NCBI RefSeq assembly: GCF_001955535.1
Contig: NZ_MPVN01000002.1
Span: 682,001 to 746,000 of the forward strand
Length of the DNA stretch: 64,000 bases
From: Paenibacillus sp. FSL H7-0326
Lineage (GTDB): Bacteria > Bacillota > Bacilli > Paenibacillales > Paenibacillaceae
Reading direction: 5' to 3'
In this document: piece by piece, positions 1 to 64,000 of the stretch
Position numbering within the stretch: the first letter of the stretch is position 1
How the letters are laid out: the number at the start of each line of letters is the position of its first letter
Notes under the pieces: model-generated
Seen by the model: only the letters and a program-made list of their open reading frames with translations
The model's database searches: none
Told to the model about the DNA's origin: nothing
Made by a program: the position numbers and the translations under genes

Positions 1-1182
1 TTGTCCGTATGCGGACCTGGTGAGAAGATTATCGTGCCGCGGAATGTGCATAAATCAGTCATGTCTGCCATCATTTTTTCCGGAGCCAAACCGATCTTTA
101 TTTCTCCGGTCAGTGACGAAAATCTCGGTATTGATCACGGAATTACAGTTGGTTCGGTACGCCGGGCACTGGAACGCCATCCTGATGCAAAGGGTGTGCT
201 TGTCATTAATCCAACATATTTCGGCGTTTGTGCGAATCTGAAGGAGATTGTGGAGCTGGCTCACAGTTACCAAGTGCCCGTTCTTGTGGATGAGGCGCAT
301 GGTGTACTGATTCATTTCCATGAGGATCTTCCTATGTCTGCTATGGAAGCTGGTGCAGATCTAGCCTCTACAAGTGTGCACAAATTAGGCGGCTCGATGA
401 CGCAAAGCTCGGTCCTGAACCTGAATACCAAGAACGGATTCGTTAATCCAGAGCGGGTACAGACGATTATCAGTATGCTGACTACAACTTCTACATCTTA
501 TATATTGTTGTCTTCACTGGATACAGCAAGACGTAATCTTGCACTCCATGGACACAGCATGGCTCAGAAGGCCATTGATCTTGCGGAGTATGCCCGCCGG
601 GCGATTAATGATATCGAAGGGCTGTACTGCTTCGGCGAAGAAATACTAGGCGGAGAAGCCACCTATAGCTACGATCCGACCAAGGTGACCATTCATGTTC
701 GACATCTTGGACTCACCGGCTATGATACAGAGAACTGGCTTCGCAAGCATTACAACATTGAAGTGGAAATGAGTGATATGTACAACATTCTCTGCCTGAT
801 CACACCAGGCGATAATGATGACACTGTCAATACACTGCTTAATGCACTACAAGAGCTGTCGAACACGTATTACAATGTGAATCAAGCCAATGAGCTTGTC
901 GTTAAAATCCCAGAAATTCCTCAGCTGATGCTGACACCGCGTGAGGCTTTCTATGGTGATACCGAGGTGATTCCGTTCAAGGAATCGGAGGGCCGCATTA
1001 TTGCCGAATTTATTTATGTGTATCCACCAGGTATACCGATTCTGCTGCCGGGTGAGGTCATTTCTCAGGATAATATCGACTACATCATTGAGCATGTCGA
1101 GGTTGGTCTGCCTGTTAAAGGACCCGAGGACCGGACGATTCAGAATGTCAAAGTGATCGTCGAAGCAGAGCCTATTTTTTAA
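1..1182 (+). CDS. Orn/Lys/Arg decarboxylase, 5'-truncated by window edge
   Basis: PLP-dependent basic amino-acid decarboxylase of the fold-I Orn/Lys/Arg family, which feeds polyamine synthesis (the SpeA/YaaO type in Bacillus). The visible 393 residues hold the VDEAHG motif near residue 97 (PLP-ring contact) and the Schiff-base lysine in STSVHKLGGS at residue 128. A C-terminal domain follows with the family-typical PPGIPILLPGE segment. Bacillus relatives are about 480-490 aa, so roughly 90-100 N-terminal residues lie before the window; the TTG at position 1 is not the real start. Whether the substrate is arginine, lysine or ornithine cannot be decided here. A strong hairpin terminator follows the stop. 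Confidence 0.88.
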   Translation: MSVCGPGEKIIVPRNVHKSVMSAIIFSGAKPIFISPVSDENLGIDHGITVGSVRRALERHPDAKGVLVINPTYFGVCANLKEIVELAHSYQVPVLVDEAHGVLIHFHEDLPMSAMEAGADLASTSVHKLGGSMTQSSVLNLNTKNGFVNPERVQTIISMLTTTSTSYILLSSLDTARRNLALHGHSMAQKAIDLAEYARRAINDIEGLYCFGEEILGGEATYSYDPTKVTIHVRHLGLTGYDTENWLRKHYNIEVEMSDMYNILCLITPGDNDDTVNTLLNALQELSNTYYNVNQANELVVKIPEIPQLMLTPREAFYGDTEVIPFKESEGRIIAEFIYVYPPGIPILLPGEVISQDNIDYIIEHVEVGLPVKGPEDRTIQNVKVIVEAEPIF

Positions 1183-1205
1183 TACATGCCGCTTTAGCGC
1201 AACAG

Positions 1206-1234
1206 AAAAGACCAGACAACTTGTCTGGTCTTTT
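1206..1234. terminator. Bidirectional rho-independent terminator
   Basis: A perfect 14-bp inverted repeat (1206-1219 and 1221-1234) with AAAA at one end and TTTT at the other. It lies between the convergent decarboxylase and DUF1292 genes and can serve both. Confidence 0.85.
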
Positions 1235-1258
1235 CATCTGTTGAGAAGATGGCGTCGA

Positions 1259-1561
1259 TTACTCGTTCTCGACCATTTCGTTGAAAGCTGCTTCAACGCG
1301 GTTCCACTCTTCTTCATCTTCGATTTGATACAGTGCAACTTCTTCGTTCTCTTCTTCAAGACGAAGAATTAATCCGTCCGCTTCAGGGTTATCGCGCTCG
1401 AGCAGTACCGCATACTCTTTGCCGTCTACATCAAAAGTTTGCGCCAGGATCATTTCGACCTCTGCACCATTCTCGTCTGTCAGGGTAAGAACAGCCATTT
1501 CGTGTTCATGATCGTGGTCATGGTTGCAATGTTCATCGTGAACATGATTGTGATCGCTCAT
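1259..1561 (-). CDS. DUF1292 family protein with His-rich N-terminus
   Basis: Small acidic protein of 100 aa. Residues about 22-95 match the DUF1292 pattern (YrzB-like): a beta-rich fold with many Glu/Asp and a core around ILAQTFDVDGKEYAVLLE. The first 22 residues contain eight His plus Asp/Glu and one Cys, which looks like a metal-binding tail added to the usual family core. Function is unknown in the family. The ATG is preceded by AGTGAGG on the coding strand. It is a single gene facing the decarboxylase, with a shared terminator just downstream. Confidence 0.85.
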   Translation of the reverse strand: MSDHNHVHDEHCNHDHDHEHEMAVLTLTDENGAEVEMILAQTFDVDGKEYAVLLERDNPEADGLILRLEEENEEVALYQIEDEEEWNRVEAAFNEMVENE

Positions 1562-1687
1562 GAGAATACCTCACTTTTATATTTATATTGTAATCATACG
1601 ATAGGCATTTGTAACATCATACTACGGTCGCACTTGTAATCATACGGACGTATCGTAACACTATTACGGGACAAAATCAATGAAACT

Positions 1688-2245
1688 CTAATCCAAGGCC
1701 GTAATCACTTTTTCCGAAACAAGGAAGAACGAATTGCTGCCTGACGGTTTCATATAGAACCCTACTTTATAATTCCCGCTTTTTTTAAAATCATAAGTAA
1801 AATCATTTGTTTTGAACCAAAAATTATCCTTCGATCCGCTGCCCAGCTTCTCGGATTGTATATTTTTCACGTTTCCGGAGGGGTCGGTGATCGCTACTTT
1901 GACCTCAGAAATTTTCCCATCCAGACTATCGACCTGACTTAACACGTTAAACTTTAATTTACCTACATTGACATTCCCAAACACTGTCTCACCTTTGAAC
2001 AAAGTGATATGCACATTCGGCTTGGTAATGGTAACCTTGCCATTTCCTGAATCCCATGAAGCAAGCCCGCTAATCTCACGGACCGGAGCGTATGTCGTTC
2101 CATTTATAAAGTAACCACCGCCGCTTACTTCTTGCCCATTAATAATGACACGAATTCGTTCGGTAACCGAGTCAGCAAACAACATGGATCCGCTGCCCAA
2201 GAGCGAGAACACAATTGCAAGGGCAAGCGTTCTTTTCCACTTCAT
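1688..2245 (-). CDS. Secreted stalk-domain (copper amine oxidase N-like) protein
   Basis: Exported 185-aa protein. Residues 1-24 form a signal peptide (KWKR, then a hydrophobic run ending near SMLFA). Residues about 28-76 match the copper amine oxidase N-terminal-like stalk domain: VIINGQEV, then GTTYAPVREI, then the GKVTITKP end. This domain is frequent in Paenibacillus surface proteins and has no copper-oxidase activity by itself. The remaining ~105 residues are a beta-rich domain I do not recognise. The ATG has AGGGGAACAAGAG upstream. It probably acts outside the membrane or in the wall; the ligand is unknown. Confidence 0.75.
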   Translation of the reverse strand: MKWKRTLALAIVFSLLGSGSMLFADSVTERIRVIINGQEVSGGGYFINGTTYAPVREISGLASWDSGNGKVTITKPNVHITLFKGETVFGNVNVGKLKFNVLSQVDSLDGKISEVKVAITDPSGNVKNIQSEKLGSGSKDNFWFKTNDFTYDFKKSGNYKVGFYMKPSGSNSFFLVSEKVITALD

Positions 2246-2432
2246 AAGCTCTTGTTCCCCTCCAGCAATGAGAATATAGTATGTCTATTTATACTTCATC
2301 CCGGAGAACAAGTTGCGGTACGTTTGGAAAATTTTTCAGAAAAATTTACGAAATATGTATCCTGCCGCTTCTTCTATGCTGGGTTTTAACATGCACCGTT
2401 CCTTGAAAGGGCCCGGTGCACGTCATTTGGGT

Positions 2433-2627
2433 CTAACCTTTAGGCTTGGTCAAGATGCAAGGGACGCCCTTCCCTACTGCTCCCGGTTCCCGCATGCGCT
2501 CTGCGTATGCCATTCCGCGTTCACACGGTGTTTTACAGACTTCACACACCTCGGACGTCACCAGCTTCATACTTGTCCGCACCTTTTCCTTACTTGACCC
2601 GCCTTTATTCCCCTTCCCCTTTGCCAT
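2433..2627 (-). CDS. Small basic Cys-motif protein, hypothetical
   Basis: 64-aa lysine-rich protein. I chose the ATG at 2627 because AGAGGGG lies 8 nt upstream; the frame is open further upstream (to 2747) but without a ribosome site. A basic low-complexity N-terminus (AKGKGNKGG) is followed by CEVCKTPCERG around residues 28-38 and one more Cys near the C-terminus (PCIL). This is a possible small zinc knuckle. I do not recognise the family. It sits alone, next to the tandem-repeat block. An imperfect stem at 2392-2420 lies downstream but has no clear U-run. Confidence 0.6.
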   Translation of the reverse strand: MAKGKGNKGGSSKEKVRTSMKLVTSEVCEVCKTPCERGMAYAERMREPGAVGKGVPCILTKPKG

Positions 2628-2747
2628 GGATGCTTCCCCTCTTTCGTAGGTGTTTAAGGCATGTTCATCTGCAGCTTCGTGTGCCTGGTAATGCATTGTA
2701 TGGGGATTCGCGGAGAAGGTGCATAAGAGAGTGCGTTGGTGCTCCAT

Positions 2748-2773
2748 TTTGACGCTCTATTTTGACGCTCTAT
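2748..2773. repeat. 13-bp direct repeat, two copies
   Basis: TTTGACGCTCTAT is present twice in direct tandem (about 2748-2760 and 2761-2773), directly abutting the longer repeat block that follows. Confidence 0.8.
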
Positions 2774-2910
2774 TTTTTGGCCCCCTCTCTCCGGTTGCTT
2801 CAGGCGCTCCATTTTTTGGCTCCCTCTCTCCGGTTGCTTCGCAAAAGTCAGGCGCTCCATTTTTTGGCTCCCTCTCTCCGGTTGCTTCGCAAAAAGTCGT
2901 TCGGGCTCCA
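2773..2910. repeat. Three-unit 39/48/51-bp tandem repeat
   Basis: Three head-to-tail units at 2773-2811, 2812-2859 and 2860-2910. Each starts TTTTTTGGCYCCCTCTCTCC, continues GGTTGCTTC, and ends in GGCTCCA or GCGCTCCA. Unit 1 lacks an internal GCAAAAGT-type segment. This block fills most of the gene-free stretch 2628-3032. Read on the minus strand the repeats stay open and would encode repeated AKQPERGSQKMERL, but I see no convincing start, so I treat the block as non-coding or decayed repeat DNA. Confidence 0.85.
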
Positions 2911-2982
2911 AAAAATTCCGCTGGGTGGTAAGGGCCAGACTATGTTCGCGAATAAACATAGTCATTGTTAAAAAGCAAACAA

Positions 2983-3013
2983 AAAGGGAAGCCCTATACT
3001 CAGGCTTCCCTTT
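2983..3013 (-). terminator. Terminator of the DUF3892-like gene
   Basis: Stem AAAGGGAAGCC / GGCTTCCCTTT with a 9-nt loop. On the minus strand it is followed by a T-run (complement of AAAAA at 2981-2985). Confidence 0.8.
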
Positions 3014-3032
3014 GACAAACGATCAAGATATT

Positions 3033-3272
3033 TTATTGAAAGATAGGCAGTTGATCCAAATTATTCGTCGGATCACCATCGGCATCTCCGCGAATACGAA
3101 GGGAGCCATCTTTCGCTTTGAATACATTTACTCCTGCAATGGATCCGGTTTGGATCTCATTCAACGCTTGATTGTAATCAAGCACTCGGCCCGTTGACGT
3201 CTTAAATGCGGTTAAATCTCCGTCTCCGTTTTTTTGAACGGCAACAAATTGCTCGCGTGTGTTATTTTCCAT
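3033..3272 (-). CDS. DUF3892-like small protein
   Basis: 79-aa protein resembling DUF3892: an N-terminal strand (EQFVAVQKNGDGDLTAFKT), then LDYNQALNEIQTG, then AGVNVFKAKDGSLRIRGDADG and a PTNNLDQLP end. Members are small beta/alpha proteins of unknown function, often present in several copies in Bacillales. I chose the ATG at 3272 because AAGGAG lies upstream and overlaps the alternative GTG at 3284. It is a single-gene unit with its own terminator. Confidence 0.75.
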   Translation of the reverse strand: MENNTREQFVAVQKNGDGDLTAFKTSTGRVLDYNQALNEIQTGSIAGVNVFKAKDGSLRIRGDADGDPTNNLDQLPIFQ

Positions 3273-3395
3273 AAGAACATACACTCCTTTTTTGCAGCCA
3301 TAGTTTGTAACCTGCTCGGATTCAGGATAACCTGATCTCCGACATCTATGATTGTGCCCAATAAGTGGACTTCTTATGAAAGATAATATTCTCGC

Positions 3396-3839
3396 TTAGA
3401 GCTTTTTCTGCATCCGTACGTGCAGTATACCTGCATCATAGAAAGGCTCGTCCGAGATCACTTCATATCCAAGCTTCTTATAGAAGCCTTCTGCCTGACA
3501 TTGTGCATCCAATATAGAGTAGGCTAATCCCAGGTCTTTTGCTCTTTCTTCAAGCGCCATAATCAGTACACGACCATATCCGTTTACCCGATAAGGCTTC
3601 AGGACAGCAATTCTTTGCAGCTTTGCTGTATCTTTTTTATAATAAATCAAGCGGCCGGTAGCCACCATCTCTTGTCCATCCTGAATTAAAATATGGTGTG
3701 CATCCGGACTCAGAACATCATATTGGTCTATTTCCTCTTCTATTGGAACGTTCTGTTCCTCTACGAACACCGTTTTGCGAATGTTCAGCCCAGCTTCAAG
3801 CTGTTCTTGTGTTGTAACATTAATAATCTCGGCTGGCAT
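3396..3839 (-). CDS. GNAT family N-acetyltransferase
   Basis: 147-aa acetyl-CoA-dependent acetyltransferase of the GNAT fold, closest in look to the YjcF/ElaA type. It has an early helix (LNIRKTVFVEEQNVP), the motif-A region LQRIAVLKPYRVNGYGRVLI (the turn that binds acetyl-CoA pyrophosphate), and a C-terminal LDAQCQAEGFYKKLGYE segment. The ATG at 3839 is preceded by GAGGGGGAG; upstream in-frame codons lack a ribosome site. The substrate cannot be inferred. It is a lone gene between small unrelated units. Confidence 0.85.
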   Translation of the reverse strand: MPAEIINVTTQEQLEAGLNIRKTVFVEEQNVPIEEEIDQYDVLSPDAHHILIQDGQEMVATGRLIYYKKDTAKLQRIAVLKPYRVNGYGRVLIMALEERAKDLGLAYSILDAQCQAEGFYKKLGYEVISDEPFYDAGILHVRMQKKL

Positions 3840-3957
3840 ACGTCTCCCCCTCTTACTATCCATAAATGCAAAAATCCAAACCATTATACACTACATCAGC
3901 AGTGATCGTACAGTCTGTCTTCGATATGGATAATTAAAGCAAGCATTTGCACCTTTG

Positions 3958-4179
3958 CTACGGTAAAAATGTTTCTTCATTTGATGGCTTGGAGTAAACT
4001 TCATCGCCTACGGATTTTCGATATACCTCATCGATTACAGGAAGATCTGACTCAGCTGGCTCAATCAGCTGCAGGTTAATTGTTTCCTGTGAAGGAGTTA
4101 AGGTGCATCCTGTTATGCTGGTTAATACTATTCCACAGATCATAAGTATGATCAGACTACGGGTCACACTTCTGTTCAT
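3958..4179 (-). CDS. Small lipoprotein, hypothetical
   Basis: 73-aa predicted lipoprotein. It starts NRSVTRS, has a hydrophobic stretch (LIILMICGIVL) and a lipobox SITGC, so Cys about 24 would be lipidated. The mature part is only ~50 residues, acidic, with two similar short segments (DEVYRKS and DEVYSKPS). I picked the start at 4179 from AGAGGATGGGG upstream and the fit of the signal peptide. The family is not recognised. Confidence 0.6.
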   Translation of the reverse strand: MNRSVTRSLIILMICGIVLTSITGCTLTPSQETINLQLIEPAESDLPVIDEVYRKSVGDEVYSKPSNEETFLP

Positions 4180-4315
4180 AGAACCCCATCCTCTTGTTGT
4201 AATTTTCATCCTTTTAAGGTTGCTCATTTGAGGGAAAATTAAACATAGGACAGGGATTGACATCACATAATAAGCCTGATAATATAAATTTATTCACTTT
4301 TTATTATTATTCCAT

Positions 4316-4388
4316 GATCTGTTAGCTCAGCTGGGAGAGCACTATCTTGACAGGGTAGGGGTCAGTGGTTCGAGCCCACTACAGATCA
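4316..4388 (+). tRNA. tRNA-Val (anticodon GAC)
   Basis: Full cloverleaf: acceptor GATCTGT/ACAGATC, D-arm GCTC...GAGC, anticodon arm CTATC-TTGACAG-GGTAG giving anticodon GAC, and T-arm AGTGG-TTCGAGC-CCACT. The discriminator is A and CCA is not encoded. It is a solitary tRNA on the plus strand with a strong terminator right behind it. Confidence 0.93.
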
Positions 4389-4393
4389 TCACT

Positions 4394-4429
4394 GAGAAAC
4401 CCTTGTATATCAAGGGTTTCTCTTTTTTT
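4394..4429 (+). terminator. Terminator of tRNA-Val
   Basis: Perfect 12-bp stem GAGAAACCCTTG / CAAGGGTTTCTC with a TATAT loop, followed by seven T. It may also end the converging HExxH-protein transcript. Confidence 0.9.
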
Positions 4430-4486
4430 CTCAGCTCATATGATGTAGTGCGGACTATCCTTCTCGACTCGTGCTGCCTCTTCCCA

Positions 4487-5686
4487 TTACACGTACAGTT
4501 GGAAAATATATCCTTCTTCTTTAAATTTATGTACTCCCCTGATCTCACCGATTCCATCCAGCCTAACTTTATCTTCACAGATTACAGGTCTTGTTTCTAC
4601 AATCACATGGAGTTTTGATGCCTGCCAGAGATCCGTCTCATAATAGGAAACAACAGGCTGCTGTATCAAAATTTCGTCGTTACCAAAGGCGAGTTTAACA
4701 TAGTTTTGATGAAGAAGCCTGCCAGGCAGTGCATCTATATTTTGCGGATCGATGCTCTTCACAGCTATATCTCCTTCAATAAATATGTGAAATCCTGCAC
4801 TCTCTTCAAACAGCTTGAACGCAGCCGTTCTGTTATCTTTAACATATTCTATTGTTGTCTCCGTCTCTTCACTTACTTTAATATCCTTTATTTTACTTTG
4901 CTCTTCCGGGTGGGAATGAGATCTTAGAAATTCGTACAAACAATTCTCCGAATGTAAAAAATCCTCCTGCCATCGTTCTGTGAACTCATCCAGCAGCAAG
5001 CACATCCACAAGCCCGAGTAGTAGCAGCTTTTTCTTAATTGAAGTGTGGCGGCTTTTGAATTTATCAATTCTTGTCCAAACAGATTCAATATAGAACGCA
5101 ATGATTGTGTTGACTCTTTGGCGTATGCCTTCAGTTCCACATAATAAGCAGGCCCCTCTATGGTCTCTACCCTTGTCTCATATGTAAAATATGAACCCAG
5201 CAGCTCTTTTCTCCTACTGCGAAATTTAAAAAACTCGGATAAATGACCATCCCTTATCTGTGTATCACTTGCCTCCAGCGCAAGACGAAGACATTGCCTT
5301 TCCCGACTCCTAAGCTCCACATTCTCTTCAAGAAGAGGGTAGGTTAAACCCAATAGCTCATCTGGGAACCTCTTCTCTTCGCATAAATACTGGAATCCAT
5401 GAAACAGCTCATGCACAAGGAGTGACTTGAGCTCTGCCATATCCTCAATTCCTTCCACGTTCACAATTGCTGTAGGATGATCTTTATACATAATTAACGT
5501 ATTACCGACGAATGGCTGGTCCCATTTCAATTGATGAAACGTATCTGATTGAAATTTGGGATGGTGAAATAGGAAAACTTCGCTCGAGTTATATATCGCG
5601 TAGGCGACTTTTCGAAATCCCTGCCATAACGGTTCTACATCGAGCTCAAGCAGCACATCTGCTGCAGAATGAAAGTTGATTCCCAT
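4487..5686 (-). CDS. Uncharacterised HExxH protein (putative zinc peptidase)
   Basis: 399-aa soluble protein. Residues 88-97 read SLLVHELFHG, an HExxH signature typical of zincin metallopeptidases, preceded by hydrophobic helix-like residues as expected for the active-site helix. An E-rich helix region (LLEENVELRSRERQCLRLAL) lies 25-45 residues further on and could supply the third ligand, which I cannot identify with certainty. No signal peptide or membrane segment is evident, so it is probably cytoplasmic. The C-terminal ~130 residues look beta-rich. The ATG has GAGGAAG upstream. It is transcribed alone. The peptidase role is inferred from the motif only. Confidence 0.6.
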   Translation of the reverse strand: MGINFHSAADVLLELDVEPLWQGFRKVAYAIYNSSEVFLFHHPKFQSDTFHQLKWDQPFVGNTLIMYKDHPTAIVNVEGIEDMAELKSLLVHELFHGFQYLCEEKRFPDELLGLTYPLLEENVELRSRERQCLRLALEASDTQIRDGHLSEFFKFRSRRKELLGSYFTYETRVETIEGPAYYVELKAYAKESTQSLRSILNLFGQELINSKAATLQLRKSCYYSGLWMCLLLDEFTERWQEDFLHSENCLYEFLRSHSHPEEQSKIKDIKVSEETETTIEYVKDNRTAAFKLFEESAGFHIFIEGDIAVKSIDPQNIDALPGRLLHQNYVKLAFGNDEILIQQPVVSYYETDLWQASKLHVIVETRPVICEDKVRLDGIGEIRGVHKFKEEGYIFQLYV

Positions 5687-5739
5687 GTTTATTCTTCCTC
5701 TCAGTTTTCATTTGGTGAGATGTTTGAGGAGATTATACC

Positions 5740-5783
5740 AAAAAAATAAAGGACCCGCAGATACCTGGGATCCTTTATTTTTT
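5740..5783 (-). terminator. Terminator after the YjcZ-like gene
   Basis: Stem AAATAAAGGATCCC / GGGTCCTTTATTT (one mismatch) with a T-run on the minus strand. Confidence 0.85.
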
Positions 5784-5788
5784 GGTGA

Positions 5789-5905
5789 TTAGTATAGAAT
5801 GGTTTTGGAAATGATGACAAGTAGAATGAAAAGAACAAGAATCGCTCCGATGGAAGACCAACCATTGTAACCTCCACAATATCCGGATCTAGATACTTCA
5901 CTCAT
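5789..5905 (-). CDS. YjcZ-like sporulation-type micropeptide
   Basis: 38-aa micropeptide. It starts at ATG 5905 with AAGGAGGAG 7 nt upstream, a very strong site. An N-terminus with Gly, Tyr and Cys (SGYCGGYNGW) is followed by one membrane segment (IGAILVLFILLVII) and a short tail. This architecture matches the YjcZ/YjcM family of small spore-associated proteins in Bacillales. The clear ribosome site and dedicated terminator support a real gene. The role in spores is inferred from the family. Confidence 0.8.
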   Translation of the reverse strand: MSEVSRSGYCGGYNGWSSIGAILVLFILLVIISKTILY

Positions 5906-6022
5906 GCTGCTCTCCTCCTTATCTCTAAGGTATGAGATAGTATATGAATACCTAGATTAGATGACAGGGCGGGTATCCTGATTTTTCAAATCTTTTTTGT
6001 CACTTCTCTCTGTTTACTCCAA

Positions 6023-6442
6023 TTATTTCGCGTGATGAGGTGTTCCCTCATGCTTCTCTTTGCGAAGCCCGGCAAGGCCGAACAGACCTAACAAACCAAG
6101 CCATCCCCAGCCGTTTCCACGATCTGTTGTCGCGTTTGCTCGAACGTTATTGGTACCATAAGTACCATTGTTGTAAGCATTGGTATTGTAAGTTCCAGTT
6201 CCAGTACCTCTGCCATCGTACATATTATTGTTCATGTTGTTCATTGTGCGAGTACGATTCATGTTTGTTGTACCGTTGTCTGTCCCATCAATACCCAAGT
6301 TTTTTTCCAAACGATTAACCGAATTCTTAACCGGATTATCGTTCATATGGTTTGTGTTCGTTTCAGCCATTGCCGGAACAGCAATTACCATAGAAATACT
6401 TGCAGCTGCTAAAGTGGCTGCCCATTGCTTTTTCATCATCAT
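6023..6442 (-). CDS. WGxxGxxG-type small exported protein
   Basis: 139-aa exported protein. It has a signal peptide (residues 1-27, ending PAMA), then a low-complexity middle rich in Asn, Thr, Met and Gly (about residues 30-110), then a C-terminal NGWGWLGLLGLFGLAGL hydrophobic segment followed by a basic tail. The tail fits the WGxxGxxG C-terminal sorting-like motif seen in Bacillales secreted proteins. Three consecutive ATG codons follow GTGGGGTGA, and the second or third is the best spaced. Its role is unknown; it is probably retained at the membrane or envelope. Confidence 0.7.
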   Translation of the reverse strand: MMMKKQWAATLAAASISMVIAVPAMAETNTNHMNDNPVKNSVNRLEKNLGIDGTDNGTTNMNRTRTMNNMNNNMYDGRGTGTGTYNTNAYNNGTYGTNNVRANATTDRGNGWGWLGLLGLFGLAGLRKEKHEGTPHHAK

Positions 6443-6558
6443 TCACCCCACTGATTATTGTTTTGGCCTGTCGCTTGTATAATCCCCTCCGCAATTTAAA
6501 GTTATACAAGCATCAATGTGGGGGAAAAATGGGGCAAATCCTAATTTTTATGTACAGC

Positions 6559-6590
6559 AAAAAAACCACCGTTTGCAGCCGGTGAGTTTT
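6559..6590 (-). terminator. Terminator downstream of the 139-aa SH3-like gene
   Basis: Stem AAAACTCACCG / CGGTGGTTTT (one bulge) followed by a long T-run on the minus strand. It lies about 100 nt after the stop at 6694. Confidence 0.65.
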
Positions 6591-6693
6591 CATATATACC
6601 AATCATCTCTTGAAGGGTTACGAGTACAGAATACCGCATGATTATTAACGCTGCATGATAGAAACATAAAATTTAAATTAAAATAATGAGATC

Positions 6694-7113
6694 TTATCCA
6701 CGCCTTGACCTCACAACGAACGTATACAGTTCTTTATCAAGGACTGTCCCGTCTTCAAGTACCACATTATGGTCGTCATGAGAGCTGATTGTCGTCCGGT
6801 ACGAAATAAGTTTAACCCCTTTCCATACCGTTACCGCAGATTTGAAGTAAATTGCATTATCAAATTGAATCGACTGACGCATCACATATCCGACCGTATG
6901 AATAGAAGATCTTGCTCTTTTCTTGCCTTTTCCATAGGCATCCTCAGGCAAGCGATGAATTCGTACAATTTGACTAAACGGAATCTTGACTCTCTTCGCT
7001 CCTACGACGATGATTTCGGCATCTGCATCCCACTTCAGCAATATCCCTTGAACGGGATCTTTACGACCACCTGCTCGTTCCACCAGCACTCTTTGGCCTA
7101 CCCAGTGTTTCAT
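6694..7113 (-). CDS. Hypothetical protein, N-terminal small barrel-like domain
   Basis: 139-aa soluble basic protein I do not recognise. The first ~55 residues (VGQRVLVERAG, then GILLKWDADAEIIVV, then KIPFSQIVRIHRLP) look like a five-strand SH3/Sm-like barrel. A basic linker (GKGKKRARS) and a second beta-rich part follow. The start at ATG 7113 is set by GGAGGTGA 10 nt upstream, which overlaps the alternative GTG at 7125. It lies immediately upstream of nothing in the same unit; ung ends 29 nt before its start region. Confidence 0.6.
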   Translation of the reverse strand: MKHWVGQRVLVERAGGRKDPVQGILLKWDADAEIIVVGAKRVKIPFSQIVRIHRLPEDAYGKGKKRARSSIHTVGYVMRQSIQFDNAIYFKSAVTVWKGVKLISYRTTISSHDDHNVVLEDGTVLDKELYTFVVRSRRG

Positions 7114-7141
7114 TCTCCCGTTCACCTCCGTGTTCTTCTTG

Positions 7142-7810
7142 TTACTTGTCCGAGATTATCCAATTTACTTGCTTGATTCCTTCTTCTTCCAAGAAGGCGT
7201 TCGCTCGAGAAAATGGATGGCTTCCAAAAAAACCGTGCCGAGCTGCAAGCGGACTCGGGTGAGCTGATTCTATAACCAGATGACGGGAACGATCTATGAA
7301 TGCCCCCTTCTTCTGTGCGTGACTTCCCCAGAGCATAAACACGACAGGCTGCTCCCGAATATTCAAATTCTCAATTACCGCGTCAGTAAACCGCTCCCAT
7401 CCGATATGGCGATGTGAAGCAGGTTCTCCCTCTTTCACAGTTAATACGTTATTTAGTAACAGAACTCCTTCCTCCGCCCAATCCTGAAGAGACCCATGTG
7501 TAGGGATGGCCCCCCCAAGATCACTATGTAATTCTTTATATATATTTCGCAAAGATGGAGGGATTTTAACCCCTTTTTTGACAGAAAAACTTAGCCCTTC
7601 CGCCTGACCCGCTCCATGATATGGATCTTGTCCAATAATCACAACCTTTGTATTCGCATACGAGGTCAATTTCAACGCATTGAATATGTCTTCCTTCGGA
7701 GGATATATCGTTTGCGTCTTATATTCAACAGCCAGCTTCAATCGAAGCTCTTGCATATAATCCTTACTCATCTCGTCACGCAGCAGTTCATCCCAGTCAT
7801 TATTAAACAT
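7142..7810 (-). CDS. ung: Uracil-DNA glycosylase, family 1
   Basis: Removes uracil from DNA (cytosine deamination or dUTP incorporation), the first step of base excision repair. It is 222 aa, the normal family length. The catalytic water-activating motif GQDPYHG is at residues 60-66 (Asp62), and the minor-groove/leucine intercalation loop HPSPLAARHG lies near the C-terminus. The start at ATG 7810 follows GAGGAG about 10 nt upstream; the open frame beyond it has no ribosome site and runs into the tRNA-Leu region. It is transcribed toward the 139-aa gene. Confidence 0.95.
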   Translation of the reverse strand: MFNNDWDELLRDEMSKDYMQELRLKLAVEYKTQTIYPPKEDIFNALKLTSYANTKVVIIGQDPYHGAGQAEGLSFSVKKGVKIPPSLRNIYKELHSDLGGAIPTHGSLQDWAEEGVLLLNNVLTVKEGEPASHRHIGWERFTDAVIENLNIREQPVVFMLWGSHAQKKGAFIDRSRHLVIESAHPSPLAARHGFFGSHPFSRANAFLEEEGIKQVNWIISDK

Positions 7811-7860
7811 ATATCTGCTCTCCTCATTCCCAATCACTTTATACCATATATAGATATCTA

Positions 7861-7899
7861 AAAAAATAAGCTGGACTCCTGTTAGGAGCCAGCCTATTT
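7861..7899 (-). terminator. Terminator of tRNA-Leu
   Basis: Stem ATAGGCTGGCTCC / GGAGTCCAGCTTAT with a TAACA loop and a T7 run on the minus strand, between tRNA-Leu and ung. Confidence 0.85.
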
Positions 7900-7911
7900 C
7901 ATCTAAATGTA

Positions 7912-7997
7912 TGCCGAGGACGGGGGTCGAACCCGTACGATGGTCACCCATCGCAGGATTTTAAGTCCTGTGCGTCTGCCAATTCCGCCACCCCGGC
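7912..7997 (-). tRNA. tRNA-Leu (anticodon TAA)
   Basis: 86-nt class II tRNA. Acceptor GCCGGGG / CCTCGGC (one G-T), anticodon loop CTTAAAA giving anticodon TAA, a long variable arm (GATGGGTGACCATC), and T-loop GTTCGAC. The discriminator is A and CCA is not encoded. Confidence 0.94.
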
Positions 7998-8180
7998 GTA
8001 TGTGTATAGACTGTTTAACCAAACTCAATGTAAAGTTAAAGAACAATCCACAACCACTTTCGAATTCCCCAGCAAATATGCTCAAAAATCCGGTATCTCT
8101 TATTATATATGAACAGTCACGTTTTGACAAGCTCTGTGCTTACTTATATTCATGAAATCTTGATCTGACTTTAACCGCAC

Positions 8181-8206
8181 AAAAAAATCCACCTCTTCGA
8201 GATGGA
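8181..8206 (-). terminator. Terminator of the 133-aa lipoprotein gene
   Basis: 8-bp stem TCCATCTC / GAGGTGGA, loop GAA, followed by seven T on the minus strand. Confidence 0.88.
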
Positions 8207-8236
8207 CTCCTGAACGTTTGCATCGCCATGAATAGT

Positions 8237-8638
8237 TTATTCTTCATGATCTAAGCGCACGGCTTTGTATAATTGGCCTTCATGTTCAACAAGAATAACC
8301 TCATTCGTGTTCGCATCTTTTAATTGAAATATGAGCGATCCCGCTTTCAAATAATTGCTTAAGCCGTCTTGACCTTTAAGCTCGTTATCCTCTGTTAATT
8401 CCGATAAAGTTACTTCCATCGTTACTTCACCTAGCTCTTCACTTGCCAACTTATCTGGAAGAACCTCCTCGGTAATTACTTTATATGGAACCCCACCAGA
8501 CCATGTAACAAAAGGATCGTTGTTCTCCGTCTGAACTGTCCCTGCGGATGATTCTTCCCGCTCTGCAGAGTCTGTGGCGCAAGCGACAGGAAATAATAAG
8601 CACATCATGACGATCCCAAATTTTAATACATTCATCAT
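8237..8638 (-). CDS. Hypothetical lipoprotein
   Basis: 133-aa predicted lipoprotein. The N-terminal hydrophobic segment ends in the lipobox FPVAC (Cys about 20), then comes an acidic Ser/Glu linker and a compact ~85-residue domain (VPYKVITEEVLPDKL, then GEVTMEVTLSELTE, then GQLYKAVRLD). The family is not recognised. The ATG pair at 8638/8635 follows AGAGGGAG. It is a single-gene unit with its own terminator and is likely anchored to the outer face of the membrane. Confidence 0.65.
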   Translation of the reverse strand: MMNVLKFGIVMMCLLFPVACATDSAEREESSAGTVQTENNDPFVTWSGGVPYKVITEEVLPDKLASEELGEVTMEVTLSELTEDNELKGQDGLSNYLKAGSLIFQLKDANTNEVILVEHEGQLYKAVRLDHEE

Positions 8639-8733
8639 ATTTCTGCTCCCTCTAAGAAGTTGATCTGGTACCCTGAATAGAAAGCAGATCTACAGAATAA
8701 TAACGAGCTACCTTTATTTAGCTAAAACACAGA

Positions 8734-8850
8734 TTATTCTTCCTTGTACCCTTTCTTTCTGCTCGCCATTCTCATCCACCAAGCAATGCCACCAATACCC
8801 GCAGCAATAATTACAGCAAAGATAACGATATACCATCCATGAATATTCAT
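8734..8850 (-). CDS. 38-aa single-pass membrane micropeptide
   Basis: Starts at ATG 8850 with TAGGAGG 8 nt upstream. It encodes one membrane helix (WYIVIFAVIIAAGIGGIAWWM) and a charged tail ending KKGYKEE. The strong ribosome site and clean topology argue for a real micropeptide. It resembles the 30-aa gene at 30936-31028 in plan but not clearly in sequence. Function is unknown. Confidence 0.65.
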   Translation of the reverse strand: MNIHGWYIVIFAVIIAAGIGGIAWWMRMASRKKGYKEE

Positions 8851-9125
8851 TGTGCATTCCTCCTAAGATAGTTATACCCATATTATCTGCCACATTAAAC
8901 TTACTCACTCATTTCTTCATATTCATCACGAATGTTTAAACTCCAGCCGAATTGGTTTATTTAACTTTAAGATATTTTTTTCTGGATTATTGTAGAAATT
9001 TAGAACTAGTTCTGATAGACTATTCGTAGACATGAAAGTGAAAAAAGATGTGATAAAACAACCAGTTTGCAATGTAATTAGACCTGATTCATTACATTAA
9101 TCACTGGCATAGGGAGAATAGGCTT

Positions 9126-9344
9126 ATGAATAAAGAAGCGATTATTGCGATGAAACGTAATCAGCAGATCATGGTACGAAGCAAAGATGGAGAGACACTA
9201 ACTGGGTATCCTGTTCCTACAGATCATTCATCAAGGCTTGTATTAAAAACAACCTTTGGTCCGGTTTGGATACCATATGAGGAAGTAGAGCAAATTACCC
9301 GGATTATCAGTATTAACCGCTCAAGAAAATTGGCTTTATCTTAA
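9126..9344 (+). CDS. Small hypothetical protein, barrel-like
   Basis: 72-aa protein, one of few plus-strand genes here. After an N-terminal helix (KEAIIAMKRNQQ) it shows short strands (MVRSKDG, LTGYPV, RLVLKTTFGPVWIPYEEVEQI) suggestive of an SH3/Sm-like small barrel. The WIPYEEVEQITRI end is similar in plan to the N-terminal domain of the gene at 6694-7113. GGGAG lies 9 nt before the ATG. The family is not recognised. A 12-bp palindrome lies ~115 bp upstream. Confidence 0.6.
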   Translation: MNKEAIIAMKRNQQIMVRSKDGETLTGYPVPTDHSSRLVLKTTFGPVWIPYEEVEQITRIISINRSRKLALS

Positions 9345-9463
9345 AGTTATCCTACAATGTACTGTTCATAAATTTACAACGCAATGTAAATCATAGATAT
9401 GAATTAGCTGGGGCTTGGCATCATGGCTCTGGCTATTTATTATTTAATGGGGGTGAGCTAGTA

Positions 9464-9685
9464 ATGAACAATATGCCTAAGCTTCTCATATTTGCTGGGA
9501 TTGCACTGATCGTGATTGGCTTGATCTGGATGGTTCTCGGAAGATTTGTGCAACTTGGTAAATTACCAGGAGATATTTATGTAGATCGAGGGAACTTTAA
9601 ATTCTATTTCCCCATTGTTACTTGTATCGTTATTAGTCTTATCCTTACGTTGATCTCCTGGATTATCCGCCACTTTATGAAATAA
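9464..9685 (+). CDS. DUF2905 family membrane protein
   Basis: 73-aa integral membrane protein with two membrane segments (residues 6-27 and about 47-68) separated by the family-typical GRFVQLGKLPGDIYVDRGNFKFYFP stretch, of which LPGDI is the key part. Length and layout match DUF2905. In other Bacillales this gene lies near ruvAB-queA; here it stands apart. GGGGGTGA precedes the ATG. The biochemical role is unknown. Confidence 0.88.
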   Translation: MNNMPKLLIFAGIALIVIGLIWMVLGRFVQLGKLPGDIYVDRGNFKFYFPIVTCIVISLILTLISWIIRHFMK

Positions 9686-9692
9686 ACAGCAG

Positions 9693-9977
9693 CTAGTATT
9701 TCGTCCAATAATCCATTCCATCTGATGAAGCTGGTATCGAACGCACCGGCGTTTGCTCCTCTGGCTCCCAGCCCTCTAGAATCATAATGTGTTCTGTAGA
9801 TGATTGATCCTGCCACTTAATAAATCCTTGTCTTTCTAACTCTCTCAGAGCCTTCCGAATACCACTTTCTGTTCTTCCGGTCTTGACTTCCAGTTCCATC
9901 ATTTGAGGCATGCGTCTCCGCTGCCCACAAAAATTGTATAGGATCCGCAGCAGTTTGCGTTCAAAATCAGGCATCAT
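9693..9977 (-). CDS. Winged-helix-like DNA-binding protein, second gene of LexA-boxed unit
   Basis: 94-aa protein. Residues about 1-55 fit a winged helix-turn-helix: FERKLLRILYNFC (helix 1), MPQMMELEVKTG (helix 2), ESGIRKALRELERQG (recognition-type helix), then FIKW as a wing strand. The C-terminal ~40 residues are acidic and unstructured-looking. The start at 9977 or 9974 is chosen from GGGAG at 8-11 nt. It starts 13 nt after the 66-aa gene stops, so both are read from one promoter carrying a LexA box. It is likely a small regulator induced with DNA damage; the target is unknown. Confidence 0.65.
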   Translation of the reverse strand: MMPDFERKLLRILYNFCGQRRRMPQMMELEVKTGRTESGIRKALRELERQGFIKWQDQSSTEHIMILEGWEPEEQTPVRSIPASSDGMDYWTKY

Positions 9978-9989
9978 CCTCATCACTCC

Positions 9990-10190
9990 CTAAGCTGTTA
10001 TCGTTGTTCTAACAGGTCGCCAAGCCAGCACATTCTCCTCGTTAAAGGTTCTCGGAGCCCCTGTATGAAGACATGTGGAATAAATTCTGCCATTTACTAT
10101 TCGATGAATTTCAATATTACGTTGACTAACCTGCCCTGCTCGATCCAGATAAACGATTTCTACAACCTTGCCAATATATTTACGTGGCAT
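9990..10190 (-). CDS. Small barrel-like protein, first gene of LexA-boxed unit
   Basis: 66-aa basic protein, beta-rich by eye (YIGKVVEIVYLDRAG, then RNIEIHRIVNGRIYSTCLHTG, then FNEENVLAWRPV), possibly a WYL- or SH3-like barrel fragment. I do not recognise the family. GGGGTGAGCTT precedes ATG 10190. Its promoter (10226-10255) holds a near-consensus Bacillus LexA site between -35 and -10, so induction by DNA damage is expected. It is co-transcribed with the winged-helix gene downstream. Confidence 0.6.
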   Translation of the reverse strand: MPRKYIGKVVEIVYLDRAGQVSQRNIEIHRIVNGRIYSTCLHTGAPRTFNEENVLAWRPVRTTITA

Positions 10191-10207
10191 AAGCTCACCC
10201 CAAATAA

Positions 10208-10255
10208 GAACATTTGTTTGTATCTATTATATAGGAACACACGTTCTTTTATCAA
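10208..10255 (-). promoter_or_regulatory. Sigma-A promoter with embedded LexA (SOS) box
   Basis: On the minus strand -35 TTGATA (10250-10255) and -10 TATAAT (10226-10231) are 18 nt apart. GAACACACGTTC (10235-10246), read on the plus strand, lies in the spacer. It matches the Bacillus consensus CGAACRNRYGTTYC except at the two outermost bases. A weaker copy GAACATTTGTTT (10208-10219) lies at the expected transcript start. The -35/-10 and box are seen directly; LexA binding is inferred. Confidence 0.7.
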
Positions 10256-10326
10256 CTGTAAAATTTGTCTTCTTCACTCTTAAAAATTCAAATCTATGAT
10301 AAGATGCATCATACGGAGTCTTACGC

Positions 10327-10364
10327 AAAAAGACCCTTGCATACCAATATGCAAGGGTCTTTTT
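10327..10364. terminator. Terminator after the shorter CNNM gene
   Basis: Perfect 17-bp inverted repeat (10327-10343 / 10348-10364) with CCAA loop, ending in AAAAA/TTTTT, so usable on both strands. Confidence 0.9.
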
Positions 10365-10410
10365 CCAACGATATGAGATCTATATAAACTTTCACGTAAC
10401 AGATCGTCCC

Positions 10411-11481
10411 TTAATGGGCAGGCGCACTGTTCACTGCAATATCATCATATTCGTCATGAATATCTCCTACGATCTCTTCCAATATGTCTTCCATCGTAAC
10501 GAGCCCTGTAACTTGGCCGCTGGCATCGGTTACAAGTGCAATATGAACCCGATTCTGCTGCATTTTAGTAAGAACATCCTTAATGGGCGAGGTCTCCTTA
10601 AGACTTGGCATCGGATGAATAAAACCGTTCAGATCAAATTCTCTGCCTGCAGCAATGCTTGTCAGCATTTCTTTCGTGTTGATAAAGCCAAGATATTGCT
10701 CTTTATTCCCTTTATTAATAACAGGGTAACGGGTGTACTCATACTGATGAATGACCTCAAGTATGCTCTCAAGGGACATATCACTGCTAAAGGTAGCTAT
10801 TTTCCCTTTTGGAATCATGATCTCCTTCAATATGCGCTCATCAAAATCAAAAATATTCTTCAAATAATCAAGCTCTGTCTGATTAATTTCTCCACTCTCA
10901 TAGCTGTTGTTGACAATCAGCTTCAGTTCTTCCTCTGAATACACGGTATCATGACCTGCAGGCTTCACACCAAAAATCTTCAACAAGAGGCGAGCCGAAT
11001 TGTTCAGTGCAGTAATTACAGGATACATTATCTTACCGAACCAATACAGCGGACCTGCCAGCAGCAGAGTCATTCTCTCAGAGAACTGAATAGCCAGTGT
11101 CTTCGGAGCAAGCTCACCAATAACAACGTGCAGGAAGGAAACAACCGACAAGGCAATAACATAGGATAATACCGTCGATAGGGCTGCCGGCAGATTCCAG
11201 CTATCAAAAACCGGATGAAGCATTTTCTCGACTGTTGGTTCACCCAATGCACCCAGAACGAGCGCCGTAATCGTGATTCCCAGCTGACACGCCGATAGAT
11301 AATAATCCAGCTCATGTGCGACCTTTTTGGCTAGAACAGCCTTCTTGTTGCCTTCCGCAATCAATTGGTCGATCCGTGACATCCTCACCTTGAGAATCGC
11401 AAATTCAGCTCCAACGAAGAATGCTGTCAGTCCAATGAATACAGCTACCAAAAACAAATTTAATGCAATTGTTCCGTCCAA
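10411..11481 (-). CDS. CNNM/CBS membrane protein lacking CorC tail (TlyC family)
   Basis: 356-aa hemolysin-III/CNNM-type membrane protein, a family that includes Bacillus magnesium exporters such as MpfA. The N-terminal DUF21/CNNM domain (about 1-190) has four hydrophobic segments, e.g. ACQLGITITALVLGALGEP. Two CBS motifs follow (about 205-330), ending in TMEDILEEIVGDI. Unlike its neighbour it stops right after the CBS pair and has no CorC_HlyC domain. TTG start; AAGAGGG lies 6 nt upstream inside a hairpin, and GGAGGTGA lies before the hairpin. It is tandem with its paralog and probably arose by duplication. Confidence 0.88.
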   Translation of the reverse strand: MDGTIALNLFLVAVFIGLTAFFVGAEFAILKVRMSRIDQLIAEGNKKAVLAKKVAHELDYYLSACQLGITITALVLGALGEPTVEKMLHPVFDSWNLPAALSTVLSYVIALSVVSFLHVVIGELAPKTLAIQFSERMTLLLAGPLYWFGKIMYPVITALNNSARLLLKIFGVKPAGHDTVYSEEELKLIVNNSYESGEINQTELDYLKNIFDFDERILKEIMIPKGKIATFSSDMSLESILEVIHQYEYTRYPVINKGNKEQYLGFINTKEMLTSIAAGREFDLNGFIHPMPSLKETSPIKDVLTKMQQNRVHIALVTDASGQVTGLVTMEDILEEIVGDIHDEYDDIAVNSAPAH

Positions 11482-11513
11482 TGATTTCCCTCTTATAAGA
11501 GGGATTCACCTCC
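11479..11513 (-). promoter_or_regulatory. Hairpin-embedded ribosome site, shorter CNNM gene
   Basis: CCCTCTTATAAGAGGG (11488-11503) forms a self-complementary stem between GGAGGTGA (11506-11513) and the TTG start (11479-11481). The 3' arm is itself a ribosome-binding sequence. Confidence 0.6.
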
Positions 11514-11559
11514 AGAGTCCTATAGTATTTTACATATTTAAGATCTACAAAAAACAAAA

Positions 11560-12864
11560 TTATTGTTGAATTTTACTTAATACGACCTGCTTGATTTGGA
11601 AGTTATCCATCTCCTTGACCTTCCATACCTGCTCATCCTGTTCAACGACATCGCCTTCCTCAAGAGAAGCCCCCCGCTTGGATTGAATCCAGCCGGCAAT
11701 CGTATCTACCTCATCAGCTCCGTCAAATATGAAGCCGAATTGCTTCTCCAGCTCATCCAGTAAGACTCGGCCACTGATTAGATATTCGTTCTCTCCAAGC
11801 TGCTGGATGTCGGCCTTCTCATCACTGTCAAATTCATCGCGAATCTCGCCAACGATCTCCTCTAGAATATCCTCCATCGTTATAATCCCGGAAGTACCGC
11901 CGTATTCATCAATAACGACTGCCATATGCACCCTTTGCTGCTGCATTTTGATCATCGCTTCCTGAATTGGTGTAATTTCCGAGACATACGGCAGCTCACG
12001 CACAAATTCTTCAAGGCGATGCTCACTTCCGTCTACGATATGAGGGAGCATCTTCTTCACGTTGACTACACCGATAATTTTGTCCTTATCTCCAGCTTCA
12101 ACAACCGGATACCGTGAGTAATTATACTCATCAAAAATAGGAACAATATCTGCATAAACCATGTCGATATCGAGCGTTACCAGATCCACACGCGGAACCA
12201 TGATGTCTTTCGCGTCCCGTTCATCAAAGGAAAATACATTTTCCATATAAGCAAGCTTTGTCTGATTGATCTCGCCGCCTTCGTAGCTCTGATTCATGAT
12301 GATCTTGATCTCATCCTCAGAATACGCCTGTTCGTGACCCGCTGGCTTAACCCCGAAAGCACGCAGCATAACGCGTGAAGAACCGTTCAATGCCCAAATG
12401 AATGGGGACATGATCTTACCGAACCAATAGAGAGGTGCTGCGAGCAGCAAGGTCATCTTCTCCGCAAATTGGATCGCCAATGTCTTCGGTGCCATTTCAC
12501 CTACAACCACGTGCAGGAAGGTAACTAAGATAAATGCAATCGCATAAGAAGCCACAGATGAAACAGCCTCGGACAAATCAAAGTAGTTAAACACCGGATA
12601 CAGCAGACTCTCAACAGCCGGTTTACCCAGCGCTCCTAGACCAAGTGCAGTAACCGTAATACCGAGCTGACAGGCTGACAAATAATAATCCAGATCTGTA
12701 GCTACTTTTTTGGCAACCACTGCTTTCTTGTTTCCTTCAGCGATAAGCTGATCGATACGCGACATCCGGATCTTAACTACAGCGAACTCAGCAGCAACGA
12801 AAAACGCAGTAAGCGCAAGTAATATGACAAGTAATATTAAATTGGTAAACGTGATAATGTCCAA
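11560..12864 (-). CDS. CNNM/CBS/CorC membrane protein (TlyC family)
   Basis: 434-aa full-length member of the CNNM (DUF21)-CBS-CorC_HlyC family, linked to divalent cation (Mg2+, Co2+) efflux or homeostasis. Order: CNNM domain about 1-190 (KPAGHEQAYSEDEIK marks its end), CBS pair about 205-335 with VVIDEYGGTSGIITMEDILE, then the CorC_HlyC FAD-like domain (about 350-430, NEYLISGRVLLDELE and DTIAGWIQ). It starts at TTG with the same hairpin/ribosome-site arrangement as the paralog downstream, 78 nt away. The transported ion is inferred from family only. Confidence 0.92.
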   Translation of the reverse strand: MDIITFTNLILLVILLALTAFFVAAEFAVVKIRMSRIDQLIAEGNKKAVVAKKVATDLDYYLSACQLGITVTALGLGALGKPAVESLLYPVFNYFDLSEAVSSVASYAIAFILVTFLHVVVGEMAPKTLAIQFAEKMTLLLAAPLYWFGKIMSPFIWALNGSSRVMLRAFGVKPAGHEQAYSEDEIKIIMNQSYEGGEINQTKLAYMENVFSFDERDAKDIMVPRVDLVTLDIDMVYADIVPIFDEYNYSRYPVVEAGDKDKIIGVVNVKKMLPHIVDGSEHRLEEFVRELPYVSEITPIQEAMIKMQQQRVHMAVVIDEYGGTSGIITMEDILEEIVGEIRDEFDSDEKADIQQLGENEYLISGRVLLDELEKQFGFIFDGADEVDTIAGWIQSKRGASLEEGDVVEQDEQVWKVKEMDNFQIKQVVLSKIQQ

Positions 12865-12894
12865 TAATTTCCCTCTTAAGAGGGATTCACCTCC
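12862..12894 (-). promoter_or_regulatory. Hairpin-embedded ribosome site, longer CNNM gene
   Basis: CCCTCTTAAGAGGG (12871-12884) is a perfect palindrome placed between GGAGGTGA (12887-12894) and the TTG start (12862-12864), exactly as in the paralog. Confidence 0.6.
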
Positions 12895-12960
12895 AGGAAT
12901 ATTTACAGCATCTCTATTGAATAACTGTATTTAAATTTAAAAGTTCGAATGAAATATACA

Positions 12961-13092
12961 TTACAACTTCGGCCGATGAGGGGCGGTGTTCATGAGAAGA
13001 ACCTTGTTCATGCCATCATGATCAGCCCGCTTGAATATTTTCCGTTCGTTTAATTGCGTCTGCGATTCAAAATACAGTAACGCCTTCCCAAT
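12961..13092 (-). CDS. Possible 43-aa small protein with ATT start
   Basis: A 44-codon frame opens at ATT 13092, seven nt after GGAGG within CGGAGGGGAGG, and reads GKALLYFESQTQLN... to ...TAPHRPKL. The peptide has balanced composition and no in-frame ATG, GTG or TTG near the ribosome site. ATT starts are rare but known (infC). The alternative is a 16-codon GTG frame from the same ribosome site (GTG GAC ACA). It lies in the leader of the CNNM pair, so it could be a separate gene or an upstream regulatory frame. Confidence 0.35.
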   Translation of the reverse strand: MGKALLYFESQTQLNERKIFKRADHDGMNKVLLMNTAPHRPKL

Positions 13093-13503
13093 GTGTCCAC
13101 CTCCCCTCCGTAATATTCCTACAAGTATATCATGATTGATTGCTAACCATCCAGTTCAACGTTATGGTTACAGCTTTATAATAGCTGCCGATGCCTCAAG
13201 ATCTTATACAAAAGGTAATGTTATCGTACCTTGATATAAGTCCAGCGTATGAATTCATTAAGAATGTACAAAACTCATTCTTTCTACAATATATTGAAAA
13301 GTCTAAATTATATAAACAATATATGGACCAATTAAACAAAAATTGCTCTATTAAACCCACCATTTTGCATGCCTATACCTATATATAAATGTACTTGATC
13401 CTCTTTCTCTGCTATGAAGTTAACTCACACATTACTTACAATATTGTAAGAGAAAAGAATCCATTTCATATGAATATGAAATCGATCTAAGAAAATAAAA
13501 TAA
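13093..13503. other. AT-rich gap with no convincing gene
   Basis: Very AT-rich stretch between the 43-aa frame and the tRNA terminator. A 65-codon plus-strand frame (13191-13388) has no ribosome site. A GTAATGAAT-like AT sequence and poly-A/T runs occur, but I see no RNA fold, repeat or promoter I can defend, apart from the ribosome site of the 43-aa frame at its left edge. Confidence 0.5.
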
Positions 13504-13534
13504 AACAGCCTTTGCTTATTACGCAAAGGCTGTT
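13504..13534 (-). terminator. Terminator of the tRNA pair
   Basis: 12-bp stem AACAGCCTTTGC / GCAAAGGCTGTT followed on the minus strand by TTTATTTTATTTT. Confidence 0.88.
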
Positions 13535-13540
13535 CAGGTA

Positions 13541-13614
13541 TGGGCCCTGAGGGACTCGAACCCCCGACCAATCGGTTATGAGCCGACCGCTCTAACCAAC
13601 TGAGCTAAGGGCCC
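13541..13614 (-). tRNA. tRNA with CAT anticodon, probably tRNA-Ile2 (lysidine)
   Basis: 74-nt cloverleaf: acceptor GGGCCCT/AGGGCCC, D-arm GCTC...GAGC, anticodon loop CTCATAA (CAT), T-loop TTCGAGT. The loop CTCATAA and body resemble Bacillus tRNA-Ile2, whose C34 is changed to lysidine by TilS, more than elongator tRNA-Met (TTCATAC loop). The Ile2 call is therefore by resemblance; elongator Met is the alternative. Confidence 0.8.
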
Positions 13615-13659
13615 TGAATCAATATTCTATTACACATATGAGTACGCTGTATGTAACAA

Positions 13660-13733
<74 letters not shown>

Positions 13734-13763
13734 TCATTAAAACTTAAAACAGCGACATCTAAT

Positions 13764-13793
13764 AATATACATGATGTGTAATAGAATTGTCAA
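13764..13793 (-). promoter_or_regulatory. Sigma-A promoter of the tRNA pair
   Basis: On the minus strand TTGACA (13788-13793), 18-nt spacer, TATATT (13764-13769), ending about 30 nt before tRNA-fMet. Confidence 0.75.
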
Positions 13794-13825
13794 GGCACTT
13801 TTTTTGGAGGAACGAATGCTGCTAA

Positions 13826-13990
13826 TTACGGAATAAAACGGACACCATACCGCCCCTTACGTGATTTGTATACCTCCACCTGCTGCGGCTCATCATGTCC
13901 ATAGATCCATCCGTCCTGCTCCATCCGCTTCGCGAAGCAGCCCGCCTGAAACTTACTTCCGTATAATCTTGAATAATATACCCATTTCAC
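13826..13990 (-). CDS. 54-aa hypothetical basic protein
   Basis: Frame of 54 codons starting at GTG 13990 with AAGGAAG about 10 nt upstream. The peptide is rich in aromatic and basic residues (KWVYYSRLYGSKF, then CFAKRMEQDGWIYGH, then VYKSRKGRYGVRFIP) and reads like a compact alpha/beta domain. The run of conserved-looking aromatic and Gly positions makes chance unlikely, but I do not recognise the family. It sits between the solute-binding-protein terminator and the tRNA promoter, which overlaps its 3' flank. Confidence 0.55.
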   Translation of the reverse strand: MKWVYYSRLYGSKFQAGCFAKRMEQDGWIYGHDEPQQVEVYKSRKGRYGVRFIP

Positions 13991-14060
13991 TCGTGTTCAT
14001 CTTCCTTTGACTCCATAGTGGATGTTGTTTCCTTTCTACCATTAGGATACCCAAATGCGA

Positions 14061-14102
14061 AAAAAATAGCCGCAAGATGAAATTTAATCAAGCGGCCCTT
14101 TT
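14061..14102 (-). terminator. Terminator of the exporter operon
   Basis: Imperfect stem GGCCGCTTGA / TCTTGCGGCT with a T7 run on the minus strand, 12 nt after the stop of the solute-binding-protein gene. Confidence 0.75.
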
Positions 14103-14113
14103 GATCATTTTAT

Positions 14114-15589
14114 TTAGTTTGCACCTAATTTATCCTCGAAGCTCGCCTTCGGATCTGTCTTCAGCTTCTGCAGCATTTCATTTCCATCCTGCTCCCAGGC
14201 TTTCAGTGCTTCCTTCGGTGTCTTCTTATTCTCTACAACTTCATTGAAGTATTTCTGCCCCACGGAGTCTACCTGCCATAGATTCGGCATCTTCTGGTAC
14301 AGTGTGTTCATATCCGTGCTTGTCGGGGGTATCGGCTTTAATGTGTAGAAAGCGGCAATGTTATAATCTAGTCCTTCCTTAGGCTGGATATAGCTCTTCC
14401 GTGACACCATCTCATAGCTGCTCCTTGCCTTGACCTTAGCCCATTCTTCACCGTTCAGAAACTTAATGAATTCCCATGCATCCTCTGGATTTTGAGCATT
14501 GCTGTTAATGGCCATCAGGCTGCTTAAATATACACTCCCGCCAATGCCCGGTTTCTCCTGATGTACAGGAGGAGTCACTACATCCCAATCAATCGGGTCA
14601 AACTTATCATCCGTTTCAGCGTACTTGTTATCATTAATCAGCCTTGTGACATAACTGTAGTCCGAAACAACCATAGCGAGCTTTCCTTCCATAAACATAT
14701 TGCCTTGAAAAGGATTGAACTCGGTCTGCTCCGTTTGATATTCAAACATCTCCTGACCAGGCACAATTTTGTCCCGAGCCAGAGTAGCCACAGTATCCCA
14801 CACTCTCTCCCAGGAATCATTGTTGACTGTCATCGTTTCCGCCTTGTCATCAAAGGTACGCAGCTGCAATGGACCAGCATACATTTGAACATTGTAGAAC
14901 GGATCTCCGGCATATTGACTAAAGGAGAAGCCGTAAACCCGATCCTTGCCTTCACCACTCGTTACACGTCTTGCAAGATCAAATATATCTTCCCAAGTCG
15001 CTCCATCCGCCGGTGGTTCGACCCCGGCCTTTTGAAAAATCGCTTTGTTATAAAACAATGCAGAGGATGAAAAAGTAGGTGTCAGTGCATACAAGTTGTT
15101 ATCTCCCATATCCTTGATCCCATCCAGCACAGTCGGCACAATATCCGTCGTATCAAACTCATCCTCGGCAATAAGCGGATCAAGCTGTGTCAGCATATTT
15201 TCCTGAATAAGCGACTTTAAGAGAGAGGTATCTCCGACAATGACATCCACTGGATTCTCGCCGGTCATCAGCTTCTTGACTGCTTCCAAGGTGTCTGGCT
15301 GCTCTGGCTGTTCATTCTTGGTATAGTCGAAATATTGATACTGATCCTGGTCTACTGCAGGTACAATTTCGATCGTTATATTGTCATTCAGCACCTCAAA
15401 AATATCCGTATACTGCTGTCTAAAATAGGTGTCATCATTACTTCCGTACACGGTCCCGATTCGAAGCACTCTCTCCTCTTGATCTTCAGATGGTTCATTA
15501 GAAGTACATGCTGCAAGAAGTGGGGTCAGCAAAGTCATACATGTCAGCATAGCGATGACGGGTCGACTAAATACAGATTTCTTTATCAT
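14114..15589 (-). CDS. Family-1 extracellular solute-binding lipoprotein
   Basis: 491-aa lipoprotein; lipobox LLAAC (Cys about 28) after a basic-hydrophobic signal. The mature part has the periplasmic-binding-protein type II layout of sugar-type family 1: VLRIGTVYGS start, PVDVIVGDTS, ALFYNKAIFQKAGVEPP hinge segment, AYEFIKFLNG-like AWEFIKFLNGEEWAK near residue 375. The start at 15589 has AAAGGGAG 7 nt upstream; the ATG two codons earlier is too close. It is the last gene of the exporter operon, 21 nt after ATPase 2. No MalF/G-type permease is adjacent, so its partner is presumably the MacB-like complex; the ligand is unknown. Confidence 0.88.
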   Translation of the reverse strand: MIKKSVFSRPVIAMLTCMTLLTPLLAACTSNEPSEDQEERVLRIGTVYGSNDDTYFRQQYTDIFEVLNDNITIEIVPAVDQDQYQYFDYTKNEQPEQPDTLEAVKKLMTGENPVDVIVGDTSLLKSLIQENMLTQLDPLIAEDEFDTTDIVPTVLDGIKDMGDNNLYALTPTFSSSALFYNKAIFQKAGVEPPADGATWEDIFDLARRVTSGEGKDRVYGFSFSQYAGDPFYNVQMYAGPLQLRTFDDKAETMTVNNDSWERVWDTVATLARDKIVPGQEMFEYQTEQTEFNPFQGNMFMEGKLAMVVSDYSYVTRLINDNKYAETDDKFDPIDWDVVTPPVHQEKPGIGGSVYLSSLMAINSNAQNPEDAWEFIKFLNGEEWAKVKARSSYEMVSRKSYIQPKEGLDYNIAAFYTLKPIPPTSTDMNTLYQKMPNLWQVDSVGQKYFNEVVENKKTPKEALKAWEQDGNEMLQKLKTDPKASFEDKLGAN

Positions 15590-15610
15590 TCCCATTCTCC
15601 CTTTCTATGG

Positions 15611-16465
15611 TTACTTAGGCTGCGTAATGACGATACGCTCACCATCAAACTCAAGAGTAGCCCGATTATCAATAGACAGCGCTTCTAAATACTCTCTCGG
15701 CACTTGAAGACGGCCTGCTCGATCGATAATGACAAACGCTTCATGCACCTCGCTCATGCCTGGAACAACCTCTGTGTCCAAATTGGCGTTGCGTTTCACA
15801 AATTCGGTGCTGGTAAGCCCGTCACGAATAGCAACAATTCGGTCTACCTTATTAGCTAGGGCCAGATCATGAGTGACAATGACAACACTGACGGCCAGTT
15901 CCCGATTGAGCTTGCGAAATATATCCATGATCCGGTCGCTTGTCTCGCTGTCAACAGAACCTGTAGGTTCATCAGCAAGGAGCAGACTCGGCCGATTGGC
16001 CAGAGAGATCGCAATAGCGACCCGCTGCTGCTCTCCCCCTGATAATTGCTGAAGTCTGCTGTGCATTCGGTGCTCAAGCCCTACCCATTCAAGCAGCTGT
16101 TTTGCATAGCTCCGATCATATTTCCCCCCAAGCATCATCGGTGTTTCCACATTTTCGAGAGCTGTCATGTAGGGAAGCAAATTCCGGCCATTGTTCTGCC
16201 AGATAAAGCCGACGGTGTGTCTCTTGTATTCCACAAGCTGTGCTTCGGTCATCTTGAGCAGATCCCAATCTCCCACAACCGCTGTTCCAGCAGAAGGACG
16301 ATCCAGCCCCCCCAGGATATTAAGCAGTGTTGATTTGCCGCTGCCGCTGTTGCCAATAATGGCCATCATCTCACCATCTTCGACAGTCAGGTTCAGACCT
16401 TGAAGAGCTACCACTTCAACCTCGCTGGTTTTATAAATCTTGACCAATCCTTCGCAGTGAATCAT
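15611..16465 (-). CDS. ABC ATPase (MacB/LolD type) with AbrB-like C-terminal extension
   Basis: 284 aa. Residues 1-225 are a MacB-type ATPase: Walker A GNSGSGKST, signature LSGGEQQRVAIA, Walker B LLLADEPTGSVD, switch His in VIVTHD. Residues about 237-284 form an extra domain, FVIIDRAGRLQVPREYLEAL then NRATLEFDGERIVI. Its spacing (DRAGRLQVP, then a polar helix, then ERIVI) matches the AbrB/SpoVT swapped-hairpin fold. Usual MacB-type ATPases end near 220-230 aa. It starts at ATG 16465, overlapping the permease stop region by a TGATATG junction, and works with the permease next to it. Confidence 0.88.
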   Translation of the reverse strand: MIHCEGLVKIYKTSEVEVVALQGLNLTVEDGEMMAIIGNSGSGKSTLLNILGGLDRPSAGTAVVGDWDLLKMTEAQLVEYKRHTVGFIWQNNGRNLLPYMTALENVETPMMLGGKYDRSYAKQLLEWVGLEHRMHSRLQQLSGGEQQRVAIAISLANRPSLLLADEPTGSVDSETSDRIMDIFRKLNRELAVSVVIVTHDLALANKVDRIVAIRDGLTSTEFVKRNANLDTEVVPGMSEVHEAFVIIDRAGRLQVPREYLEALSIDNRATLEFDGERIVITQPK

Positions 16466-16466
16466 A

Positions 16467-19427
16467 TCAGCGCTCCTCTCCCATCTTCACAGCCTGATGT
16501 ACTCTGAGTCTGCGAATTTGCCATAACAGCATCACTGCTCCAATGAAGAGCATGACTCCGGTTACGATATACAGCTGATTCGTATCACTGGCTTCGAACA
16601 CGATCCGGAACGGAGGCACCTGAGTCTCTACATTATCTGTCGTCTGCAGGAATGGAAGAAACATTCTGCTGGCCAGCTGACCTATACCGATCCCTAGTGC
16701 TATGGATAACCCTGCCGTAAATACCTGTTCGAGCAGCAGCATCCCGCTCAGCTGACCTCTGGAGAGTCCCATCGCCCTCAGCACACCAAACTGAACGACT
16801 CTGCCTGACAGATTGAAGAACCAATACAGTACATAACCAATTAATGAAATAATAATGGAAACAAGAAATCCAAGGCTTAATATTCCAAAAACTCCGCCTC
16901 GCGAAGGATGCTTGCTCTCTGCAACAAGCTCGGTACGTACATCCTTTACAGAGGACAATTCGATCCCTGCATCGGCTAACTCCGTCATCAGAGGAGCAAC
17001 TAAAGCATCGGGCTCCATCTTGAGCCACACCTCGTATGGAATCATCGGAACCTGGTCGTAGATATAATCCAAATTGGCAATGAAGAATGGTGTCTGATCC
17101 GGGTATTGTGCCGGCCAGTATGGCAGAATACCAAATACAACAAATTCGATCATCTGCTCCTGTAGAGCAATGGAAACAATGTCTCCACTTTCCAGCTGAT
17201 ATTTCTCCGCAAGATTGGAAGGAATAATGACGGCCCCTTCATAATGACCAAGCAGATCAAGATAACGATTCGGATGAGCTGGAAATAGATCATTACGGAA
17301 CCAGGCCACCTCGGCAAAATCTACATTATCGATGCCTACAATCATTCCCTGACCTGCTGATTTACCCGAGACAATGACATTCCCTTTGGTTTGCAGAACC
17401 CTGGCAGCGTGCTCTACGCCTGGCAGCTGCCTGAATACTTCAAAAGGCGGCTCAGAGTATATCATTCTACCAGGTGCTGCGCCGCCTCCACCCGGGCCCG
17501 GATTCCCTCCACCGCCGGAATTGCCCCCGCCTCCTGGACTTCCACCGGGATTGCCGCCTGTATTTCCTCCATTGTTATTTCCTCCCCCGCCAGAACTGCC
17601 CCCAGGCTCGTTCGGGTTGCCTCCCCCTCCCGAATTTCCTCCGTTGACTGGAGTCAATTCAGGGGACCCTTCCCATACCGTCTGCATAACGACATCCGTC
17701 CCATATTCATACAGCGTACGTTCTGTGGAGTTCAGATCAATGGTTCTTGCAGCAGATGCATTGTACACACCCAGTCCCAGAGTCAATACAAGCAGGATCA
17801 TAAGCGGGTAATAAGAAGATGAAGACCGAGAGAGCTGAGTCAGCGTTAGATAGAGTGGAACCGGAAAAATTTTGCGGCCGATCCACTGGATCAGTTTGAG
17901 AATCAACGGAAATAACCTCAAAAAGAACAGACCCATAGCAAATATTGCGATGGCGGGCACAAAAAATAAAAATGGCTGCACCTGCAATTGATCGGTTGTC
18001 ATTCCTGTTTGAAAGGTGAGCATCTGGCGTTCGTAGAACAGATAGTAGCCGTACCCAGAAATACCGAGCAATAAAATATCGAGATACCACCGCTGCCATA
18101 TCGGCTTACGATCACTTCTCGCCTGTCGGCGCTTGGCATCCACAATTGTCGCTCTTGCATAATTAATTGCCGGAATAACGGAAGCGATCATGGACGCAAT
18201 TACCGCAACAAGGCCTAGCCAGAGTGCATCCTGCGTTACACCTACAGGTATGGCTTTGCGATCAACGAACTCCAGGAATCCGCTGGCAGACCCTATGCTC
18301 TTCGCCATAAACCAGCCAAGAAATGGACCTGCCATCATAGCTGCCGCGCCGAGTATTAGACCCTCCAGCAAATACAATAAAATAATCTGTCTGGCCGATG
18401 CTCCCCGGCTCCGCAGAACAGCAATATCACTCTCCTGCTTCTGAAGCGATTGTCTTGCGTTCATGACGATAAAATAGAAGACCATGGCAATCATCGGAAC
18501 CGCAAGTGTGAACAGCATGGTCTGCAGCTGCAAGCTCTGGGCTCTAAAGTTAGCAAGCAAATCACCGAAGGAGATATCGACTTTGGTGTCCTTTAATCGT
18601 TGATACAGTTCGATATCCAACCGTTCGAGTGTTCTTCCTAGACCTGGAAGCTGGCTCGTTTGAATCTCACCCAGATCAAAGGCGTAGTACCATCTGGAGG
18701 TCTGAAGCGGAACACCTTTTTCACTCAGCAAATACGTATTCATCACTTCCGGATCAATATACAGTCCATTCATCATTCCTTCAAATCCCTGGAACCAATA
18801 AGGATCGGTCAGATCATCCGGAGTAAAAACACCAGTAATTTTGACCCTCAGCGTCAGATCAAGCCCGCTGTATACCGGATATTCCAGGATGTCACCGACA
18901 TGCAGGTCGTTTCGATACATACCTTCCTCAAGCATCGCTGCCTCAATCACGTTATCCCGCACCTGATTGCCTGGCATAACACCTTGAGTCACTGTTACAT
19001 GATCTTCTAAATCAGTCATTGAGCCAGCGGTCATGGTCCTGATTCTGCTGGCGTCAACTTTGGTAGGATCTTCAGGACTAACTTCCGTGCTGCGGATCGT
19101 ACGGACGTTAAGATAAGTATTGTGATCGAAGCCGATGCTGCTCGAAACATCTTCCCTAATATATCGATCCACTTCGTTCAGCGAGGCAAGGTCTGTCTTC
19201 GTTCCTCCTGCCGCCTGATAGCTCATGAGCAGAGAACCTGCAGGCATACCACTGCTCTCTTCTTCCAAAGACTGAGCGACGACACGCTTTAACGCTCCAT
19301 CTGCATACATGGGGATGCTGACGGTGAAACCTACAGCCACAATAAGACCAAGCAAGGTGCTTAGCGTGAGCCATCTGGTGTTCCACATTTTTCGAGCCAA
19401 GAGGCGCAACAAGGGCATTCCTTTCAT
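16467..19427 (-). CDS. Large FtsX/MacB-family ABC permease with Gly-rich insert
   Basis: 986-aa permease. One N-terminal helix (about 16-36), an extracytoplasmic domain (about 37-305), a three-helix FtsX core (about 310-430), more helices near 460-560, a second extracytoplasmic domain, and the last FtsX core (about 870-975, with FGVLRAMGLSRGQL). Between about residues 594 and 650 lies a low-complexity Gly/Asn/Pro run starting after ELTPVNGG. Duplicate FtsX cores in one chain are typical of MacB-like exporters acting on extracytoplasmic substrates (mechanotransmission). Start and adaptor stop overlap as TAATG. Confidence 0.9.
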   Translation of the reverse strand: MKGMPLLRLLARKMWNTRWLTLSTLLGLIVAVGFTVSIPMYADGALKRVVAQSLEEESSGMPAGSLLMSYQAAGGTKTDLASLNEVDRYIREDVSSSIGFDHNTYLNVRTIRSTEVSPEDPTKVDASRIRTMTAGSMTDLEDHVTVTQGVMPGNQVRDNVIEAAMLEEGMYRNDLHVGDILEYPVYSGLDLTLRVKITGVFTPDDLTDPYWFQGFEGMMNGLYIDPEVMNTYLLSEKGVPLQTSRWYYAFDLGEIQTSQLPGLGRTLERLDIELYQRLKDTKVDISFGDLLANFRAQSLQLQTMLFTLAVPMIAMVFYFIVMNARQSLQKQESDIAVLRSRGASARQIILLYLLEGLILGAAAMMAGPFLGWFMAKSIGSASGFLEFVDRKAIPVGVTQDALWLGLVAVIASMIASVIPAINYARATIVDAKRRQARSDRKPIWQRWYLDILLLGISGYGYYLFYERQMLTFQTGMTTDQLQVQPFLFFVPAIAIFAMGLFFLRLFPLILKLIQWIGRKIFPVPLYLTLTQLSRSSSSYYPLMILLVLTLGLGVYNASAARTIDLNSTERTLYEYGTDVVMQTVWEGSPELTPVNGGNSGGGGNPNEPGGSSGGGGNNNGGNTGGNPGGSPGGGGNSGGGGNPGPGGGGAAPGRMIYSEPPFEVFRQLPGVEHAARVLQTKGNVIVSGKSAGQGMIVGIDNVDFAEVAWFRNDLFPAHPNRYLDLLGHYEGAVIIPSNLAEKYQLESGDIVSIALQEQMIEFVVFGILPYWPAQYPDQTPFFIANLDYIYDQVPMIPYEVWLKMEPDALVAPLMTELADAGIELSSVKDVRTELVAESKHPSRGGVFGILSLGFLVSIIISLIGYVLYWFFNLSGRVVQFGVLRAMGLSRGQLSGMLLLEQVFTAGLSIALGIGIGQLASRMFLPFLQTTDNVETQVPPFRIVFEASDTNQLYIVTGVMLFIGAVMLLWQIRRLRVHQAVKMGEER

Positions 19428-20533
19428 TACCTTCCGACCACCTTCTGTCCGGGCGTCAGACCTTTGAGGATTTCAACATCCGTCGATGTCTGCTGACCTA
19501 CCTCAACGTCAACCTCCCTCTTGCTACCATCCGCCTCTACAACTTGTACATAAGTTCTGGATCCAATGGATCGAAGTGTAGAGATCGGTATTAAAACAGC
19601 ATTCTCCTTACGCTGAGTTACAATCGATACGGTAAGGGGGGTACCGCGATTTAAGCCTTTAGGCCAATCATCCAGCTGAGCAATGACATATTGGTCCAGT
19701 GATTCCTGTGCAGGAGGTGTCCCTGCTCCTCCTTCTCCTCCAGAACCCGTTTCTTCGGCCAATTCCATAGGCATCACCTGAATGCTACCTGTGTGCGTAC
19801 CTGCCCCATTGATATCCACTTCAGCCTTCATTCCTTGTGCAATGACTTCCAGATCCTTCTTGGCAAAAGTAGCGGCAACAACGAGATTGGATGTGTCAGC
19901 AATAGTCGCAATCGGATCGTATGCCTTCACAGCAGCTCCTTTTTCCACCTGAACACTCAGCACGGTGCCTGCAAAAGGGGCTGACAGCGTTGATTTGCCT
20001 ACCTGCTCCTCCAGATCGGCCAGTTCCTGTCTTTGCTCTTCAAACGTAATTACAGCTTCTTCATATTCGACAGGGTCCATCTCGTCTTTTTTGCGGAGTG
20101 TCTCCTTCATCTGAACTTCCGCTTTTCGAATCTGCAGCTTCTTCTGGCGAATCTGCTTCTCCAGCTCCTCCACATCCAGCACAGCAATTTGCTGTCCAGC
20201 CTTTATCTTATCTCCCGGTTTGACGAACAGCTCCTTGATGTGCATGCCATCCAGTGTAAAATAAACCTTCTCCTCTCTCTGACTCATCAGCTTGCCGGAA
20301 CCCGAAACCTTGGTTTCAATCGTTTCTGTACGAACCTCATATTCCGGTTTCTTGGATATGGTCGGCGGTGTGATCGGGGGTAGTACCTCCTCTTCTGGTT
20401 CTGCCGGTAGTAAGGAACAGCCGCTGAGCATAAGACCTGCTGCACCAACTAGTGCAATGCTCCGAAGGCGTCTCTTCCAGCTGGTATAGGATTCGTTATG
20501 TAATGAATTTACCGTCCACCATCTCATGAACAT
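19427..20533 (-). CDS. HlyD/RND-type adaptor lipoprotein
   Basis: 368-aa membrane-fusion-type adaptor. The N-terminus carries a signal with lipobox MLSGC, so it is likely lipid-anchored outside the cell. Then come a barrel-sandwich start (VSGSGKLMSQREEKVYF, IKAGQQIAVLDVEELEKQI), an alpha hairpin (about 105-165), the second half of the lipoyl domain (TLSAPFAGTVLSVQVEKGAAV), and C-terminal beta domains ending GLTPGQKVV. ATG 20533 is chosen because TTGGAGG is 9 nt upstream; it overlaps the ATPase gene by 38 bp. It matches the YknX-like partner of MacB-type exporters in Gram-positives. Confidence 0.88.
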   Translation of the reverse strand: MFMRWWTVNSLHNESYTSWKRRLRSIALVGAAGLMLSGCSLLPAEPEEEVLPPITPPTISKKPEYEVRTETIETKVSGSGKLMSQREEKVYFTLDGMHIKELFVKPGDKIKAGQQIAVLDVEELEKQIRQKKLQIRKAEVQMKETLRKKDEMDPVEYEEAVITFEEQRQELADLEEQVGKSTLSAPFAGTVLSVQVEKGAAVKAYDPIATIADTSNLVVAATFAKKDLEVIAQGMKAEVDINGAGTHTGSIQVMPMELAEETGSGGEGGAGTPPAQESLDQYVIAQLDDWPKGLNRGTPLTVSIVTQRKENAVLIPISTLRSIGSRTYVQVVEADGSKREVDVEVGQQTSTDVEILKGLTPGQKVVGR

Positions 20534-21266
20534 GGTCTGCAACCTCCAAAATCGTAGGATCATGTGTCGTCATGCAGATCGTTACTTGCTCTGTTGCAAT
20601 CATATTTCGAAAAACGGCCATCACTTGTGCTCCCATCTTGGAATCAAGCTCTGCCGTTGGTTCATCCGCGAGCAGAAGCTTCGGGCGGTGTGCTATGGCC
20701 TTGGCTATTGCGACTCTCTGCTGCTCTCCGCCTGACAGCTCAAAGGGCCGGTGCTTCGCTCGTTTGGTAAGGCCCACCATATCAAGGCAATAAGCCACCC
20801 TCTCCTTCCATTCACTCCTTGGAACATTCGCCATCCGAAGGGACAGCTCTACATTTTCCCATGCAGACAGTAAGGGCATCAGAGCATACGCTTGAAAAAT
20901 AAACCCAATATCCTGTCGTCTGAGCTTGGTGCGACTCCCGTCTCCTGAATCATGCAGGGGCCTTCCATTAAAATAGATCTCACCACTGGTTGGCTGATCA
21001 AGGCCGCCCAGCATATTTAGCAAGGTCGTCTTCCCCGAGCCTGACCTTCCTTTCAGCATAACAAGCTGCTCCGCATGGACCTCTAGATCAATGCCTTTCA
21101 GTACATGAATCGCCTTCCCCCCCGTCTCAAAGCTGCGATGAACATTGCACACCTTAAGAACAGGCTCGCTAGATTCCAGCTGAGATGGATCCGAATCCGA
21201 GTGTCCTATAGACTCGTTCTTCTCTTCTATGCTGATCATCTCAAGAGAAGGCTCTCTCTCAGGCAA
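20496..21266 (-). CDS. ABC ATPase (MacB/LolD type), operon head
   Basis: 256-aa ATPase: Walker A GRSGSGKTT, signature ELSGGEQQRVAIA, Walker B LLLADEPTAELD, switch CMTTHDP. A Ser/Glu-rich N-terminal extension of about 35 residues precedes the ATPase core, which starts near VLKVCNVHRSF. The start is TTG 21266, with GGAGGAG 9 nt upstream; an internal ATG lacks a ribosome site. It is the first gene of a five-gene unit and presumably energises the same permease as the second ATPase, perhaps as a heterodimer. Confidence 0.88.
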   Translation of the reverse strand: MPEREPSLEMISIEEKNESIGHSDSDPSQLESSEPVLKVCNVHRSFETGGKAIHVLKGIDLEVHAEQLVMLKGRSGSGKTTLLNMLGGLDQPTSGEIYFNGRPLHDSGDGSRTKLRRQDIGFIFQAYALMPLLSAWENVELSLRMANVPRSEWKERVAYCLDMVGLTKRAKHRPFELSGGEQQRVAIAKAIAHRPKLLLADEPTAELDSKMGAQVMAVFRNMIATEQVTICMTTHDPTILEVADHVHEMVDGKFIT

Positions 21267-21480
21267 TGCATTATTCTCCTCCTGAACAAATATAGAAGAA
21301 CGTTTGTCATCATCCTGCGTTTTTCTGCTGCGAAATGGGTTTCTTATAACAACTCACCCCCAAACACTACAAGGAAATAACTAGAATATAATTACAAATA
21401 TTTCTATCTGCATTATAAACGACAGGAAACAGGAATAAGTTACAACCTTTTAAAGATAAATTTCATTTGTTTGGATCAAC
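21267..21480 (-). promoter_or_regulatory. Leader of the exporter operon
   Basis: AT-rich upstream region. A TATAAT hexamer (complement of 21415-21420) is a good -10, but no clear -35 lies at 16-18 nt. A GGGGGTGAG site followed by GTG or TTG and a short frame occurs near 21349-21355. No fold could be assigned. Confidence 0.3.
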
Positions 21481-21506
21481 AAAAAAACGGCCCTCCGCAG
21501 GGCCGC
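21481..21506 (-). terminator. Terminator of the pyr operon
   Basis: Stem CGGCCCT / AGGGCCG with a GC-rich loop, followed by seven T on the minus strand, 22 nt after pyrE. Confidence 0.9.
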
Positions 21507-21527
21507 CTATCTATAGAACCTTTTATA

Positions 21528-22169
21528 TTACACTCCAAATGAACTTGGATCTTCACGCCAGGAGCGAAGCAAAGCCAGATCCGCCTCGGCAATAGCTCCT
21601 TCACGCAGAGCCACTTCAGTCAGCGCTGTATAATTGGACAAGCTTTGCAGTGGAATTCCTGCTTCTTCAAAAGCCTTCGCTGCCCGATCCAGCTGATAGC
21701 TGAAGATTGCCAGTACGGCAAGCGCATCAGCACCCGCTTCCTGTACCGCCTTCGCAGCCTTCAAAGAGCTTCCGCCAGTGGAGATTAAATCTTCAATGAC
21801 GATGACTTTTTGCCCCTCGCGGACAAGTCCCTCAATCAGGTTTTCTTTACCGTGTCCTTTGGCCTTATCGCGAATGTAAATCATCGGAAGGCCCAGCTTC
21901 TGCGCAACGAATGCGGCATGAGGTATACCGGCCGTTGCTGTTCCCGCGATCACTTCTGTTTCGGGATATTGCTCGCGGATCACAGCTGCGAACGATTCAG
22001 CGATGAGATCACGGATTTCGGGATAAGACATCGTGAGCCGATTGTCGCAATAGATCGGAGATTTAATGCCGGAGGTCCAGGTAAAAGGCTGATTCGGGCG
22101 CAATGCCACCGCCTTAATCTGTAACAATTTGGATGCCAGCTGTTCTGGAATTTGCGTTAGTGTTGTCAT
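21528..22169 (-). CDS. pyrE: Orotate phosphoribosyltransferase
   Basis: Transfers phosphoribose from PRPP to orotate, giving OMP, step 5 of UMP synthesis. 213 aa, normal length. The PRPP loop [14 protein letters not shown] is at about residues 116-129 and the orotate-contacting [11 protein letters not shown] segment lies just before. The start overlaps the pyrF stop by ATGA, giving translational coupling. Last gene of the pyr operon. Confidence 0.95.
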
Positions 22170-22906
22170 TGATTCATCATCTCCTCAATAATTTGCTCTA
22201 CTGCTGCTCTTGGGTTCTCACTGGCTGTTATAGGTCTGCCCACAACGATGTAGCTGCTGCCTCCAGCAATGGCTTGTCCGGGTGTAAGAATTCGGGACTG
22301 GTCACCTACCGCACTTCCCGCAGGGCGAATCCCTGGTGTAACTGTATAAAACTGATGTCCACAGGCTTCTCTGATTGCAGCTACCTCCAGTGGTGAAGCA
22401 ACCACACCGTGAAGTCCCGCTTCCTTGGTGAGTAAGGCATAGCGCACAACAGCCGTCTCGACATCGCCTGGAATGCCTATTTCATCGTTCATCGTCGCTT
22501 GATTGGTACTTGTCAGCTGGGTTACTGCGATAATCGTCGGAACTGTAAGTCCTTCCTCCTCCGCTGCCTGTTTCGCTCCTGTCAGTGCAGCAGACATCAT
22601 CTCCTTGCCCCCCGCTGCATGAACGTTGAACATATCCACACCCAGCCGGGTTATGCTATGTGAGCCACCCTTCACTGTATTGGGAATATCATGCATTTTC
22701 ACATCCAGAAATACAGAATACCCTTTCGCCTTCAGCTCTTTCACAAAGGATGGTCCTGCCGTATAGAATAGCTGCATTCCGACTTTCATGTAACAAGGTA
22801 TTCCCTCAAGACGGTCGATCAGCTGTCTGGCACTGTCTGCATCTGGATAGTCCAATGCGACCATGAGGCGTCCGGCCATCTCTTTATATTCAGAAGTTAA
22901 TTGCAT
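22166..22906 (-). CDS. pyrF: Orotidine-5'-phosphate decarboxylase
   Basis: Decarboxylates OMP to UMP, the last step of the pathway. 246-aa TIM barrel. The catalytic signature [12 protein letters not shown] is at about residues 62-73 (Lys and Asp of the active-site network), the substrate loop [12 protein letters not shown] near 195, and GRPIT near 225. GGAGGAGAGCGGCGG precedes ATG 22906. It is coupled to pyrE downstream. About 106 bp separate it from carB, an interval holding interleaved inverted repeats; pyrK and pyrD, which sit here in Bacillus subtilis, are absent. Confidence 0.96.
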
Positions 22907-22945
22907 CCGCCGCTCTCCTCCATTCCATTTCTTTTGTTCGTTATA

Positions 22946-23019
22946 AAGGACATCGGATAAAGCCCGCTGATTCAGAGCTCTATCGATGTCCTTAAGATAT
23001 TGTTTATACGAATCAGCGG
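22946..23019 (-). repeat. Interleaved inverted repeats between carB and pyrF
   Basis: Two perfect 10-bp inverted repeats interlock: CCGCTGATTC/GAATCAGCGG (23010-23019 with 22964-22973) and AAGGACATCG/CGATGTCCTT (22984-22993 with 22946-22955). The order on the transcript is B'-A'-B-A, so the RNA could form an H-type pseudoknot or two mutually exclusive stems. The first arm contains the carB stop codon. No U-run follows, so it is not a plain terminator. Confidence 0.75.
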
Positions 23020-26000
23020 CTGAACGCTGGCATGGATTCGGAGGAGAAGTTAATGGTCTCCAGCATTTGCAGAAGCGCGCGTACTGTATCCAGAGAAGTC
23101 ATACATACAACCCCGTTTTCAACGGCTTCCCGGCGAATACGGAATCCGTCACGCTGCGGCGTTTTACCTTTTGTCAGCGTATTGAATACGAAGTTCGCTT
23201 CACCTGTACGAATCATATCCAGAATGTTCGGGGTTCCTTCGCTCAGCTTGTTGACTGTTTGCACCGGAATTCCCGCCTTAGCGAGTGCTTCCGCAGTACC
23301 GCCAGTTGCAATAATCTTGTAGCCAAGCTTGTAGAAGCCGCCGAGCAGAGATACGGCCTCGTCTTTATCTTTATCCGCTACAGTGACGATGATGGCACCG
23401 GAAGACGGAATCTTCATGCCCGCTCCAATCAGCCCTTTATACAAAGCCTTCGCGTAAAGTACATCACGGCCCATAACTTCACCCGTAGATTTCATTTCAG
23501 GTCCCAGCGTAGGTTCCACACGGCGCAGCTTCGCGAAGGAGAAGACCGGTACTTTAACCGATACATGGTCACTCTCCGGCCATAACCCATCCACATATCC
23601 TTGATCAGCTAGCTTGTTGCCAAGAATTGCCTGGGTAGCCAGATTCGCCATTGGAATACCGGTTACTTTACTCAGGAATGGAACGGTTCTTGAAGATCTA
23701 GGGTTTACCTCGATGACATACACATCATCCTGATAGATAACAAACTGAATGTTCACGAGTCCAATCGTTTTGAGTTCCTTCGCAATTCGGATCGTGATAT
23801 CCACAATTTTTTCTTTCAGATGTGCTTCTAAATGCTGCGGAGGATATACCGCAATCGAGTCACCGGAGTGAACACCTGCGCGCTCCACATGCTCCATAAT
23901 GCCCGGAATCAGGACCGTTTCACCGTCACAGATTGCATCGACTTCAACCTCTTTACCCAGCATATAGCGGTCAATCAGCACCGGGTGCTCAGGATTAATC
24001 TTCACCGCCTGCTCCATGTAGCTGAGCAGCTCGCTGTCAGAGTATACAATCTCCATCGCACGTCCGCCAAGTACGTAGGAAGGACGCACCAGCACCGGGT
24101 ACCCCAGACCTTGTGCAGTGCCGACGGCCTCGTCTACAGAAGTAACCGTGCTGCCTTGCGGCTGTGCAATCGACAATCGGGACAGCAGTGCTTCAAATTT
24201 CTTGCGATCTTCGGCTTCGTCAATGCTCGCAAGATCCGTACCCAGTATCTTCACACCTGCTGCGGCCAGCGGTGCAGCCAGGTTGATTGCGGTTTGTCCA
24301 CCGAACTGCACGATGACGCCGATCGGGTTCTCCTGCTCAATTACGTTCATTACGTCTTCGAAGAACAATGGCTCAAAGTAGAGTCGGTCAGACGTATTGA
24401 AATCCGTGGATACTGTTTCAGGGTTATTATTGATAATAACCGCTTCGTATCCCGCATTTTGAATCGCCCATACCGCATGGACTGTTGAATAGTCGAATTC
24501 GATACCTTGGCCGATCCGAATCGGACCCGAACCCAGTACCACAATCTTCTCCTTGTCGGAAGGAAGAACCTCATTCTCGGTTTCATAGCTTGAGTAGTAG
24601 TAAGGTGTGGTTGCTTCGAACTCCGCTGCGCAGGTATCTACCATTTTGTAGACAGGGCGCAGGTTTTGAGCCTCACGCATTGCACGGACTTCACTTTCCT
24701 TCGTATGAGCAGACCCTGGTTGACCTTCAGCACGAAGCTCGGCAACGGCGCGGTCAGTAAAGCCCATGCGTTTCGCTTGATACAATGTTTCCGCAGTCAG
24801 TTCTTTCTCTGACCGAATCTGGTCTTCGAATTTGACGATGGCTTCAATCTTATCAAGGAACCACCAGTCGATCTTCGTAATATCCTGAATTTCTTGAAGT
24901 GTGTATCCACGACGGAATGCTTCAGCGACTAAGAACATACGCTCATCGTCCGGTTTAGCAAGGCGGTTTCTAAGTACCTCATCTTCGAGTGTTGCCGCTT
25001 CTTTTAGATAGATGCGGTGGACACCAATCTCGAGAGAGCGGACAGCCTTATGGATGGACTCTTCAAAAGTACGCCCAATCGCCATAACCTCGCCGGTTGC
25101 TTTCATTTGAGTACCCAGCTTGCGGTTGGCGGATGTAAATTTATCGAATGGCCAGCGCGGAATTTTACTTACAATGTAGTCCAGCGTCGGCTCAAAGAAT
25201 GCATAGGTTTGACCTGTTACCGGGTTAATGATCTCATCCAGTGTGTAGCCGAGTGCGATCTTAGCTGCCATTTTGGCAATCGGATATCCCGTTGCTTTGG
25301 AAGCCAGTGCAGAAGAGCGGCTGACACGCGGATTAACCTCGATAACATAGTATTGGAAGCTTTGCGGATCCAGTGCAAATTGCACGTTACATCCACCCTC
25401 AATGTTCAAGGCACGGATAATTTTAAGTGACGCCGAGCGAAGCATTTGATATTCACGGTCGGACAGCGTTTGGCTTGGAGCCACGACGATACTATCGCCT
25501 GTATGCACGCCTACCGGGTCAAAGTTCTCCATGTTGCAGACAACGATACAGTTATCGTTAGCATCCCGCATGACTTCATATTCGACTTCCTTCATTCCCG
25601 CGATACTCTTTTCAACGAGGCACTGTGTAATCGGGCTGTAACGAAGACCCGAAGCTACGGTCTCAAGAAGCTCTTCTTCATCTGCACAGATACCGCCTCC
25701 TGTTCCACCCAGCGTATAAGCAGGTCGAACAATGATTGGGTATCCAATCTCATTTGCGAATTTTACTGCTTCTTCTACTGTTGTTACAATCGTGCTTTCG
25801 GGTACCGGCTGTTCCAGCTCACGCATCAGTTCACGGAACAGATCACGATCTTCCGCTTTCTCAATCGAAGTAAGCTGGGTTCCGAGCAATTTTACATTTT
25901 CACTTTCCAGTACGCCGGCACGAGCCAGCTCCACTGCCATGTTAAGACCGGTTTGGCCCCCGAGCGTTGGAAGCAGGCCGTCTGGACGCTCCTGACGAAT

Positions 26001-26231
26001 GATTTGGGTGACAAAGTCGAGAGTGATCGGTTCGATATATACTTTGTCTGCCATATTGGTGTCAGTCATAATTGTAGCTGGGTTGCTGTTAATAAGAACA
26101 ACTTCCACGCCTTCTTCTTTGAGCGCTTGGCACGCTTGGGTCCCGGCATAGTCAAACTCTGCAGCCTGACCGATGACGATCGGGCCGGACCCGATGACAA
26201 GAATTTTCTTGAGGTCTTTATTAATAGGCAT
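23013..26231 (-). CDS. carB: Carbamoyl-phosphate synthase, large subunit
   Basis: Makes carbamoyl phosphate from bicarbonate, ammonia (from CarA) and two ATP. 1072 aa. Two homologous ATP-grasp halves (about 1-400 and 550-935), each starting with an IGSGPIxIGQ loop ([22 protein letters not shown]) and containing FVIEVNPR-like EVNPR motifs, plus a C-terminal MGS-like allosteric domain (about 940-1072) expected to bind UMP/PRPP. I chose ATG 26231 since AAAGGAG lies 9 nt upstream; it begins one base after the carA stop. As it sits in the pyr operon it is the pyrimidine-specific enzyme (PyrAB). Confidence 0.96.
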
Positions 26232-26232
26232 G

Positions 26233-27375
26233 TTAGCGTGCTCCTTTCCCTGCTGCGGCAAGAACGGCTTGGCGCGGCTTCTGCGGGTTGTTTTGTTTAT
26301 GTTCACGAATCATATCAAGGAAGCGGTCGAACAGATAGGAATTATCCTGTGGACCTGGTGCTGCTTCTGGATGATACTGCACTGAGAAAGCAGGGTATTT
26401 GGTATGCTTCAACCCTTCAATCGTTTTGTCATTGTTGTTGATATGTGTAACTTCCAGATCTGTTCCTTTAATGGATTCTTCGTTAACCGTATAGCCGTGG
26501 TTCTGGGAAGTAATATAGCAGCGCCCTGTTTCAAGCTCCTTTACCGGATGGTTACCGCCGCGATGTCCGAATTTCAGTTTTTCCGTATTTGCACCTGCTG
26601 CCAGAGCGAACAGCTGATGTCCCAGACAGATCCCAAAGATCGGATATTCACCCAGAAGCTCAGATACCATCTTGACTGCATGAGGCACGTCTTTTGGATC
26701 CCCAGGGCCGTTAGAGAGCTGAATTCCGTCCGGATTCAATCTGCGGATCTCTTCTGCCGTCGTGTCATGAGGTACGACCACAATGTCACAGCCGCGCTTG
26801 TTCAGCTCACGCAAAATCCCTGTTTTCGCACCGTAGTCGACAAGTACGATTTTTTCGCCGATGCCAGGGCTGTTATATACATGTTTCGTAGAAGTCAGAG
26901 GCACCTGGTTGCGAAGCTCATCAATCGTCGTATCACCCATCATTTCCAGAAGCTCTTCAACCGACTTGGAGCCTGTTGTCAGAATTCCTTTCATGGTTCC
27001 CTGATGGCGAATGCGGCGTGTCAGCATCCGTGTGTCGATATCGCTGATTCCGATAATTCCGTGCTCTTTGAGCAGCATGTCAATGCTGTATTCAGCGCGC
27101 CAGTTGCTTGGCACAGGTTCATACCGGCGGGTTACAAACCCATGCACATATGGACGGATCGATTCAAAGTCATCCCGGGTAATGCCATAGTTTCCGATCA
27201 GCGGATAGGTCATTGTTACAATTTGTCCGCAGTAAGAAGGATCAGAGAGCACCTCTTGGTAGCCCGTAATTCCTGTATTAAAAACGACCTCACCTGTTTG
27301 CTCACCTTCAGCCCCGAATGCTCTGCCTGTGAACAATGTGCCGTCTTCTAGTAATAATCTTGCTTGTGCCTGCAT
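26233..27375 (-). CDS. carA: Carbamoyl-phosphate synthase, small (glutaminase) subunit
   Basis: Class I glutamine amidotransferase subunit delivering ammonia to CarB. 380 aa. The N-terminal CPSase-specific domain ([17 protein letters not shown] start) is followed by the glutaminase domain with nucleophile Cys in [11 protein letters not shown] (about residue 248) and the His-Glu dyad in QYHPEAAPG (about 340). ATG 27375 has AAGGAG 8 nt upstream; the GTG three codons earlier overlaps the ribosome site. Partner gene carB follows directly. Confidence 0.96.
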
Positions 27376-27469
27376 CCAACTCACTCCTTCGTTGTATCTC
27401 TTTCATATTTAAAATGTGCTTACATAATGAATTGATAAGATAATAGTGCGTAATCCATTGATTACTTGC

Positions 27470-28774
27470 TTAGCTTAATGTTGGATCAGAGTATACCTTC
27501 TTGCCGTCTACAAAAGTCATAACCGGCCAGCCCTTGAGCTCCCAGCCTGTAAATGGAGTATTGCGTCCTTTGGTCGCAAACTCGTTCGGATCAACCGCGC
27601 GAAGTCCTTCAAGATCAATGATGGTGACATCCGCAATGGCCTCCTTCTCAAGGCGACCTGTATCCAGTCTGAATACCCGCGCAGGCTCCGCTGTCATTTT
27701 GTCAACAAGAAACTTGAGCGTCCATTTTCCTGTTTCCACGAACTTGGTATAGAGCAGCGGAAATGCGGTCTCAAATCCGACAATTCCGAACGGAGCGAGC
27801 TCCATCCCCTTGGCTTTCTCCTCCGCGCTGTGAGGTGCATGGTCAGTGACGATCATATCGAGCGTTCCGTCCTCAAGCCCCTTGATGCAGGCTTCAACAT
27901 CACGACGGGATCGAAGCGGAGGATTCATCTTCCAATTCGCATCCAGACCCGGAATGTCTTCATCTGCCAGTATCAGATGGTGAGGACATACCTCAGCCGT
28001 TACTTTAATTCCGATTTCTTTCGCCTGGCGGATCAGTCTTACGGATTGCTCTGTACTTACGTGGCAGACATGGTAATGAACACCTGTTGCTTCTGCCAGC
28101 AGAATGTCGCGTCCTACATGGATTGCCTCAGACTCGTTTGGAATCCCTTTGAGTCCATGCTTCCTTGCGAACTCTCCTTCGGCTACACATGCGCCTTCTA
28201 CCAGAGAGTTATCTTCACAGTGAGCAATGACCGGCATATCCAGCGAAGCCGCTAAGGCCATCGCATCCTTCATCATCTGCGCGCTCTGCACACCAACACC
28301 ATCGTCTGTAAAACCGATCGCCCCTGCTGATTTAAGTGCTTCAAAGTCGGTCAGCTCACGGCCCAGTTCATTGATCGTAATAGCTGCATAGGGCAGTACT
28401 TTTGCCAGATTTGCTTCCTGTGCTTTATTCAGCACCAGCTGCACCGTTTCCGGATCATCTGTGACAGGTCTCGTATTCGGCATGCAGGCGATGGTAGTAA
28501 ATCCGCCTTTTACAGCAGAACGGCTGCCGGTTTCGATCGTCTCTTTATGCTCAAATCCCGGCTCCCTAAGATGTACATGCATGTCGATCAGCCCCGGGAC
28601 AACCAGCTTGCCTGCCGCATCAATTTCTTCTACATCTGTATTTTCTGATGCGAAGTGACCTGCATTTTCATTCATAATGTCTACAATTTTGCCATCCGCT
28701 ATCATAATGCTTTTCCGTTCAAGTTCCCCTTCTTGATTCAGCACGTTCGCATTCTTTATAAAATAAGCTTTCAT
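27470..28774 (-). CDS. pyrC: Dihydroorotase
   Basis: Cyclises carbamoyl aspartate to dihydroorotate. 434 aa, class I type. Metal-binding HVHLREPG near residue 66, further His ligands in IAHCEDNSL and CHVSTE, and the catalytic Asp in MIVTDHAPH near residue 310. It starts at ATG 28774 with GGAGGAT upstream. It lies between pyrB and carA with about 85-110 bp gaps on each side, larger than the other junctions, but with no terminator in them. Confidence 0.95.
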   Translation of the reverse strand: MKAYFIKNANVLNQEGELERKSIMIADGKIVDIMNENAGHFASENTDVEEIDAAGKLVVPGLIDMHVHLREPGFEHKETIETGSRSAVKGGFTTIACMPNTRPVTDDPETVQLVLNKAQEANLAKVLPYAAITINELGRELTDFEALKSAGAIGFTDDGVGVQSAQMMKDAMALAASLDMPVIAHCEDNSLVEGACVAEGEFARKHGLKGIPNESEAIHVGRDILLAEATGVHYHVCHVSTEQSVRLIRQAKEIGIKVTAEVCPHHLILADEDIPGLDANWKMNPPLRSRRDVEACIKGLEDGTLDMIVTDHAPHSAEEKAKGMELAPFGIVGFETAFPLLYTKFVETGKWTLKFLVDKMTAEPARVFRLDTGRLEKEAIADVTIIDLEGLRAVDPNEFATKGRNTPFTGWELKGWPVMTFVDGKKVYSDPTLS

Positions 28775-28882
28775 TTAGATCCTCCGCTCCGGTCACCCAT
28801 CTACGTTATTCAAGATGTTTGTACCTGTTTAATGTTGGTAGCTGATATTTTACTCTGTCTTGTCTTCTACTCTCATTCCTAT

Positions 28883-30439
<1,557 letters not shown>

Positions 30440-30538
30440 CTCAAAACCACGGCTACGCACGCCGGGTTACTAAGCTCTAAAGGACATACGGAAACAGCAG
30501 CCGCAGCTAAAGATCCGGGTCCAATCACGTTACCTTGC

Positions 30539-30607
30539 CAGTCTCACGGGACTGATTTAAAGGTGCTATTCATGTTATTGCGCCGGCATGTAACCTCTCT
30601 GGATTAC
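30539..30607 (-). promoter_or_regulatory. PyrR-binding loops in the pyr leader
   Basis: The RNA AGUCCCGUGAGACUGGCAAGG (in two parts, 30532-30554) fits the PyrR-binding consensus, UCCNGNGAGRYU then GNNARGG. A second match, GUAAUCCAGAGAGGUUAC, lies at 30590-30607 closer to the promoter. Binding with UMP would stabilise the anti-antiterminator and favour the terminator at 30403-30439. Site sequences are seen; UMP control is family knowledge. Confidence 0.8.
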
Positions 30608-30639
30608 TCACATTCCTACGCAATTTTTCATCGACATGA

Positions 30640-30668
30640 ATTATGACAGAAAGCTTATCCTCTGTCAA
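30640..30668 (-). promoter_or_regulatory. Sigma-A promoter of the pyr operon
   Basis: TTGACA (30663-30668), 17-nt spacer, CATAAT (30640-30645) on the minus strand, giving a leader of about 285 nt before pyrR. The rest of the gap up to 30884 is AT-rich with nothing I can assign. Confidence 0.85.
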
Positions 30669-30884
30669 CACCTTAACCAAAAAGAAGCACCAAGTGAAGT
30701 AATAAACATTACACAGCGATGAGATTTATACAAAATTATCAGAGAAATATACATTAAACATTCATTATTTTTAATAATTATACAATAAGTTCGTATATTT
30801 ATCCACTGTTCTTTTTTGATGCTTAATTATCTGCACAGTGACCTTTGGAGCGATCCTCATTAACCGGATTCAGGCATTGTACGC

Positions 30885-30917
30885 AAAAAAAAGAGACCCC
30901 TAAACAAAGGGTCTCTT
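30885..30917 (-). terminator. Terminator of the 30-aa membrane micropeptide gene
   Basis: 9-bp stem AAGAGACCC / GGGTCTCTT with a T-run of eight on the minus strand. Confidence 0.88.
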
Positions 30918-30935
30918 ACCGTACGTATTTAATAA

Positions 30936-31028
30936 TTAATGGTCATCCTTGGCAAGTCTGCGGAACATAGCTGTAATACCGATTCCGCCCAAGACCATAA
31001 TAACTGCGATCATTGCGATAAATTCCAT
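30936..31028 (-). CDS. 30-aa single-pass membrane micropeptide
   Basis: ATG 31028 with AAGGAGG 9 nt upstream. The peptide is one hydrophobic helix (FIAMIAVIMVLGGIGITAMF) and a charged tail (RRLAKDDH). The strong ribosome site and own terminator support it. Similar plan to the 38-aa gene at 8734-8850. Function unknown. Confidence 0.65.
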   Translation of the reverse strand: MEFIAMIAVIMVLGGIGITAMFRRLAKDDH

Positions 31029-31145
31029 AAAATTATGCCTCCTTCATGGATTTCTTATATATAGTTTACCTCAATTCAGAGGACTTTTATTAATCAATCC
31101 GTGACAAAACTATGAAAGGTACCACATGGTATATTGGGATTAGGA

Positions 31146-32399
31146 TTAGAATTCGAACTGAATATCACTTAGCCGGCGTTTTATTTCACCGATTACACGC
31201 TGCTCCTCTTCTTCACCGCTTGCTTCGAATGTAACAGAGAAACGGACAAAATGACCGGCATCGTCCCACGGAACAGAAGAAATGAGCTTCTCACGTATCA
31301 GAAACTGGGAGAAGTCTTCAGCGGATTCAAAACGCCGGCCCCCAACAATTCCTGATGGAGCTTCAACGTACAAGTAGACGGAACCTTTTGGCTTCTCTAC
31401 TCGGAAGCCCAGCTCATTTAATGCCTGTACCAGCATATCATGACGACGGGAGTACTTCTCTGTCATTTTCAACGTAATTTCTGGATGTGCAAGTCCATAA
31501 GCAGCTGCTTTTTGAATAGCCATAGATTGCCCTGAATCATGATTGTCTTTTATTTCGCTGAACGCCTTTACAACAAGCGGATTCCCCGCTGCAAACCCCA
31601 TGCTCCAGCCTGACATATTGAACGACTTGGAGAGGGAATGAAGCTCTACGCCCACATCTTTGGCACCTGGTACAGACAAGAAGCTGAATGGCTTGAGACC
31701 ATCATACGTAAGAGCTGCATAAGCTGCATCATGCACTACAATCACATTGTACTTCTTAGCCCACTCGATAACTTCAGTGAAGAATTCAGCTGTTGCGCTA
31801 GCACCTGTTGGATTGTTCGGATAATTCAAATAAATCAGCTTCGTACGAAGGGCAATCTCTTCTGGAATCGAAGCGAGGTCGGGCAGGAAATGGTTCTCTT
31901 TGGTCAATTGAACATTGTAAACCTCTCCGCCCAAATACTTCGTATGCGCTCCCATAGCAGGGTAACCCGGCACAGTCAGAACAGCAACATCACCTGGATT
32001 GATAAATGCAGAAGGAATGATGGCCAGAGCGGAGTTGGATCCGGAGGAATAAACGACCTCCGTCTCAGGATCGATATCTTCTACACCGAATACCTCTGCA
32101 AGATATGCTGCAGCCGCTTCTTTAAATTCTGGAATTCCATTATTTGCATACCCGCGATTTTCCGGCTTCGCAGCCTCTGCAGCTAGTGTCGCAGCGATTC
32201 CTGTATCCATCATTTCATTTGGATCGTAAGCGCCCAGGTTAATCAGTTCAATGTCGGGAAAATTTTTATTCGCCGCTGCCATTGCGCGTTTGATTATATC
32301 CAATTTATTGTTGTTTGCCGATTTACCATAGTTCGGACCGCCGATTCGATCAGCAAAGCAATTCTGAATATACGTTTCTTGGTATTTGTCAATGCTCAT
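31146..32399 (-). CDS. dapL: LL-diaminopimelate aminotransferase-like PLP enzyme
   Basis: 417-aa fold-I aminotransferase. The N-terminus NCFADRIGGPNYG, NLGAYDPNE, NYPNNPTGASA and the PLP-lysine motif SLSKSFNMSGWSMGFAAG (Lys about 275) fit the LL-DAP aminotransferase group, which converts tetrahydrodipicolinate directly to LL-diaminopimelate for lysine and wall synthesis. ATG 32399 follows GGGAGG at 11 nt. Upstream in-frame codons to 32519 contain a 13-bp repeat and are treated as leader. Substrate is inferred; another aromatic or branched aminotransferase is possible. Confidence 0.72.
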   Translation of the reverse strand: MSIDKYQETYIQNCFADRIGGPNYGKSANNNKLDIIKRAMAAANKNFPDIELINLGAYDPNEMMDTGIAATLAAEAAKPENRGYANNGIPEFKEAAAAYLAEVFGVEDIDPETEVVYSSGSNSALAIIPSAFINPGDVAVLTVPGYPAMGAHTKYLGGEVYNVQLTKENHFLPDLASIPEEIALRTKLIYLNYPNNPTGASATAEFFTEVIEWAKKYNVIVVHDAAYAALTYDGLKPFSFLSVPGAKDVGVELHSLSKSFNMSGWSMGFAAGNPLVVKAFSEIKDNHDSGQSMAIQKAAAYGLAHPEITLKMTEKYSRRHDMLVQALNELGFRVEKPKGSVYLYVEAPSGIVGGRRFESAEDFSQFLIREKLISSVPWDDAGHFVRFSVTFEASGEEEEQRVIGEIKRRLSDIQFEF

Positions 32400-32421
32400 G
32401 AGTGTCCCATCCTCCCTTGTA

Positions 32422-32494
32422 ACCAGTTTGCATTTCGGAAAATGCCTGTCACACTTATTACCCATTGGATTGAGGTTTTCCACCAGTTTGCATT
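32422..32494 (-). promoter_or_regulatory. 13-bp direct repeat in the dapL-like leader
   Basis: AATGCAAACTGGT occurs twice on the minus strand (32422-32434 and 32482-32494), start points 60 bp apart, in the region just before the gene. Possible operator pair; binding factor unknown. Confidence 0.45.
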
Positions 32495-32550
32495 CAATCA
32501 CCATGAAATATTCAGGCATGCTGTAGTTTCTCTTCTCAATAAATCATAAA

Positions 32551-32580
32551 GAAAGGGCCGCACATCACTGCGGCCCTTTC
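32551..32580 (-). terminator. Terminator after the pseudouridine synthase gene
   Basis: Perfect 12-bp stem GAAAGGGCCGCA / TGCGGCCCTTTC followed by TTTATG on the minus strand; symmetric, so it could act both ways. Confidence 0.8.
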
Positions 32581-32617
32581 GGTTTCTATATAAGAATCGA
32601 ACATATAAATGAACAGC

Positions 32618-33559
32618 TTATCTGCTTCGAAGTGAAGCGAGTACATCTTCCATATCTTGAGGCAGAGGGGCGTTAAATTCCAGTGTTTCGCCTGAATCCG
32701 GATGAACGAAGCCCAGCGTTGCCGCATGTAATGCTTGTCCATTCATCTTCACACCCTTGCTTCGTCCATACATCGGATCTCCAACAAGCGGATGACCAAT
32801 AAACTTCATATGCACCCGAATTTGATGTGTTCTTCCGGTCTCCAGCTTGAGCTCTAACAAGGTGTAATCCCCAAGCCGCTCCATCACGGAAAAATGAGTC
32901 ACCGCATGCTTGCTGTTACGCTCCGTTACGGTAAACATCTTCCGATCGTGTGCATCACGGCCAATAGGCGCATCAATGGTCCCCTGATCATGCTGAACAT
33001 GTCCATGAACCAGTGCAATATAACGTCTATTGACACTATGGTCTTTAAGCTGAGCCGCAAGCGATGCATGGGCTTTATCATTCTTCGCAGCCATCAGAAG
33101 TCCTGACGTATCCTTATCAATTCTGTGTACAATACCTGGACGCAGTTCTCCGTTGATACCAGACAGGTCATGGCAATGATACATCAGTGCATTTACTAAC
33201 GTGCCCGAGGCGTGGCCTGGCGCGGGATGTACAACGAGACCTCTCTGCTTATTTACCACAATGACACTCGAATCTTCATAAACCACTTCAAGCGGGATAT
33301 TCTCGGGCAGTATTTCGACTGCAGCAACCTCGGGTACAACAAGCACAATCTTGTCTCCAGCCGCCAGTTTATAGTTCGACTTTACTTGGCTGCCGTTCAC
33401 GGTCACCTGACCATCACCAATCCAGATTTGAACCTGGGAACGCGATACGCCCTCCATACTGTCAGCAATATATTTATCAATTCGTTCCTTAGCGAAATCC
33501 GCCTCAACGGTCCATTCTTGGATGTCCTGGCCTGATTCCTGATCGGACCGATCTGTCAT
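32618..33559 (-). CDS. RluA/RluD family pseudouridine synthase
   Basis: Isomerises uridine to pseudouridine in rRNA (RluD-like, 23S) or tRNA. 313 aa. An N-terminal S4 domain (about 15-75, KERIDKYIADSMEGVSRSQVQ) precedes the catalytic domain with RIDKDTSGLLMAAKN (catalytic Asp near residue 152) and LETGRTHQIRVHM. ATG 33559 sits four bases after the lspA stop with GGAAGG upstream, so the two form one unit. Equivalent to Bacillus YlyB by position next to lspA and pyrR. Confidence 0.92.
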   Translation of the reverse strand: MTDRSDQESGQDIQEWTVEADFAKERIDKYIADSMEGVSRSQVQIWIGDGQVTVNGSQVKSNYKLAAGDKIVLVVPEVAAVEILPENIPLEVVYEDSSVIVVNKQRGLVVHPAPGHASGTLVNALMYHCHDLSGINGELRPGIVHRIDKDTSGLLMAAKNDKAHASLAAQLKDHSVNRRYIALVHGHVQHDQGTIDAPIGRDAHDRKMFTVTERNSKHAVTHFSVMERLGDYTLLELKLETGRTHQIRVHMKFIGHPLVGDPMYGRSKGVKMNGQALHAATLGFVHPDSGETLEFNAPLPQDMEDVLASLRSR

Positions 33560-33563
33560 AGAT

Positions 33564-34055
33564 TTATTCCTTCCCTTCCTCTTGGCTCTGTGCCGCCTGC
33601 TTCTCACGTCTTGATTCAAGCAGTGTGTCCAATATGATTAAGCCTACACCGACGACAATCGCAGAATCGGCGATATTAAAGATCGGAAAGGTGTAGCTTC
33701 CAAAATTAAATTTAAAGAAATCGACAACCTCGCCCATCAGCAGTCGATCGATAAAGTTGCCAAGTGCACCGCCAAGCACCATAGCAAGAGCTACAGGTAA
33801 TATTTTATCCGGCTGTGATTTCACCTTGTAGATATACCAGATCAAGGCTACAGCTACAATCGTTGTTACCACGATAAAGAACCACGTCTGACCCTGCAAA
33901 ATACCGAAGGCCGCTCCACGATTCCGATGGGAAGTGATCAAGAAGAAATCGCCAATTACGGATATTTCCTCCCCAATGGTCATCCGAGTTGCAACAAGCC
34001 ATTTTGTACCCTGGTCCACTAGAAAAACAATTAGTGCAATGACATAATATATCAC
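33564..34055 (-). CDS. lspA: Lipoprotein signal peptidase II
   Basis: Membrane aspartyl protease cleaving diacylglyceryl-prolipoprotein signals; here it would process the lipoproteins listed above, including the adaptor and solute-binding protein. 163 aa, four membrane segments. Motif HRNRGAAFG near residue 43 and the catalytic Asp pair in GNFIDRLLMGEVVDFF (about 102) and FNIADS (about 130). GTG 34055 with GGAG about 12 nt upstream. Confidence 0.95.
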   Translation of the reverse strand: MIYYVIALIVFLVDQGTKWLVATRMTIGEEISVIGDFFLITSHRNRGAAFGILQGQTWFFIVVTTIVAVALIWYIYKVKSQPDKILPVALAMVLGGALGNFIDRLLMGEVVDFFKFNFGSYTFPIFNIADSAIVVGVGLIILDTLLESRREKQAAQSQEEGKE

Positions 34056-34279
34056 CTTTTTTTGTCACTCCGATCCTTCTCTTTTACCATTCCATGGGTA
34101 ATGCCTCGTATATTGTAGCACAAGGTCACGAACAGCGTCTATTTTAAGCTGGCTCCTGGGAATGGACGGCCATGGTGAATCATTTTTGCAAAATCCTCCT
34201 TCTCTAAAATTGAACAAATCAGCACACTCTATACAGACAAACCGATGAAGGATAAGTTCAACTAAAGGAGTAGACCGCC

Positions 34280-35014
34280 ATGACGCATCTGACGAAGCAG
34301 GAATGGAACAGCTTGAAGAAGCAGCTTCTTGAGCAGCAACACGATATCGAGCAGCGCGAGAAGGAATCCGATCATTACGGGCTTAGTGGATCAACACGTT
34401 ATGAATCCGGAGAGTTAACGACTTTTGATAATCACCCGGGTGATGTTGCAACAGAAATGTATGAACGTGAAAAAGATATTTCGCTGAATGAGCACGATGA
34501 ATTTATGCTTGAACGAATCACAAGCGCGCTGAATCATATGGAAGAGGGCGATTACGGTATATGCGCCGTATGCAGCAAGCCGATTCCTTATGAACGCCTA
34601 AATGCAGTACCGTATACCATTTATTGTAGAGAGCATGCGCCTGAAACCTCGGTATCTGAGGACCGTCCGATCGAGGAGGAATTTCTAAGCCCTCCGTTCG
34701 GCAGAACAAGCCTGGATGAAAAGGATACCCAGAATGGATTTGATGGTGAAGATACCTGGCAGATTCTCGAAAATTACGGAAATTCCAACAGCCCCGCTCT
34801 TCAGGAAGGCAACAATAACGATGATTATGATGCCATGTACATGGAGGCTGCCGAGGAGATTGATGGCTGTGTTGAAGCGTATGAGAGCTTTCTCGCGACA
34901 GACATTTACGGCCAGAACGTATCCGTTGTACGCAACAAGCAGTACAGAAGATATTTGGAGAATCACGAGGGCATGAGCATTTTGGAGCCGGATGTTATTG
35001 AAGATGAACTATAG
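34280..35014 (+). CDS. yteA: YteA family (TraR/DksA zinc-finger) sporulation-type protein
   Basis: 244-aa protein. An N-terminal coiled-coil-like helix (about 1-35) is followed by a DksA-type finger: Cys95, Cys98, Cys116 and His119, with the KPIPYERL segment between. The His at the last position fits the YteA variant. The C-terminal ~120 residues are acidic and specific to the family. Bacillus yteA is in the sporulation regulon, so a spore role is likely, by family. AAAGGAG lies 9 nt before the ATG. It stands divergent from lspA. Confidence 0.85.
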   Translation: MTHLTKQEWNSLKKQLLEQQHDIEQREKESDHYGLSGSTRYESGELTTFDNHPGDVATEMYEREKDISLNEHDEFMLERITSALNHMEEGDYGICAVCSKPIPYERLNAVPYTIYCREHAPETSVSEDRPIEEEFLSPPFGRTSLDEKDTQNGFDGEDTWQILENYGNSNSPALQEGNNNDDYDAMYMEAAEEIDGCVEAYESFLATDIYGQNVSVVRNKQYRRYLENHEGMSILEPDVIEDEL

Positions 35015-35055
35015 TTCGTCTGCCTAGAGCGAATACCATCTAATGCTTAAGCGCT

Positions 35056-35412
35056 CTAATATGTATCCAGCTCCAATTGTCTCTGTACGATGCGGACAAT
35101 ATCGGCAATGTAATCCCCGACAATCGGTAAATTCAGCGCGCCAAGCAGCTGAAGAACATACACAATTGTCGCAGCAAAAAAGGTGAATCCGATCGCAATC
35201 CCGACCCCTCTTGCTGTTCCGGATAACAAATTAAGCCAGATCAGTCGCAGAGGCTTGTGCAGCAGTCTCGTATAATCTGCAATCCTTGATTTCTCCAGAT
35301 CAAGAGCGAGCTTCTGAAGAACACTATGCATCTCATCCATCTGTTCGTCCATTTGCTTCACTTCTGCGGAATAATGCTGACGAATGCGTGATCTTCGCCG
35401 AATATTGTTCAT
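35056..35412 (-). CDS. DUF5665 family membrane protein
   Basis: 118-aa protein with an N-terminal basic, then coiled-coil-like part (about 15-45), the conserved LLHKPLRLIWLNLLSGTARGVGIAIG segment (read as LHKP then LLSGTARGVG), one or two membrane helices (about 60-95) and an amphipathic tail. Matches DUF5665, of unknown function. GAGG lies ~11 nt before ATG 35412. It sits between convergent yteA and the ileS end. Confidence 0.82.
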   Translation of the reverse strand: MNNIRRRSRIRQHYSAEVKQMDEQMDEMHSVLQKLALDLEKSRIADYTRLLHKPLRLIWLNLLSGTARGVGIAIGFTFFAATIVYVLQLLGALNLPIVGDYIADIVRIVQRQLELDTY

Positions 35413-35456
35413 AACGAAAAAGGCCTCATTCCTTCAATTATTTCAGTAAATATGAA

Positions 35457-35560
35457 ACGAGCCGTAAGACGAGGGAGTTATCCTTCGGCATTAGCGGCTC
35501 GCTTTCACATGCAATTCTTTGCTATTATGTCCGCTTTACCGGCATTTTAGCCGGAAAAGC
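35457..35560 (-). terminator. Hairpins downstream of ileS
   Basis: Two stems follow the ileS stop on the minus strand: GCTTTtCCGGC / GCCGGtAAAGC (35533-35560) and CGAGCCG / CGGCTCG (35457-35503). Neither has a long U-run, so termination is only likely. Confidence 0.4.
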
Positions 35561-35573
35561 TTCCTTATTTTTT

Positions 35574-38500
35574 CTAGTGAATCTTCACACCAATCGTTCT
35601 CAAACCGGCTTCTACCTGTTCCATATCATCCGATGCGCCAAACGCCAAATCCGTAACCAATACGTTCTCGCGAAGGACGGATTCAAAAGCTTCAATCGCT
35701 GTTCTCAGCTCATGATCCACATCCAGTGTCAGGTTTACACGCTTCTCAATCGGAAGATCAAGCTTCTTACGCGTATCCTGTACCGCACGGACCACCTCAC
35801 GAACCAGACCTTCCTGTTCAAGCTCAGGCGTTATCTCCGTATTCAATGCAACGGTCAGTCCATAGCCGGAAGCTGCCGCAAAGCCTTCTTTTGCTTTTTT
35901 CTCAATCAACAGCTCTTCGCTAGTCACTTCCAGCTCTGCTCCGTCCGGTGAAACGATATTGAACTGGCCGGCTTCAACAACTGAACGAGTATCTTCTGCA
36001 CTCATCGCTTTAAAATGATTTTGCAGGAAGCCTACATTCTTGCCGTATTTCTTACCTGCTACTTTCAGATTAAGCTTAAGTGTAAAGTCAACAAATCCAC
36101 TGTCGCTCGTCTCCACCTCAATACTCTTCACGTTAATCTCATCCTTGATGATTTCTTCATAGCCAGGGAGATCAAAGTCATGACTGAGCGATACAATGAG
36201 GGCCGACAACGGCTGACGGGTCTTGATCCCTGTCTCGTTACGAACATTCCGTGCAAGCTCAACAATGTTACGAGCCGTTTCCATATCCTGCTCCAGCTTC
36301 TCATCAATCAGAGCTTCATTCGCTACCGGATAATCGGTCAGATGCACGCTGCCCTTTCCTCCAAGGTTACCGTAGACATCTTCGGACAGCATCGGTGTAA
36401 ATGGAGCCATCAGCTTAGACAACGTTAAGAGTACCTCTGTCAGTGTGCCATACGCTGCAAGCTTATCCTCAGTCAGACCGCTGCCCCAGAACCGGTCACG
36501 GGAACGGCGGATATACCAGTTACTCAATTCGTCGACAAATACTTCAATCGCTTTCGCCGCATTCAGGAAGTCATTCACCTGAAGTCCCTTGCTTACTTTT
36601 GCAATGAGGGAGTTCAGGCGTGACAGCACCCAGCGATCCAGCTTATTCTCGGATCCTTCGAATGGATGCTTCTCTGGATCATATCCATCAATGTCAGCAT
36701 AGAGCGCAAGGAAGGCATGGGTATTAACAATCGTGTCAATGACTTTGGATTTGGCTTCTCCGACGATGCCCTTGGAGAAACGCTTGCTGTTCCATGGAGC
36801 ACTGTCTGCAAGGAGCGCCCAGCGGAATGCATCCGTACCATACTCCTCAATGATTTCCCAAGGATCAATTACATTTCCTTTGGATTTGGACATCTTCTGC
36901 CCGTTCTCATCCAAAATATGACCTGTTGCCATTACAGCCTTATAAGGTGCTTTACCTGTGAACAAAGTAGAAACAGCCAGCAGGCTGTAGAACCAGCCGC
37001 GAGTCTGATCAATTCCTTCACAGATCATGTCCGCAGGATATTGCTGTTCGAACGTCTCTTTGTTCTCAAACGGATAATGATGCTGTGCATACGGCATCGA
37101 CCCGCTGTCAAACCACACATCGATCACTTCTGAGGTCCGTTCCATAACTCCATTCTCACAGTGTGTACAATGTACCTTCACTTCATCAACGTAAGGCTTA
37201 TGAAGCTCAAGCTCCGGACTTACTTCAGAGGTCGCATGCTTGCGCAGCTCTTCGTGGCTGTGAGGAGCGAACTGGCCTCCACAATCCTGACATACCCACA
37301 CGTTCAGCGGAGTACCCCAGTAACGGTTACGACTGATGTTCCAATCCACCAAATCCTCAAGGAACTTACCAAAACGTCCTTCACGTACGTGTCCTGGATA
37401 CCAGTTCACCGTATTGTTGTTGGCGATCAGCTGATCCTTTACTGCCGTCGTTTCAATAAACCAGCTGTCCATAGCATAGTACAGAAGAGGAGATTTACAG
37501 CGCCAGCAGAATGGATAGCTGTGCTCAATTTTTTCCTTGCTGTACAGCAGACCCTGCTCAGACAGATGCTTCACGATATCAAGATCGCAATCCTTAACAA
37601 AACGTCCGGCGAAATCGGTAACTTCCTCGGTATACTTCCCTTCCGAATTCACGACACTGACAAAGCTGATTCCATTCTCACGACAAGTCTTGTAGTCATC
37701 CTCACCATGAGCGGGAGCCATATGAACAATCCCTGTACCGCTGGCATCCGTAACAAAGCTTGCTCCAACCACGATATTCGCTTTTTCGGCTGAAATATAG
37801 TTGAACGGCGGAGTATAAGTCAAGCCAACAAGCTCAGAGCCTTGCAAGGTGGACAGCACCTCGTAGTCACCCTTCATCACTTTCTCGACGAGATTTTTCG
37901 CTACGATATAAATTCCGTCTTCCTGCTTAACACGTGCGTATTCCATTTCCGGGTTAACAGCAAGCGCAACGTGAGACGGGAGTGTCCAAGGCGTCGTTGT
38001 CCAAGCCAGGATGTACTCATCACGGTCATGAAGCTTGAACTTCGCTGTTGCACTAAGGTCCTTCACATCCTCATAGCCTTGTGCCACTTCGTGAGAGCTG
38101 AGTGTCGTCTGGCAGCACGGGCAATAAGGGCTTACCCGGTGGCCCCGATAGAGCAGGCCTTTGTCATGAATCGTAGCCAGGATGTTCCATACACTCTCGA
38201 TGTAGGTGTTATCCAGTGTTACATAAGGATGATCCAGATCCGTCCAGTATCCGATCGCTTCCGTCAGCTCACGCCATTTATGCTCATATACGAATACGCT
38301 CTCTTTACATTTCTTAATGAATTCTTCAACACCATAATTCTCAATTTCTTGTTTTCCGCTGATTCCCAGCTGTTTCTCTACACCGAGCTCCACCGGAAGA
38401 CCATGCGTATCCCAGCCTGCCTTGCGGACAACCCGGTATCCGTTCATCGTTTGGTAGCGGCCGACAAAGTCCTTAATTACACGTCCCAGCACGTGACCGA

Positions 38501-38663
38501 TATGTGGTGCTCCATTCGCTGTAGGCGGTCCTTCATAGAAGACATAATTAGGTCTGCCTTCACGATTCTCGATTGATTTCTTAAATGTATCTTCCGTCTG
38601 CCATTTTCCCAGGATTCGCTGCTCACGTGCGCGAGCCTTCTCCTTGACGTCAACTCGTTTCAT
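35574..38663 (-). CDS. ileS: Isoleucyl-tRNA synthetase, long (type 2-like)
   Basis: Charges tRNA-Ile. 1029 aa, about 100 longer than the usual Bacillus enzyme. HIGH motif in PPTANGAPHIGH (about residues 45-56), editing domain about 190-400, KMSKSKGN near 600, anticodon-binding domain, and a C-terminal part without the CxxC zinc finger of type 1 enzymes. This matches type 2 IleRS, a group generally tolerant of mupirocin. GGAAG lies upstream of ATG 38663. Preceded by a T-box leader with an AUC specifier. Confidence 0.93.
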   Translation of the reverse strand: MKRVDVKEKARAREQRILGKWQTEDTFKKSIENREGRPNYVFYEGPPTANGAPHIGHVLGRVIKDFVGRYQTMNGYRVVRKAGWDTHGLPVELGVEKQLGISGKQEIENYGVEEFIKKCKESVFVYEHKWRELTEAIGYWTDLDHPYVTLDNTYIESVWNILATIHDKGLLYRGHRVSPYCPCCQTTLSSHEVAQGYEDVKDLSATAKFKLHDRDEYILAWTTTPWTLPSHVALAVNPEMEYARVKQEDGIYIVAKNLVEKVMKGDYEVLSTLQGSELVGLTYTPPFNYISAEKANIVVGASFVTDASGTGIVHMAPAHGEDDYKTCRENGISFVSVVNSEGKYTEEVTDFAGRFVKDCDLDIVKHLSEQGLLYSKEKIEHSYPFCWRCKSPLLYYAMDSWFIETTAVKDQLIANNNTVNWYPGHVREGRFGKFLEDLVDWNISRNRYWGTPLNVWVCQDCGGQFAPHSHEELRKHATSEVSPELELHKPYVDEVKVHCTHCENGVMERTSEVIDVWFDSGSMPYAQHHYPFENKETFEQQYPADMICEGIDQTRGWFYSLLAVSTLFTGKAPYKAVMATGHILDENGQKMSKSKGNVIDPWEIIEEYGTDAFRWALLADSAPWNSKRFSKGIVGEAKSKVIDTIVNTHAFLALYADIDGYDPEKHPFEGSENKLDRWVLSRLNSLIAKVSKGLQVNDFLNAAKAIEVFVDELSNWYIRRSRDRFWGSGLTEDKLAAYGTLTEVLLTLSKLMAPFTPMLSEDVYGNLGGKGSVHLTDYPVANEALIDEKLEQDMETARNIVELARNVRNETGIKTRQPLSALIVSLSHDFDLPGYEEIIKDEINVKSIEVETSDSGFVDFTLKLNLKVAGKKYGKNVGFLQNHFKAMSAEDTRSVVEAGQFNIVSPDGAELEVTSEELLIEKKAKEGFAAASGYGLTVALNTEITPELEQEGLVREVVRAVQDTRKKLDLPIEKRVNLTLDVDHELRTAIEAFESVLRENVLVTDLAFGASDDMEQVEAGLRTIGVKIH

Positions 38664-38711
38664 CCATCTCTTCCTTTCATCAGTTACCTTTGGTGTAATA
38701 CAACTTCAAGA

Positions 38712-38995
38712 AAAAATAAAAAAGCCCCGCCCCAAAAAGGGACGAGACTGTTCTCGCGTTACCACCCTAGTTCCGTCATCTGTCTGCATGTGACAAATAA
38801 ACGGCGCTCTAATCCTTATGTGACTGCCATAAGGAGCCGATGTAACGTTCGGCACACGGTTCGGCTTAATTGCAGCTGCTGCAGCATGCTTTCAGCTTCA
38901 CTTCTCCGGGATGATATTCAGCCATGGTCCGCTTTATTGGCTCGCACCTACCGCCAACTCTCTGTAAACGAATGCTCATGAGCTTACTGGTTCCC
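38712..38995 (-). promoter_or_regulatory. T-box riboswitch of ileS (Ile specifier)
   Basis: The minus strand carries the T-box core AGGGTGGTAACGCG (complement 38755-38768), a terminator CGTCCC/GGGGCG with a T-run (38712-38751), and stem I elements AGAGAGTTGG and GGTGCGAGCC near 38940-38965. The specifier loop reads GAATATCATCCC, giving AUC (Ile). Uncharged tRNA-Ile would open the antiterminator. It fills nearly the whole gap between divIVA and ileS. Confidence 0.92.
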
Positions 38996-39032
38996 ATCAT
39001 CAAACCTGTATTATAATTTACATATAACAATA

Positions 39033-39061
39033 TTTATAGCCTCTTTACAGCAAAAAGTCAA
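39033..39061 (-). promoter_or_regulatory. Sigma-A promoter of T-box-ileS
   Basis: TTGACT (39056-39061), 17-nt spacer, TATAAA (39033-39038) on the minus strand, just upstream of the T-box leader. Confidence 0.7.
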
Positions 39062-39088
39062 CCTGACAGATGACCTGTGTATTTGGTA

Positions 39089-39598
39089 TTAGTAAATTTC
39101 CTTCATTTCGCGCTCGCGCTCACGAACTTCCTGCTCCCGGTTCTCCAGAGCTTCCCAGCCATCCACACTCAACAGCTCCAGCTGAGCTTCAACAAGCGTG
39201 CGGAAACGAGCTCGGTAAATGGAAGCCTGCTTCTTGAGCTCCTCAACTTCAAGCGAAATTTTGCGTGACTTAGATAAAGCTTCGTTCACGATCCGGTCTG
39301 CATTCTTCTCTGCTTCCTTCACAATGAGCTGAGCTTCCTTCTTCGAATTGTTCTTCACTTCATCAGCAGCTTCCTGCGCAACAATAATGGTCTTGCTGAG
39401 CGTTTCCTCAATATTAGCAAAATGATCCAGCTTCTCCTGCACGGACAGCAACTGTGTGCTTAGCTCCTTGTTCTCACGGATAACAGCCTCGTAGTCTTTG
39501 ATTACTTGATCCAAAAACTCATTGACCTCATCCTCATCATAACCACGAATACGGCGGGCAAACTCCTTATTATGTATGTCCAGCGGCGTTAGTGGCAT
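39089..39598 (-). CDS. divIVA: Cell-division/polarity protein DivIVA
   Basis: Binds negatively curved membrane at septa and poles and recruits MinJ/MinCD and chromosome-anchoring factors. 169 aa. N-terminal membrane-binding domain PLTPLDIHNKEFARRIRGY (first residues Pro-Leu-Thr), then long coiled coils (about 25-60 and 60-140). ATG 39598 has GGAGG upstream; the GTG three codons earlier lies inside the ribosome site. Last gene of the ylm segment, before the ileS T-box. Confidence 0.95.
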   Translation of the reverse strand: MPLTPLDIHNKEFARRIRGYDEDEVNEFLDQVIKDYEAVIRENKELSTQLLSVQEKLDHFANIEETLSKTIIVAQEAADEVKNNSKKEAQLIVKEAEKNADRIVNEALSKSRKISLEVEELKKQASIYRARFRTLVEAQLELLSVDGWEALENREQEVREREREMKEIY

Positions 39599-39734
39599 GC
39601 TGTCCACCTCCTATAGTATTAACCTCTTGATTAGAGAGGCATTGAACTTCATTTTATTTATCGGTCCAGTACATCATTTCATAAACTCTGACCTAAAGAT
39701 TTCGACAAGAAAACAAGAATTCCTGCAAATCTAT

Positions 39735-40517
39735 TTACACAAATTTACCCACTTTCACACGAAACCGACCTTTCTTGGTCATTCCGTCGGTTTCCATCAC
39801 TTTAAAACGCCCCAAGCCTTGGACAGATACGACGTCCCCTGCCTGCAGCATTTTGGATGGATCCTCTGCCACCTTCCAGTTCACTTTGCAGCGTCCTGCC
39901 TTAATCGGTGTAAGAATCTTGCTCCGGCTCAGTCTATACACATCGCTTGCAATCCCGTCCAAACGCAAAGAAGCCACCGTCAGATCCATCATCTGGAGAG
40001 CAACATCACTCGTCCGAAGCTGATCTATCGGCAGTATGTCCGTAAATACATTCATCCGATGCACTTGGTGTAAATGAAGCGAGAAATAGTCTGCGATCTC
40101 TCTGGCAACAACGGTGTGGCATCCGTCATCCAGGACGTGAATGTCACCGAGCTTTCCACGTTTGAGCCCAAGGCTCAGCAGCGCCCCCATGTAATCCCCG
40201 TGATCGAGCTGCAGAAATTTTTGATCCGCCGAAGTAATGCTTAGAATAGCAAGTCCCATATCCTCACCATCTAGATAAGCATAGTCAGGAGCAATCAGTG
40301 CTCTTTGACGCTCCGCATTAGCAGAGCCGCCTTCCATACGCACTTGTACATCTCCTCTGCGATTCGCCAGCGTATCCAAAATATAGGCCTGGCGCGGGTC
40401 CAGAAAGTCCGTCAGCTTCATCTCATGATACTGTCCGGCACGTTCCACCCACTCCCAGGCCTTGTCTACAAAATCCCGTTCATCGGGGTGAAAATGTTCA
40501 TAAATGTCTGTACGCAT
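39735..40517 (-). CDS. ylmH: YlmH, S4-domain RNA-binding protein
   Basis: 260 aa. A central YlmH domain (about 70-160, FLQLDHGDYMGALLSLGLKR) is followed by a C-terminal S4 RNA-binding domain (about 178-245, SVASLRLDGIASDVYRLSRSK-type segment). In Bacillus YlmH binds stalled 50S-peptidyl-tRNA in ribosome rescue. I chose ATG 40517 because CAGGGTG lies 8 nt upstream; the ATG at 40541 lacks a site. In the ylm division cluster. Confidence 0.92.
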   Translation of the reverse strand: MRTDIYEHFHPDERDFVDKAWEWVERAGQYHEMKLTDFLDPRQAYILDTLANRRGDVQVRMEGGSANAERQRALIAPDYAYLDGEDMGLAILSITSADQKFLQLDHGDYMGALLSLGLKRGKLGDIHVLDDGCHTVVAREIADYFSLHLHQVHRMNVFTDILPIDQLRTSDVALQMMDLTVASLRLDGIASDVYRLSRSKILTPIKAGRCKVNWKVAEDPSKMLQAGDVVSVQGLGRFKVMETDGMTKKGRFRVKVGKFV

Positions 40518-40552
40518 TTCATAATCACCCTGTCTATTCATTTAAAACTGAT

Positions 40553-40822
40553 CTAAGCAAATATTCCTTGTAATATAGCTAACAGTCCTGTTGCAGCATA
40601 TCTCAGCGCAATGATGGCTATGATCGGCGAAATGTCGAGCATTCCGAAAATAGGCGGTATGAATCTACGGAAAGGAGCTAGATACGGCTCTACAAGCTTG
40701 CCCAATATTTCTCCGAACTTAGACTCTCTTGCGTTAGGCAGCCAAGACATTAGGATGTAAATAATGATCATCCAATAGTAAATGGTAACCAAGCTGTTAA
40801 CAAATTGAAATACGAATTCCAA
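40553..40822 (-). CDS. YggT family membrane protein (YlmG)
   Basis: 89-aa integral membrane protein with two membrane segments and the YggT signature (SWLPNARESKFGEILGKLVEPYLAPFRRFIPP, key part EPYLAPFRR). In Gram-positives YlmG affects cell division and osmotic behaviour. TTG start 40822 with GAGGTG 8 nt upstream, seven bases after the sepF stop. Confidence 0.92.
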   Translation of the reverse strand: MEFVFQFVNSLVTIYYWMIIIYILMSWLPNARESKFGEILGKLVEPYLAPFRRFIPPIFGMLDISPIIAIIALRYAATGLLAILQGIFA

Positions 40823-40829
40823 AAACCTG

Positions 40830-41297
40830 TCACCTCATTCTGTTGTAATCTACTTCGCTGTCGTGATCTGTAAGTATTTCCGCGATGGTTCCTTGTATTT
40901 CAACGGTGTCGGGTGTACAGAGAAAAATGTTTCCGCCGATTTTGGAAATGCCTCCGCCAAGCGCATAAACGGTGCCGCTCAGAAAATCAATAATGCGAAG
41001 AGCCTGATCCTTACGCACACGCTGCAAATTGACAACAACGGTCCGATGGGATTTGATATGATCGGCGATCTCCTGTGCTTCATCGTAACTACGCGGCTCG
41101 TACAGAACGACCTTTACATTTTTTTGGGAATGAATGCTTACGACATTATTGCCCTTCTGGTTTCTACGTTTATCAAAGCTCGGCGTTTCAACTTCTTGTT
41201 CAGGTTCTTCTACGCGTGTGTTAACCTGCTCGCGTTCTACAACCTCTTCTTCTTCTTGAAGACCGAAAAAATTCATAAATTTATTCACTACACTCAT
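40830..41297 (-). CDS. sepF: Cell division protein SepF
   Basis: Membrane-bound FtsZ-tethering and ring-bundling protein. 155 aa. N-terminal amphipathic helix (VVNKFMNFFGL), an acidic variable linker (about 14-55), and the C-terminal SepF domain with VVNLQRVRKDQALRIIDFLSGTVYALGG. GGAG directly abuts the ATG at 41297, so initiation at GTG 41288 (9 nt away) is plausible; I keep the longer form. Follows yggS by five bases. Confidence 0.94.
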   Translation of the reverse strand: MSVVNKFMNFFGLQEEEEVVEREQVNTRVEEPEQEVETPSFDKRRNQKGNNVVSIHSQKNVKVVLYEPRSYDEAQEIADHIKSHRTVVVNLQRVRKDQALRIIDFLSGTVYALGGGISKIGGNIFLCTPDTVEIQGTIAEILTDHDSEVDYNRMR

Positions 41298-41302
41298 CTC
41301 CT

Positions 41303-41992
41303 TTAGCCCTCCTCTTTACCTACGAGAACACTTCCCAGCCTCACCCAAGTTGCACCTTCCTGAATTGCAATCTCATAATCATTGGACATTCCCATCGACA
41401 GATCCGTCAATGGTTCATGGGTCAGGGCTTGTCTATTCAAGTCGTCTCTCAGTTCACGAAGTCCACGAAATACGGGACGCGTCCGTTCCGCTTCTTCTTC
41501 ATAGGGGGCCATTGTCATAAGTCCGGCGACTTGAACATGCTTAAATTCACGAATTTCTTTGAGCAGCGGAACAGCCTGCTCGGGCTGAAGACCATATTTC
41601 GATTCTTCACCGGATATATTCACCTGCAGCATACACTGTACTTTAATGTCCAGCTGCGCTGCCTTCTTCTCGATCTCGCGAGCGAGAGACAATCGGTCTA
41701 ACGAATGGATATATGGAAACTTGCCAATTACATCCTTAACTTTGTTTGTCTGAAGATGTCCGATAAAATGCCATATCCCCCGATGGCCGAGCGTATTCCA
41801 TTTCTCCTCGGCATTTTGCCATCGGTTCTCGCCAATATGTACCAGTCCGCTGCCAAGCACTTTCTCTGTCATCTCGGCAGATACATACTTCGTTACCGCG
41901 ATTACATTCACACTTTCTCTATTACGTCCGCTTGCCTCACAAGCAGCATGGATGCGTTCATCCACATACTGTATTCTCTCCTCCAGTGACAA
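41303..41992 (-). CDS. YggS family PLP-binding protein (YlmE)
   Basis: 229-aa PLP-homeostasis protein of the alanine-racemase-like barrel fold. PLP-lysine in VNVIAVTKYVSAE (about residue 35), IHSLDRLSLA near 95, and the C-terminal LSMGMSNDYEIAIQEGATWVRLGS with phosphate-binding GMS and RxG. No catalytic activity is known; it controls free PLP. TTG start with GAGGTG 7 nt upstream. Confidence 0.93.
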   Translation of the reverse strand: MSLEERIQYVDERIHAACEASGRNRESVNVIAVTKYVSAEMTEKVLGSGLVHIGENRWQNAEEKWNTLGHRGIWHFIGHLQTNKVKDVIGKFPYIHSLDRLSLAREIEKKAAQLDIKVQCMLQVNISGEESKYGLQPEQAVPLLKEIREFKHVQVAGLMTMAPYEEEAERTRPVFRGLRELRDDLNRQALTHEPLTDLSMGMSNDYEIAIQEGATWVRLGSVLVGKEEG

Positions 41993-41998
41993 GGAGGG

Positions 41999-42868
41999 TC
42001 ACCTCTCTTCCAATCCAATCCAGCTTGCCATTCTGCCTGTTATGCCGCCTTCCTTACGATAACTGAAGAACAGCTCAGGGTGGCAGCTTGTACACCATGA
42101 TGTACATTCGATATGATCCGGCAATATTCCTGCTTTCATCATAATGTGTCGATTGACTTCTTTCAAGTCAAGCATGCTTTTTCCTTCAGGTGCAGGCTGA
42201 TGTGCCTTCCTGTATGCAGAATCCTCATATTCATCTTTACCCTGTTCAAGTTCGTACAAAACCTTAACCCGGTCCATCACATAATCATCAACCTCATAGC
42301 AGCAGCTTCCGATCGACGGGCCAATCGCCGTCCGAATATCTGCTCGCTTACTTCCATAATGCTCTTCCATCCGTTCAATCATACGTTCTGCAATCTTCTG
42401 GACCGTCCCCTTCCATCCAGCATGGGCGAGACCGACCACCTCGTTGACCGGATCATAGAAATAGAGCGGAACACAATCCGCATAAAATGAAGTCAGCAGC
42501 ACACCCCGGACGTTCGTCAGTAATCCGTCCGTATCCTGAATCGCTGACTCCCGATTCAAGAAGCCCCTGCCTCGATCTGCTTCGGTTACGATGGCAATTT
42601 CACTCTTATGTACTTGCTCACCGCATGTCCACGCCTCTGCCGGTATTCCAATCTCCTCAGCGATACGCCTGCGATTCTCAATGACATCCTCAGGGTTGTC
42701 TCCTACATGATAAGCACAGTTGAGACTGCTGTATGGTGCAGTACCGACACCTCCGGCACGGCTTGTATATCCCGTAATAAGTCCGTTACTTTTTGAATAG
42801 TAATTCCAGGGCTCTATTGCAAACAGCTTCGGTCCACTGTCCTTATTATTCAACACAAAAGGTTCCAT
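41999..42868 (-). CDS. pgeF: Peptidoglycan editing factor PgeF (YlmD)
   Basis: 289-aa multicopper-oxidase-like-fold protein that in E. coli removes misincorporated L-Ser muropeptide precursors. Conserved metal/catalytic residues in CGEQVHKSEI (His), FYADCVPLYFYDP (Cys), GLAHAGWKGT (His) and IGPSIGSCCYEV, plus the C-terminal WCTSCHPELFFSYRKE. Located in the division cluster, before yggS with a 6-bp gap. ATG 42868. Confidence 0.92.
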   Translation of the reverse strand: MEPFVLNNKDSGPKLFAIEPWNYYSKSNGLITGYTSRAGGVGTAPYSSLNCAYHVGDNPEDVIENRRRIAEEIGIPAEAWTCGEQVHKSEIAIVTEADRGRGFLNRESAIQDTDGLLTNVRGVLLTSFYADCVPLYFYDPVNEVVGLAHAGWKGTVQKIAERMIERMEEHYGSKRADIRTAIGPSIGSCCYEVDDYVMDRVKVLYELEQGKDEYEDSAYRKAHQPAPEGKSMLDLKEVNRHIMMKAGILPDHIECTSWCTSCHPELFFSYRKEGGITGRMASWIGLEER

Positions 42869-42961
42869 GCTTGTATATCACCTCGTTCTTCTTTAGGAAC
42901 ATATATACCAGTGTACCAAAAAATCATCCCTCATGTCTCTTTAGGGGAGACTAGACTCCTT

Positions 42962-43276
42962 CTAGAATCCCTTTCGTTCCCCTTCGCGCCGCTCTGTACG
43001 TTCGTTATAGGCATCCTCAGGCTTCGCTTCCTTCACTTCATCCATCTTCACAAGCACGACGTCCGAACCGATCTTAACAATATTTCGCCAAGGAATAATC
43101 AGATCTGCGCCTCCACCAAACAGCCCCATGAATCGGCTGTAGCTGGGTACAACGATGGACTCAATGCGTCCCTGCCGCAGGTCCAGCTCCAGATCACTGA
43201 TTTGGCCCAGTCTTTTCCCATCCACAATATTAATGACATCCTTGGTTTGAAAATCCGATATTTTCATCGCTCTCAC
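42962..43276 (-). CDS. YlmC/YmxH family PRC-barrel protein
   Basis: Small sporulation-linked PRC-barrel protein, about 104 aa. MKISDFQTKDVINIVDGKRLGQISDLELD then IESIVVPSYSRF and IIPWRNIVKIGSDVVLVK, matching YlmC/YmxH. Start is uncertain: GTG 43276 has AGGAG 8 nt upstream; ATG 43297 and the family-typical ATG 43267 are alternatives. C-terminal charged tail (about 85-104). In Bacillus it lies next to sigG, as here. Confidence 0.85.
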   Translation of the reverse strand: MRAMKISDFQTKDVINIVDGKRLGQISDLELDLRQGRIESIVVPSYSRFMGLFGGGADLIIPWRNIVKIGSDVVLVKMDEVKEAKPEDAYNERTERREGERKGF

Positions 43277-43401
43277 CGTCAGATCTCCTGAGCTCATCTT
43301 ATCCTCACATCCCGCTCTTATTAATTGAATCCTTATATCAATATATGTTTGGAACGCCCAAAATGTCCTTTTTTTTATTCAGGCTTGGTCGCCTTGGGAC
43401 A

Positions 43402-43447
43402 ATAATAAAACCTCCAGCTCCGCGCTGCATACGCGAAAGTGGAGGTT
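43402..43447 (-). terminator. Terminator after sigG
   Basis: Stem AACCTCCA / TGGAGGTT extended by CGCG/CGCG-type pairing, followed by TTATTATT on the minus strand. Confidence 0.78.
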
Positions 43448-43502
43448 AGTTTGAAAATGATACAATACAATCCTTTTTTAAATCAAGCTCTTATTGTTAC
43501 GA

Positions 43503-44285
43503 TTAGGTTTTAACATGCTTTTGCATTTGCTGAATGGCTGATTTCTCAAGTCTTGATACCTGCGCCTGGGAAATACCGATCTCATCAGCCACTTCCATCT
43601 GGGTCTTTCCTTCAAAAAAGCGCATGGATAGAATCATTTTTTCTCGCTGCCCTAGCCGCTGCATTGCTTCTCTAAGTGCGATCTCCTCAATCCACGACAC
43701 ATCCTTGTTCTTATCATCACTGATCTGGTCCATCACGTAGATCGGGTCACCGCCGTCATGATATATCGGCTCAAACAAGGACACGGGGTCCTGAATCGCG
43801 TCAAGCGCGAACACAACATCCTCTTTAGGCACATTGAGCACTTCGGAAATCTCAAAGATGGTCGGCTCGCGAGAGTTCATATTGGTCAGCGCATCCCTGA
43901 CCTGCAATGCTTTATATGCAATATCCCGGAGGGATCTGGAAACTCGAATCGGATTGTTATCCCGCAGGTATCTTCGAATTTCACCGATAATCATCGGTAC
44001 TGCATAGGTGGAGAACTTCACATTCTGAGACAAATCAAAGTTATCAATGGCTTTCATGAGGCCAATACAGCCAACCTGGAACAAATCGTCAACGAATTCT
44101 CCCCGGTTATTGAAACGTTGAATGACGCTGAGCACGAGGCGCAGGTTCCCATTCACTAATTTCTCTCTAGCTGAGCGCTCATTATTTTGCTGAAGATTCG
44201 TAAATAACTCACGCATTTCTACGTTGGTTAGGACCGGCAGTTTCGACGTATCCACGCCACAAATCTCGACTTTATTACGGGTCAT
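43503..44285 (-). CDS. sigG: Forespore sigma factor G
   Basis: 260-aa late forespore sigma factor. Starts NKVEICGVDTSKLPVL, with sigma-70 regions 2 (QVGCIGLMKAIDNFD, FSTYAVPMIIGEIRRYLRDN, about 70-125), 3 and 4 (ILSMRFFEGKTQMEVADEIGISQAQVSRLE, about 215-245). Highly typical of SigG. It is transcribed after sigE with a ~100-bp gap. Activity after engulfment is family knowledge. Confidence 0.97.
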   Translation of the reverse strand: MTRNKVEICGVDTSKLPVLTNVEMRELFTNLQQNNERSAREKLVNGNLRLVLSVIQRFNNRGEFVDDLFQVGCIGLMKAIDNFDLSQNVKFSTYAVPMIIGEIRRYLRDNNPIRVSRSLRDIAYKALQVRDALTNMNSREPTIFEISEVLNVPKEDVVFALDAIQDPVSLFEPIYHDGGDPIYVMDQISDDKNKDVSWIEEIALREAMQRLGQREKMILSMRFFEGKTQMEVADEIGISQAQVSRLEKSAIQQMQKHVKT

Positions 44286-44387
44286 CGTGATTTACCTCCC
44301 AAGGAGAAACATTAATGTACATTATCTCCGGGAGAGGTATTTTTATTCCAATTACAGCCGCTTACCAGTTATACCCAAGACTTGATT

Positions 44388-45110
44388 TTACACCATTTTG
44401 TTGAACTCCTTGCGCAGTCGCTTGATGATACGCTTCTCAAGTCTGGAGATGTAAGATTGGGAGATACCCAGCATATCCGCAACATCTTTTTGCGTCTTCT
44501 CTTCCCCATCCTGAAGACCGAAACGAAGCTCCATGATCATCCGTTCCCGATCCGTCAGCTTGTCTAATGCCTTGTGCAGCAGCTTGCGATCGACCTGTTC
44601 CTCAATGTTGCGATAGATCGTATCATTCTCCGTACCAAGCACGTCTGACAAGAGCAGCTCATTGCCATCCCAATCAATGTTCAGCGGCTCATCAAAAGAA
44701 ACCTCGGTTCGTATTTTGCTGTTGCGGCGAAGATACATCAAGATTTCGTTCTCGATACAACGAGACGCATAGGTAGCCAGCTTAATTTTTTTCTCCGGAT
44801 CAAACGTGTTCACGGCTTTAATCAAACCGATGGCGCCAATTGAGATCAGATCTTCGATATTAATGCCTGTGTTCTCGAATTTGCGGGCAATATAGACGAC
44901 TAGCCTGATGTTGCGCTCGATCAGCATCGCCCGGATGGCCGGATCACCTGTTTTTAGCTTTTGCAGTAAATAATCTTCTTCTTCCCTGGTAAGCGGCGGC
45001 GGGAGTGCTTCACTTCCCCCAATATAATAAATCTCCTCACTCTTCAGCCCGAACAAAAACAGGAACCGGTAATACTGCAGCTGTGCGGCGAGCTTCCATT
45101 TCACAAGCAT
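44388..45110 (-). CDS. sigE: Mother-cell sigma factor E (pro-form)
   Basis: 240-aa pro-sigma-E. The N-terminal pro-sequence (about 1-30, [16 protein letters not shown]) is removed by SpoIIGA at the membrane. Region 2: [17 protein letters not shown] and [16 protein letters not shown]; region 4: [33 protein letters not shown]. Directly after spoIIGA (12-bp gap), forming the spoIIG operon. Confidence 0.97.
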
Positions 45111-45122
45111 GTATACTTCCTC

Positions 45123-46088
45123 CTATACCACGTTCAGCGGCTTTTCTGATTGACTGGCAGATGGTTTGATAATGGGGTCCTGCACATATTCCGGATGAAT
45201 GATCGCCCTGTATTTCCCTTCAGATGAGAGCGTTCCTCCATCAAGACCGATCAATGTGCGAGCCGGCGTATAGCACGTCCCATTCATCTTGATCATGACC
45301 GAGTCGGGTTTCATTGCAAGCATAAACGACGTTCCTTTGTTGATCCCCCGAAAGGGGACAAGCCTTAATCGATCCTGCCAATCGAAGTCATCGCTAAGCT
45401 CCATAACAAGCTGATCAGCGGGAACCTGAGAGATCCTTCCTCTCCAGTTCTCAGGCAGGTAAGAATCCCATAATGCAGCTTCCATAACCATGACTGGCGT
45501 GCGAGTCAACGGATCTGTGAGCTGATTGCCTGTATCCACAAGTCCTGTGCAGCTCACTTCAACTTCCCCAATACGTACACTCACTTCACCGAAGAACGCT
45601 GTCATCTGATCTGCTTTCCTCTTGTTCAAATGAACCGCTCTAAAGATGAATAGAACGCTAAAGAAGACAATAAACATAAACCAGAACCCTACTTGAAGTT
45701 CGAACGACACGCCGCCCGTTGTAGTGAATAGTATTCCGTTGAATAACTCTCCTGAGCTTTGAAGTAAATAATGCGCCCCGAGTATACCGCCTGCAGCCAC
45801 AAAATTGATGACATAAAAGGAGCCGATCGTCTTCATAAAGCTCTGCAGACTATGGAATCCGAAGGCGGTCCAAATCATCAATAATGACAAACCGAACTTG
45901 ATGAGAAAGGTGTACAAAAAGGTAAGTTCGGGTACGAACATCATGACCACATATAGAGCTCCAATGACCGCAGCAATAACCATTCGCCACCACTTTGGCT
46001 TCTGGCGCTGCATCCAAGCGGTTAAGAATAACAGGACCCAGTCAATCAGCAGGTTGGTCAGAAAAATCAAGTCGATGTATACAACCAG
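45123..46088 (-). CDS. spoIIGA: Pro-sigma-E aspartic protease SpoIIGA, apparent CTG start
   Basis: Membrane-bound aspartic protease that activates pro-sigma-E at the septum. Five membrane segments in the first ~150 residues, then the catalytic GLVDTGNQLTDP (Asp near residue 185, fitting Asp183 of Bacillus). By alignment to Bacillus (MKIYLDV...), translation should include VVYIDLIFLTNLLID, which opens at CTG 46088. An in-frame TGA lies three codons upstream, and no ATG, GTG or TTG is found before TTG 46070. GGTGGTGA lies 5-6 nt before the CTG. Confidence 0.88.
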   Translation of the reverse strand: MVVYIDLIFLTNLLIDWVLLFLTAWMQRQKPKWWRMVIAAVIGALYVVMMFVPELTFLYTFLIKFGLSLLMIWTAFGFHSLQSFMKTIGSFYVINFVAAGGILGAHYLLQSSGELFNGILFTTTGGVSFELQVGFWFMFIVFFSVLFIFRAVHLNKRKADQMTAFFGEVSVRIGEVEVSCTGLVDTGNQLTDPLTRTPVMVMEAALWDSYLPENWRGRISQVPADQLVMELSDDFDWQDRLRLVPFRGINKGTSFMLAMKPDSVMIKMNGTCYTPARTLIGLDGGTLSSEGKYRAIIHPEYVQDPIIKPSASQSEKPLNVV

Positions 46089-46131
46089 TTTTTCTCACCA
46101 CCCTTATATCATCGAATCAAAGAATATAACC

Positions 46132-46199
46132 AGTATAAGGAGGGAGACTTTCAAAGTCTGTCTAAACTTGGGAGGAGGATTGCAACTTTTTTTGTCGGA
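46132..46199 (-). promoter_or_regulatory. Possible spoIIG promoter with long spacer and 0A-like box
   Basis: On the minus strand TAGACA (46159-46164) and TATACT (46132-46137) are separated by 21 nt, like the unusually long spacer of the Spo0A-dependent spoIIG promoter. The spacer contains the 13-bp palindrome GACTTTGAAAGTC. TTTGTCGGA (46191-46199, plus strand) differs by one base from the TGTCGAA 0A box. Inference only. Confidence 0.4.
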
Positions 46200-46248
46200 T
46201 TTTTCACCTTATTCAAGACGTGAACAAGGCGTAAAGTGACAGGAAACA

Positions 46249-46277
46249 AAAAAATGCAGCCTTGTGCAGGCTGCATT
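46249..46277 (-). terminator. Terminator after ftsZ
   Basis: Stem AATGCAGCC / GGCTGCATT, loop TGCACAA, then T-run on the minus strand, 13 nt after ftsZ. Confidence 0.88.
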
Positions 46278-46289
46278 GTTGAATGATAT

Positions 46290-47408
46290 TTATTCGTTAT
46301 TATTGCCGTTGTTTCTGGTGCGATTCCGCAAGAACGTCGGAATATCCAATTGATCAGAGCTAGGCTGATTGCCAAATGGCTTCAGGTTAGAAGAACGATT
46401 CTCCTGCGTTTCCGGCTGAGCAGGCTTGCGAACCGGTGGTGCAGCTGCAGCAGGCTTATTCTCGAATCCTGTCGCAATCACCGTAACCTTAATTTCTTCC
46501 TTCAAATTCTCATCAATAATGGCACCGAAAATCATGTTCACTTCTGGGTCTGATGCAGAGGTTACAATCTCAGCTGCTTCATTCACTTCGTATAGTGACA
46601 GGTTAGCCCCACCTGTTATATTCATGATTACACCGCGAGCTCCTTCAATGGAGGTTTCAAGCAGCGGACTCATGATGGCTTTACGGGCAGCCTCAGCTGC
46701 TCTGTTCTCACCTGTTGCCATCCCGATCCCCATCAAGGCGGAGCCGCGCTCCGTCATAATCGTCTTCACGTCGGCAAAGTCAAGGTTAATCAATCCAGGA
46801 ACAGCGATAAGGTCAGAAATACCTTGTACGGCTTGACGAAGAACGTTGTCTGCTTCACGGAAGGCCTCCAGCATCGGAGTCTTCTTGTCCACAATCTCAA
46901 GCAAGCGATCATTCGGAATAACGATCAGTGTATCTACTTTTTCTTTCAGTGCTTCTATACCATGCTCTGCTTGGTTCGAACGCTTGCGTCCTTCAAACGT
47001 GAACGGGCGAGTAACGACACCAACAGTCAGTGCTCCACACTCTTTGGCGATCTCAGCGATGACAGGAGCTGCACCTGTACCTGTACCCCCGCCCATGCCT
47101 GCTGTTACGAATACCATATCCGCACCCTTAAGCGTGTTAGCGATAAGGTCACGAGATTCCTCGGCTGCCTTCTTACCAACCTCAGGATTAGCACCTGCAC
47201 CAAGCCCTCTTGTCAGCTTATCGCCGATTTGCAGTTTGTGTTCAGAACGGGCAAGATGCAATGCTTGAGCATCTGTGTTGACCGTAATGAATTCGACTCC
47301 TTGAACACCATTCTCAATCATTCGGTTCACAGCGTTGCTTCCGCCGCCACCGACACCTATTACTTTTATCTGAGCCAAGCTCTCCATCTCGAAATCAAAT
47401 TCCAACAT
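46290..47408 (-). CDS. ftsZ: Cell division GTPase FtsZ
   Basis: Tubulin homolog forming the Z ring. 372 aa. N-terminal [28 protein letters not shown] (core VGGGGSNAV), GTP signature [10 protein letters not shown] near 105, T7-loop [11 protein letters not shown] (about 205), and the conserved C-terminal peptide [11 protein letters not shown], which contacts SepF/FtsA/EzrA. ATG 47408 has GGGGGAG upstream. Follows ftsA by 82 bp. Confidence 0.97.
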
Positions 47409-47490
47409 ACTTTTCCATCTCCCCCTCATGTGTGCATGGATGGCTCGTCCACTTATCAAAAATGAATCTTGTCCATTTCATATATCGGTG

Positions 47491-48762
47491 TTAAATCAAT
47501 TCACTGAACATATTTTTTATGCGTTCGAAAAACCCCGGTTTATGTTCTTCTTCCGGAGCCGGATTCGGCTTAACACGATTCGTAGGCTTCTTGTTATTGC
47601 TTCCTCCACCGCTCGTTGGTGCTGCGGGTCTGATTTTAGCACTGCGAATCACGTTATGCAAGATACCTACACCGCTAGTATAACCCGGGTCGCGCACCCC
47701 GATAAAGTCTGGTACGGCCACTCTTACTGAAGCCGCAAGCTCATGCCTTGCAACTTGCAAGACACCCGGCATAGCCACCGTGCCGCCCGTTAATATATAA
47801 CCTCCGGGAAGCTCCGTGTAACCGAGTCTCTTCATTTCCTGATGAATCATTTGGAATATCTCCTGCACACGAGGTTCAATAATCGCTGCCAGATCCTCTT
47901 GAGTAAACTCCTTATCCACATTACTGCCGATACGAGTGACTTTGAATACGACATCTCTGGCTGCATCATCAAGCCAAGCACATCCATACTTCAGCTTTAC
48001 TTTCTCTGCTTGCTCAGTCAATGTACGAAGTCCGTATGCAATATCATTGGTAACAAACTCTCCACCGATCGGAAGTGTAGAAGTGGCGACAATCGAGCCT
48101 TCCTCAAACACAGCTATCGTGGTCGCGCCTGCACCGATATCGATCAACGCAGATCCCATACCCTTTTCATCCTTGGACAGAGACAGCAGGCCTGCTCCGA
48201 GAGACATCAGTACAAGATCCTTCACTTTCAGACCCGACTTCTCTACGCAGCGAAGCAAGTTATGTATGGCTGTCTTGGCACCTGTAATAATCGTTGCTTC
48301 AACCTCAAGTCTTACACCGATCATGCCGCGTGGATCCTGAATGCCCTCAAGACCGTCCACTACGTACTGTCTTGCCACTACATCGATGATCTCACGTTCC
48401 GGCGGAATAGCAATCACTTCAGCCGCCTTCAACACCCGTTCCATGTCTTCTTCACCGATCTCACGGTCTTCATTCGATACTGCCACAACGCCGTGACTTG
48501 TCATAAGTCCGATATGATTTCCGGAGATACCGACATATACTTCGGATATTTGAATACCAACCATACGCTCCGCATGATCTACTGCATTGCGGATAGACTG
48601 TACAGTCTGGTCAATGTCTACAATTGATCCCTTACGAATCCCCTCTGAGTCGGCAGATCCAACTCCAATAATATTAAAGGTTCCATTGTTAATTTCCCCA
48701 ATAATAGCTCGAACTTTGGATGTACCGATGTCCAAACTAACAATGATGTCATTGTTGCTCAA
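47491..48762 (-). CDS. ftsA: Cell division protein FtsA
   Basis: Actin-like membrane tether for FtsZ. 423 aa. Phosphate-1 SLDIGTSKVRAIIGE, phosphate-2 ALIDIGAGATTIAVF, adenosine motif GYILTGGTVAMPG; a Ser/Gly/Pro linker (about 385-405) and the C-terminal amphipathic helix GFFERIKNMFSELI for the membrane. TTG start with GGAGGTG 10 nt upstream. Promoter region of 342 bp separates it from divIB. Confidence 0.96.
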   Translation of the reverse strand: MSNNDIIVSLDIGTSKVRAIIGEINNGTFNIIGVGSADSEGIRKGSIVDIDQTVQSIRNAVDHAERMVGIQISEVYVGISGNHIGLMTSHGVVAVSNEDREIGEEDMERVLKAAEVIAIPPEREIIDVVARQYVVDGLEGIQDPRGMIGVRLEVEATIITGAKTAIHNLLRCVEKSGLKVKDLVLMSLGAGLLSLSKDEKGMGSALIDIGAGATTIAVFEEGSIVATSTLPIGGEFVTNDIAYGLRTLTEQAEKVKLKYGCAWLDDAARDVVFKVTRIGSNVDKEFTQEDLAAIIEPRVQEIFQMIHQEMKRLGYTELPGGYILTGGTVAMPGVLQVARHELAASVRVAVPDFIGVRDPGYTSGVGILHNVIRSAKIRPAAPTSGGGSNNKKPTNRVKPNPAPEEEHKPGFFERIKNMFSELI

Positions 48763-48824
48763 GTCTGTGGCACCTCCTGACTCCGATAGTAATATACGTT
48801 CTCAAGTTACAACACTCTCTACAT

Positions 48825-48851
48825 ATTCAACACGTTTAAGGCTTTCCCTCT
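48825..48851 (-). promoter_or_regulatory. Possible sigma-H promoter of ftsAZ
   Basis: Minus strand AGAGGGAAA (48843-48851), 11-nt spacer, GTTGAAT (48825-48831): one mismatch to the SigH pattern RNAGGAWWW-N11/12-RNNGAAT. In Bacillus ftsAZ has a SigH promoter boosting FtsZ at sporulation onset. The rest of 48852-49104 shows a 14-bp palindrome (48964-48977) and no gene. Confidence 0.5.
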
Positions 48852-48963
48852 TTTTTCTACAAATTTTTTAGGTGCCACCATCTTAGGTGTAATTATGAAC
48901 TTTACGCTTGATTCCAAGCCTAATAGCTGCATGATTCACTCTGCTGTATGTCTATGTCTATTA

Positions 48964-48977
48964 ACGGTTTAAACCGT
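48964..48977. repeat. 14-bp perfect palindrome upstream of ftsA
   Basis: ACGGTTTAAACCGT lies in the divIB-ftsA gap, about 200 bp before ftsA. No loop, no U-run, so it looks like an operator half-site pair rather than a terminator. Factor unknown. Confidence 0.6.
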
Positions 48978-49104
48978 CTCGATGATTCTATTAAATTCTG
49001 AAGAAAAAAGAAGGATACGTTAGTAAGATGCACATAGCTTAAAGTGTAACATTTTTTTAATCAATCAGAAAGTGCTATCTTCACAGGCTGTCAATTCCAT
49101 TATT

Positions 49105-49875
49105 TCAGGATGTGCTTCCCGCTTCGTCTTCCCCGGTATCCTCTTCGTCCGGCTGAAAGGGTTCATAGGAATCAGCCTCCAGCATGGTGATAAGACCGGG
49201 CTCTTCTGTTTCAATGACTTGGTTTAGATAACTCACCTTATCTCCAAGCAAAGAAATGGTTGTGATGACCTCAAACTGTGATTTGGTATACAGCTTGATC
49301 CGGTCGGGGAACGAAGGTGTCGGTGATGGCAGAATCTCCGAAATATCGGTTGTCAGCTCATTTGGTATTTCTTTGAGCACATTCGAGAGCTCGGTCTTCA
49401 GCGGATCGTCTGCTTTCCACTGGGTAAGAATCGGTTTTTCTACTGCAATGCCTCTTCCCTCCAGATTGACGCTGGCACCGCTGGATAATATGGCTTGAAT
49501 CTGACCATCTGAACCTAATTCGTACGCGACAGTCTCATACTCTTTGACGTGTATGGTAATGATTCCAGGGAACTGCTTGTCCACCGTTGCTTCAGAAATA
49601 AGAGGACTGTCCTCGAGCCCCTCTTCAATATCCGATGCATCGGCGCCAAAAAAAGGACTTCCTACCTCTAGACCGCTCTTAGATAAAATTTCTTCTCTAG
49701 TACTAAACACATTTCCTTCTATCTGAACCTGGGAAATTTTGCTTACGGGAGATCTAAAGAAGATCACTGCAAAAATAACGATAAATAACAACACCAAAAT
49801 AAAGATAATTTTCCGGCTTGTTTTCATTTTTGGGGTGCTCTCTTTTTTGAGAGCTGGAATTTGACCTTTTGGCAT
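49105..49875 (-). CDS. divIB: Division protein DivIB/FtsQ
   Basis: 256-aa bitopic divisome protein. Cytoplasmic basic tail (KKESTPKMKTSRK), one membrane segment (about 20-42), POTRA domain (FRSPVSKISQVQIEGNVFSTREEILSKSGL) and beta domain; acidic C-terminal tail (about 235-256). ATG 49875 has GGAG 9 nt upstream; ATG 49890 is the alternative. Stabilises FtsL and DivIC at the septum. Confidence 0.92.
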   Translation of the reverse strand: MPKGQIPALKKESTPKMKTSRKIIFILVLLFIVIFAVIFFRSPVSKISQVQIEGNVFSTREEILSKSGLEVGSPFFGADASDIEEGLEDSPLISEATVDKQFPGIITIHVKEYETVAYELGSDGQIQAILSSGASVNLEGRGIAVEKPILTQWKADDPLKTELSNVLKEIPNELTTDISEILPSPTPSFPDRIKLYTKSQFEVITTISLLGDKVSYLNQVIETEEPGLITMLEADSYEPFQPDEEDTGEDEAGSTS

Positions 49876-49902
49876 TGACGTCCGCTCCATAAAAGCCTTA
49901 AG

Positions 49903-49924
49903 GTCCCCTCCAAAAAGAGGGGAC
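49903..49924 (-). promoter_or_regulatory. GC-rich hairpin just upstream of divIB
   Basis: 8-bp stem GTCCCCTC / GAGGGGAC with loop TTTTTG, ending 13-28 nt before the possible starts. Its 3' arm (GGAGGGGAC) is ribosome-site-like. No U-run follows. Confidence 0.45.
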
Positions 49925-50000
49925 TTTCAGGGCAATATTGTGCTTAAATCTGATATAGCATGAATATACTTGAATATAATGACCATGAAGGTATTCGAAT

Positions 50001-51272
50001 CTAAGGTGCAACGAAACTTACAGGCTGTCGTTCTACAGATGCACCCAGGGACTGAAATAATTGTTCAATCCGGTCGTAGCCGCGATCAATATGATGCACC
50101 TGCTCCACCACTGTTTTGCCCTGCGCTGCCAGTCCTGCAATAACCAGTGCCGCACCTGCTCGCAAATCCGTAGCCTCAACCGTTGCCCCATACAAACGAG
50201 GTACGCCGCGGATGAATGCGGTATTCAGATCCACAGAAATATCGGCTCCCATAACGTTAAGCTCATCTACATGCTTGAATCTGGCTTCAAAGACCGTTTC
50301 CTTCATAATACTGAAACCATCTGCCAAACTGAGCAGAACCATAACCTGTGATTGAAGATCTGTTGGAAATGACGGATAAGGTGACGTAACGATACGATCA
50401 ACTGCCTTGGGTCTTCCCATGCAGCTCACGGTTATTATATCATTGCATACACTTGTTTGAACACCGGCACGCTTCAGCACGTGTATAAGTGAAGTGAGAT
50501 GTGCTGGATTACTGCGCGTTAATGTAACATTCCCCCGTGTTGCAGCTGCAGCAATCAGTACCGTTCCTGCCACAATTCGATCGGGAATAATCTCATACGT
50601 GCAGGAAGTCAGCCGATCAACACCATGAATTGTAATGGTGCTCGTACCTGCTCCAATAATATGAGCGCCCATTGCATTGAGGAAATTTTGAAGGTCCTGA
50701 ATTTCAGGCTCTCTAGCCGCATTTGTGATCGTCGTTGTTCCAGAAGCCGTTACTGCTGCCATCATGATATTTTCTGTTGCACCTACGCTGGGAAAATCCA
50801 GCTGAATATCTGCACCGATCAGCTTCTTCGCCCGACAAGTAATCTGAGAATCCTTCTCCTCAATAACCGCCCCAAGTGCTTCGAGGCCTCTCAAATGAAG
50901 ATCAATCTTACGCTCTCCAATAGCGCAGCCGCCTGGCTGATAAATGGACACTTCGCCAAATCTCGCCAGCAGCGGACCCATCAAAAAAATGGATGAGCGC
51001 ATTTTGTTCATTAAATCTTCAGGAACTCTTGATGAGCTAACCAAAGAAGTATCGAGCGTTACGACGCCTTGTTCATGTCTCGTATTGCAGCCGAGCCTTT
51101 CAAGGATTTGCAGCATTACTTCAATGTCGAGCAAGTGAGGAACATTGTGAAGCTCTGTGTTCCCTTCCGCCAGCAGGCTTGCCGCCATGATGGGCAATGC
51201 AGCATTTTTCGCTCCGTGGATACGTATGGATCCTGATAGGGGTTTCCCGCCTTCAATCACCAATTTGTCCAA
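50001..51272 (-). CDS. murA: UDP-GlcNAc 1-carboxyvinyltransferase (MurA)
   Basis: First committed step of peptidoglycan synthesis: PEP to UDP-GlcNAc. 423 aa. DKLVIEGGKPLSGSIRIHGAKNAALP start, active-site Cys in YQPGGCAIGERK (fosfomycin target, about residue 115), PDRIVAGT near 230 and DLRAGAALVIAGLAA near 370. TTG 51272 has GGAGG 8 nt upstream; GTG 51281 overlaps it. It occupies the place of murB in the Bacillus subtilis cluster. Confidence 0.95.
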   Translation of the reverse strand: MDKLVIEGGKPLSGSIRIHGAKNAALPIMAASLLAEGNTELHNVPHLLDIEVMLQILERLGCNTRHEQGVVTLDTSLVSSSRVPEDLMNKMRSSIFLMGPLLARFGEVSIYQPGGCAIGERKIDLHLRGLEALGAVIEEKDSQITCRAKKLIGADIQLDFPSVGATENIMMAAVTASGTTTITNAAREPEIQDLQNFLNAMGAHIIGAGTSTITIHGVDRLTSCTYEIIPDRIVAGTVLIAAAATRGNVTLTRSNPAHLTSLIHVLKRAGVQTSVCNDIITVSCMGRPKAVDRIVTSPYPSFPTDLQSQVMVLLSLADGFSIMKETVFEARFKHVDELNVMGADISVDLNTAFIRGVPRLYGATVEATDLRAGAALVIAGLAAQGKTVVEQVHHIDRGYDRIEQLFQSLGASVERQPVSFVAP

Positions 51273-51444
51273 GTGTATCACCTCCGAGTTTACCGCCCCC
51301 CTTGACTATTAACACCCATGAATCGTCTCTAGCGCACACCGTCCGATGTATATGCGTTTTGAATAGGCAGTCATAGGGAATGAACGTCCTTAAGCGGATA
51401 AAAAATTTGTTGTAACACACTATGGACTTTTGTTAGCCCAGAGT

Positions 51445-51499
51445 GATTGTCACATTTGATAAGGTATCTTATGTAAAGAGACCTCTGTGTGTGACAATC
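51445..51499. repeat. 10-bp inverted repeat between murG and murA
   Basis: GATTGTCACA (51445-51454) and TGTGACAATC (51490-51499) are perfect inverted copies 35 nt apart in the 274-bp murG-murA gap. No U-run follows. Could be a paired operator or an RNA stem with a long loop. Confidence 0.6.
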
Positions 51500-51546
51500 G
51501 CCTACTGGACTGTTTCTTACGTATCCATGATCTGATCATGTTAGCC

Positions 51547-52653
51547 TTATTTCTTCGCAATCCGTCTCATCTCTGCGACAAGTACAGCTGCTGAATCAGG
51601 CTTTCCGAGCTGTTTAGAGATGCTGGACATTGAGCGCTTGCGGTCCTCATCGCCGATAATGGCCTCAATCGATTGATACAGGGTATTTCCGTTCATATCC
51701 TTTTCCAGAAGCACATGCGCTGCCCCAGCCTTCTCTAACGCCCTGGCATTGGCCTCCTGGTGGTTGTTTGTTACGTTCGGGGACGGAATCAGAATAGCTG
51801 GAATGCCCAGGGAAGTAATCTCGGCAAGGAAGGAAGCCCCTGCCCGATTCACAATCAGCGAGGTCGCTGCCAGAACTTCAGGCATATTATTTACATACGG
51901 CAAAATATGCATATGGCTTGGAATGTTGCCCAGACGTTCTTTTACAGCCTGAAGAGTAGATTCATAATAGGAATCCCCCGTAACATATACCATGTGGACG
52001 CCCTTAAGCGTGGATACACGTTCACTCATGTCGATCATCGCCTCATTGATCGCCTTCGCTCCCCGGCTTCCGCCTACGACAAGCACGACCTTGCTGCCCA
52101 TTGGTACCCCGAGCGAAGCAAATCCGCGTTCGCGGCTCGCATGTTGCACGGTAGTCGCACGCGGATTGCCTGTGTAGAGTACATTTTTCACGCCGGGAAA
52201 ATGCTTCTCCGAGCCTTCAAAGCTTACGGCTACGGTATCCACATAACGGCTCAGAAATTTATTGGTCAAACCAGGAATTGCATTCTGTTCATGAATAATG
52301 CTCGGAATGCCGAGTTTAGCTGCGGCGTAAACGACAGGACCACATACATATCCACCTGTGCCTATCACCACATCAGGTTTGAACTCTCGCAGCAGTTTCT
52401 TGGATGTGCGGACTCCCTGCAAAAAGCGGAGGATGGTTTTAACATTGTCCACAGACAGCTTACGGCGAAACCCCGTAATATCAATGGATTCAAACCGAAG
52501 CTTTTCCTCGGGAACGAGCTTACTTTCCAGCCCTCTTTTTCCCCCTATATATAAAAACTCAGCGTTCTTGTCCTCAGACTCCAGCTGCCTTGCGACAGCG
52601 ACAGCCGGATAGATATGTCCGCCTGTCCCGCCGCCTGTAAGTACAACGCGCAT
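51547..52653 (-). CDS. murG: UDP-GlcNAc transferase MurG (lipid II)
   Basis: Adds GlcNAc to lipid I at the inner membrane face. 368 aa, GT-B fold. RVVLTGGGTGGHIYPAVAVA start, DVVIGTGGYVCGPVVYAA near 100, IIHEQNAIPG near 125 and the C-terminal UDP-GlcNAc site (LPYVNNMPEVLAA, NRAGASFLAEI). ATG 52653 with GAGGTG 6 nt upstream; five bases after spoVE. Confidence 0.96.
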   Translation of the reverse strand: MRVVLTGGGTGGHIYPAVAVARQLESEDKNAEFLYIGGKRGLESKLVPEEKLRFESIDITGFRRKLSVDNVKTILRFLQGVRTSKKLLREFKPDVVIGTGGYVCGPVVYAAAKLGIPSIIHEQNAIPGLTNKFLSRYVDTVAVSFEGSEKHFPGVKNVLYTGNPRATTVQHASRERGFASLGVPMGSKVVLVVGGSRGAKAINEAMIDMSERVSTLKGVHMVYVTGDSYYESTLQAVKERLGNIPSHMHILPYVNNMPEVLAATSLIVNRAGASFLAEITSLGIPAILIPSPNVTNNHQEANARALEKAGAAHVLLEKDMNGNTLYQSIEAIIGDEDRKRSMSSISKQLGKPDSAAVLVAEMRRIAKK

Positions 52654-52658
52654 ATAAG

Positions 52659-53756
52659 TCACCTCGCATAACGTGATAAATTAAGTAGTATTCCCAGTGC
52701 TGTAAGCATCAGCGTCAGAGATGAACCCCCATAACTGATTAAGGGAAGTGTGATTCCCGTTACCGGCATCAGACCGATAACAACTCCGATATTAATAACA
52801 ACCTGTACGGCAACCATACCGACGATCCCTACGCCCAGCAAGCTTCCAAACGCATCCGGCACGGTCATCGCTACCCGCATCCCTCTCCATACCAGCAGCA
52901 GGAAGAGCAGCAGTACAATCAAGCCGCCAATAAAACCGAGCTCTTCAGCCAATATGGAAAATATAAAATCGGTCTGCGGCTCAGGCACATAGCTGTATTT
53001 CTGCCTGCTCATGCCAAGACCAAGTCCTCCAAGTCCCCCTGGGCCGATCGCATATAACGATTGAATAATTTGATAGCCTGTACCGAGCGGATCAGACCAA
53101 GGGTCCAGAAATCCAGTAATCCGTCTTAGACGATAAGGTGCTGCGAGAATCAAGCCGGCAAAACCAAGTACACCGCCTAGCGCCAGGAACATCAGATGCT
53201 TCATCCTCGCCCCTGCTGTAAAGATGATCAGCATCGATGCGCCAAGCATAACCGCGCCCGTTCCAAGGTCTGGCTGAAGCATAATAAGACCAAATGCAAG
53301 ACCAATAAGACCTAGAGGAGGAAGTAAGCCGGTAGTGAAGTTCTTGATCGCTGCAGGATCCTTGCTGAGCCATTTCGCTAGGAACAGAATCATGCCAAGC
53401 TTCATAAACTCTGAGGGCTGAATACCGAACGAACTGATGCCCAGCCAGCTTCTTGCGCCGCCGCGAACGACGCCGATGCCCGGAATCAGTACGATAATGA
53501 GTAGAATAAAGCAGAGGATGAGTACAAACTTTGCGTAGTTGCGCCATATCCGGTAATCCACATTTGCCGTAAAGAACATGGCGAGTAGCCCAAGCCCCGC
53601 GAACAGCAGCTGCCTTTTTACGAAGTAGAAGGAGTCACCGTGTTCACGAAAGGCAAGGACGGCACCTGCACTGTATACCATCACGATTCCGATGGAGAGC
53701 AGCGACACAATGCAGATCACAAGCCACAAATCAGGCGCCGGTCGGGTCTGTTTCAT
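52659..53756 (-). CDS. spoVE: SEDS-family glycosyltransferase, SpoVE-like (FtsW family)
   Basis: 365-aa polytopic membrane protein of the FtsW/RodA/SpoVE family, with about ten helices. SEDS residues in RGGARSWLGISSFGIQPSEFMKLG and PVTGITLPLISYGGSSLT. Its place between murD and murG is that of spoVE in Bacillus, where it makes cortex/septal glycan with SpoVD; a vegetative FtsW role cannot be excluded. Starts ATG 53756 after GAGGTGGCC. Confidence 0.9.
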   Translation of the reverse strand: MKQTRPAPDLWLVICIVSLLSIGIVMVYSAGAVLAFREHGDSFYFVKRQLLFAGLGLLAMFFTANVDYRIWRNYAKFVLILCFILLIIVLIPGIGVVRGGARSWLGISSFGIQPSEFMKLGMILFLAKWLSKDPAAIKNFTTGLLPPLGLIGLAFGLIMLQPDLGTGAVMLGASMLIIFTAGARMKHLMFLALGGVLGFAGLILAAPYRLRRITGFLDPWSDPLGTGYQIIQSLYAIGPGGLGGLGLGMSRQKYSYVPEPQTDFIFSILAEELGFIGGLIVLLLFLLLVWRGMRVAMTVPDAFGSLLGVGIVGMVAVQVVINIGVVIGLMPVTGITLPLISYGGSSLTLMLTALGILLNLSRYAR

Positions 53757-53805
53757 TAGGAGGCCACCTCTTACATAAGTAGTAGGGGCTTATCCACCCC
53801 CCTAC

Positions 53806-55227
53806 TTACAGATTATGCACCGCCTCTTTAAAAATGCGTCCACGCTCTTCATAGGAGCTAAACATATCCCAGCTCGCGCATGCAGGCGACAACAGAACAA
53901 CATCCCCTGCTTGTGCCAGCTCGGAAGCATTTTTAACCGCTTCGACAAGCGCTGCGGCGGCATCCTCCCCATTATCGACAATCCGAATATCCTTTAGACC
54001 GGCAAGTTTCGCAACCTCAGCCAGCTTATCCTTCGTTTGCCCCAGCAAAACGACAGCCTTCACTCTCTCTGTGAACACTTCTAACATATCCATATAGTCG
54101 GACCCACGGTCAAGACCACCTGCAATCAGCACGATGGGCTCTTTGAATGAGGTGAGCGCATTAAGAGTAGCCTTCGCATTCGTCGCCTTGGAATTGTTAT
54201 AGTACGCTGCACCTGCATGATTCTGTACATATTCCATTCGGTGCTCTACTCCCCTGAATGTGGAAAGGGGACCCGAAAGCGCTGAAGGAGCAGCACCCGC
54301 TGCTAACGCAATCGCACAGGCAGCCAGCGCATTGGCAACGTTGAAACGGCCCGGCAGTTTAATCTCATCCACAGAAATAATTGGATGAATTCCTCCATCA
54401 AAATCACGGTACATGATGGTTCTCTCAATATCATCTTCAACATCCGTTATGTAAGGAGGATCTGCATATACACCGGCTTGCAGTGTTTCTGTCAGTGAGA
54501 ATGGCAAAATTCTGCCTTTGATATAAGGCACAAGCTGTCTGCATACAGGATCATCCCAGTTAATAACCGCATAATCCTCTGGTGTCTGATTGTTGAACAG
54601 TTTGGCTTTGGAAGCGATGTAATCCTCCATCCCGCCATGGTAATCAAGATGCGTCTCCGAAACGTTAAGCAGGCAGCTGACGGCAGGACGAAAATCCGTC
54701 GTTCCCTTGAGCTGGAAGCTGCTAAGCTCGACGACCATGATATCCTCTTTTTTCGCGGCCTGCGCTGCCTCGGATAACGGAGTGCCAATATTTCCCGCCA
54801 CAATCGGTGACAAGCCGGCATTTTCGAGCAAAAGACCTACCCAGGTCGTTGTTGTTGTTTTCCCATTAGAGCCTGTAATTCCTATGATGGGAGCTTTGCA
54901 AATATGATAAGCCACTTCAACCTCAGTGACGACTTCGATGCCCAGCTCCAGCGCCTTCTGAATCGGTGCAACCTTATATGGGATCCCCGGGTTCTTGACC
55001 AGAAGCTGCACTCCAGGATGAATCAGATCATCCGGATGCCCTCCGCATATAACAGAAATTCCCAAAGCCTCCAGTTCGGATGCTTCGGGACACTGCGCTC
55101 TGTCCTTTTGATCGTTAACAATAACATGGGCTCCAGCCTGATGCAGCACCTTAGCCACCTGTACGCCGCTCTTGGCCAGGCCAAGAACAACGACGTCCAT
55201 TCCTTTATAACTCTCCGGATGATTCAT
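53806..55227 (-). CDS. murD: UDP-MurNAc-L-Ala:D-Glu ligase MurD
   Basis: Adds D-Glu to UDP-MurNAc-L-Ala. 473 aa. N-terminal Rossmann domain (VVVLGLAKSGVQVAKVL), ATP loop GITGSNGKTTTTTW (about 117-130), central ligase DDPVCRQLV region, and C-terminal ALTSFKEPIVLIAGGLDRGSDY. ATG 55227 overlaps no neighbour; three bases after the mraY stop. Confidence 0.96.
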   Translation of the reverse strand: MNHPESYKGMDVVVLGLAKSGVQVAKVLHQAGAHVIVNDQKDRAQCPEASELEALGISVICGGHPDDLIHPGVQLLVKNPGIPYKVAPIQKALELGIEVVTEVEVAYHICKAPIIGITGSNGKTTTTTWVGLLLENAGLSPIVAGNIGTPLSEAAQAAKKEDIMVVELSSFQLKGTTDFRPAVSCLLNVSETHLDYHGGMEDYIASKAKLFNNQTPEDYAVINWDDPVCRQLVPYIKGRILPFSLTETLQAGVYADPPYITDVEDDIERTIMYRDFDGGIHPIISVDEIKLPGRFNVANALAACAIALAAGAAPSALSGPLSTFRGVEHRMEYVQNHAGAAYYNNSKATNAKATLNALTSFKEPIVLIAGGLDRGSDYMDMLEVFTERVKAVVLLGQTKDKLAEVAKLAGLKDIRIVDNGEDAAAALVEAVKNASELAQAGDVVLLSPACASWDMFSSYEERGRIFKEAVHNL

Positions 55228-55230
55228 GAA

Positions 55231-56199
55231 TTACAACCCCTTGTTGATATAAAGTCCGAGACCAGCGAGCAGCAGTCCTACGGCCCAAAAAGTAATTACT
55301 ACACGCCATTCAGACCATCCCGACAATTCAAAATGGTGATGAATCGGGCTCATTTTAAACACACGTTTGCCTCTTGTTTTAAAAGATACAACCTGAATAA
55401 CGACGGACAGCATCTCAATAACGAATATACCGCCGATTACGAGGAATAAGAGCTCTGTCTTTGTGACGATGGCTATAGCTCCGATGGCACCCCCGATCGC
55501 AAGCGAGCCGGTATCCCCCATAAATACTTTGGCTGGGTGCGCATTGTAGACAAGGAATCCAAGTACGGCTCCAATCATCGCTGCTGCGCAAACGGCAGCC
55601 GGTAGTGAAGTAGCCTGCATCGCTACAATGGCAAACGCGCCAAAAGCTATGGCACTTACGCCGGACAATAGTCCGTCCAGACCATCCGTGAAATTCACTG
55701 CATTACTTATAGCAAGCATCATGATAACAATGAACGGATAGTAGAACCACGGACCAAGGTCGAATGCCCATGATGTTCCAGGCAAGGCAATCTCTGTACT
55801 GTGACCATTCTGTATAAGCAAGAAGCACATAATCGCCGCAAATAGCAGCTGGCCAAACAGCTTCTGCCTTGCGGTAAGCCCCAGCGAACGTTTAAACACA
55901 ATCTTAATATAGTCATCCAGGAAACCGATTAAGCCAAAGCCTAAAGTTGCCACGATCAGAACATAAAAATCCGTGTTCTTCGCAGGTGCAAACTTTAAGA
56001 AGGCCAGCGTAAAGGCAAGCACGATGACAACGCCGCCCATTGTCGGTGTACCCGATTTCTTGAGATGGCTCTGAGGTCCATCTTCTCTAACCTGCTGCCC
56101 GAATTTCATACGGCGCAGGAGTGGTATTAGAATCGGTGCAGCAATCACCGCCAGGATGAATGATACACCGATCGTTAGCAGCATTAATTGAAAATCCAT
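55231..56199 (-). CDS. mraY: Phospho-MurNAc-pentapeptide transferase MraY
   Basis: Makes lipid I on undecaprenyl phosphate. 322 aa, ten membrane segments. Catalytic Asp pair and Mg2+ sites in LDDYIKI (about 94) and [12 protein letters not shown] (about 168), conserved [12 protein letters not shown] and cytoplasmic [14 protein letters not shown] (about 290). Between murF and murD. Confidence 0.97.
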
Positions 56200-56211
56200 G
56201 ATAACACCTCT

Positions 56212-57624
56212 CTAGTCAACTTCGATCTGTAATGGTTCATTGATTAGTGCGTTAGCAACTTCCTCCAACTTCATGCCCCTGGAAGCCTTGACAAGAACAA
56301 CATCCTTAGGTGTCATTGTTGCCTTCAAATGGGCAATTAAAGCAGCCTTATCCTCAAAAGCATGCACCGCATGGCTCGGCATATTCTGTAACGCGCCTTT
56401 TGCGATGCTCGAAGACAAGGAACCATATGTGAATACCAGATCAAGCTTGGCCGGTGTCAGATAGTGTCCAATCTCCTCATGAAGCTCTTCTTCTCTTGGT
56501 CCAAGCTCCAGCATATCTCCAAGGACTGCTGCTTTTCGTTCATAGCCTGCAAGTCCGCTAAGGGCATCGACCGCTGCCTTCATTGCAGTTGGGCTTGCGT
56601 TGTATGCATCGTTCAGCACCGTAATTCCACTGACGCCCTTCATCACTTCGATGCGCATTCCCGTCAGCTTCACTTCTGCCAAGCCCTTTTGCATATCCTC
56701 ATGAGATACGCCGTAATGTCTTGCGACGGCAAGCGCAGCCAGCGAGTTAATCACATTGTGCTGACCTATCAGCGGTATTTGCATGGCCTCCTCGCCGGAG
56801 GAAACAGAAGTAAAGATCATCCCGCCGGCATGATTCGTAATCCCCGTAGGGAAATCATTATTTGTCTGATTCATTCCAAAGGTAAATCGTTTGAACTCCT
56901 TCGGCTTCTTCGTAGACGGCTCAGCTAGAACACGATCAGCAAGTGAATCATCACCATTGTAGATAAGCAGGCCGTCGTTCTTCAGTCCGCTTACGATTTC
57001 GAGCTTGGCACGTGCAATTTCCTCTCTGGAACCGAGCTGCAGCAAATGAGCTTCTCCAATGTTCGTAATAACGGCAACATCCGGACGAGCAATTTCTGCC
57101 AGTCTCTCAATTTCATGCCGGCCGCTCATGCCCATCTCCAGGATCACAATCTGCGTATCTTGAGGCATATCAAGAATGGTTAACGGCAGTCCAATATGAT
57201 TATTGAAATTCCCCTGCGTCTTATGCACCTTAAAGGTAGTGGATAACAGCGAATACACCATATCCTTGGTCGTTGTCTTGCCATTGCTGCCCGTAATAGC
57301 TACTACGGATGCTCCACTCTCCCTTAAATAAGCCGCGGATAACTCCTGCAATGCCAGAAGAGTGTCCTCTACGACAACAACCGGCCCTTCGGGAGGTGTG
57401 CCATGATCGTTCTGCCACATAATCCCGGCCGCGCCTGCAGCCAGACACTCTGCAGCATATTCATGTCCATCGAAACGCTCACCGGCCAAAGGTACAAACA
57501 GCTGTCCTTCAGCAGATTTACGTGAATCCGTATATACACCATTTATAATTAATTCACTGTCTTGATCTCTCAAGAGTGTGCCGCCGCACATCTGTGCAAT
57601 TTGATATAACGTTCTTTTTATCAC
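56212..57624 (-). CDS. murF: D-Ala-D-Ala adding enzyme MurF
   Basis: Adds D-Ala-D-Ala to UDP-MurNAc-tripeptide. 470 aa. N-terminal domain YTDSRKSAEGQLFVPLAGERFDGH, ATP loop AITGSNGKTTTKDM (about 108-121), VLNDAYNASPTAMKAA near 328, and C-terminal VLVKASRGMKLE. GTG 57624 overlaps the murE stop (GTGA); AAGGGG is 9 nt upstream. Confidence 0.96.
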   Translation of the reverse strand: MIKRTLYQIAQMCGGTLLRDQDSELIINGVYTDSRKSAEGQLFVPLAGERFDGHEYAAECLAAGAAGIMWQNDHGTPPEGPVVVVEDTLLALQELSAAYLRESGASVVAITGSNGKTTTKDMVYSLLSTTFKVHKTQGNFNNHIGLPLTILDMPQDTQIVILEMGMSGRHEIERLAEIARPDVAVITNIGEAHLLQLGSREEIARAKLEIVSGLKNDGLLIYNGDDSLADRVLAEPSTKKPKEFKRFTFGMNQTNNDFPTGITNHAGGMIFTSVSSGEEAMQIPLIGQHNVINSLAALAVARHYGVSHEDMQKGLAEVKLTGMRIEVMKGVSGITVLNDAYNASPTAMKAAVDALSGLAGYERKAAVLGDMLELGPREEELHEEIGHYLTPAKLDLVFTYGSLSSSIAKGALQNMPSHAVHAFEDKAALIAHLKATMTPKDVVLVKASRGMKLEEVANALINEPLQIEVD

Positions 57625-59108
57625 TTTGCTATGCCCCTTATCGCTTCTTTTGCCACCAGACGATCATCGAAATCTGTTTTTGTCGTACCCAGAATTTGAT
57701 ACGTCTCATGACCTTTACCCGCAATCAATACTACATCGCCGGAGCTTGCCTGCTCAATAGCACGATGGATAGCCGCCTTCCGATCCACGATAAGTTCGTA
57801 TTTGTCAGGCTCGGTCCCCATATCGATAAGTCCCTGTTTAATATCTTCAAGAATGGCATCCGGATTCTCAGTACGGGGATTATCGGACGTAATAAATACC
57901 TTGTCACTGTATTTAGCAGCAATCTGCCCCATAATGGGACGCTTTGTGCGGTCGCGGTCTCCCCCGCAGCCAAAGACACAGAGCACTCTGCGCTCCGCAA
58001 ACTCATTAACCGTTCGAAGCACATTTTCAAGCCCATCTGGTGTATGGGCATAGTCAACAATTACGGCAAAGTCCTGACCGCAAGCAACGGCTTCAACCCG
58101 TCCGTCCACACCTGGAATGGATTCAAGACTTTGTTTAATAGCTTCGAGGGAAATTCCCTCCAGTAGTGAAGCCGTGGTCGCAGCCAGCGCATTGTATACA
58201 TTGAATTTGCCTACCATGCGAAGCTGAATATCAGCGCTGCCTTTAAATGTATCTACATGGAAGAATGTACCTTGTGCTGTGATTTTAATATTGGATGCTT
58301 TCACATCCGCTTCTGTATCAATACCGTAAGTCACGACTTCGGCTGCTGTCAGGCTGGCAAAATACTTGGATGCCTCATCATCGGCGTTCAAGACTGCATA
58401 TTTACGTTTTGAGATTTCCTCTGTATACCCGTTGCCTAGTCTTGCAAATAACAAACCTTTGGCACTTCGATAGGATTCCATGGTGAGATGGTAATCGAGA
58501 TGGTCCTGCGTAAGATTCGTGAACACCGCCGTACGGAAGTCGGTCCCTTTGACACGTCCCTGTTCCAGCGCATGTGAGGAGACCTCCATGACACAGTTTT
58601 CGACCCCTTCCTGCACCATATGATGCAGGCTGCGCTGCAATTCCAGCGCTTCTGGTGTCGTCCCGGACATAGGGAACTCTTTGCCTGCGTAACGCATTTG
58701 TATTGTACCGATGAGACCTGTACTTTGACCTGCATCGTTTAAAATTTTCTCAATGAGATAAGAGGTTGTCGTCTTGCCATTCGTACCGGTTACTCCGATC
58801 ATGTTCAAGCGCTGGCTTGGCGACTCAAAGAAATGATTAGAAAAGACGGCCATCGCTAAACGGCTGCTATTTACGATAATTTGTGGAACACGAGCTTCCA
58901 GCTCCCGTTCAACAACAAGCGCAGCAGCCCCTTGATCCACCGCTGTCTGAGCGTAATCATGCCCATCTACCGTGTGACCAGGCAGGCAAATAAACAGATC
59001 TCCTTCGGTAACTTTTCTAGAATCTGTTTGTATTCCTGTAATCTCCGTATCCCCGTTGCCTGTGACTTTACTTGTCTGCAGCAAGGAAGCAAACTGTTTT
59101 AAAAGCAC
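57621..59108 (-). CDS. murE: meso-DAP adding enzyme MurE
   Basis: UDP-MurNAc-L-Ala-D-Glu:meso-diaminopimelate ligase. 495 aa. TDSRKVTEGDLFICLPGHTVDGH, ATP loop GVTGTNGKTTTSYL (about 107-120), carbamylated-Lys region, and the specificity motif SDNPRTENP near 415; the DNPR motif indicates meso-DAP rather than lysine. This fits a DAP-type wall and the DapL-like gene here. Confidence 0.96.
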   Translation of the reverse strand: MLLKQFASLLQTSKVTGNGDTEITGIQTDSRKVTEGDLFICLPGHTVDGHDYAQTAVDQGAAALVVERELEARVPQIIVNSSRLAMAVFSNHFFESPSQRLNMIGVTGTNGKTTTSYLIEKILNDAGQSTGLIGTIQMRYAGKEFPMSGTTPEALELQRSLHHMVQEGVENCVMEVSSHALEQGRVKGTDFRTAVFTNLTQDHLDYHLTMESYRSAKGLLFARLGNGYTEEISKRKYAVLNADDEASKYFASLTAAEVVTYGIDTEADVKASNIKITAQGTFFHVDTFKGSADIQLRMVGKFNVYNALAATTASLLEGISLEAIKQSLESIPGVDGRVEAVACGQDFAVIVDYAHTPDGLENVLRTVNEFAERRVLCVFGCGGDRDRTKRPIMGQIAAKYSDKVFITSDNPRTENPDAILEDIKQGLIDMGTEPDKYELIVDRKAAIHRAIEQASSGDVVLIAGKGHETYQILGTTKTDFDDRLVAKEAIRGIAK

Positions 59109-59200
59109 ATGTATTCCTTCTTTCCCTAAATTAAAACGTCATCCTTCCCTATTGTATCCGTTACCTAGCATTATGGTCCATAGGAAGCGAAGTAAAAACA

Positions 59201-61183
59201 TCAACTTCCTTCTTTTTCCTTGCCAGAGGATGTATTGGTGTCATGCTCGTGAGCATCTTCCGGATGACTTCCCATATAAATTCGTATGGTCGAGCCTCTT
59301 TCCACCCTGGCTCCTGGTTTTGGTGCCTGACTGATGACCGTATTGCCAGTTCCTGATTTGACGAGCATAAAGTTCATATTCAGATCTTCATACAGATCCT
59401 GTACCGTTGCTCCTGTAAGGTCTGGTACGGTTACAATTGGTGTTTCTCCATATTTATAATTCTTCTCAAGCTGATCCTTCCGCTGCGGAACCTGCAAATA
59501 ATGTAATGAATCCTCTAATATGTTCTGGACAATCGGAGCCGCCACTACGCCCCCGAATTGAATCCCGTTCGGATTGTCTACCGCGGTATACACCACAATC
59601 TGAGGATCATCCGCTGGTGCAAAACCGATAAACGAAACGATATGTTCGGTTGTTGAATAACGACCGTTAATGACTTTCTGTGCGGTACCTGTCTTGCCTC
59701 CGACCCGATAACCGTCGATAAAGGCTGGTCGTCCGGTCCCCTTCGCAACCACACTTTCGAGCGCTTCACGAACCTGCTTGGACGTCTCCTCCGATATCAC
59801 CTGTCTTACCATCTCCGGCTCGGTTTCATCGACAACTTTGCCCGTTATGGGATCGACCCATGCTTTGGCAACAAACGGTTTGTATAATTTCCCGCCGTTT
59901 ATCGCGGCAGAGACTGCGGTGATCTGCTGAATTGGAGTAACCGAAACACCCTGACCAAAGGCTGTCGTCGCAAGCTCCACAGGTCCAACCTGGGAAAGCT
60001 TGAATAGTATTCCAGAAGCTTCTCCACTCAGGTCAATTCCTGTCTTTGCACCGAAACCGAAGTTTTTAATATACTCGAAAAGCGTCTCTTTGCCAAGCTT
60101 GTTCCCTAAAGCAACAAACCCCGGATTACATGAGTTTTCCACAACCTGTAAAAAGGTCTGGCTGCCGTGTCCACCCTTTTTCCAGCAGCGAAGCCGGGCT
60201 CCGCCAACCTCAACATAGCCTGGATCGAAGAAATGATCGTTAACAAGATCCACCTTCTTCTCTTCCAGTGCAGCAGCGAGGGTAATAATCTTGAAGGTAG
60301 AACCCGGCTCATAGGTCATCCATACAGGTAAATTCCGGTTGTATATTTCTGCAGGATATTCCTGATAATTACCCGGCTCATAGCTTGGACGACTCGACAT
60401 GCCAAGAATTTCTCCGGTCTTCGGATTCATGGCTATCGCTAAGGCGGAATTGGCCTCAAATTTGACCATCGCCTGATCCAGCTCACGCTCGATAATGGAT
60501 TGAATCGGCTGATCAATGGTCAGCTGAAGGTTGAGCCCGTCCTTTGGTGCGACATACTCATCGGATGAACCTGGCATCAGCCTGCCTGCTGCATCCGACA
60601 GGTATTCAATTCCTCCTCCGATGCCCTTGAGGTTATCATCGTACTTCTTCTCAATCCCGGTTAACCCTTGATTATCAATTCCTGTAAACCCGAGAATATG
60701 TGCTGCCAAATCGCCGTAAGGATAAAACCGCTTATTGTCCTCAGCAACAACAATGCCCGGAAGCTCCAAATCACGAATTTCCTGTGCTTTCTCCATCGTA
60801 ATTTTTCGGCCCCCGGGCTTTATCTCGACTATTCTTTCGGTCTTGGAAATGATACCGAGCACCTTCTCCTGCGTCATCCCAAGAAGCGGCGCTAGGGCTT
60901 CAGCCGTTTTTTCCTTCTCCTTCACCTGAACCGGAATAGCCATAACGGTTGGTGTCGTAATATTATAAGCAAGTGATGTGCCGTTACGGTCAAGTATTTC
61001 TCCGCGCTTAGCAGTATATGGAATTTGCCTCCGCCACAGATTCTCGGCTTCCTCTGCCAATTCCGGTCCTTTGGCAAGCTGCACATAAGCTAGACGGATC
61101 GCAAGCGCCGCAAAAAGAATGAGCAGTATCAGCATGCACCACAGCAAGCGGCGGCGAAGCGTCACGCTGGATACTTTGGCCAT
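59201..61183 (-). CDS. spoVD: Class B PBP, SpoVD-like, one PASTA domain
   Basis: 660-aa transpeptidase. N-terminal helix (about 12-32), dimerisation domain, then transpeptidase with PGSTFKIITLA (Ser about 294), VVENSCNPG, and VGGKTGTAQK (about 500). One PASTA domain (about 580-640, TVPDLTGATVQDLYEDL) and an acidic/His tail. Position between pbpB and murE and single PASTA match SpoVD, needed for spore cortex. A vegetative role is also possible. Confidence 0.93.
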   Translation of the reverse strand: MAKVSSVTLRRRLLWCMLILLILFAALAIRLAYVQLAKGPELAEEAENLWRRQIPYTAKRGEILDRNGTSLAYNITTPTVMAIPVQVKEKEKTAEALAPLLGMTQEKVLGIISKTERIVEIKPGGRKITMEKAQEIRDLELPGIVVAEDNKRFYPYGDLAAHILGFTGIDNQGLTGIEKKYDDNLKGIGGGIEYLSDAAGRLMPGSSDEYVAPKDGLNLQLTIDQPIQSIIERELDQAMVKFEANSALAIAMNPKTGEILGMSSRPSYEPGNYQEYPAEIYNRNLPVWMTYEPGSTFKIITLAAALEEKKVDLVNDHFFDPGYVEVGGARLRCWKKGGHGSQTFLQVVENSCNPGFVALGNKLGKETLFEYIKNFGFGAKTGIDLSGEASGILFKLSQVGPVELATTAFGQGVSVTPIQQITAVSAAINGGKLYKPFVAKAWVDPITGKVVDETEPEMVRQVISEETSKQVREALESVVAKGTGRPAFIDGYRVGGKTGTAQKVINGRYSTTEHIVSFIGFAPADDPQIVVYTAVDNPNGIQFGGVVAAPIVQNILEDSLHYLQVPQRKDQLEKNYKYGETPIVTVPDLTGATVQDLYEDLNMNFMLVKSGTGNTVISQAPKPGARVERGSTIRIYMGSHPEDAHEHDTNTSSGKEKEGS

Positions 61184-61290
61184 ATGTATCTCCCCCCTAC
61201 TTGTCTTTCGTATTCACAATGACATGCTTAATCATGAATATTCGGGACAACCAGGGAATAGAACAAGCTTTATTCTATTACGTTACGGTC

Positions 61291-63585
61291 TCACTCTTCT
61301 GGGCCTGCATCTGTGTCCGATGTCTCAGACCCTTCTGAACCGGAGCTGTCAGGTTCTGCATTATCAGGACTTTCTGCCTGTTTATCGGCTGTACTTCCTT
61401 CCTCATCTGCCGATCCCTCCGTCGATTCACCAGTTACAGCATCCTTCGCCGTCTGCAGTGTAAGTACTGCCGTACGATTTTCTCCGGTCACTTCCACTTT
61501 TTGCTTAGTGACATAACCTTCACCCTCAACTCGAACTCCCACTTTAAGCAAGGTTAGGACTTCCAGCGCATCACGTAAAGATTCACCTGTCAAATCCGGA
61601 ATTTCCATGGTGTCGCTCTGCTCGGTAAGCAGGTAGATTCGCTGGCCTGCAGTAAGCTCGGCACCTGCTTTTGGATACTGCTGTATCACTTTACTCCCCT
61701 TGCCGAGGGTCTCATAGGCGATGCCCTCATCCAAGAGCTGTGCGCGAGCATCCTTGCCGGATTTGCCGACCAGATCAGGCGCTTTTTTGCGCACCAATGG
61801 CTGGGTGGTCTCTGCTCCATCCTCGCTTGTTACGGCTTCCTTCGGAACGCCAAGATAAGTGAGTGATTTAGACATGATTTCTTTAAAAATCGGAGCCGCC
61901 CCTGAACCGCCTCCCAGGTTTGGATCATTAGGTTCATCAATCATGACCAGCATTGCAATTTTAGGATCATCCACAGGTGCGTAGCCGATAAAGGAAACGA
62001 CGGACTTCGTATGATCATATTCTCCGTTAATGTATTTAATCGCTGTTCCTGTTTTCCCAGCTACACGGTAACCATCAATGTAGGCATAACGGCCTGATCC
62101 ATGATCCTGATCGGCAACAACCTGCTCCAAATAACTGCCAACAGTTCTTGCTGTTTCGGGTGATACCACCTGACGGATTTCTTTTGGCTGAATTGACTCT
62201 ACCTCACCGTTGTTAGGATCTGATATTTCTTTCACCAGATGCGGCTCAAGCAGTTTGCCACCATTAGCTATAGCTGAAATAGCAGCCACCTGCTGAATAG
62301 GTGTTACCTGTACAAGACCATGACCATAAGAAGCAGCCGCAATATCTGCAGCATATACCAGCTCTCTAATCGGCGAAGCGGACTCCGTTGGAAGATCAAT
62401 GCCGGTCTTCACACCAAAACCGAATTTATCAATATAATCGCGAAGCTTCTCTCCACCAAGCATCTTGTAACCAAGGTTGACAAAGGCGACGTTACTGGAG
62501 CGTTTTACACCCTCTAAGTAACTGATCGTCCCCCAATTACGACTAATATCACTAATATTTCTGCCACCAACCTGAATACTACCTGATTCAAAGGTCGCAT
62601 TCGGGTTAAACAATTTCTCTTCAACTGCAGCAGCCAGTGTCACAATCTTAAACGTAGAGCCCGGCTCGTAAATGGATTGAATGGCATGATTGTAATAGTT
62701 GTCCGGTGTTTCCCAATAGGAGTTCGGATTGTAATTCGGCAGATTTGCCATGCCCAGGATCTCCATTGTATTCGGATCGGCTGCAATGACCGTCATACTG
62801 ATCGGATCATATTTATCATAAGCTTCCTTCATCGCTTCCTCGATGTAGTACTGTATCGTATCATCAATGGTCAGCTTTAATTTTTTACCATTCTGCGGCG
62901 CCGTATAGGCACTATCCGAGTTTGTCAGCTCAAGACCTATACCATCCTTCTGATATTGGAGACTGCCATCAGTTCCTTTGAGCTCCTCATCATAGTACAG
63001 CTCGAGCCCATAAACCGGGTCTCCCTCTTTATTCAAATAACCAAGCACATGCGACGCCAGATTATCCCTAGGATAAAAGCGCTTGGATTCATCCATTAAG
63101 ACGATGGCATTCTTCGCGCCATACTCCTTGTCCAGCTCATTGCGAAATTCTTCAACCTTATCTCTTAACTCCTGATCAATCTTATAACCCTCGCTGCGTA
63201 CTTCTCTATGCGGCCTGAGGCTACCGTTCTCTCTTGTTGCCGTCACATCCTCCCTCAGCCCCGCTTCATCCTTGCCCAGCAATTCATGCAGACCCTCGAC
63301 GACCACGTCTTCGATCCCCTTCTCATGAATAAGCTCCGGATTTACAGCCACTGTATAGGCAGGTGCATCCGTGGCCAGAACATTGCCATTGCGGTCTGTA
63401 ATTGTCCCCCTCTTCGCCGGGATTGTCTTGGAATTCTCTATCAATTGAGCAGCATAGTCCTGCCAGAAGCCCGCGTTGACCACTTGAATCCAGAACACTT
63501 TGCCCACAAGTACAAGAAAAAAGAGGGTGATGATCCCTCCAATGAGTAACGTGCGAAGTTTTATTCTTTTATTGATTTTCCCCAT
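61291..63585 (-). CDS. pbpB: Septal class B PBP (PBP2B/FtsI-like), PASTA tail
   Basis: 764-aa transpeptidase of the divisome. ATG 63585, with GTGAGG at 9 nt, then one membrane segment (about 15-35). Transpeptidase motifs PGSTFKIVTLAAA (Ser about 310), VKRSSNVAF (SxN-like), and VAGKTGTA (about 505). Two C-terminal PASTA-like segments (about 605-730: APDLVGKSGKDARAQLLDEG and IPDLTGESLRDALEVL), followed by an acidic Ser/Glu/Asp tail of ~45 residues. Partners: FtsW-type and DivIB/FtsL/DivIC. Confidence 0.94.
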   Translation of the reverse strand: MGKINKRIKLRTLLIGGIITLFFLVLVGKVFWIQVVNAGFWQDYAAQLIENSKTIPAKRGTITDRNGNVLATDAPAYTVAVNPELIHEKGIEDVVVEGLHELLGKDEAGLREDVTATRENGSLRPHREVRSEGYKIDQELRDKVEEFRNELDKEYGAKNAIVLMDESKRFYPRDNLASHVLGYLNKEGDPVYGLELYYDEELKGTDGSLQYQKDGIGLELTNSDSAYTAPQNGKKLKLTIDDTIQYYIEEAMKEAYDKYDPISMTVIAADPNTMEILGMANLPNYNPNSYWETPDNYYNHAIQSIYEPGSTFKIVTLAAAVEEKLFNPNATFESGSIQVGGRNISDISRNWGTISYLEGVKRSSNVAFVNLGYKMLGGEKLRDYIDKFGFGVKTGIDLPTESASPIRELVYAADIAAASYGHGLVQVTPIQQVAAISAIANGGKLLEPHLVKEISDPNNGEVESIQPKEIRQVVSPETARTVGSYLEQVVADQDHGSGRYAYIDGYRVAGKTGTAIKYINGEYDHTKSVVSFIGYAPVDDPKIAMLVMIDEPNDPNLGGGSGAAPIFKEIMSKSLTYLGVPKEAVTSEDGAETTQPLVRKKAPDLVGKSGKDARAQLLDEGIAYETLGKGSKVIQQYPKAGAELTAGQRIYLLTEQSDTMEIPDLTGESLRDALEVLTLLKVGVRVEGEGYVTKQKVEVTGENRTAVLTLQTAKDAVTGESTEGSADEEGSTADKQAESPDNAEPDSSGSEGSETSDTDAGPEE

Positions 63586-63605
63586 AGTCCAAAACCTCAC
63601 ATTTC

Positions 63606-64000
63606 TTACTTGCCGTCTGAAGAGCCTTGTTCAGATGAAGTAGGACTAACTGCCGTTCTCGGCACTCGAATGACTTCACGATCCGAAGTTTGCTCTACGT
63701 AGCCAAGCTCGCGAGCTTTCGCTACGATCTCGTTTTCCAGCTTCTCCTTATGAACGTCCAGAACAGCAATTTCCTTATTGGCTAACACCGTTGCTTGTTC
63801 GACAGAATGCGTCTGCTTGTTGAGATCATAGATGTTTACATATCTGCCAACCATGACACTGACAACAATGACACATACAATCACAGATATCAGATACAGA
63901 AGCTTCTCTCTTGTCGGCAGACCTGTCCTTCGAGTAACGACTTTTGTCGTCTCTTTATACCGCTGGGGCTGTGCTTGCTGCTCCTGCACTCTTTCCTTAA
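63606..64000 (-). CDS. ftsL: Division protein FtsL, N-terminus beyond window edge
   Basis: Bitopic divisome protein; about 127 residues visible. Basic cytoplasmic tail (YKETTKVVTRRTGLPTREK), one membrane helix (LLYLISVIVCVIVVSVMVG) and a heptad coiled coil (about 53-95). The frame stays open to the window end; the codons before GTG 63989 read K-E-R, consistent with a longer N-terminus typical of Paenibacillus FtsL, so the start likely lies outside. Followed by pbpB (20-bp gap). Confidence 0.9.
   Translation of the reverse strand, partial: KERVQEQQAQPQRYKETTKVVTRRTGLPTREKLLYLISVIVCVIVVSVMVGRYVNIYDLNKQTHSVEQATVLANKEIAVLDVHKEKLENEIVAKARELGYVEQTSDREVIRVPRTAVSPTSSEQGSSDGK

Follow-up and report, generated by a model that had tools for sequence, protein, structure and literature searches.

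The window that we analysed, a 64,000-nucleotide stretch of DNA from Paenibacillus sp. FSL H7-0326, contains a five-gene unit on the minus strand that encodes, in order, an ATPase (ABC1), an adaptor lipoprotein, a permease, a second ATPase (ABC2) and a sugar-type binding lipoprotein of family 1 (SBP). Our judgement leans slightly towards reading this locus as an ABC machine of type VII (mechanotransmission) with an SBP that would capture or sense a surface saccharide, where the ligand and the contact are what we infer. SBPs are commonly regarded as a hallmark of importers, and well-studied type VII ABC systems pair with other partners (TolC, LolA, EnvC and TesA); we know of no use of sugar-binding proteins by this class of ATP-driven membrane machine. 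Nearly universal in one bacterial family, the operon unites an SBP with a type VII ABC machine, and we found no publication on such a five-gene unit among the titles and abstract openings searched, which took in few subscription journals. If our reading is true, type VII machines gain a ligand-binding subunit whose specificity is assayable by ordinary ligand screens, and the substrate question that still surrounds several Gram-positive type VII exporters becomes directly testable. It also cautions that not every SBP should be annotated as importer-bound.

Components of the five-gene unit

The initial annotation described the five genes as overlapping or nearly abutting, and both their coordinates and their Pfam matches bore this out (Table 1). 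As called, ABC1 overlaps the adaptor gene by 68 nt, the adaptor and permease genes overlap by 1 nt (TAATG), and spacings of 1 nt and 15 nt separate the permease gene from ABC2 and ABC2 from the SBP gene.

Table 1. Features of the five-gene unit and its borders, in window positions
Feature	Position	Strand	Remarks
ABC1, first ATPase	20496..21266	-	called length 256 aa from a TTG start that is uncertain; AbrB-like tail absent
Adaptor lipoprotein, HlyD/RND_mfp type	19427..20563	-	called length 378 aa, start uncertain; LSGC lipobox (by eye)
Permease	16467..19427	-	986 aa; two FtsX cores, two outer domains
Gly/Asn/Pro-rich low-complexity loop, second outer domain of permease	17463..17645	-	residues about 595-655; pLDDT <50 at 595-649
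ABC2, second ATPase	15611..16465	-	284 aa; catalytic motifs by eye
AbrB/MazE/MraZ-like C-terminal tail of ABC2	15614..15742	-	profile matches, motif
SBP, family-1 (sugar-type) solute-binding lipoprotein	14114..15595	-	493 aa; lipobox LAAC, Cys30
Terminator-like hairpin between pyrE and the unit	21485..21508	-	consensus terminator scan
Terminator-like hairpin and T run, 3' of SBP gene	14058..14112	-	fold z -3.72; absent from consensus scan listing

Both ATPases matched Pfam ABC_tran (ABC1, 8e-35; ABC2, 7.8e-32), and by eye ABC1 has its Walker A, LSGGE signature, Walker B and H-loop all present. The LolD model TIGR02211 was the best-scoring model for both (219.3 and 207 bits), with scores below its equivalog cut-off of 307.75, so neither ATPase counts as a LolD member. 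An AbrB-like tail was found by motif in 106 of 109 ABC2 proteins and in none of 111 ABC1 proteins. The solved AbrB N-domains 2k1n and 1z0r took ranks 1 and 2 as sequence profile matches to the ABC2 tail (E 2e-4), and single-row Pfam matches at E up to 1 included MraZ in 24/26 and MazE in 15/26; by sequence profile, the tail is predicted to belong to the AbrB/MazE/MraZ swapped-hairpin fold. The adaptor matched HlyD_D23 (2.8e-13) as well as HlyD_3, and scored 119.1 bits with TIGR01730 (RND_mfp; cut-off 94.9), as expected of a MacA/HlyD adaptor.

The permease matched Pfam FtsX (6.2e-22) and MacB_PCD (2.5e-9), each in two stretches. Its AF2 model is a single chain with ten long helices arranged 4+2+4 (residues 18-56, 288-330, 345-379, 399-425, 443-465, 486-517, 536-575, 841-875, 890-930 and 946-973), as in a YbbP-like permease with 10 membrane helices in one chain. 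The best 19-residue hydropathy was 1.76-2.54 in nine of these helices and 0.94 in the weakly hydrophobic helix 443-465. The top Foldseek match of the model was E. coli YbbP (9ge6, E 2.4e-20; also 9ge7), which we take to have two outer domains and which shares 13% identity with the permease in the structural alignment. BceB was the next-best structural match, with MacB and LolCDE also matched, and the LolF, LolC and LolE chains came first in a profile search with the permease. With an FtsX-fold transmembrane core and extracytoplasmic domains, the modelled permease is a predicted type VII ABC (MacB superfamily) protein, and its fold suggests mechanotransmission without transport across the membrane. 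The initial label ‘MacB-like’ was too narrow for a ten-helix single chain that lacks a fused ATPase domain and that, by its model, is nearer E. coli YbbP than MacB. MacB proper could be ruled out, as the permease has no ABC_tran, the NCBIfam MacB model was not among its matches and YbbP was closer.

Known systems resemble the unit in parts. YbbAP-TesA is a type VII ABC system with a single-chain permease of 10 membrane helices and its ATPase in two copies (2:1:1; PMC12646458). It is like the unit in this ten-helix one-chain permease and in the soluble extracytoplasmic partner that works with YbbP, and differs in having two copies of one ATPase, whereas here there are two different ATPase genes, and a hydrolase partner in the place of SBP and adaptor. 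The unit's five proteins include no hydrolase. MacAB-TolC and YknXYZ share with the unit an FtsX permease whose core domains are MacB-like, as well as an adaptor of the HlyD/MacA type (PMC5985334); here, in contrast, there is no fused ATPase domain, the permease is a fused double one with two extra helices, and a second ATPase with an AbrB-like tail and an SBP lipoprotein are added. BceAB likewise has a Gram-positive ten-helix FtsX permease (PMC11466899), but BceB has a single extracellular domain, whereas two outer domains lie between the helices here and are joined by an adaptor and SBP. LolCDE offers a likeness in its type VII fold, LolD-like ATPases and hand-over to a soluble partner (LolA), and differs in that the unit has a one-chain permease, a sugar-type SBP as partner and no outer membrane.

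The binding protein and its linkage to the exporter

The SBP matched SBP_bac_1 (5.1e-26; 92.8 bits against a gathering score of 26), and its predicted two-lobed sugar-binder fold is that of a family-1 SBP. Family-1 importer SBPs (4rk2, 5f7v Lmo0181, 1eu8) have the same fold and core motifs but differ in lineage, in linkage to a type VII exporter and in the lack of MalF/G at this locus. A lipobox-like motif was present in 95/95 exporter-linked SBPs (90 matched the pattern; in 5, whose starts are over-long, it was recognised by eye further on). The absence of MalF/G-type permeases that the initial annotation had remarked on was upheld by profile searches: no MalF/G-like genes were found in window positions 9001-30000, so the locus does not qualify as a type I sugar importer, and of 80 loci that carry an SBP of this group, 77 had none. 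The exceptions were L107, with a same-strand pair 2.9 and 3.8 kb away, L156, with a gene on the other strand, and L063, where a match of E 5e-5 adjoins what by eye is an apparent phosphate transporter.

The permease was found in 123 of 148 same-family genomes (E 1e-20), and the SBP lies just downstream of the exporter in 120 of the 121 with a listed permease place, conservation that rules out chance or artefactual linkage. All five genes also occur together in five genomes of four further Bacilli families, a breadth to be read as a minimum, with 80 of 454 matches listed from the profile scan of genome contigs. Paralogous operons retain the SBP, upstream rather than downstream. Linkage in relatives had been named beforehand as the refuting test, and it held within the family, in the four others and through this re-ordering. 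A locus in a Spirochaetes MAG (L206) may be a binning error. The unit sits directly behind pyrE in several inspected genomes. Of 55 five-gene loci, at least 11 encode an Ig-like secreted protein 3' of the SBP; neighbour gene counts may be undercounts, as ORF calling hid some genes behind antisense frames, and in the 20 loci re-checked L062 was found to have ABC2 and L164 a partial SBP at the contig start. The homologue of this Ig-like protein in the Paenibacillus sp. FSL H7-0326 genome is flanked by SLH proteins, which also occur within the unit of L054 and beside that of L168, and L214 has a GH10/GH43 xylanase 33 nt 3' of ABC2.

SBP and exporter are also found apart. In 8/8 inspected genomes of two genera (g13 and g7), the pyrimidine site holds an SBP gene behind pyrE but no exporter genes; the SBP therefore has, or has acquired, an independent role. 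Three of these eight SBPs (g7) retain the lipobox, and none was found in the five of genus g13 (5/5). Among the 25 family genomes without a permease at E 1e-20, 13 had an SBP match and 12 had none, and several genomes hold orphan SBP copies elsewhere. Conversely, Brevibacillus-type four-gene exporters had no adjacent SBP in 5/5 inspected cases (L057, L058, L059, L069, L198), and type III permeases also occur without any SBP (e.g. L173, L175, L182).

In trees, one group comprises the SBPs of these operons together with the orphan copies and excludes eight SBPs of the Paenibacillus sp. FSL H7-0326 genome. Support for this group was 90/75 in one tree, where it is drawn open, and 97 (SH-aLRT) in another, which gives moderate support to exporter-linked SBPs as a probable lineage of their own, with long branches at the exporter/importer SBP split. 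Permeases with this SBP form one side of a branch with support of 99 (27 rows); only L061, from genome G017, lacks an adjacent SBP, and two SBPs scoring in this group sit elsewhere in that genome. Permeases of a related branch have a second, separate sugar-SBP lineage encoded beside them. A crisp exporter-SBP motif near N412-P421 was considered and dropped: one pattern matched 21/24 pyrE-site, 5/11 other-family, 0/11 type II and 6/12 orphan SBPs, the other 18/24, 2/11, 3/11 and 7/12, and the two matched 23/43 and 16/43 named exporter SBPs, respectively, and 0/43 other SBPs each. Given these partial counts, we claim no signature.

Possible mechanism and alternative readings

We propose that two different ATPases, presumably paired, drive the single-chain permease, with its ten or so helices and its pair of outer domains, with a putative role for the AbrB-like tail on one of them. 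On the outer face of the machine would sit the membrane-tethered MacA-like adaptor and the sugar-family SBP lipoprotein, the latter of which would bind a saccharide-bearing cell-surface ligand. ATP-driven permease movement may then act on the SBP in its loaded state or on the presented ligand, resulting in capture, in hand-over to the adaptor or in a signal to surface proteins, by analogy with TesA and YbbP, LolA and LolCDE, and EnvC and FtsX. The SBP is likely a partner of the exporter, and its near-constant linkage in the Paenibacillus group suggests, from gene order, that cell-surface sugars are what the machine acts on; physical contact, ligand class, direction and the ATPase heterodimer are what we infer. 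More tentatively, there may be a class of SBP-dependent type VII ABC systems in Bacillota in which sugar-binding lipoproteins became outer-face subunits on two or more occasions beside an AbrB-tailed ATPase, the machine serves to capture, sense or place glycans at the surface, and one genus lost the exporter, its freed SBP becoming secreted.

The SBP could instead be an orphan receptor for a MalF/G-type sugar importer encoded elsewhere, with the shared operon reflecting a shared condition only. Its canonical sugar-binder fold and motifs, the exporter-less SBPs at the same pyrE site in all eight inspected genomes, the orphan copies, and three related loci (L199, L203, L194) where an exporter and adjacent sugar SBP occur with MalF/G-like genes are consistent with such a receptor. 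We nevertheless regard it as unlikely, given a linkage that survives re-ordering, an SBP lineage separate from importer SBPs, MalF/G-like genes at just three of 80 loci, and g13 orphan SBPs without a lipid anchor. Still less probable is that the SBP, with the Ig-like secreted protein where present, is cargo of a Lol-like machine, by which surface lipoproteins and S-layer-associated proteins would be extracted or delivered. The best-scoring LolD models, albeit below cut-off, the leading Lol chains in the permease profile search and the recurrent secreted proteins next to the exporter point that way, but the closest permease structures are YbbP and then BceB, the g7 SBP keeps its lipobox without an exporter, SBP core motifs are conserved, and Gram-positive hosts have no outer membrane as destination.

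The initial annotation had favoured a ligand-sensing or substrate-capturing exporter, or a mechanotransmitting complex, over a standard drug pump. This fits the YbbP-type fold and some relatives' neighbours, and is weakened by the SBPs without exporter in g13 and g7 and the Brevibacillus-type exporters without SBP. An ordinary YknXYZ-like peptide or drug exporter, with the SBP as passenger or drug sensor, would account for the pairing of adaptor and FtsX exporter, the layout of such Gram-positive systems (PMC5985334), and for the two-component system and ECF sigma factor of paralogous operons (Pfam, L109 and L064) and the RND pump gene next after the unit in L130. We give this explanation little credence, as two ATPases, a fused ten-helix permease, an AbrB-like tail and an SBP all fall outside that layout, and the unit is near-universal in its family and in several inspected genomes directly follows pyrE.

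The five-gene unit and its products

The initial annotation had described a run of genes for an ATPase (ABC1), an adaptor lipoprotein, an FtsX permease, a second ATPase (ABC2) and a family-1, sugar-type solute-binding lipoprotein (SBP). We found all five where it had placed them, every one on the minus strand, and the Pfam families of their products agree with that description. With starts as called, consecutive genes overlap by 68 and 1 nt or are separated by 1 and 15 nt. A terminator consensus scan placed a terminator-like hairpin between pyrE and ABC1; a second such hairpin, absent from that scan's list, lies 3′ of the SBP gene, and two tRNA-Met genes follow downstream.

Coordinates of features in the window and in inspected loci (L numbers)
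Feature	Sequence	Position	Strand	Remark
Five-gene unit	window	14114-21266	minus	
SBP gene	window	14114-15595	minus	
Gly/Asn/Pro-rich low-complexity loop, permease second outer domain	window	17463-17645		family consensus Gly-rich here too
T-box leader	window	38735-39009	minus	precedes 1029-aa ORF
Tandem, mutually similar membrane-protein ORFs	window	10411-12864		356 and 434 aa; presumably hemolysin/CorC-like
Row of three SBPs, adaptor, permease	L063	7307-15338		
MalF/G-like pair, complete exporter set, sugar SBP	L199	5343-14987		consecutive, one strand
MalF/G-like pair, complete exporter set, sugar SBP	L203	5199-15230		consecutive, one strand
Adaptor, permease, one ATPase of this exporter family	L206	4988-9542		Spirochaetes MAG contig
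Ig-like protein flanked by two SLH-domain proteins	L116	7925-10726		window's own genome (G000 contig 20)
Ig-like protein adjoining adaptor genes	L119	7514-13589		
Ig-like protein adjoining adaptor genes	L120	6942-10686		
Stretch with GH10-GH43-CBM xylanase of ~1060 aa	L214	10283-14392		33 nt after ABC2 of related exporter
Stretch with ~1060-aa protein	L215	9470-13572		directly behind ABC2, as in L214

By eye, Walker A, signature, Walker B and H-loop are all found in both ATPases. ABC2 also bears a C-terminal tail, and a profile built from 26 of the 43 tails found had the solved AbrB N-domains 2k1n and 1z0r as its top matches (E 2e-4); searched singly against Pfam at E up to 1, these tails gave weak matches to MraZ (24/26) and MazE (15/26). 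Among the loci collected, the tail motif was present in 106 of 109 ABC2 proteins, the three exceptions being two with divergent tail versions and one truncated by a contig end, and in 0/111 ABC1 proteins. The adaptor scores above the RND_mfp cut-off, and visual inspection shows a lipobox in it. In the permease model, built from 49 sequences at a mean pLDDT of 85.5, the long helices number ten and follow a 4+2+4 layout; nine are clearly hydrophobic, whereas helix 443-465 is only weakly so. The model also has two outer domains and a disordered loop rich in Gly. The top Foldseek matches were to YbbP (9ge6, E 2.4e-20; 9ge7), followed by BceB, MacB and LolCDE; because whole-chain TM-scores are modest (0.37 and 0.41, query-length normalised), we regard the likeness as a match of fold class. 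The only sequence-profile matches, all weak, were to LolF/LolC/LolE, PsdB and MacB.

We class the unit as a variant type VII ABC system that is YbbP-like by fold, rather than as a MacAB, BceAB or LolCDE system. Among the papers listed from the literature collection searched, no title or abstract opening deals with an SBP within a type VII ABC unit or with an AbrB-like tail on a type VII ATPase. YtrF of B. subtilis is termed a solute-binding protein in PMC7828314 and classed as a type VII permease in PMC11466899.

Linkage of the SBP to the exporter across genomes

The SBP model (72 sequences, pLDDT 91.5) resembles sugar-binding SBPs in structure, and profile alignment to these spans most of its length, core motifs included. 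We delimited the SBP group by a score limit of 300, chosen once scores were known: exporter-linked SBPs score 344-746 and orphans, which adjoin no exporter genes, 428-671, while the nearest own-genome SBPs score 141-159 and others 25-134. A lipobox-like motif is present in 95/95 exporter-linked SBPs (90 by pattern, five read past over-long predicted starts).

Within Paenibacillaceae, 123/148 genomes have the permease (E 1e-20 or better) and 134/148 the SBP (E 1e-40 or better). Where a permease position is listed, the SBP lies downstream on the same strand in 120 of 121 genomes, and at least 12 of these have a second or even a third SBP within 8 kb. The distance from permease match to SBP (median 934 nt, range 39-2316, affected by some matches spanning only the first half of the protein) is the space occupied by ABC2. 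The sole unlinked genome, G017, has two same-group SBPs at other sites (scores 374 and 386). G102 and G118, whose permeases have no listed position, carry a permease of the other of the two branches described below, as judged by score and layout outside the tree. The window's gene order, all on one strand, recurs in at least 55 of 123 distinct permease loci, a selected set and not a random sample.

A class-wide search found the permease in 37/348 genomes, 17 of them beyond Paenibacillaceae. Among the 11 of these 17 inspected, five from four families (G148, G158, G185, G189 and G230) have the complete five-gene set, with one to four SBPs each. In family f23, all four inspected genomes have the exporter without an adjacent SBP, and in the permease tree they cluster with Brevibacillus parabrevis, which likewise has none. 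The exporter of G453 is adjoined by three SBP_bac_8 proteins on the opposite strand, and in G305 the contig stops after ABC2. Relatives named among the 80 of 454 matches listed include Hydrogenibacillus, Paenibacillus, Cohnella, Brevibacillus and a Spirochaetes MAG; the locus in the last (L206) possibly reflects a binning error or transfer.

In paralogous, re-ordered (type II) operons the SBP precedes ABC1 (L062, L064, L106-L110). By Pfam, L109 and L064 have a response regulator and kinase ahead of the SBP and an ECF sigma factor after ABC2, and the remaining type II operons are similar, judged by gene size. Matching ATPase genes were not found beside the other genes of L063, whose ATPases may be shared in trans.

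SBP and permease trees were built from chosen representatives. In a careful SBP tree (72 rows), 58 exporter-clade SBPs, linked and orphan, fell on one side with support 90/75, a branch we drew open with long branches flagged, and 0/8 own-genome SBPs fell inside. In a quick tree of 54 rows with SH-aLRT support alone, 21 exporter-clade rows received 97, and SBPs linked to a related permease branch (type III) fell elsewhere, together with own-genome SBPs L002, L004 and L005 (98). In the quick permease tree (63 rows), the branch with this SBP comprises 27 rows (support 99), its sole member without an adjacent SBP being that of G017 (L061); the other (36 rows, support 99) holds Brevibacillus, type III and others, many without an SBP. 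If these trees hold, this exporter family acquired sugar SBPs on at least two occasions.

Exporter partner or importer receptor

PMC5985334, PMC12646458 and PMC11466899 describe type VII systems as working on extracytoplasmic partners. We consider it probable that the SBP is a functional partner of the exporter: it would serve as the extracytoplasmic partner of the permease, whose motion would act on it. That the SBP captures or senses a surface saccharide, binding a saccharide-bearing ligand there, we propose tentatively, at slightly less than even chances. The SBP could instead be the receptor of a sugar importer, which we think unlikely; this reading keeps some weight because the SBP exists in genomes without the exporter and MalF/G-like genes adjoin three related exporters. 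A six-frame search found such genes at 3/80 loci with this SBP group (75 distinct), and they occur at 16/128 permease loci. L199 and L203 each unite importer and exporter parts in a single cluster.

Twenty-five family genomes gave no permease match; an SBP match is present in 13 of them and missing in 12. In genus g13 the SBP lies behind pyrF-pyrE in 5/5 genomes with an SBP match (L065, L101, L102, L212, L213), as it does in genus g7 in all three inspected (L208-L210) of eight with a match, on the same strand and 0.2 to 2.1 kb distant; score, and not tree position, placed L212, L213 and the three g7 SBPs in the group. No exporter genes were found by tblastn in the stretches around these eight SBPs. 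A diverse permease profile gave no match in G061, G071, G007, G013 and G074 and short, weak matches only in G108, G053 and G094; in G110, absence refers to the family search at E 1e-20. Because the exporter is present in most other genera, we infer that g13 and g7 lost it rather than lacking it originally. The lipobox is retained in 3/3 g7 SBPs and found in 0/5 of g13, whose signals end AWA-type, so that the g13 orphan seems to be a former lipoprotein turned secreted protein, probably through a single evolutionary event. The standalone SBPs argue against a strictly exporter-bound SBP; the anchor change is suggestive only.

Surface-glycan genes near the exporter

The following neighbours are examples and not a counted enrichment. 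At least 11 of the at least 55 window-order loci encode an Ig-like secreted protein behind the SBPs, counted at a score limit of 200 that excludes L053 and L056 though the protein is seen in them; those of L051, L053, L055 and L056 are mutually homologous. The protein is DUF4352-like (scoring below cut-off in exporter loci but passing it in the genome of the window), with homologues in 138/148 family genomes. Big secreted-looking proteins flank it on both sides in six of nine Paenibacillaceae loci inspected (L116, L117, L118, L122, L123, L127), and by eye metK is close by in all of these except L116, the one locus whose flanking proteins were tested; both carry SLH domains. In L119 the neighbours of the Ig-like protein further include an ATPase and a MacB permease with a single core; the L119 and L120 genomes are without the ten-helix exporter. 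Two SLH proteins lie within the exporter unit of L054, and exporter neighbours include SLH proteins, an esterase-like protein and a Gfo/Idh oxidoreductase in L168 and an apiosidase-like protein in L199. The neighbours in L173 are instead of amino-acid type (Cys/Met PLP enzyme).
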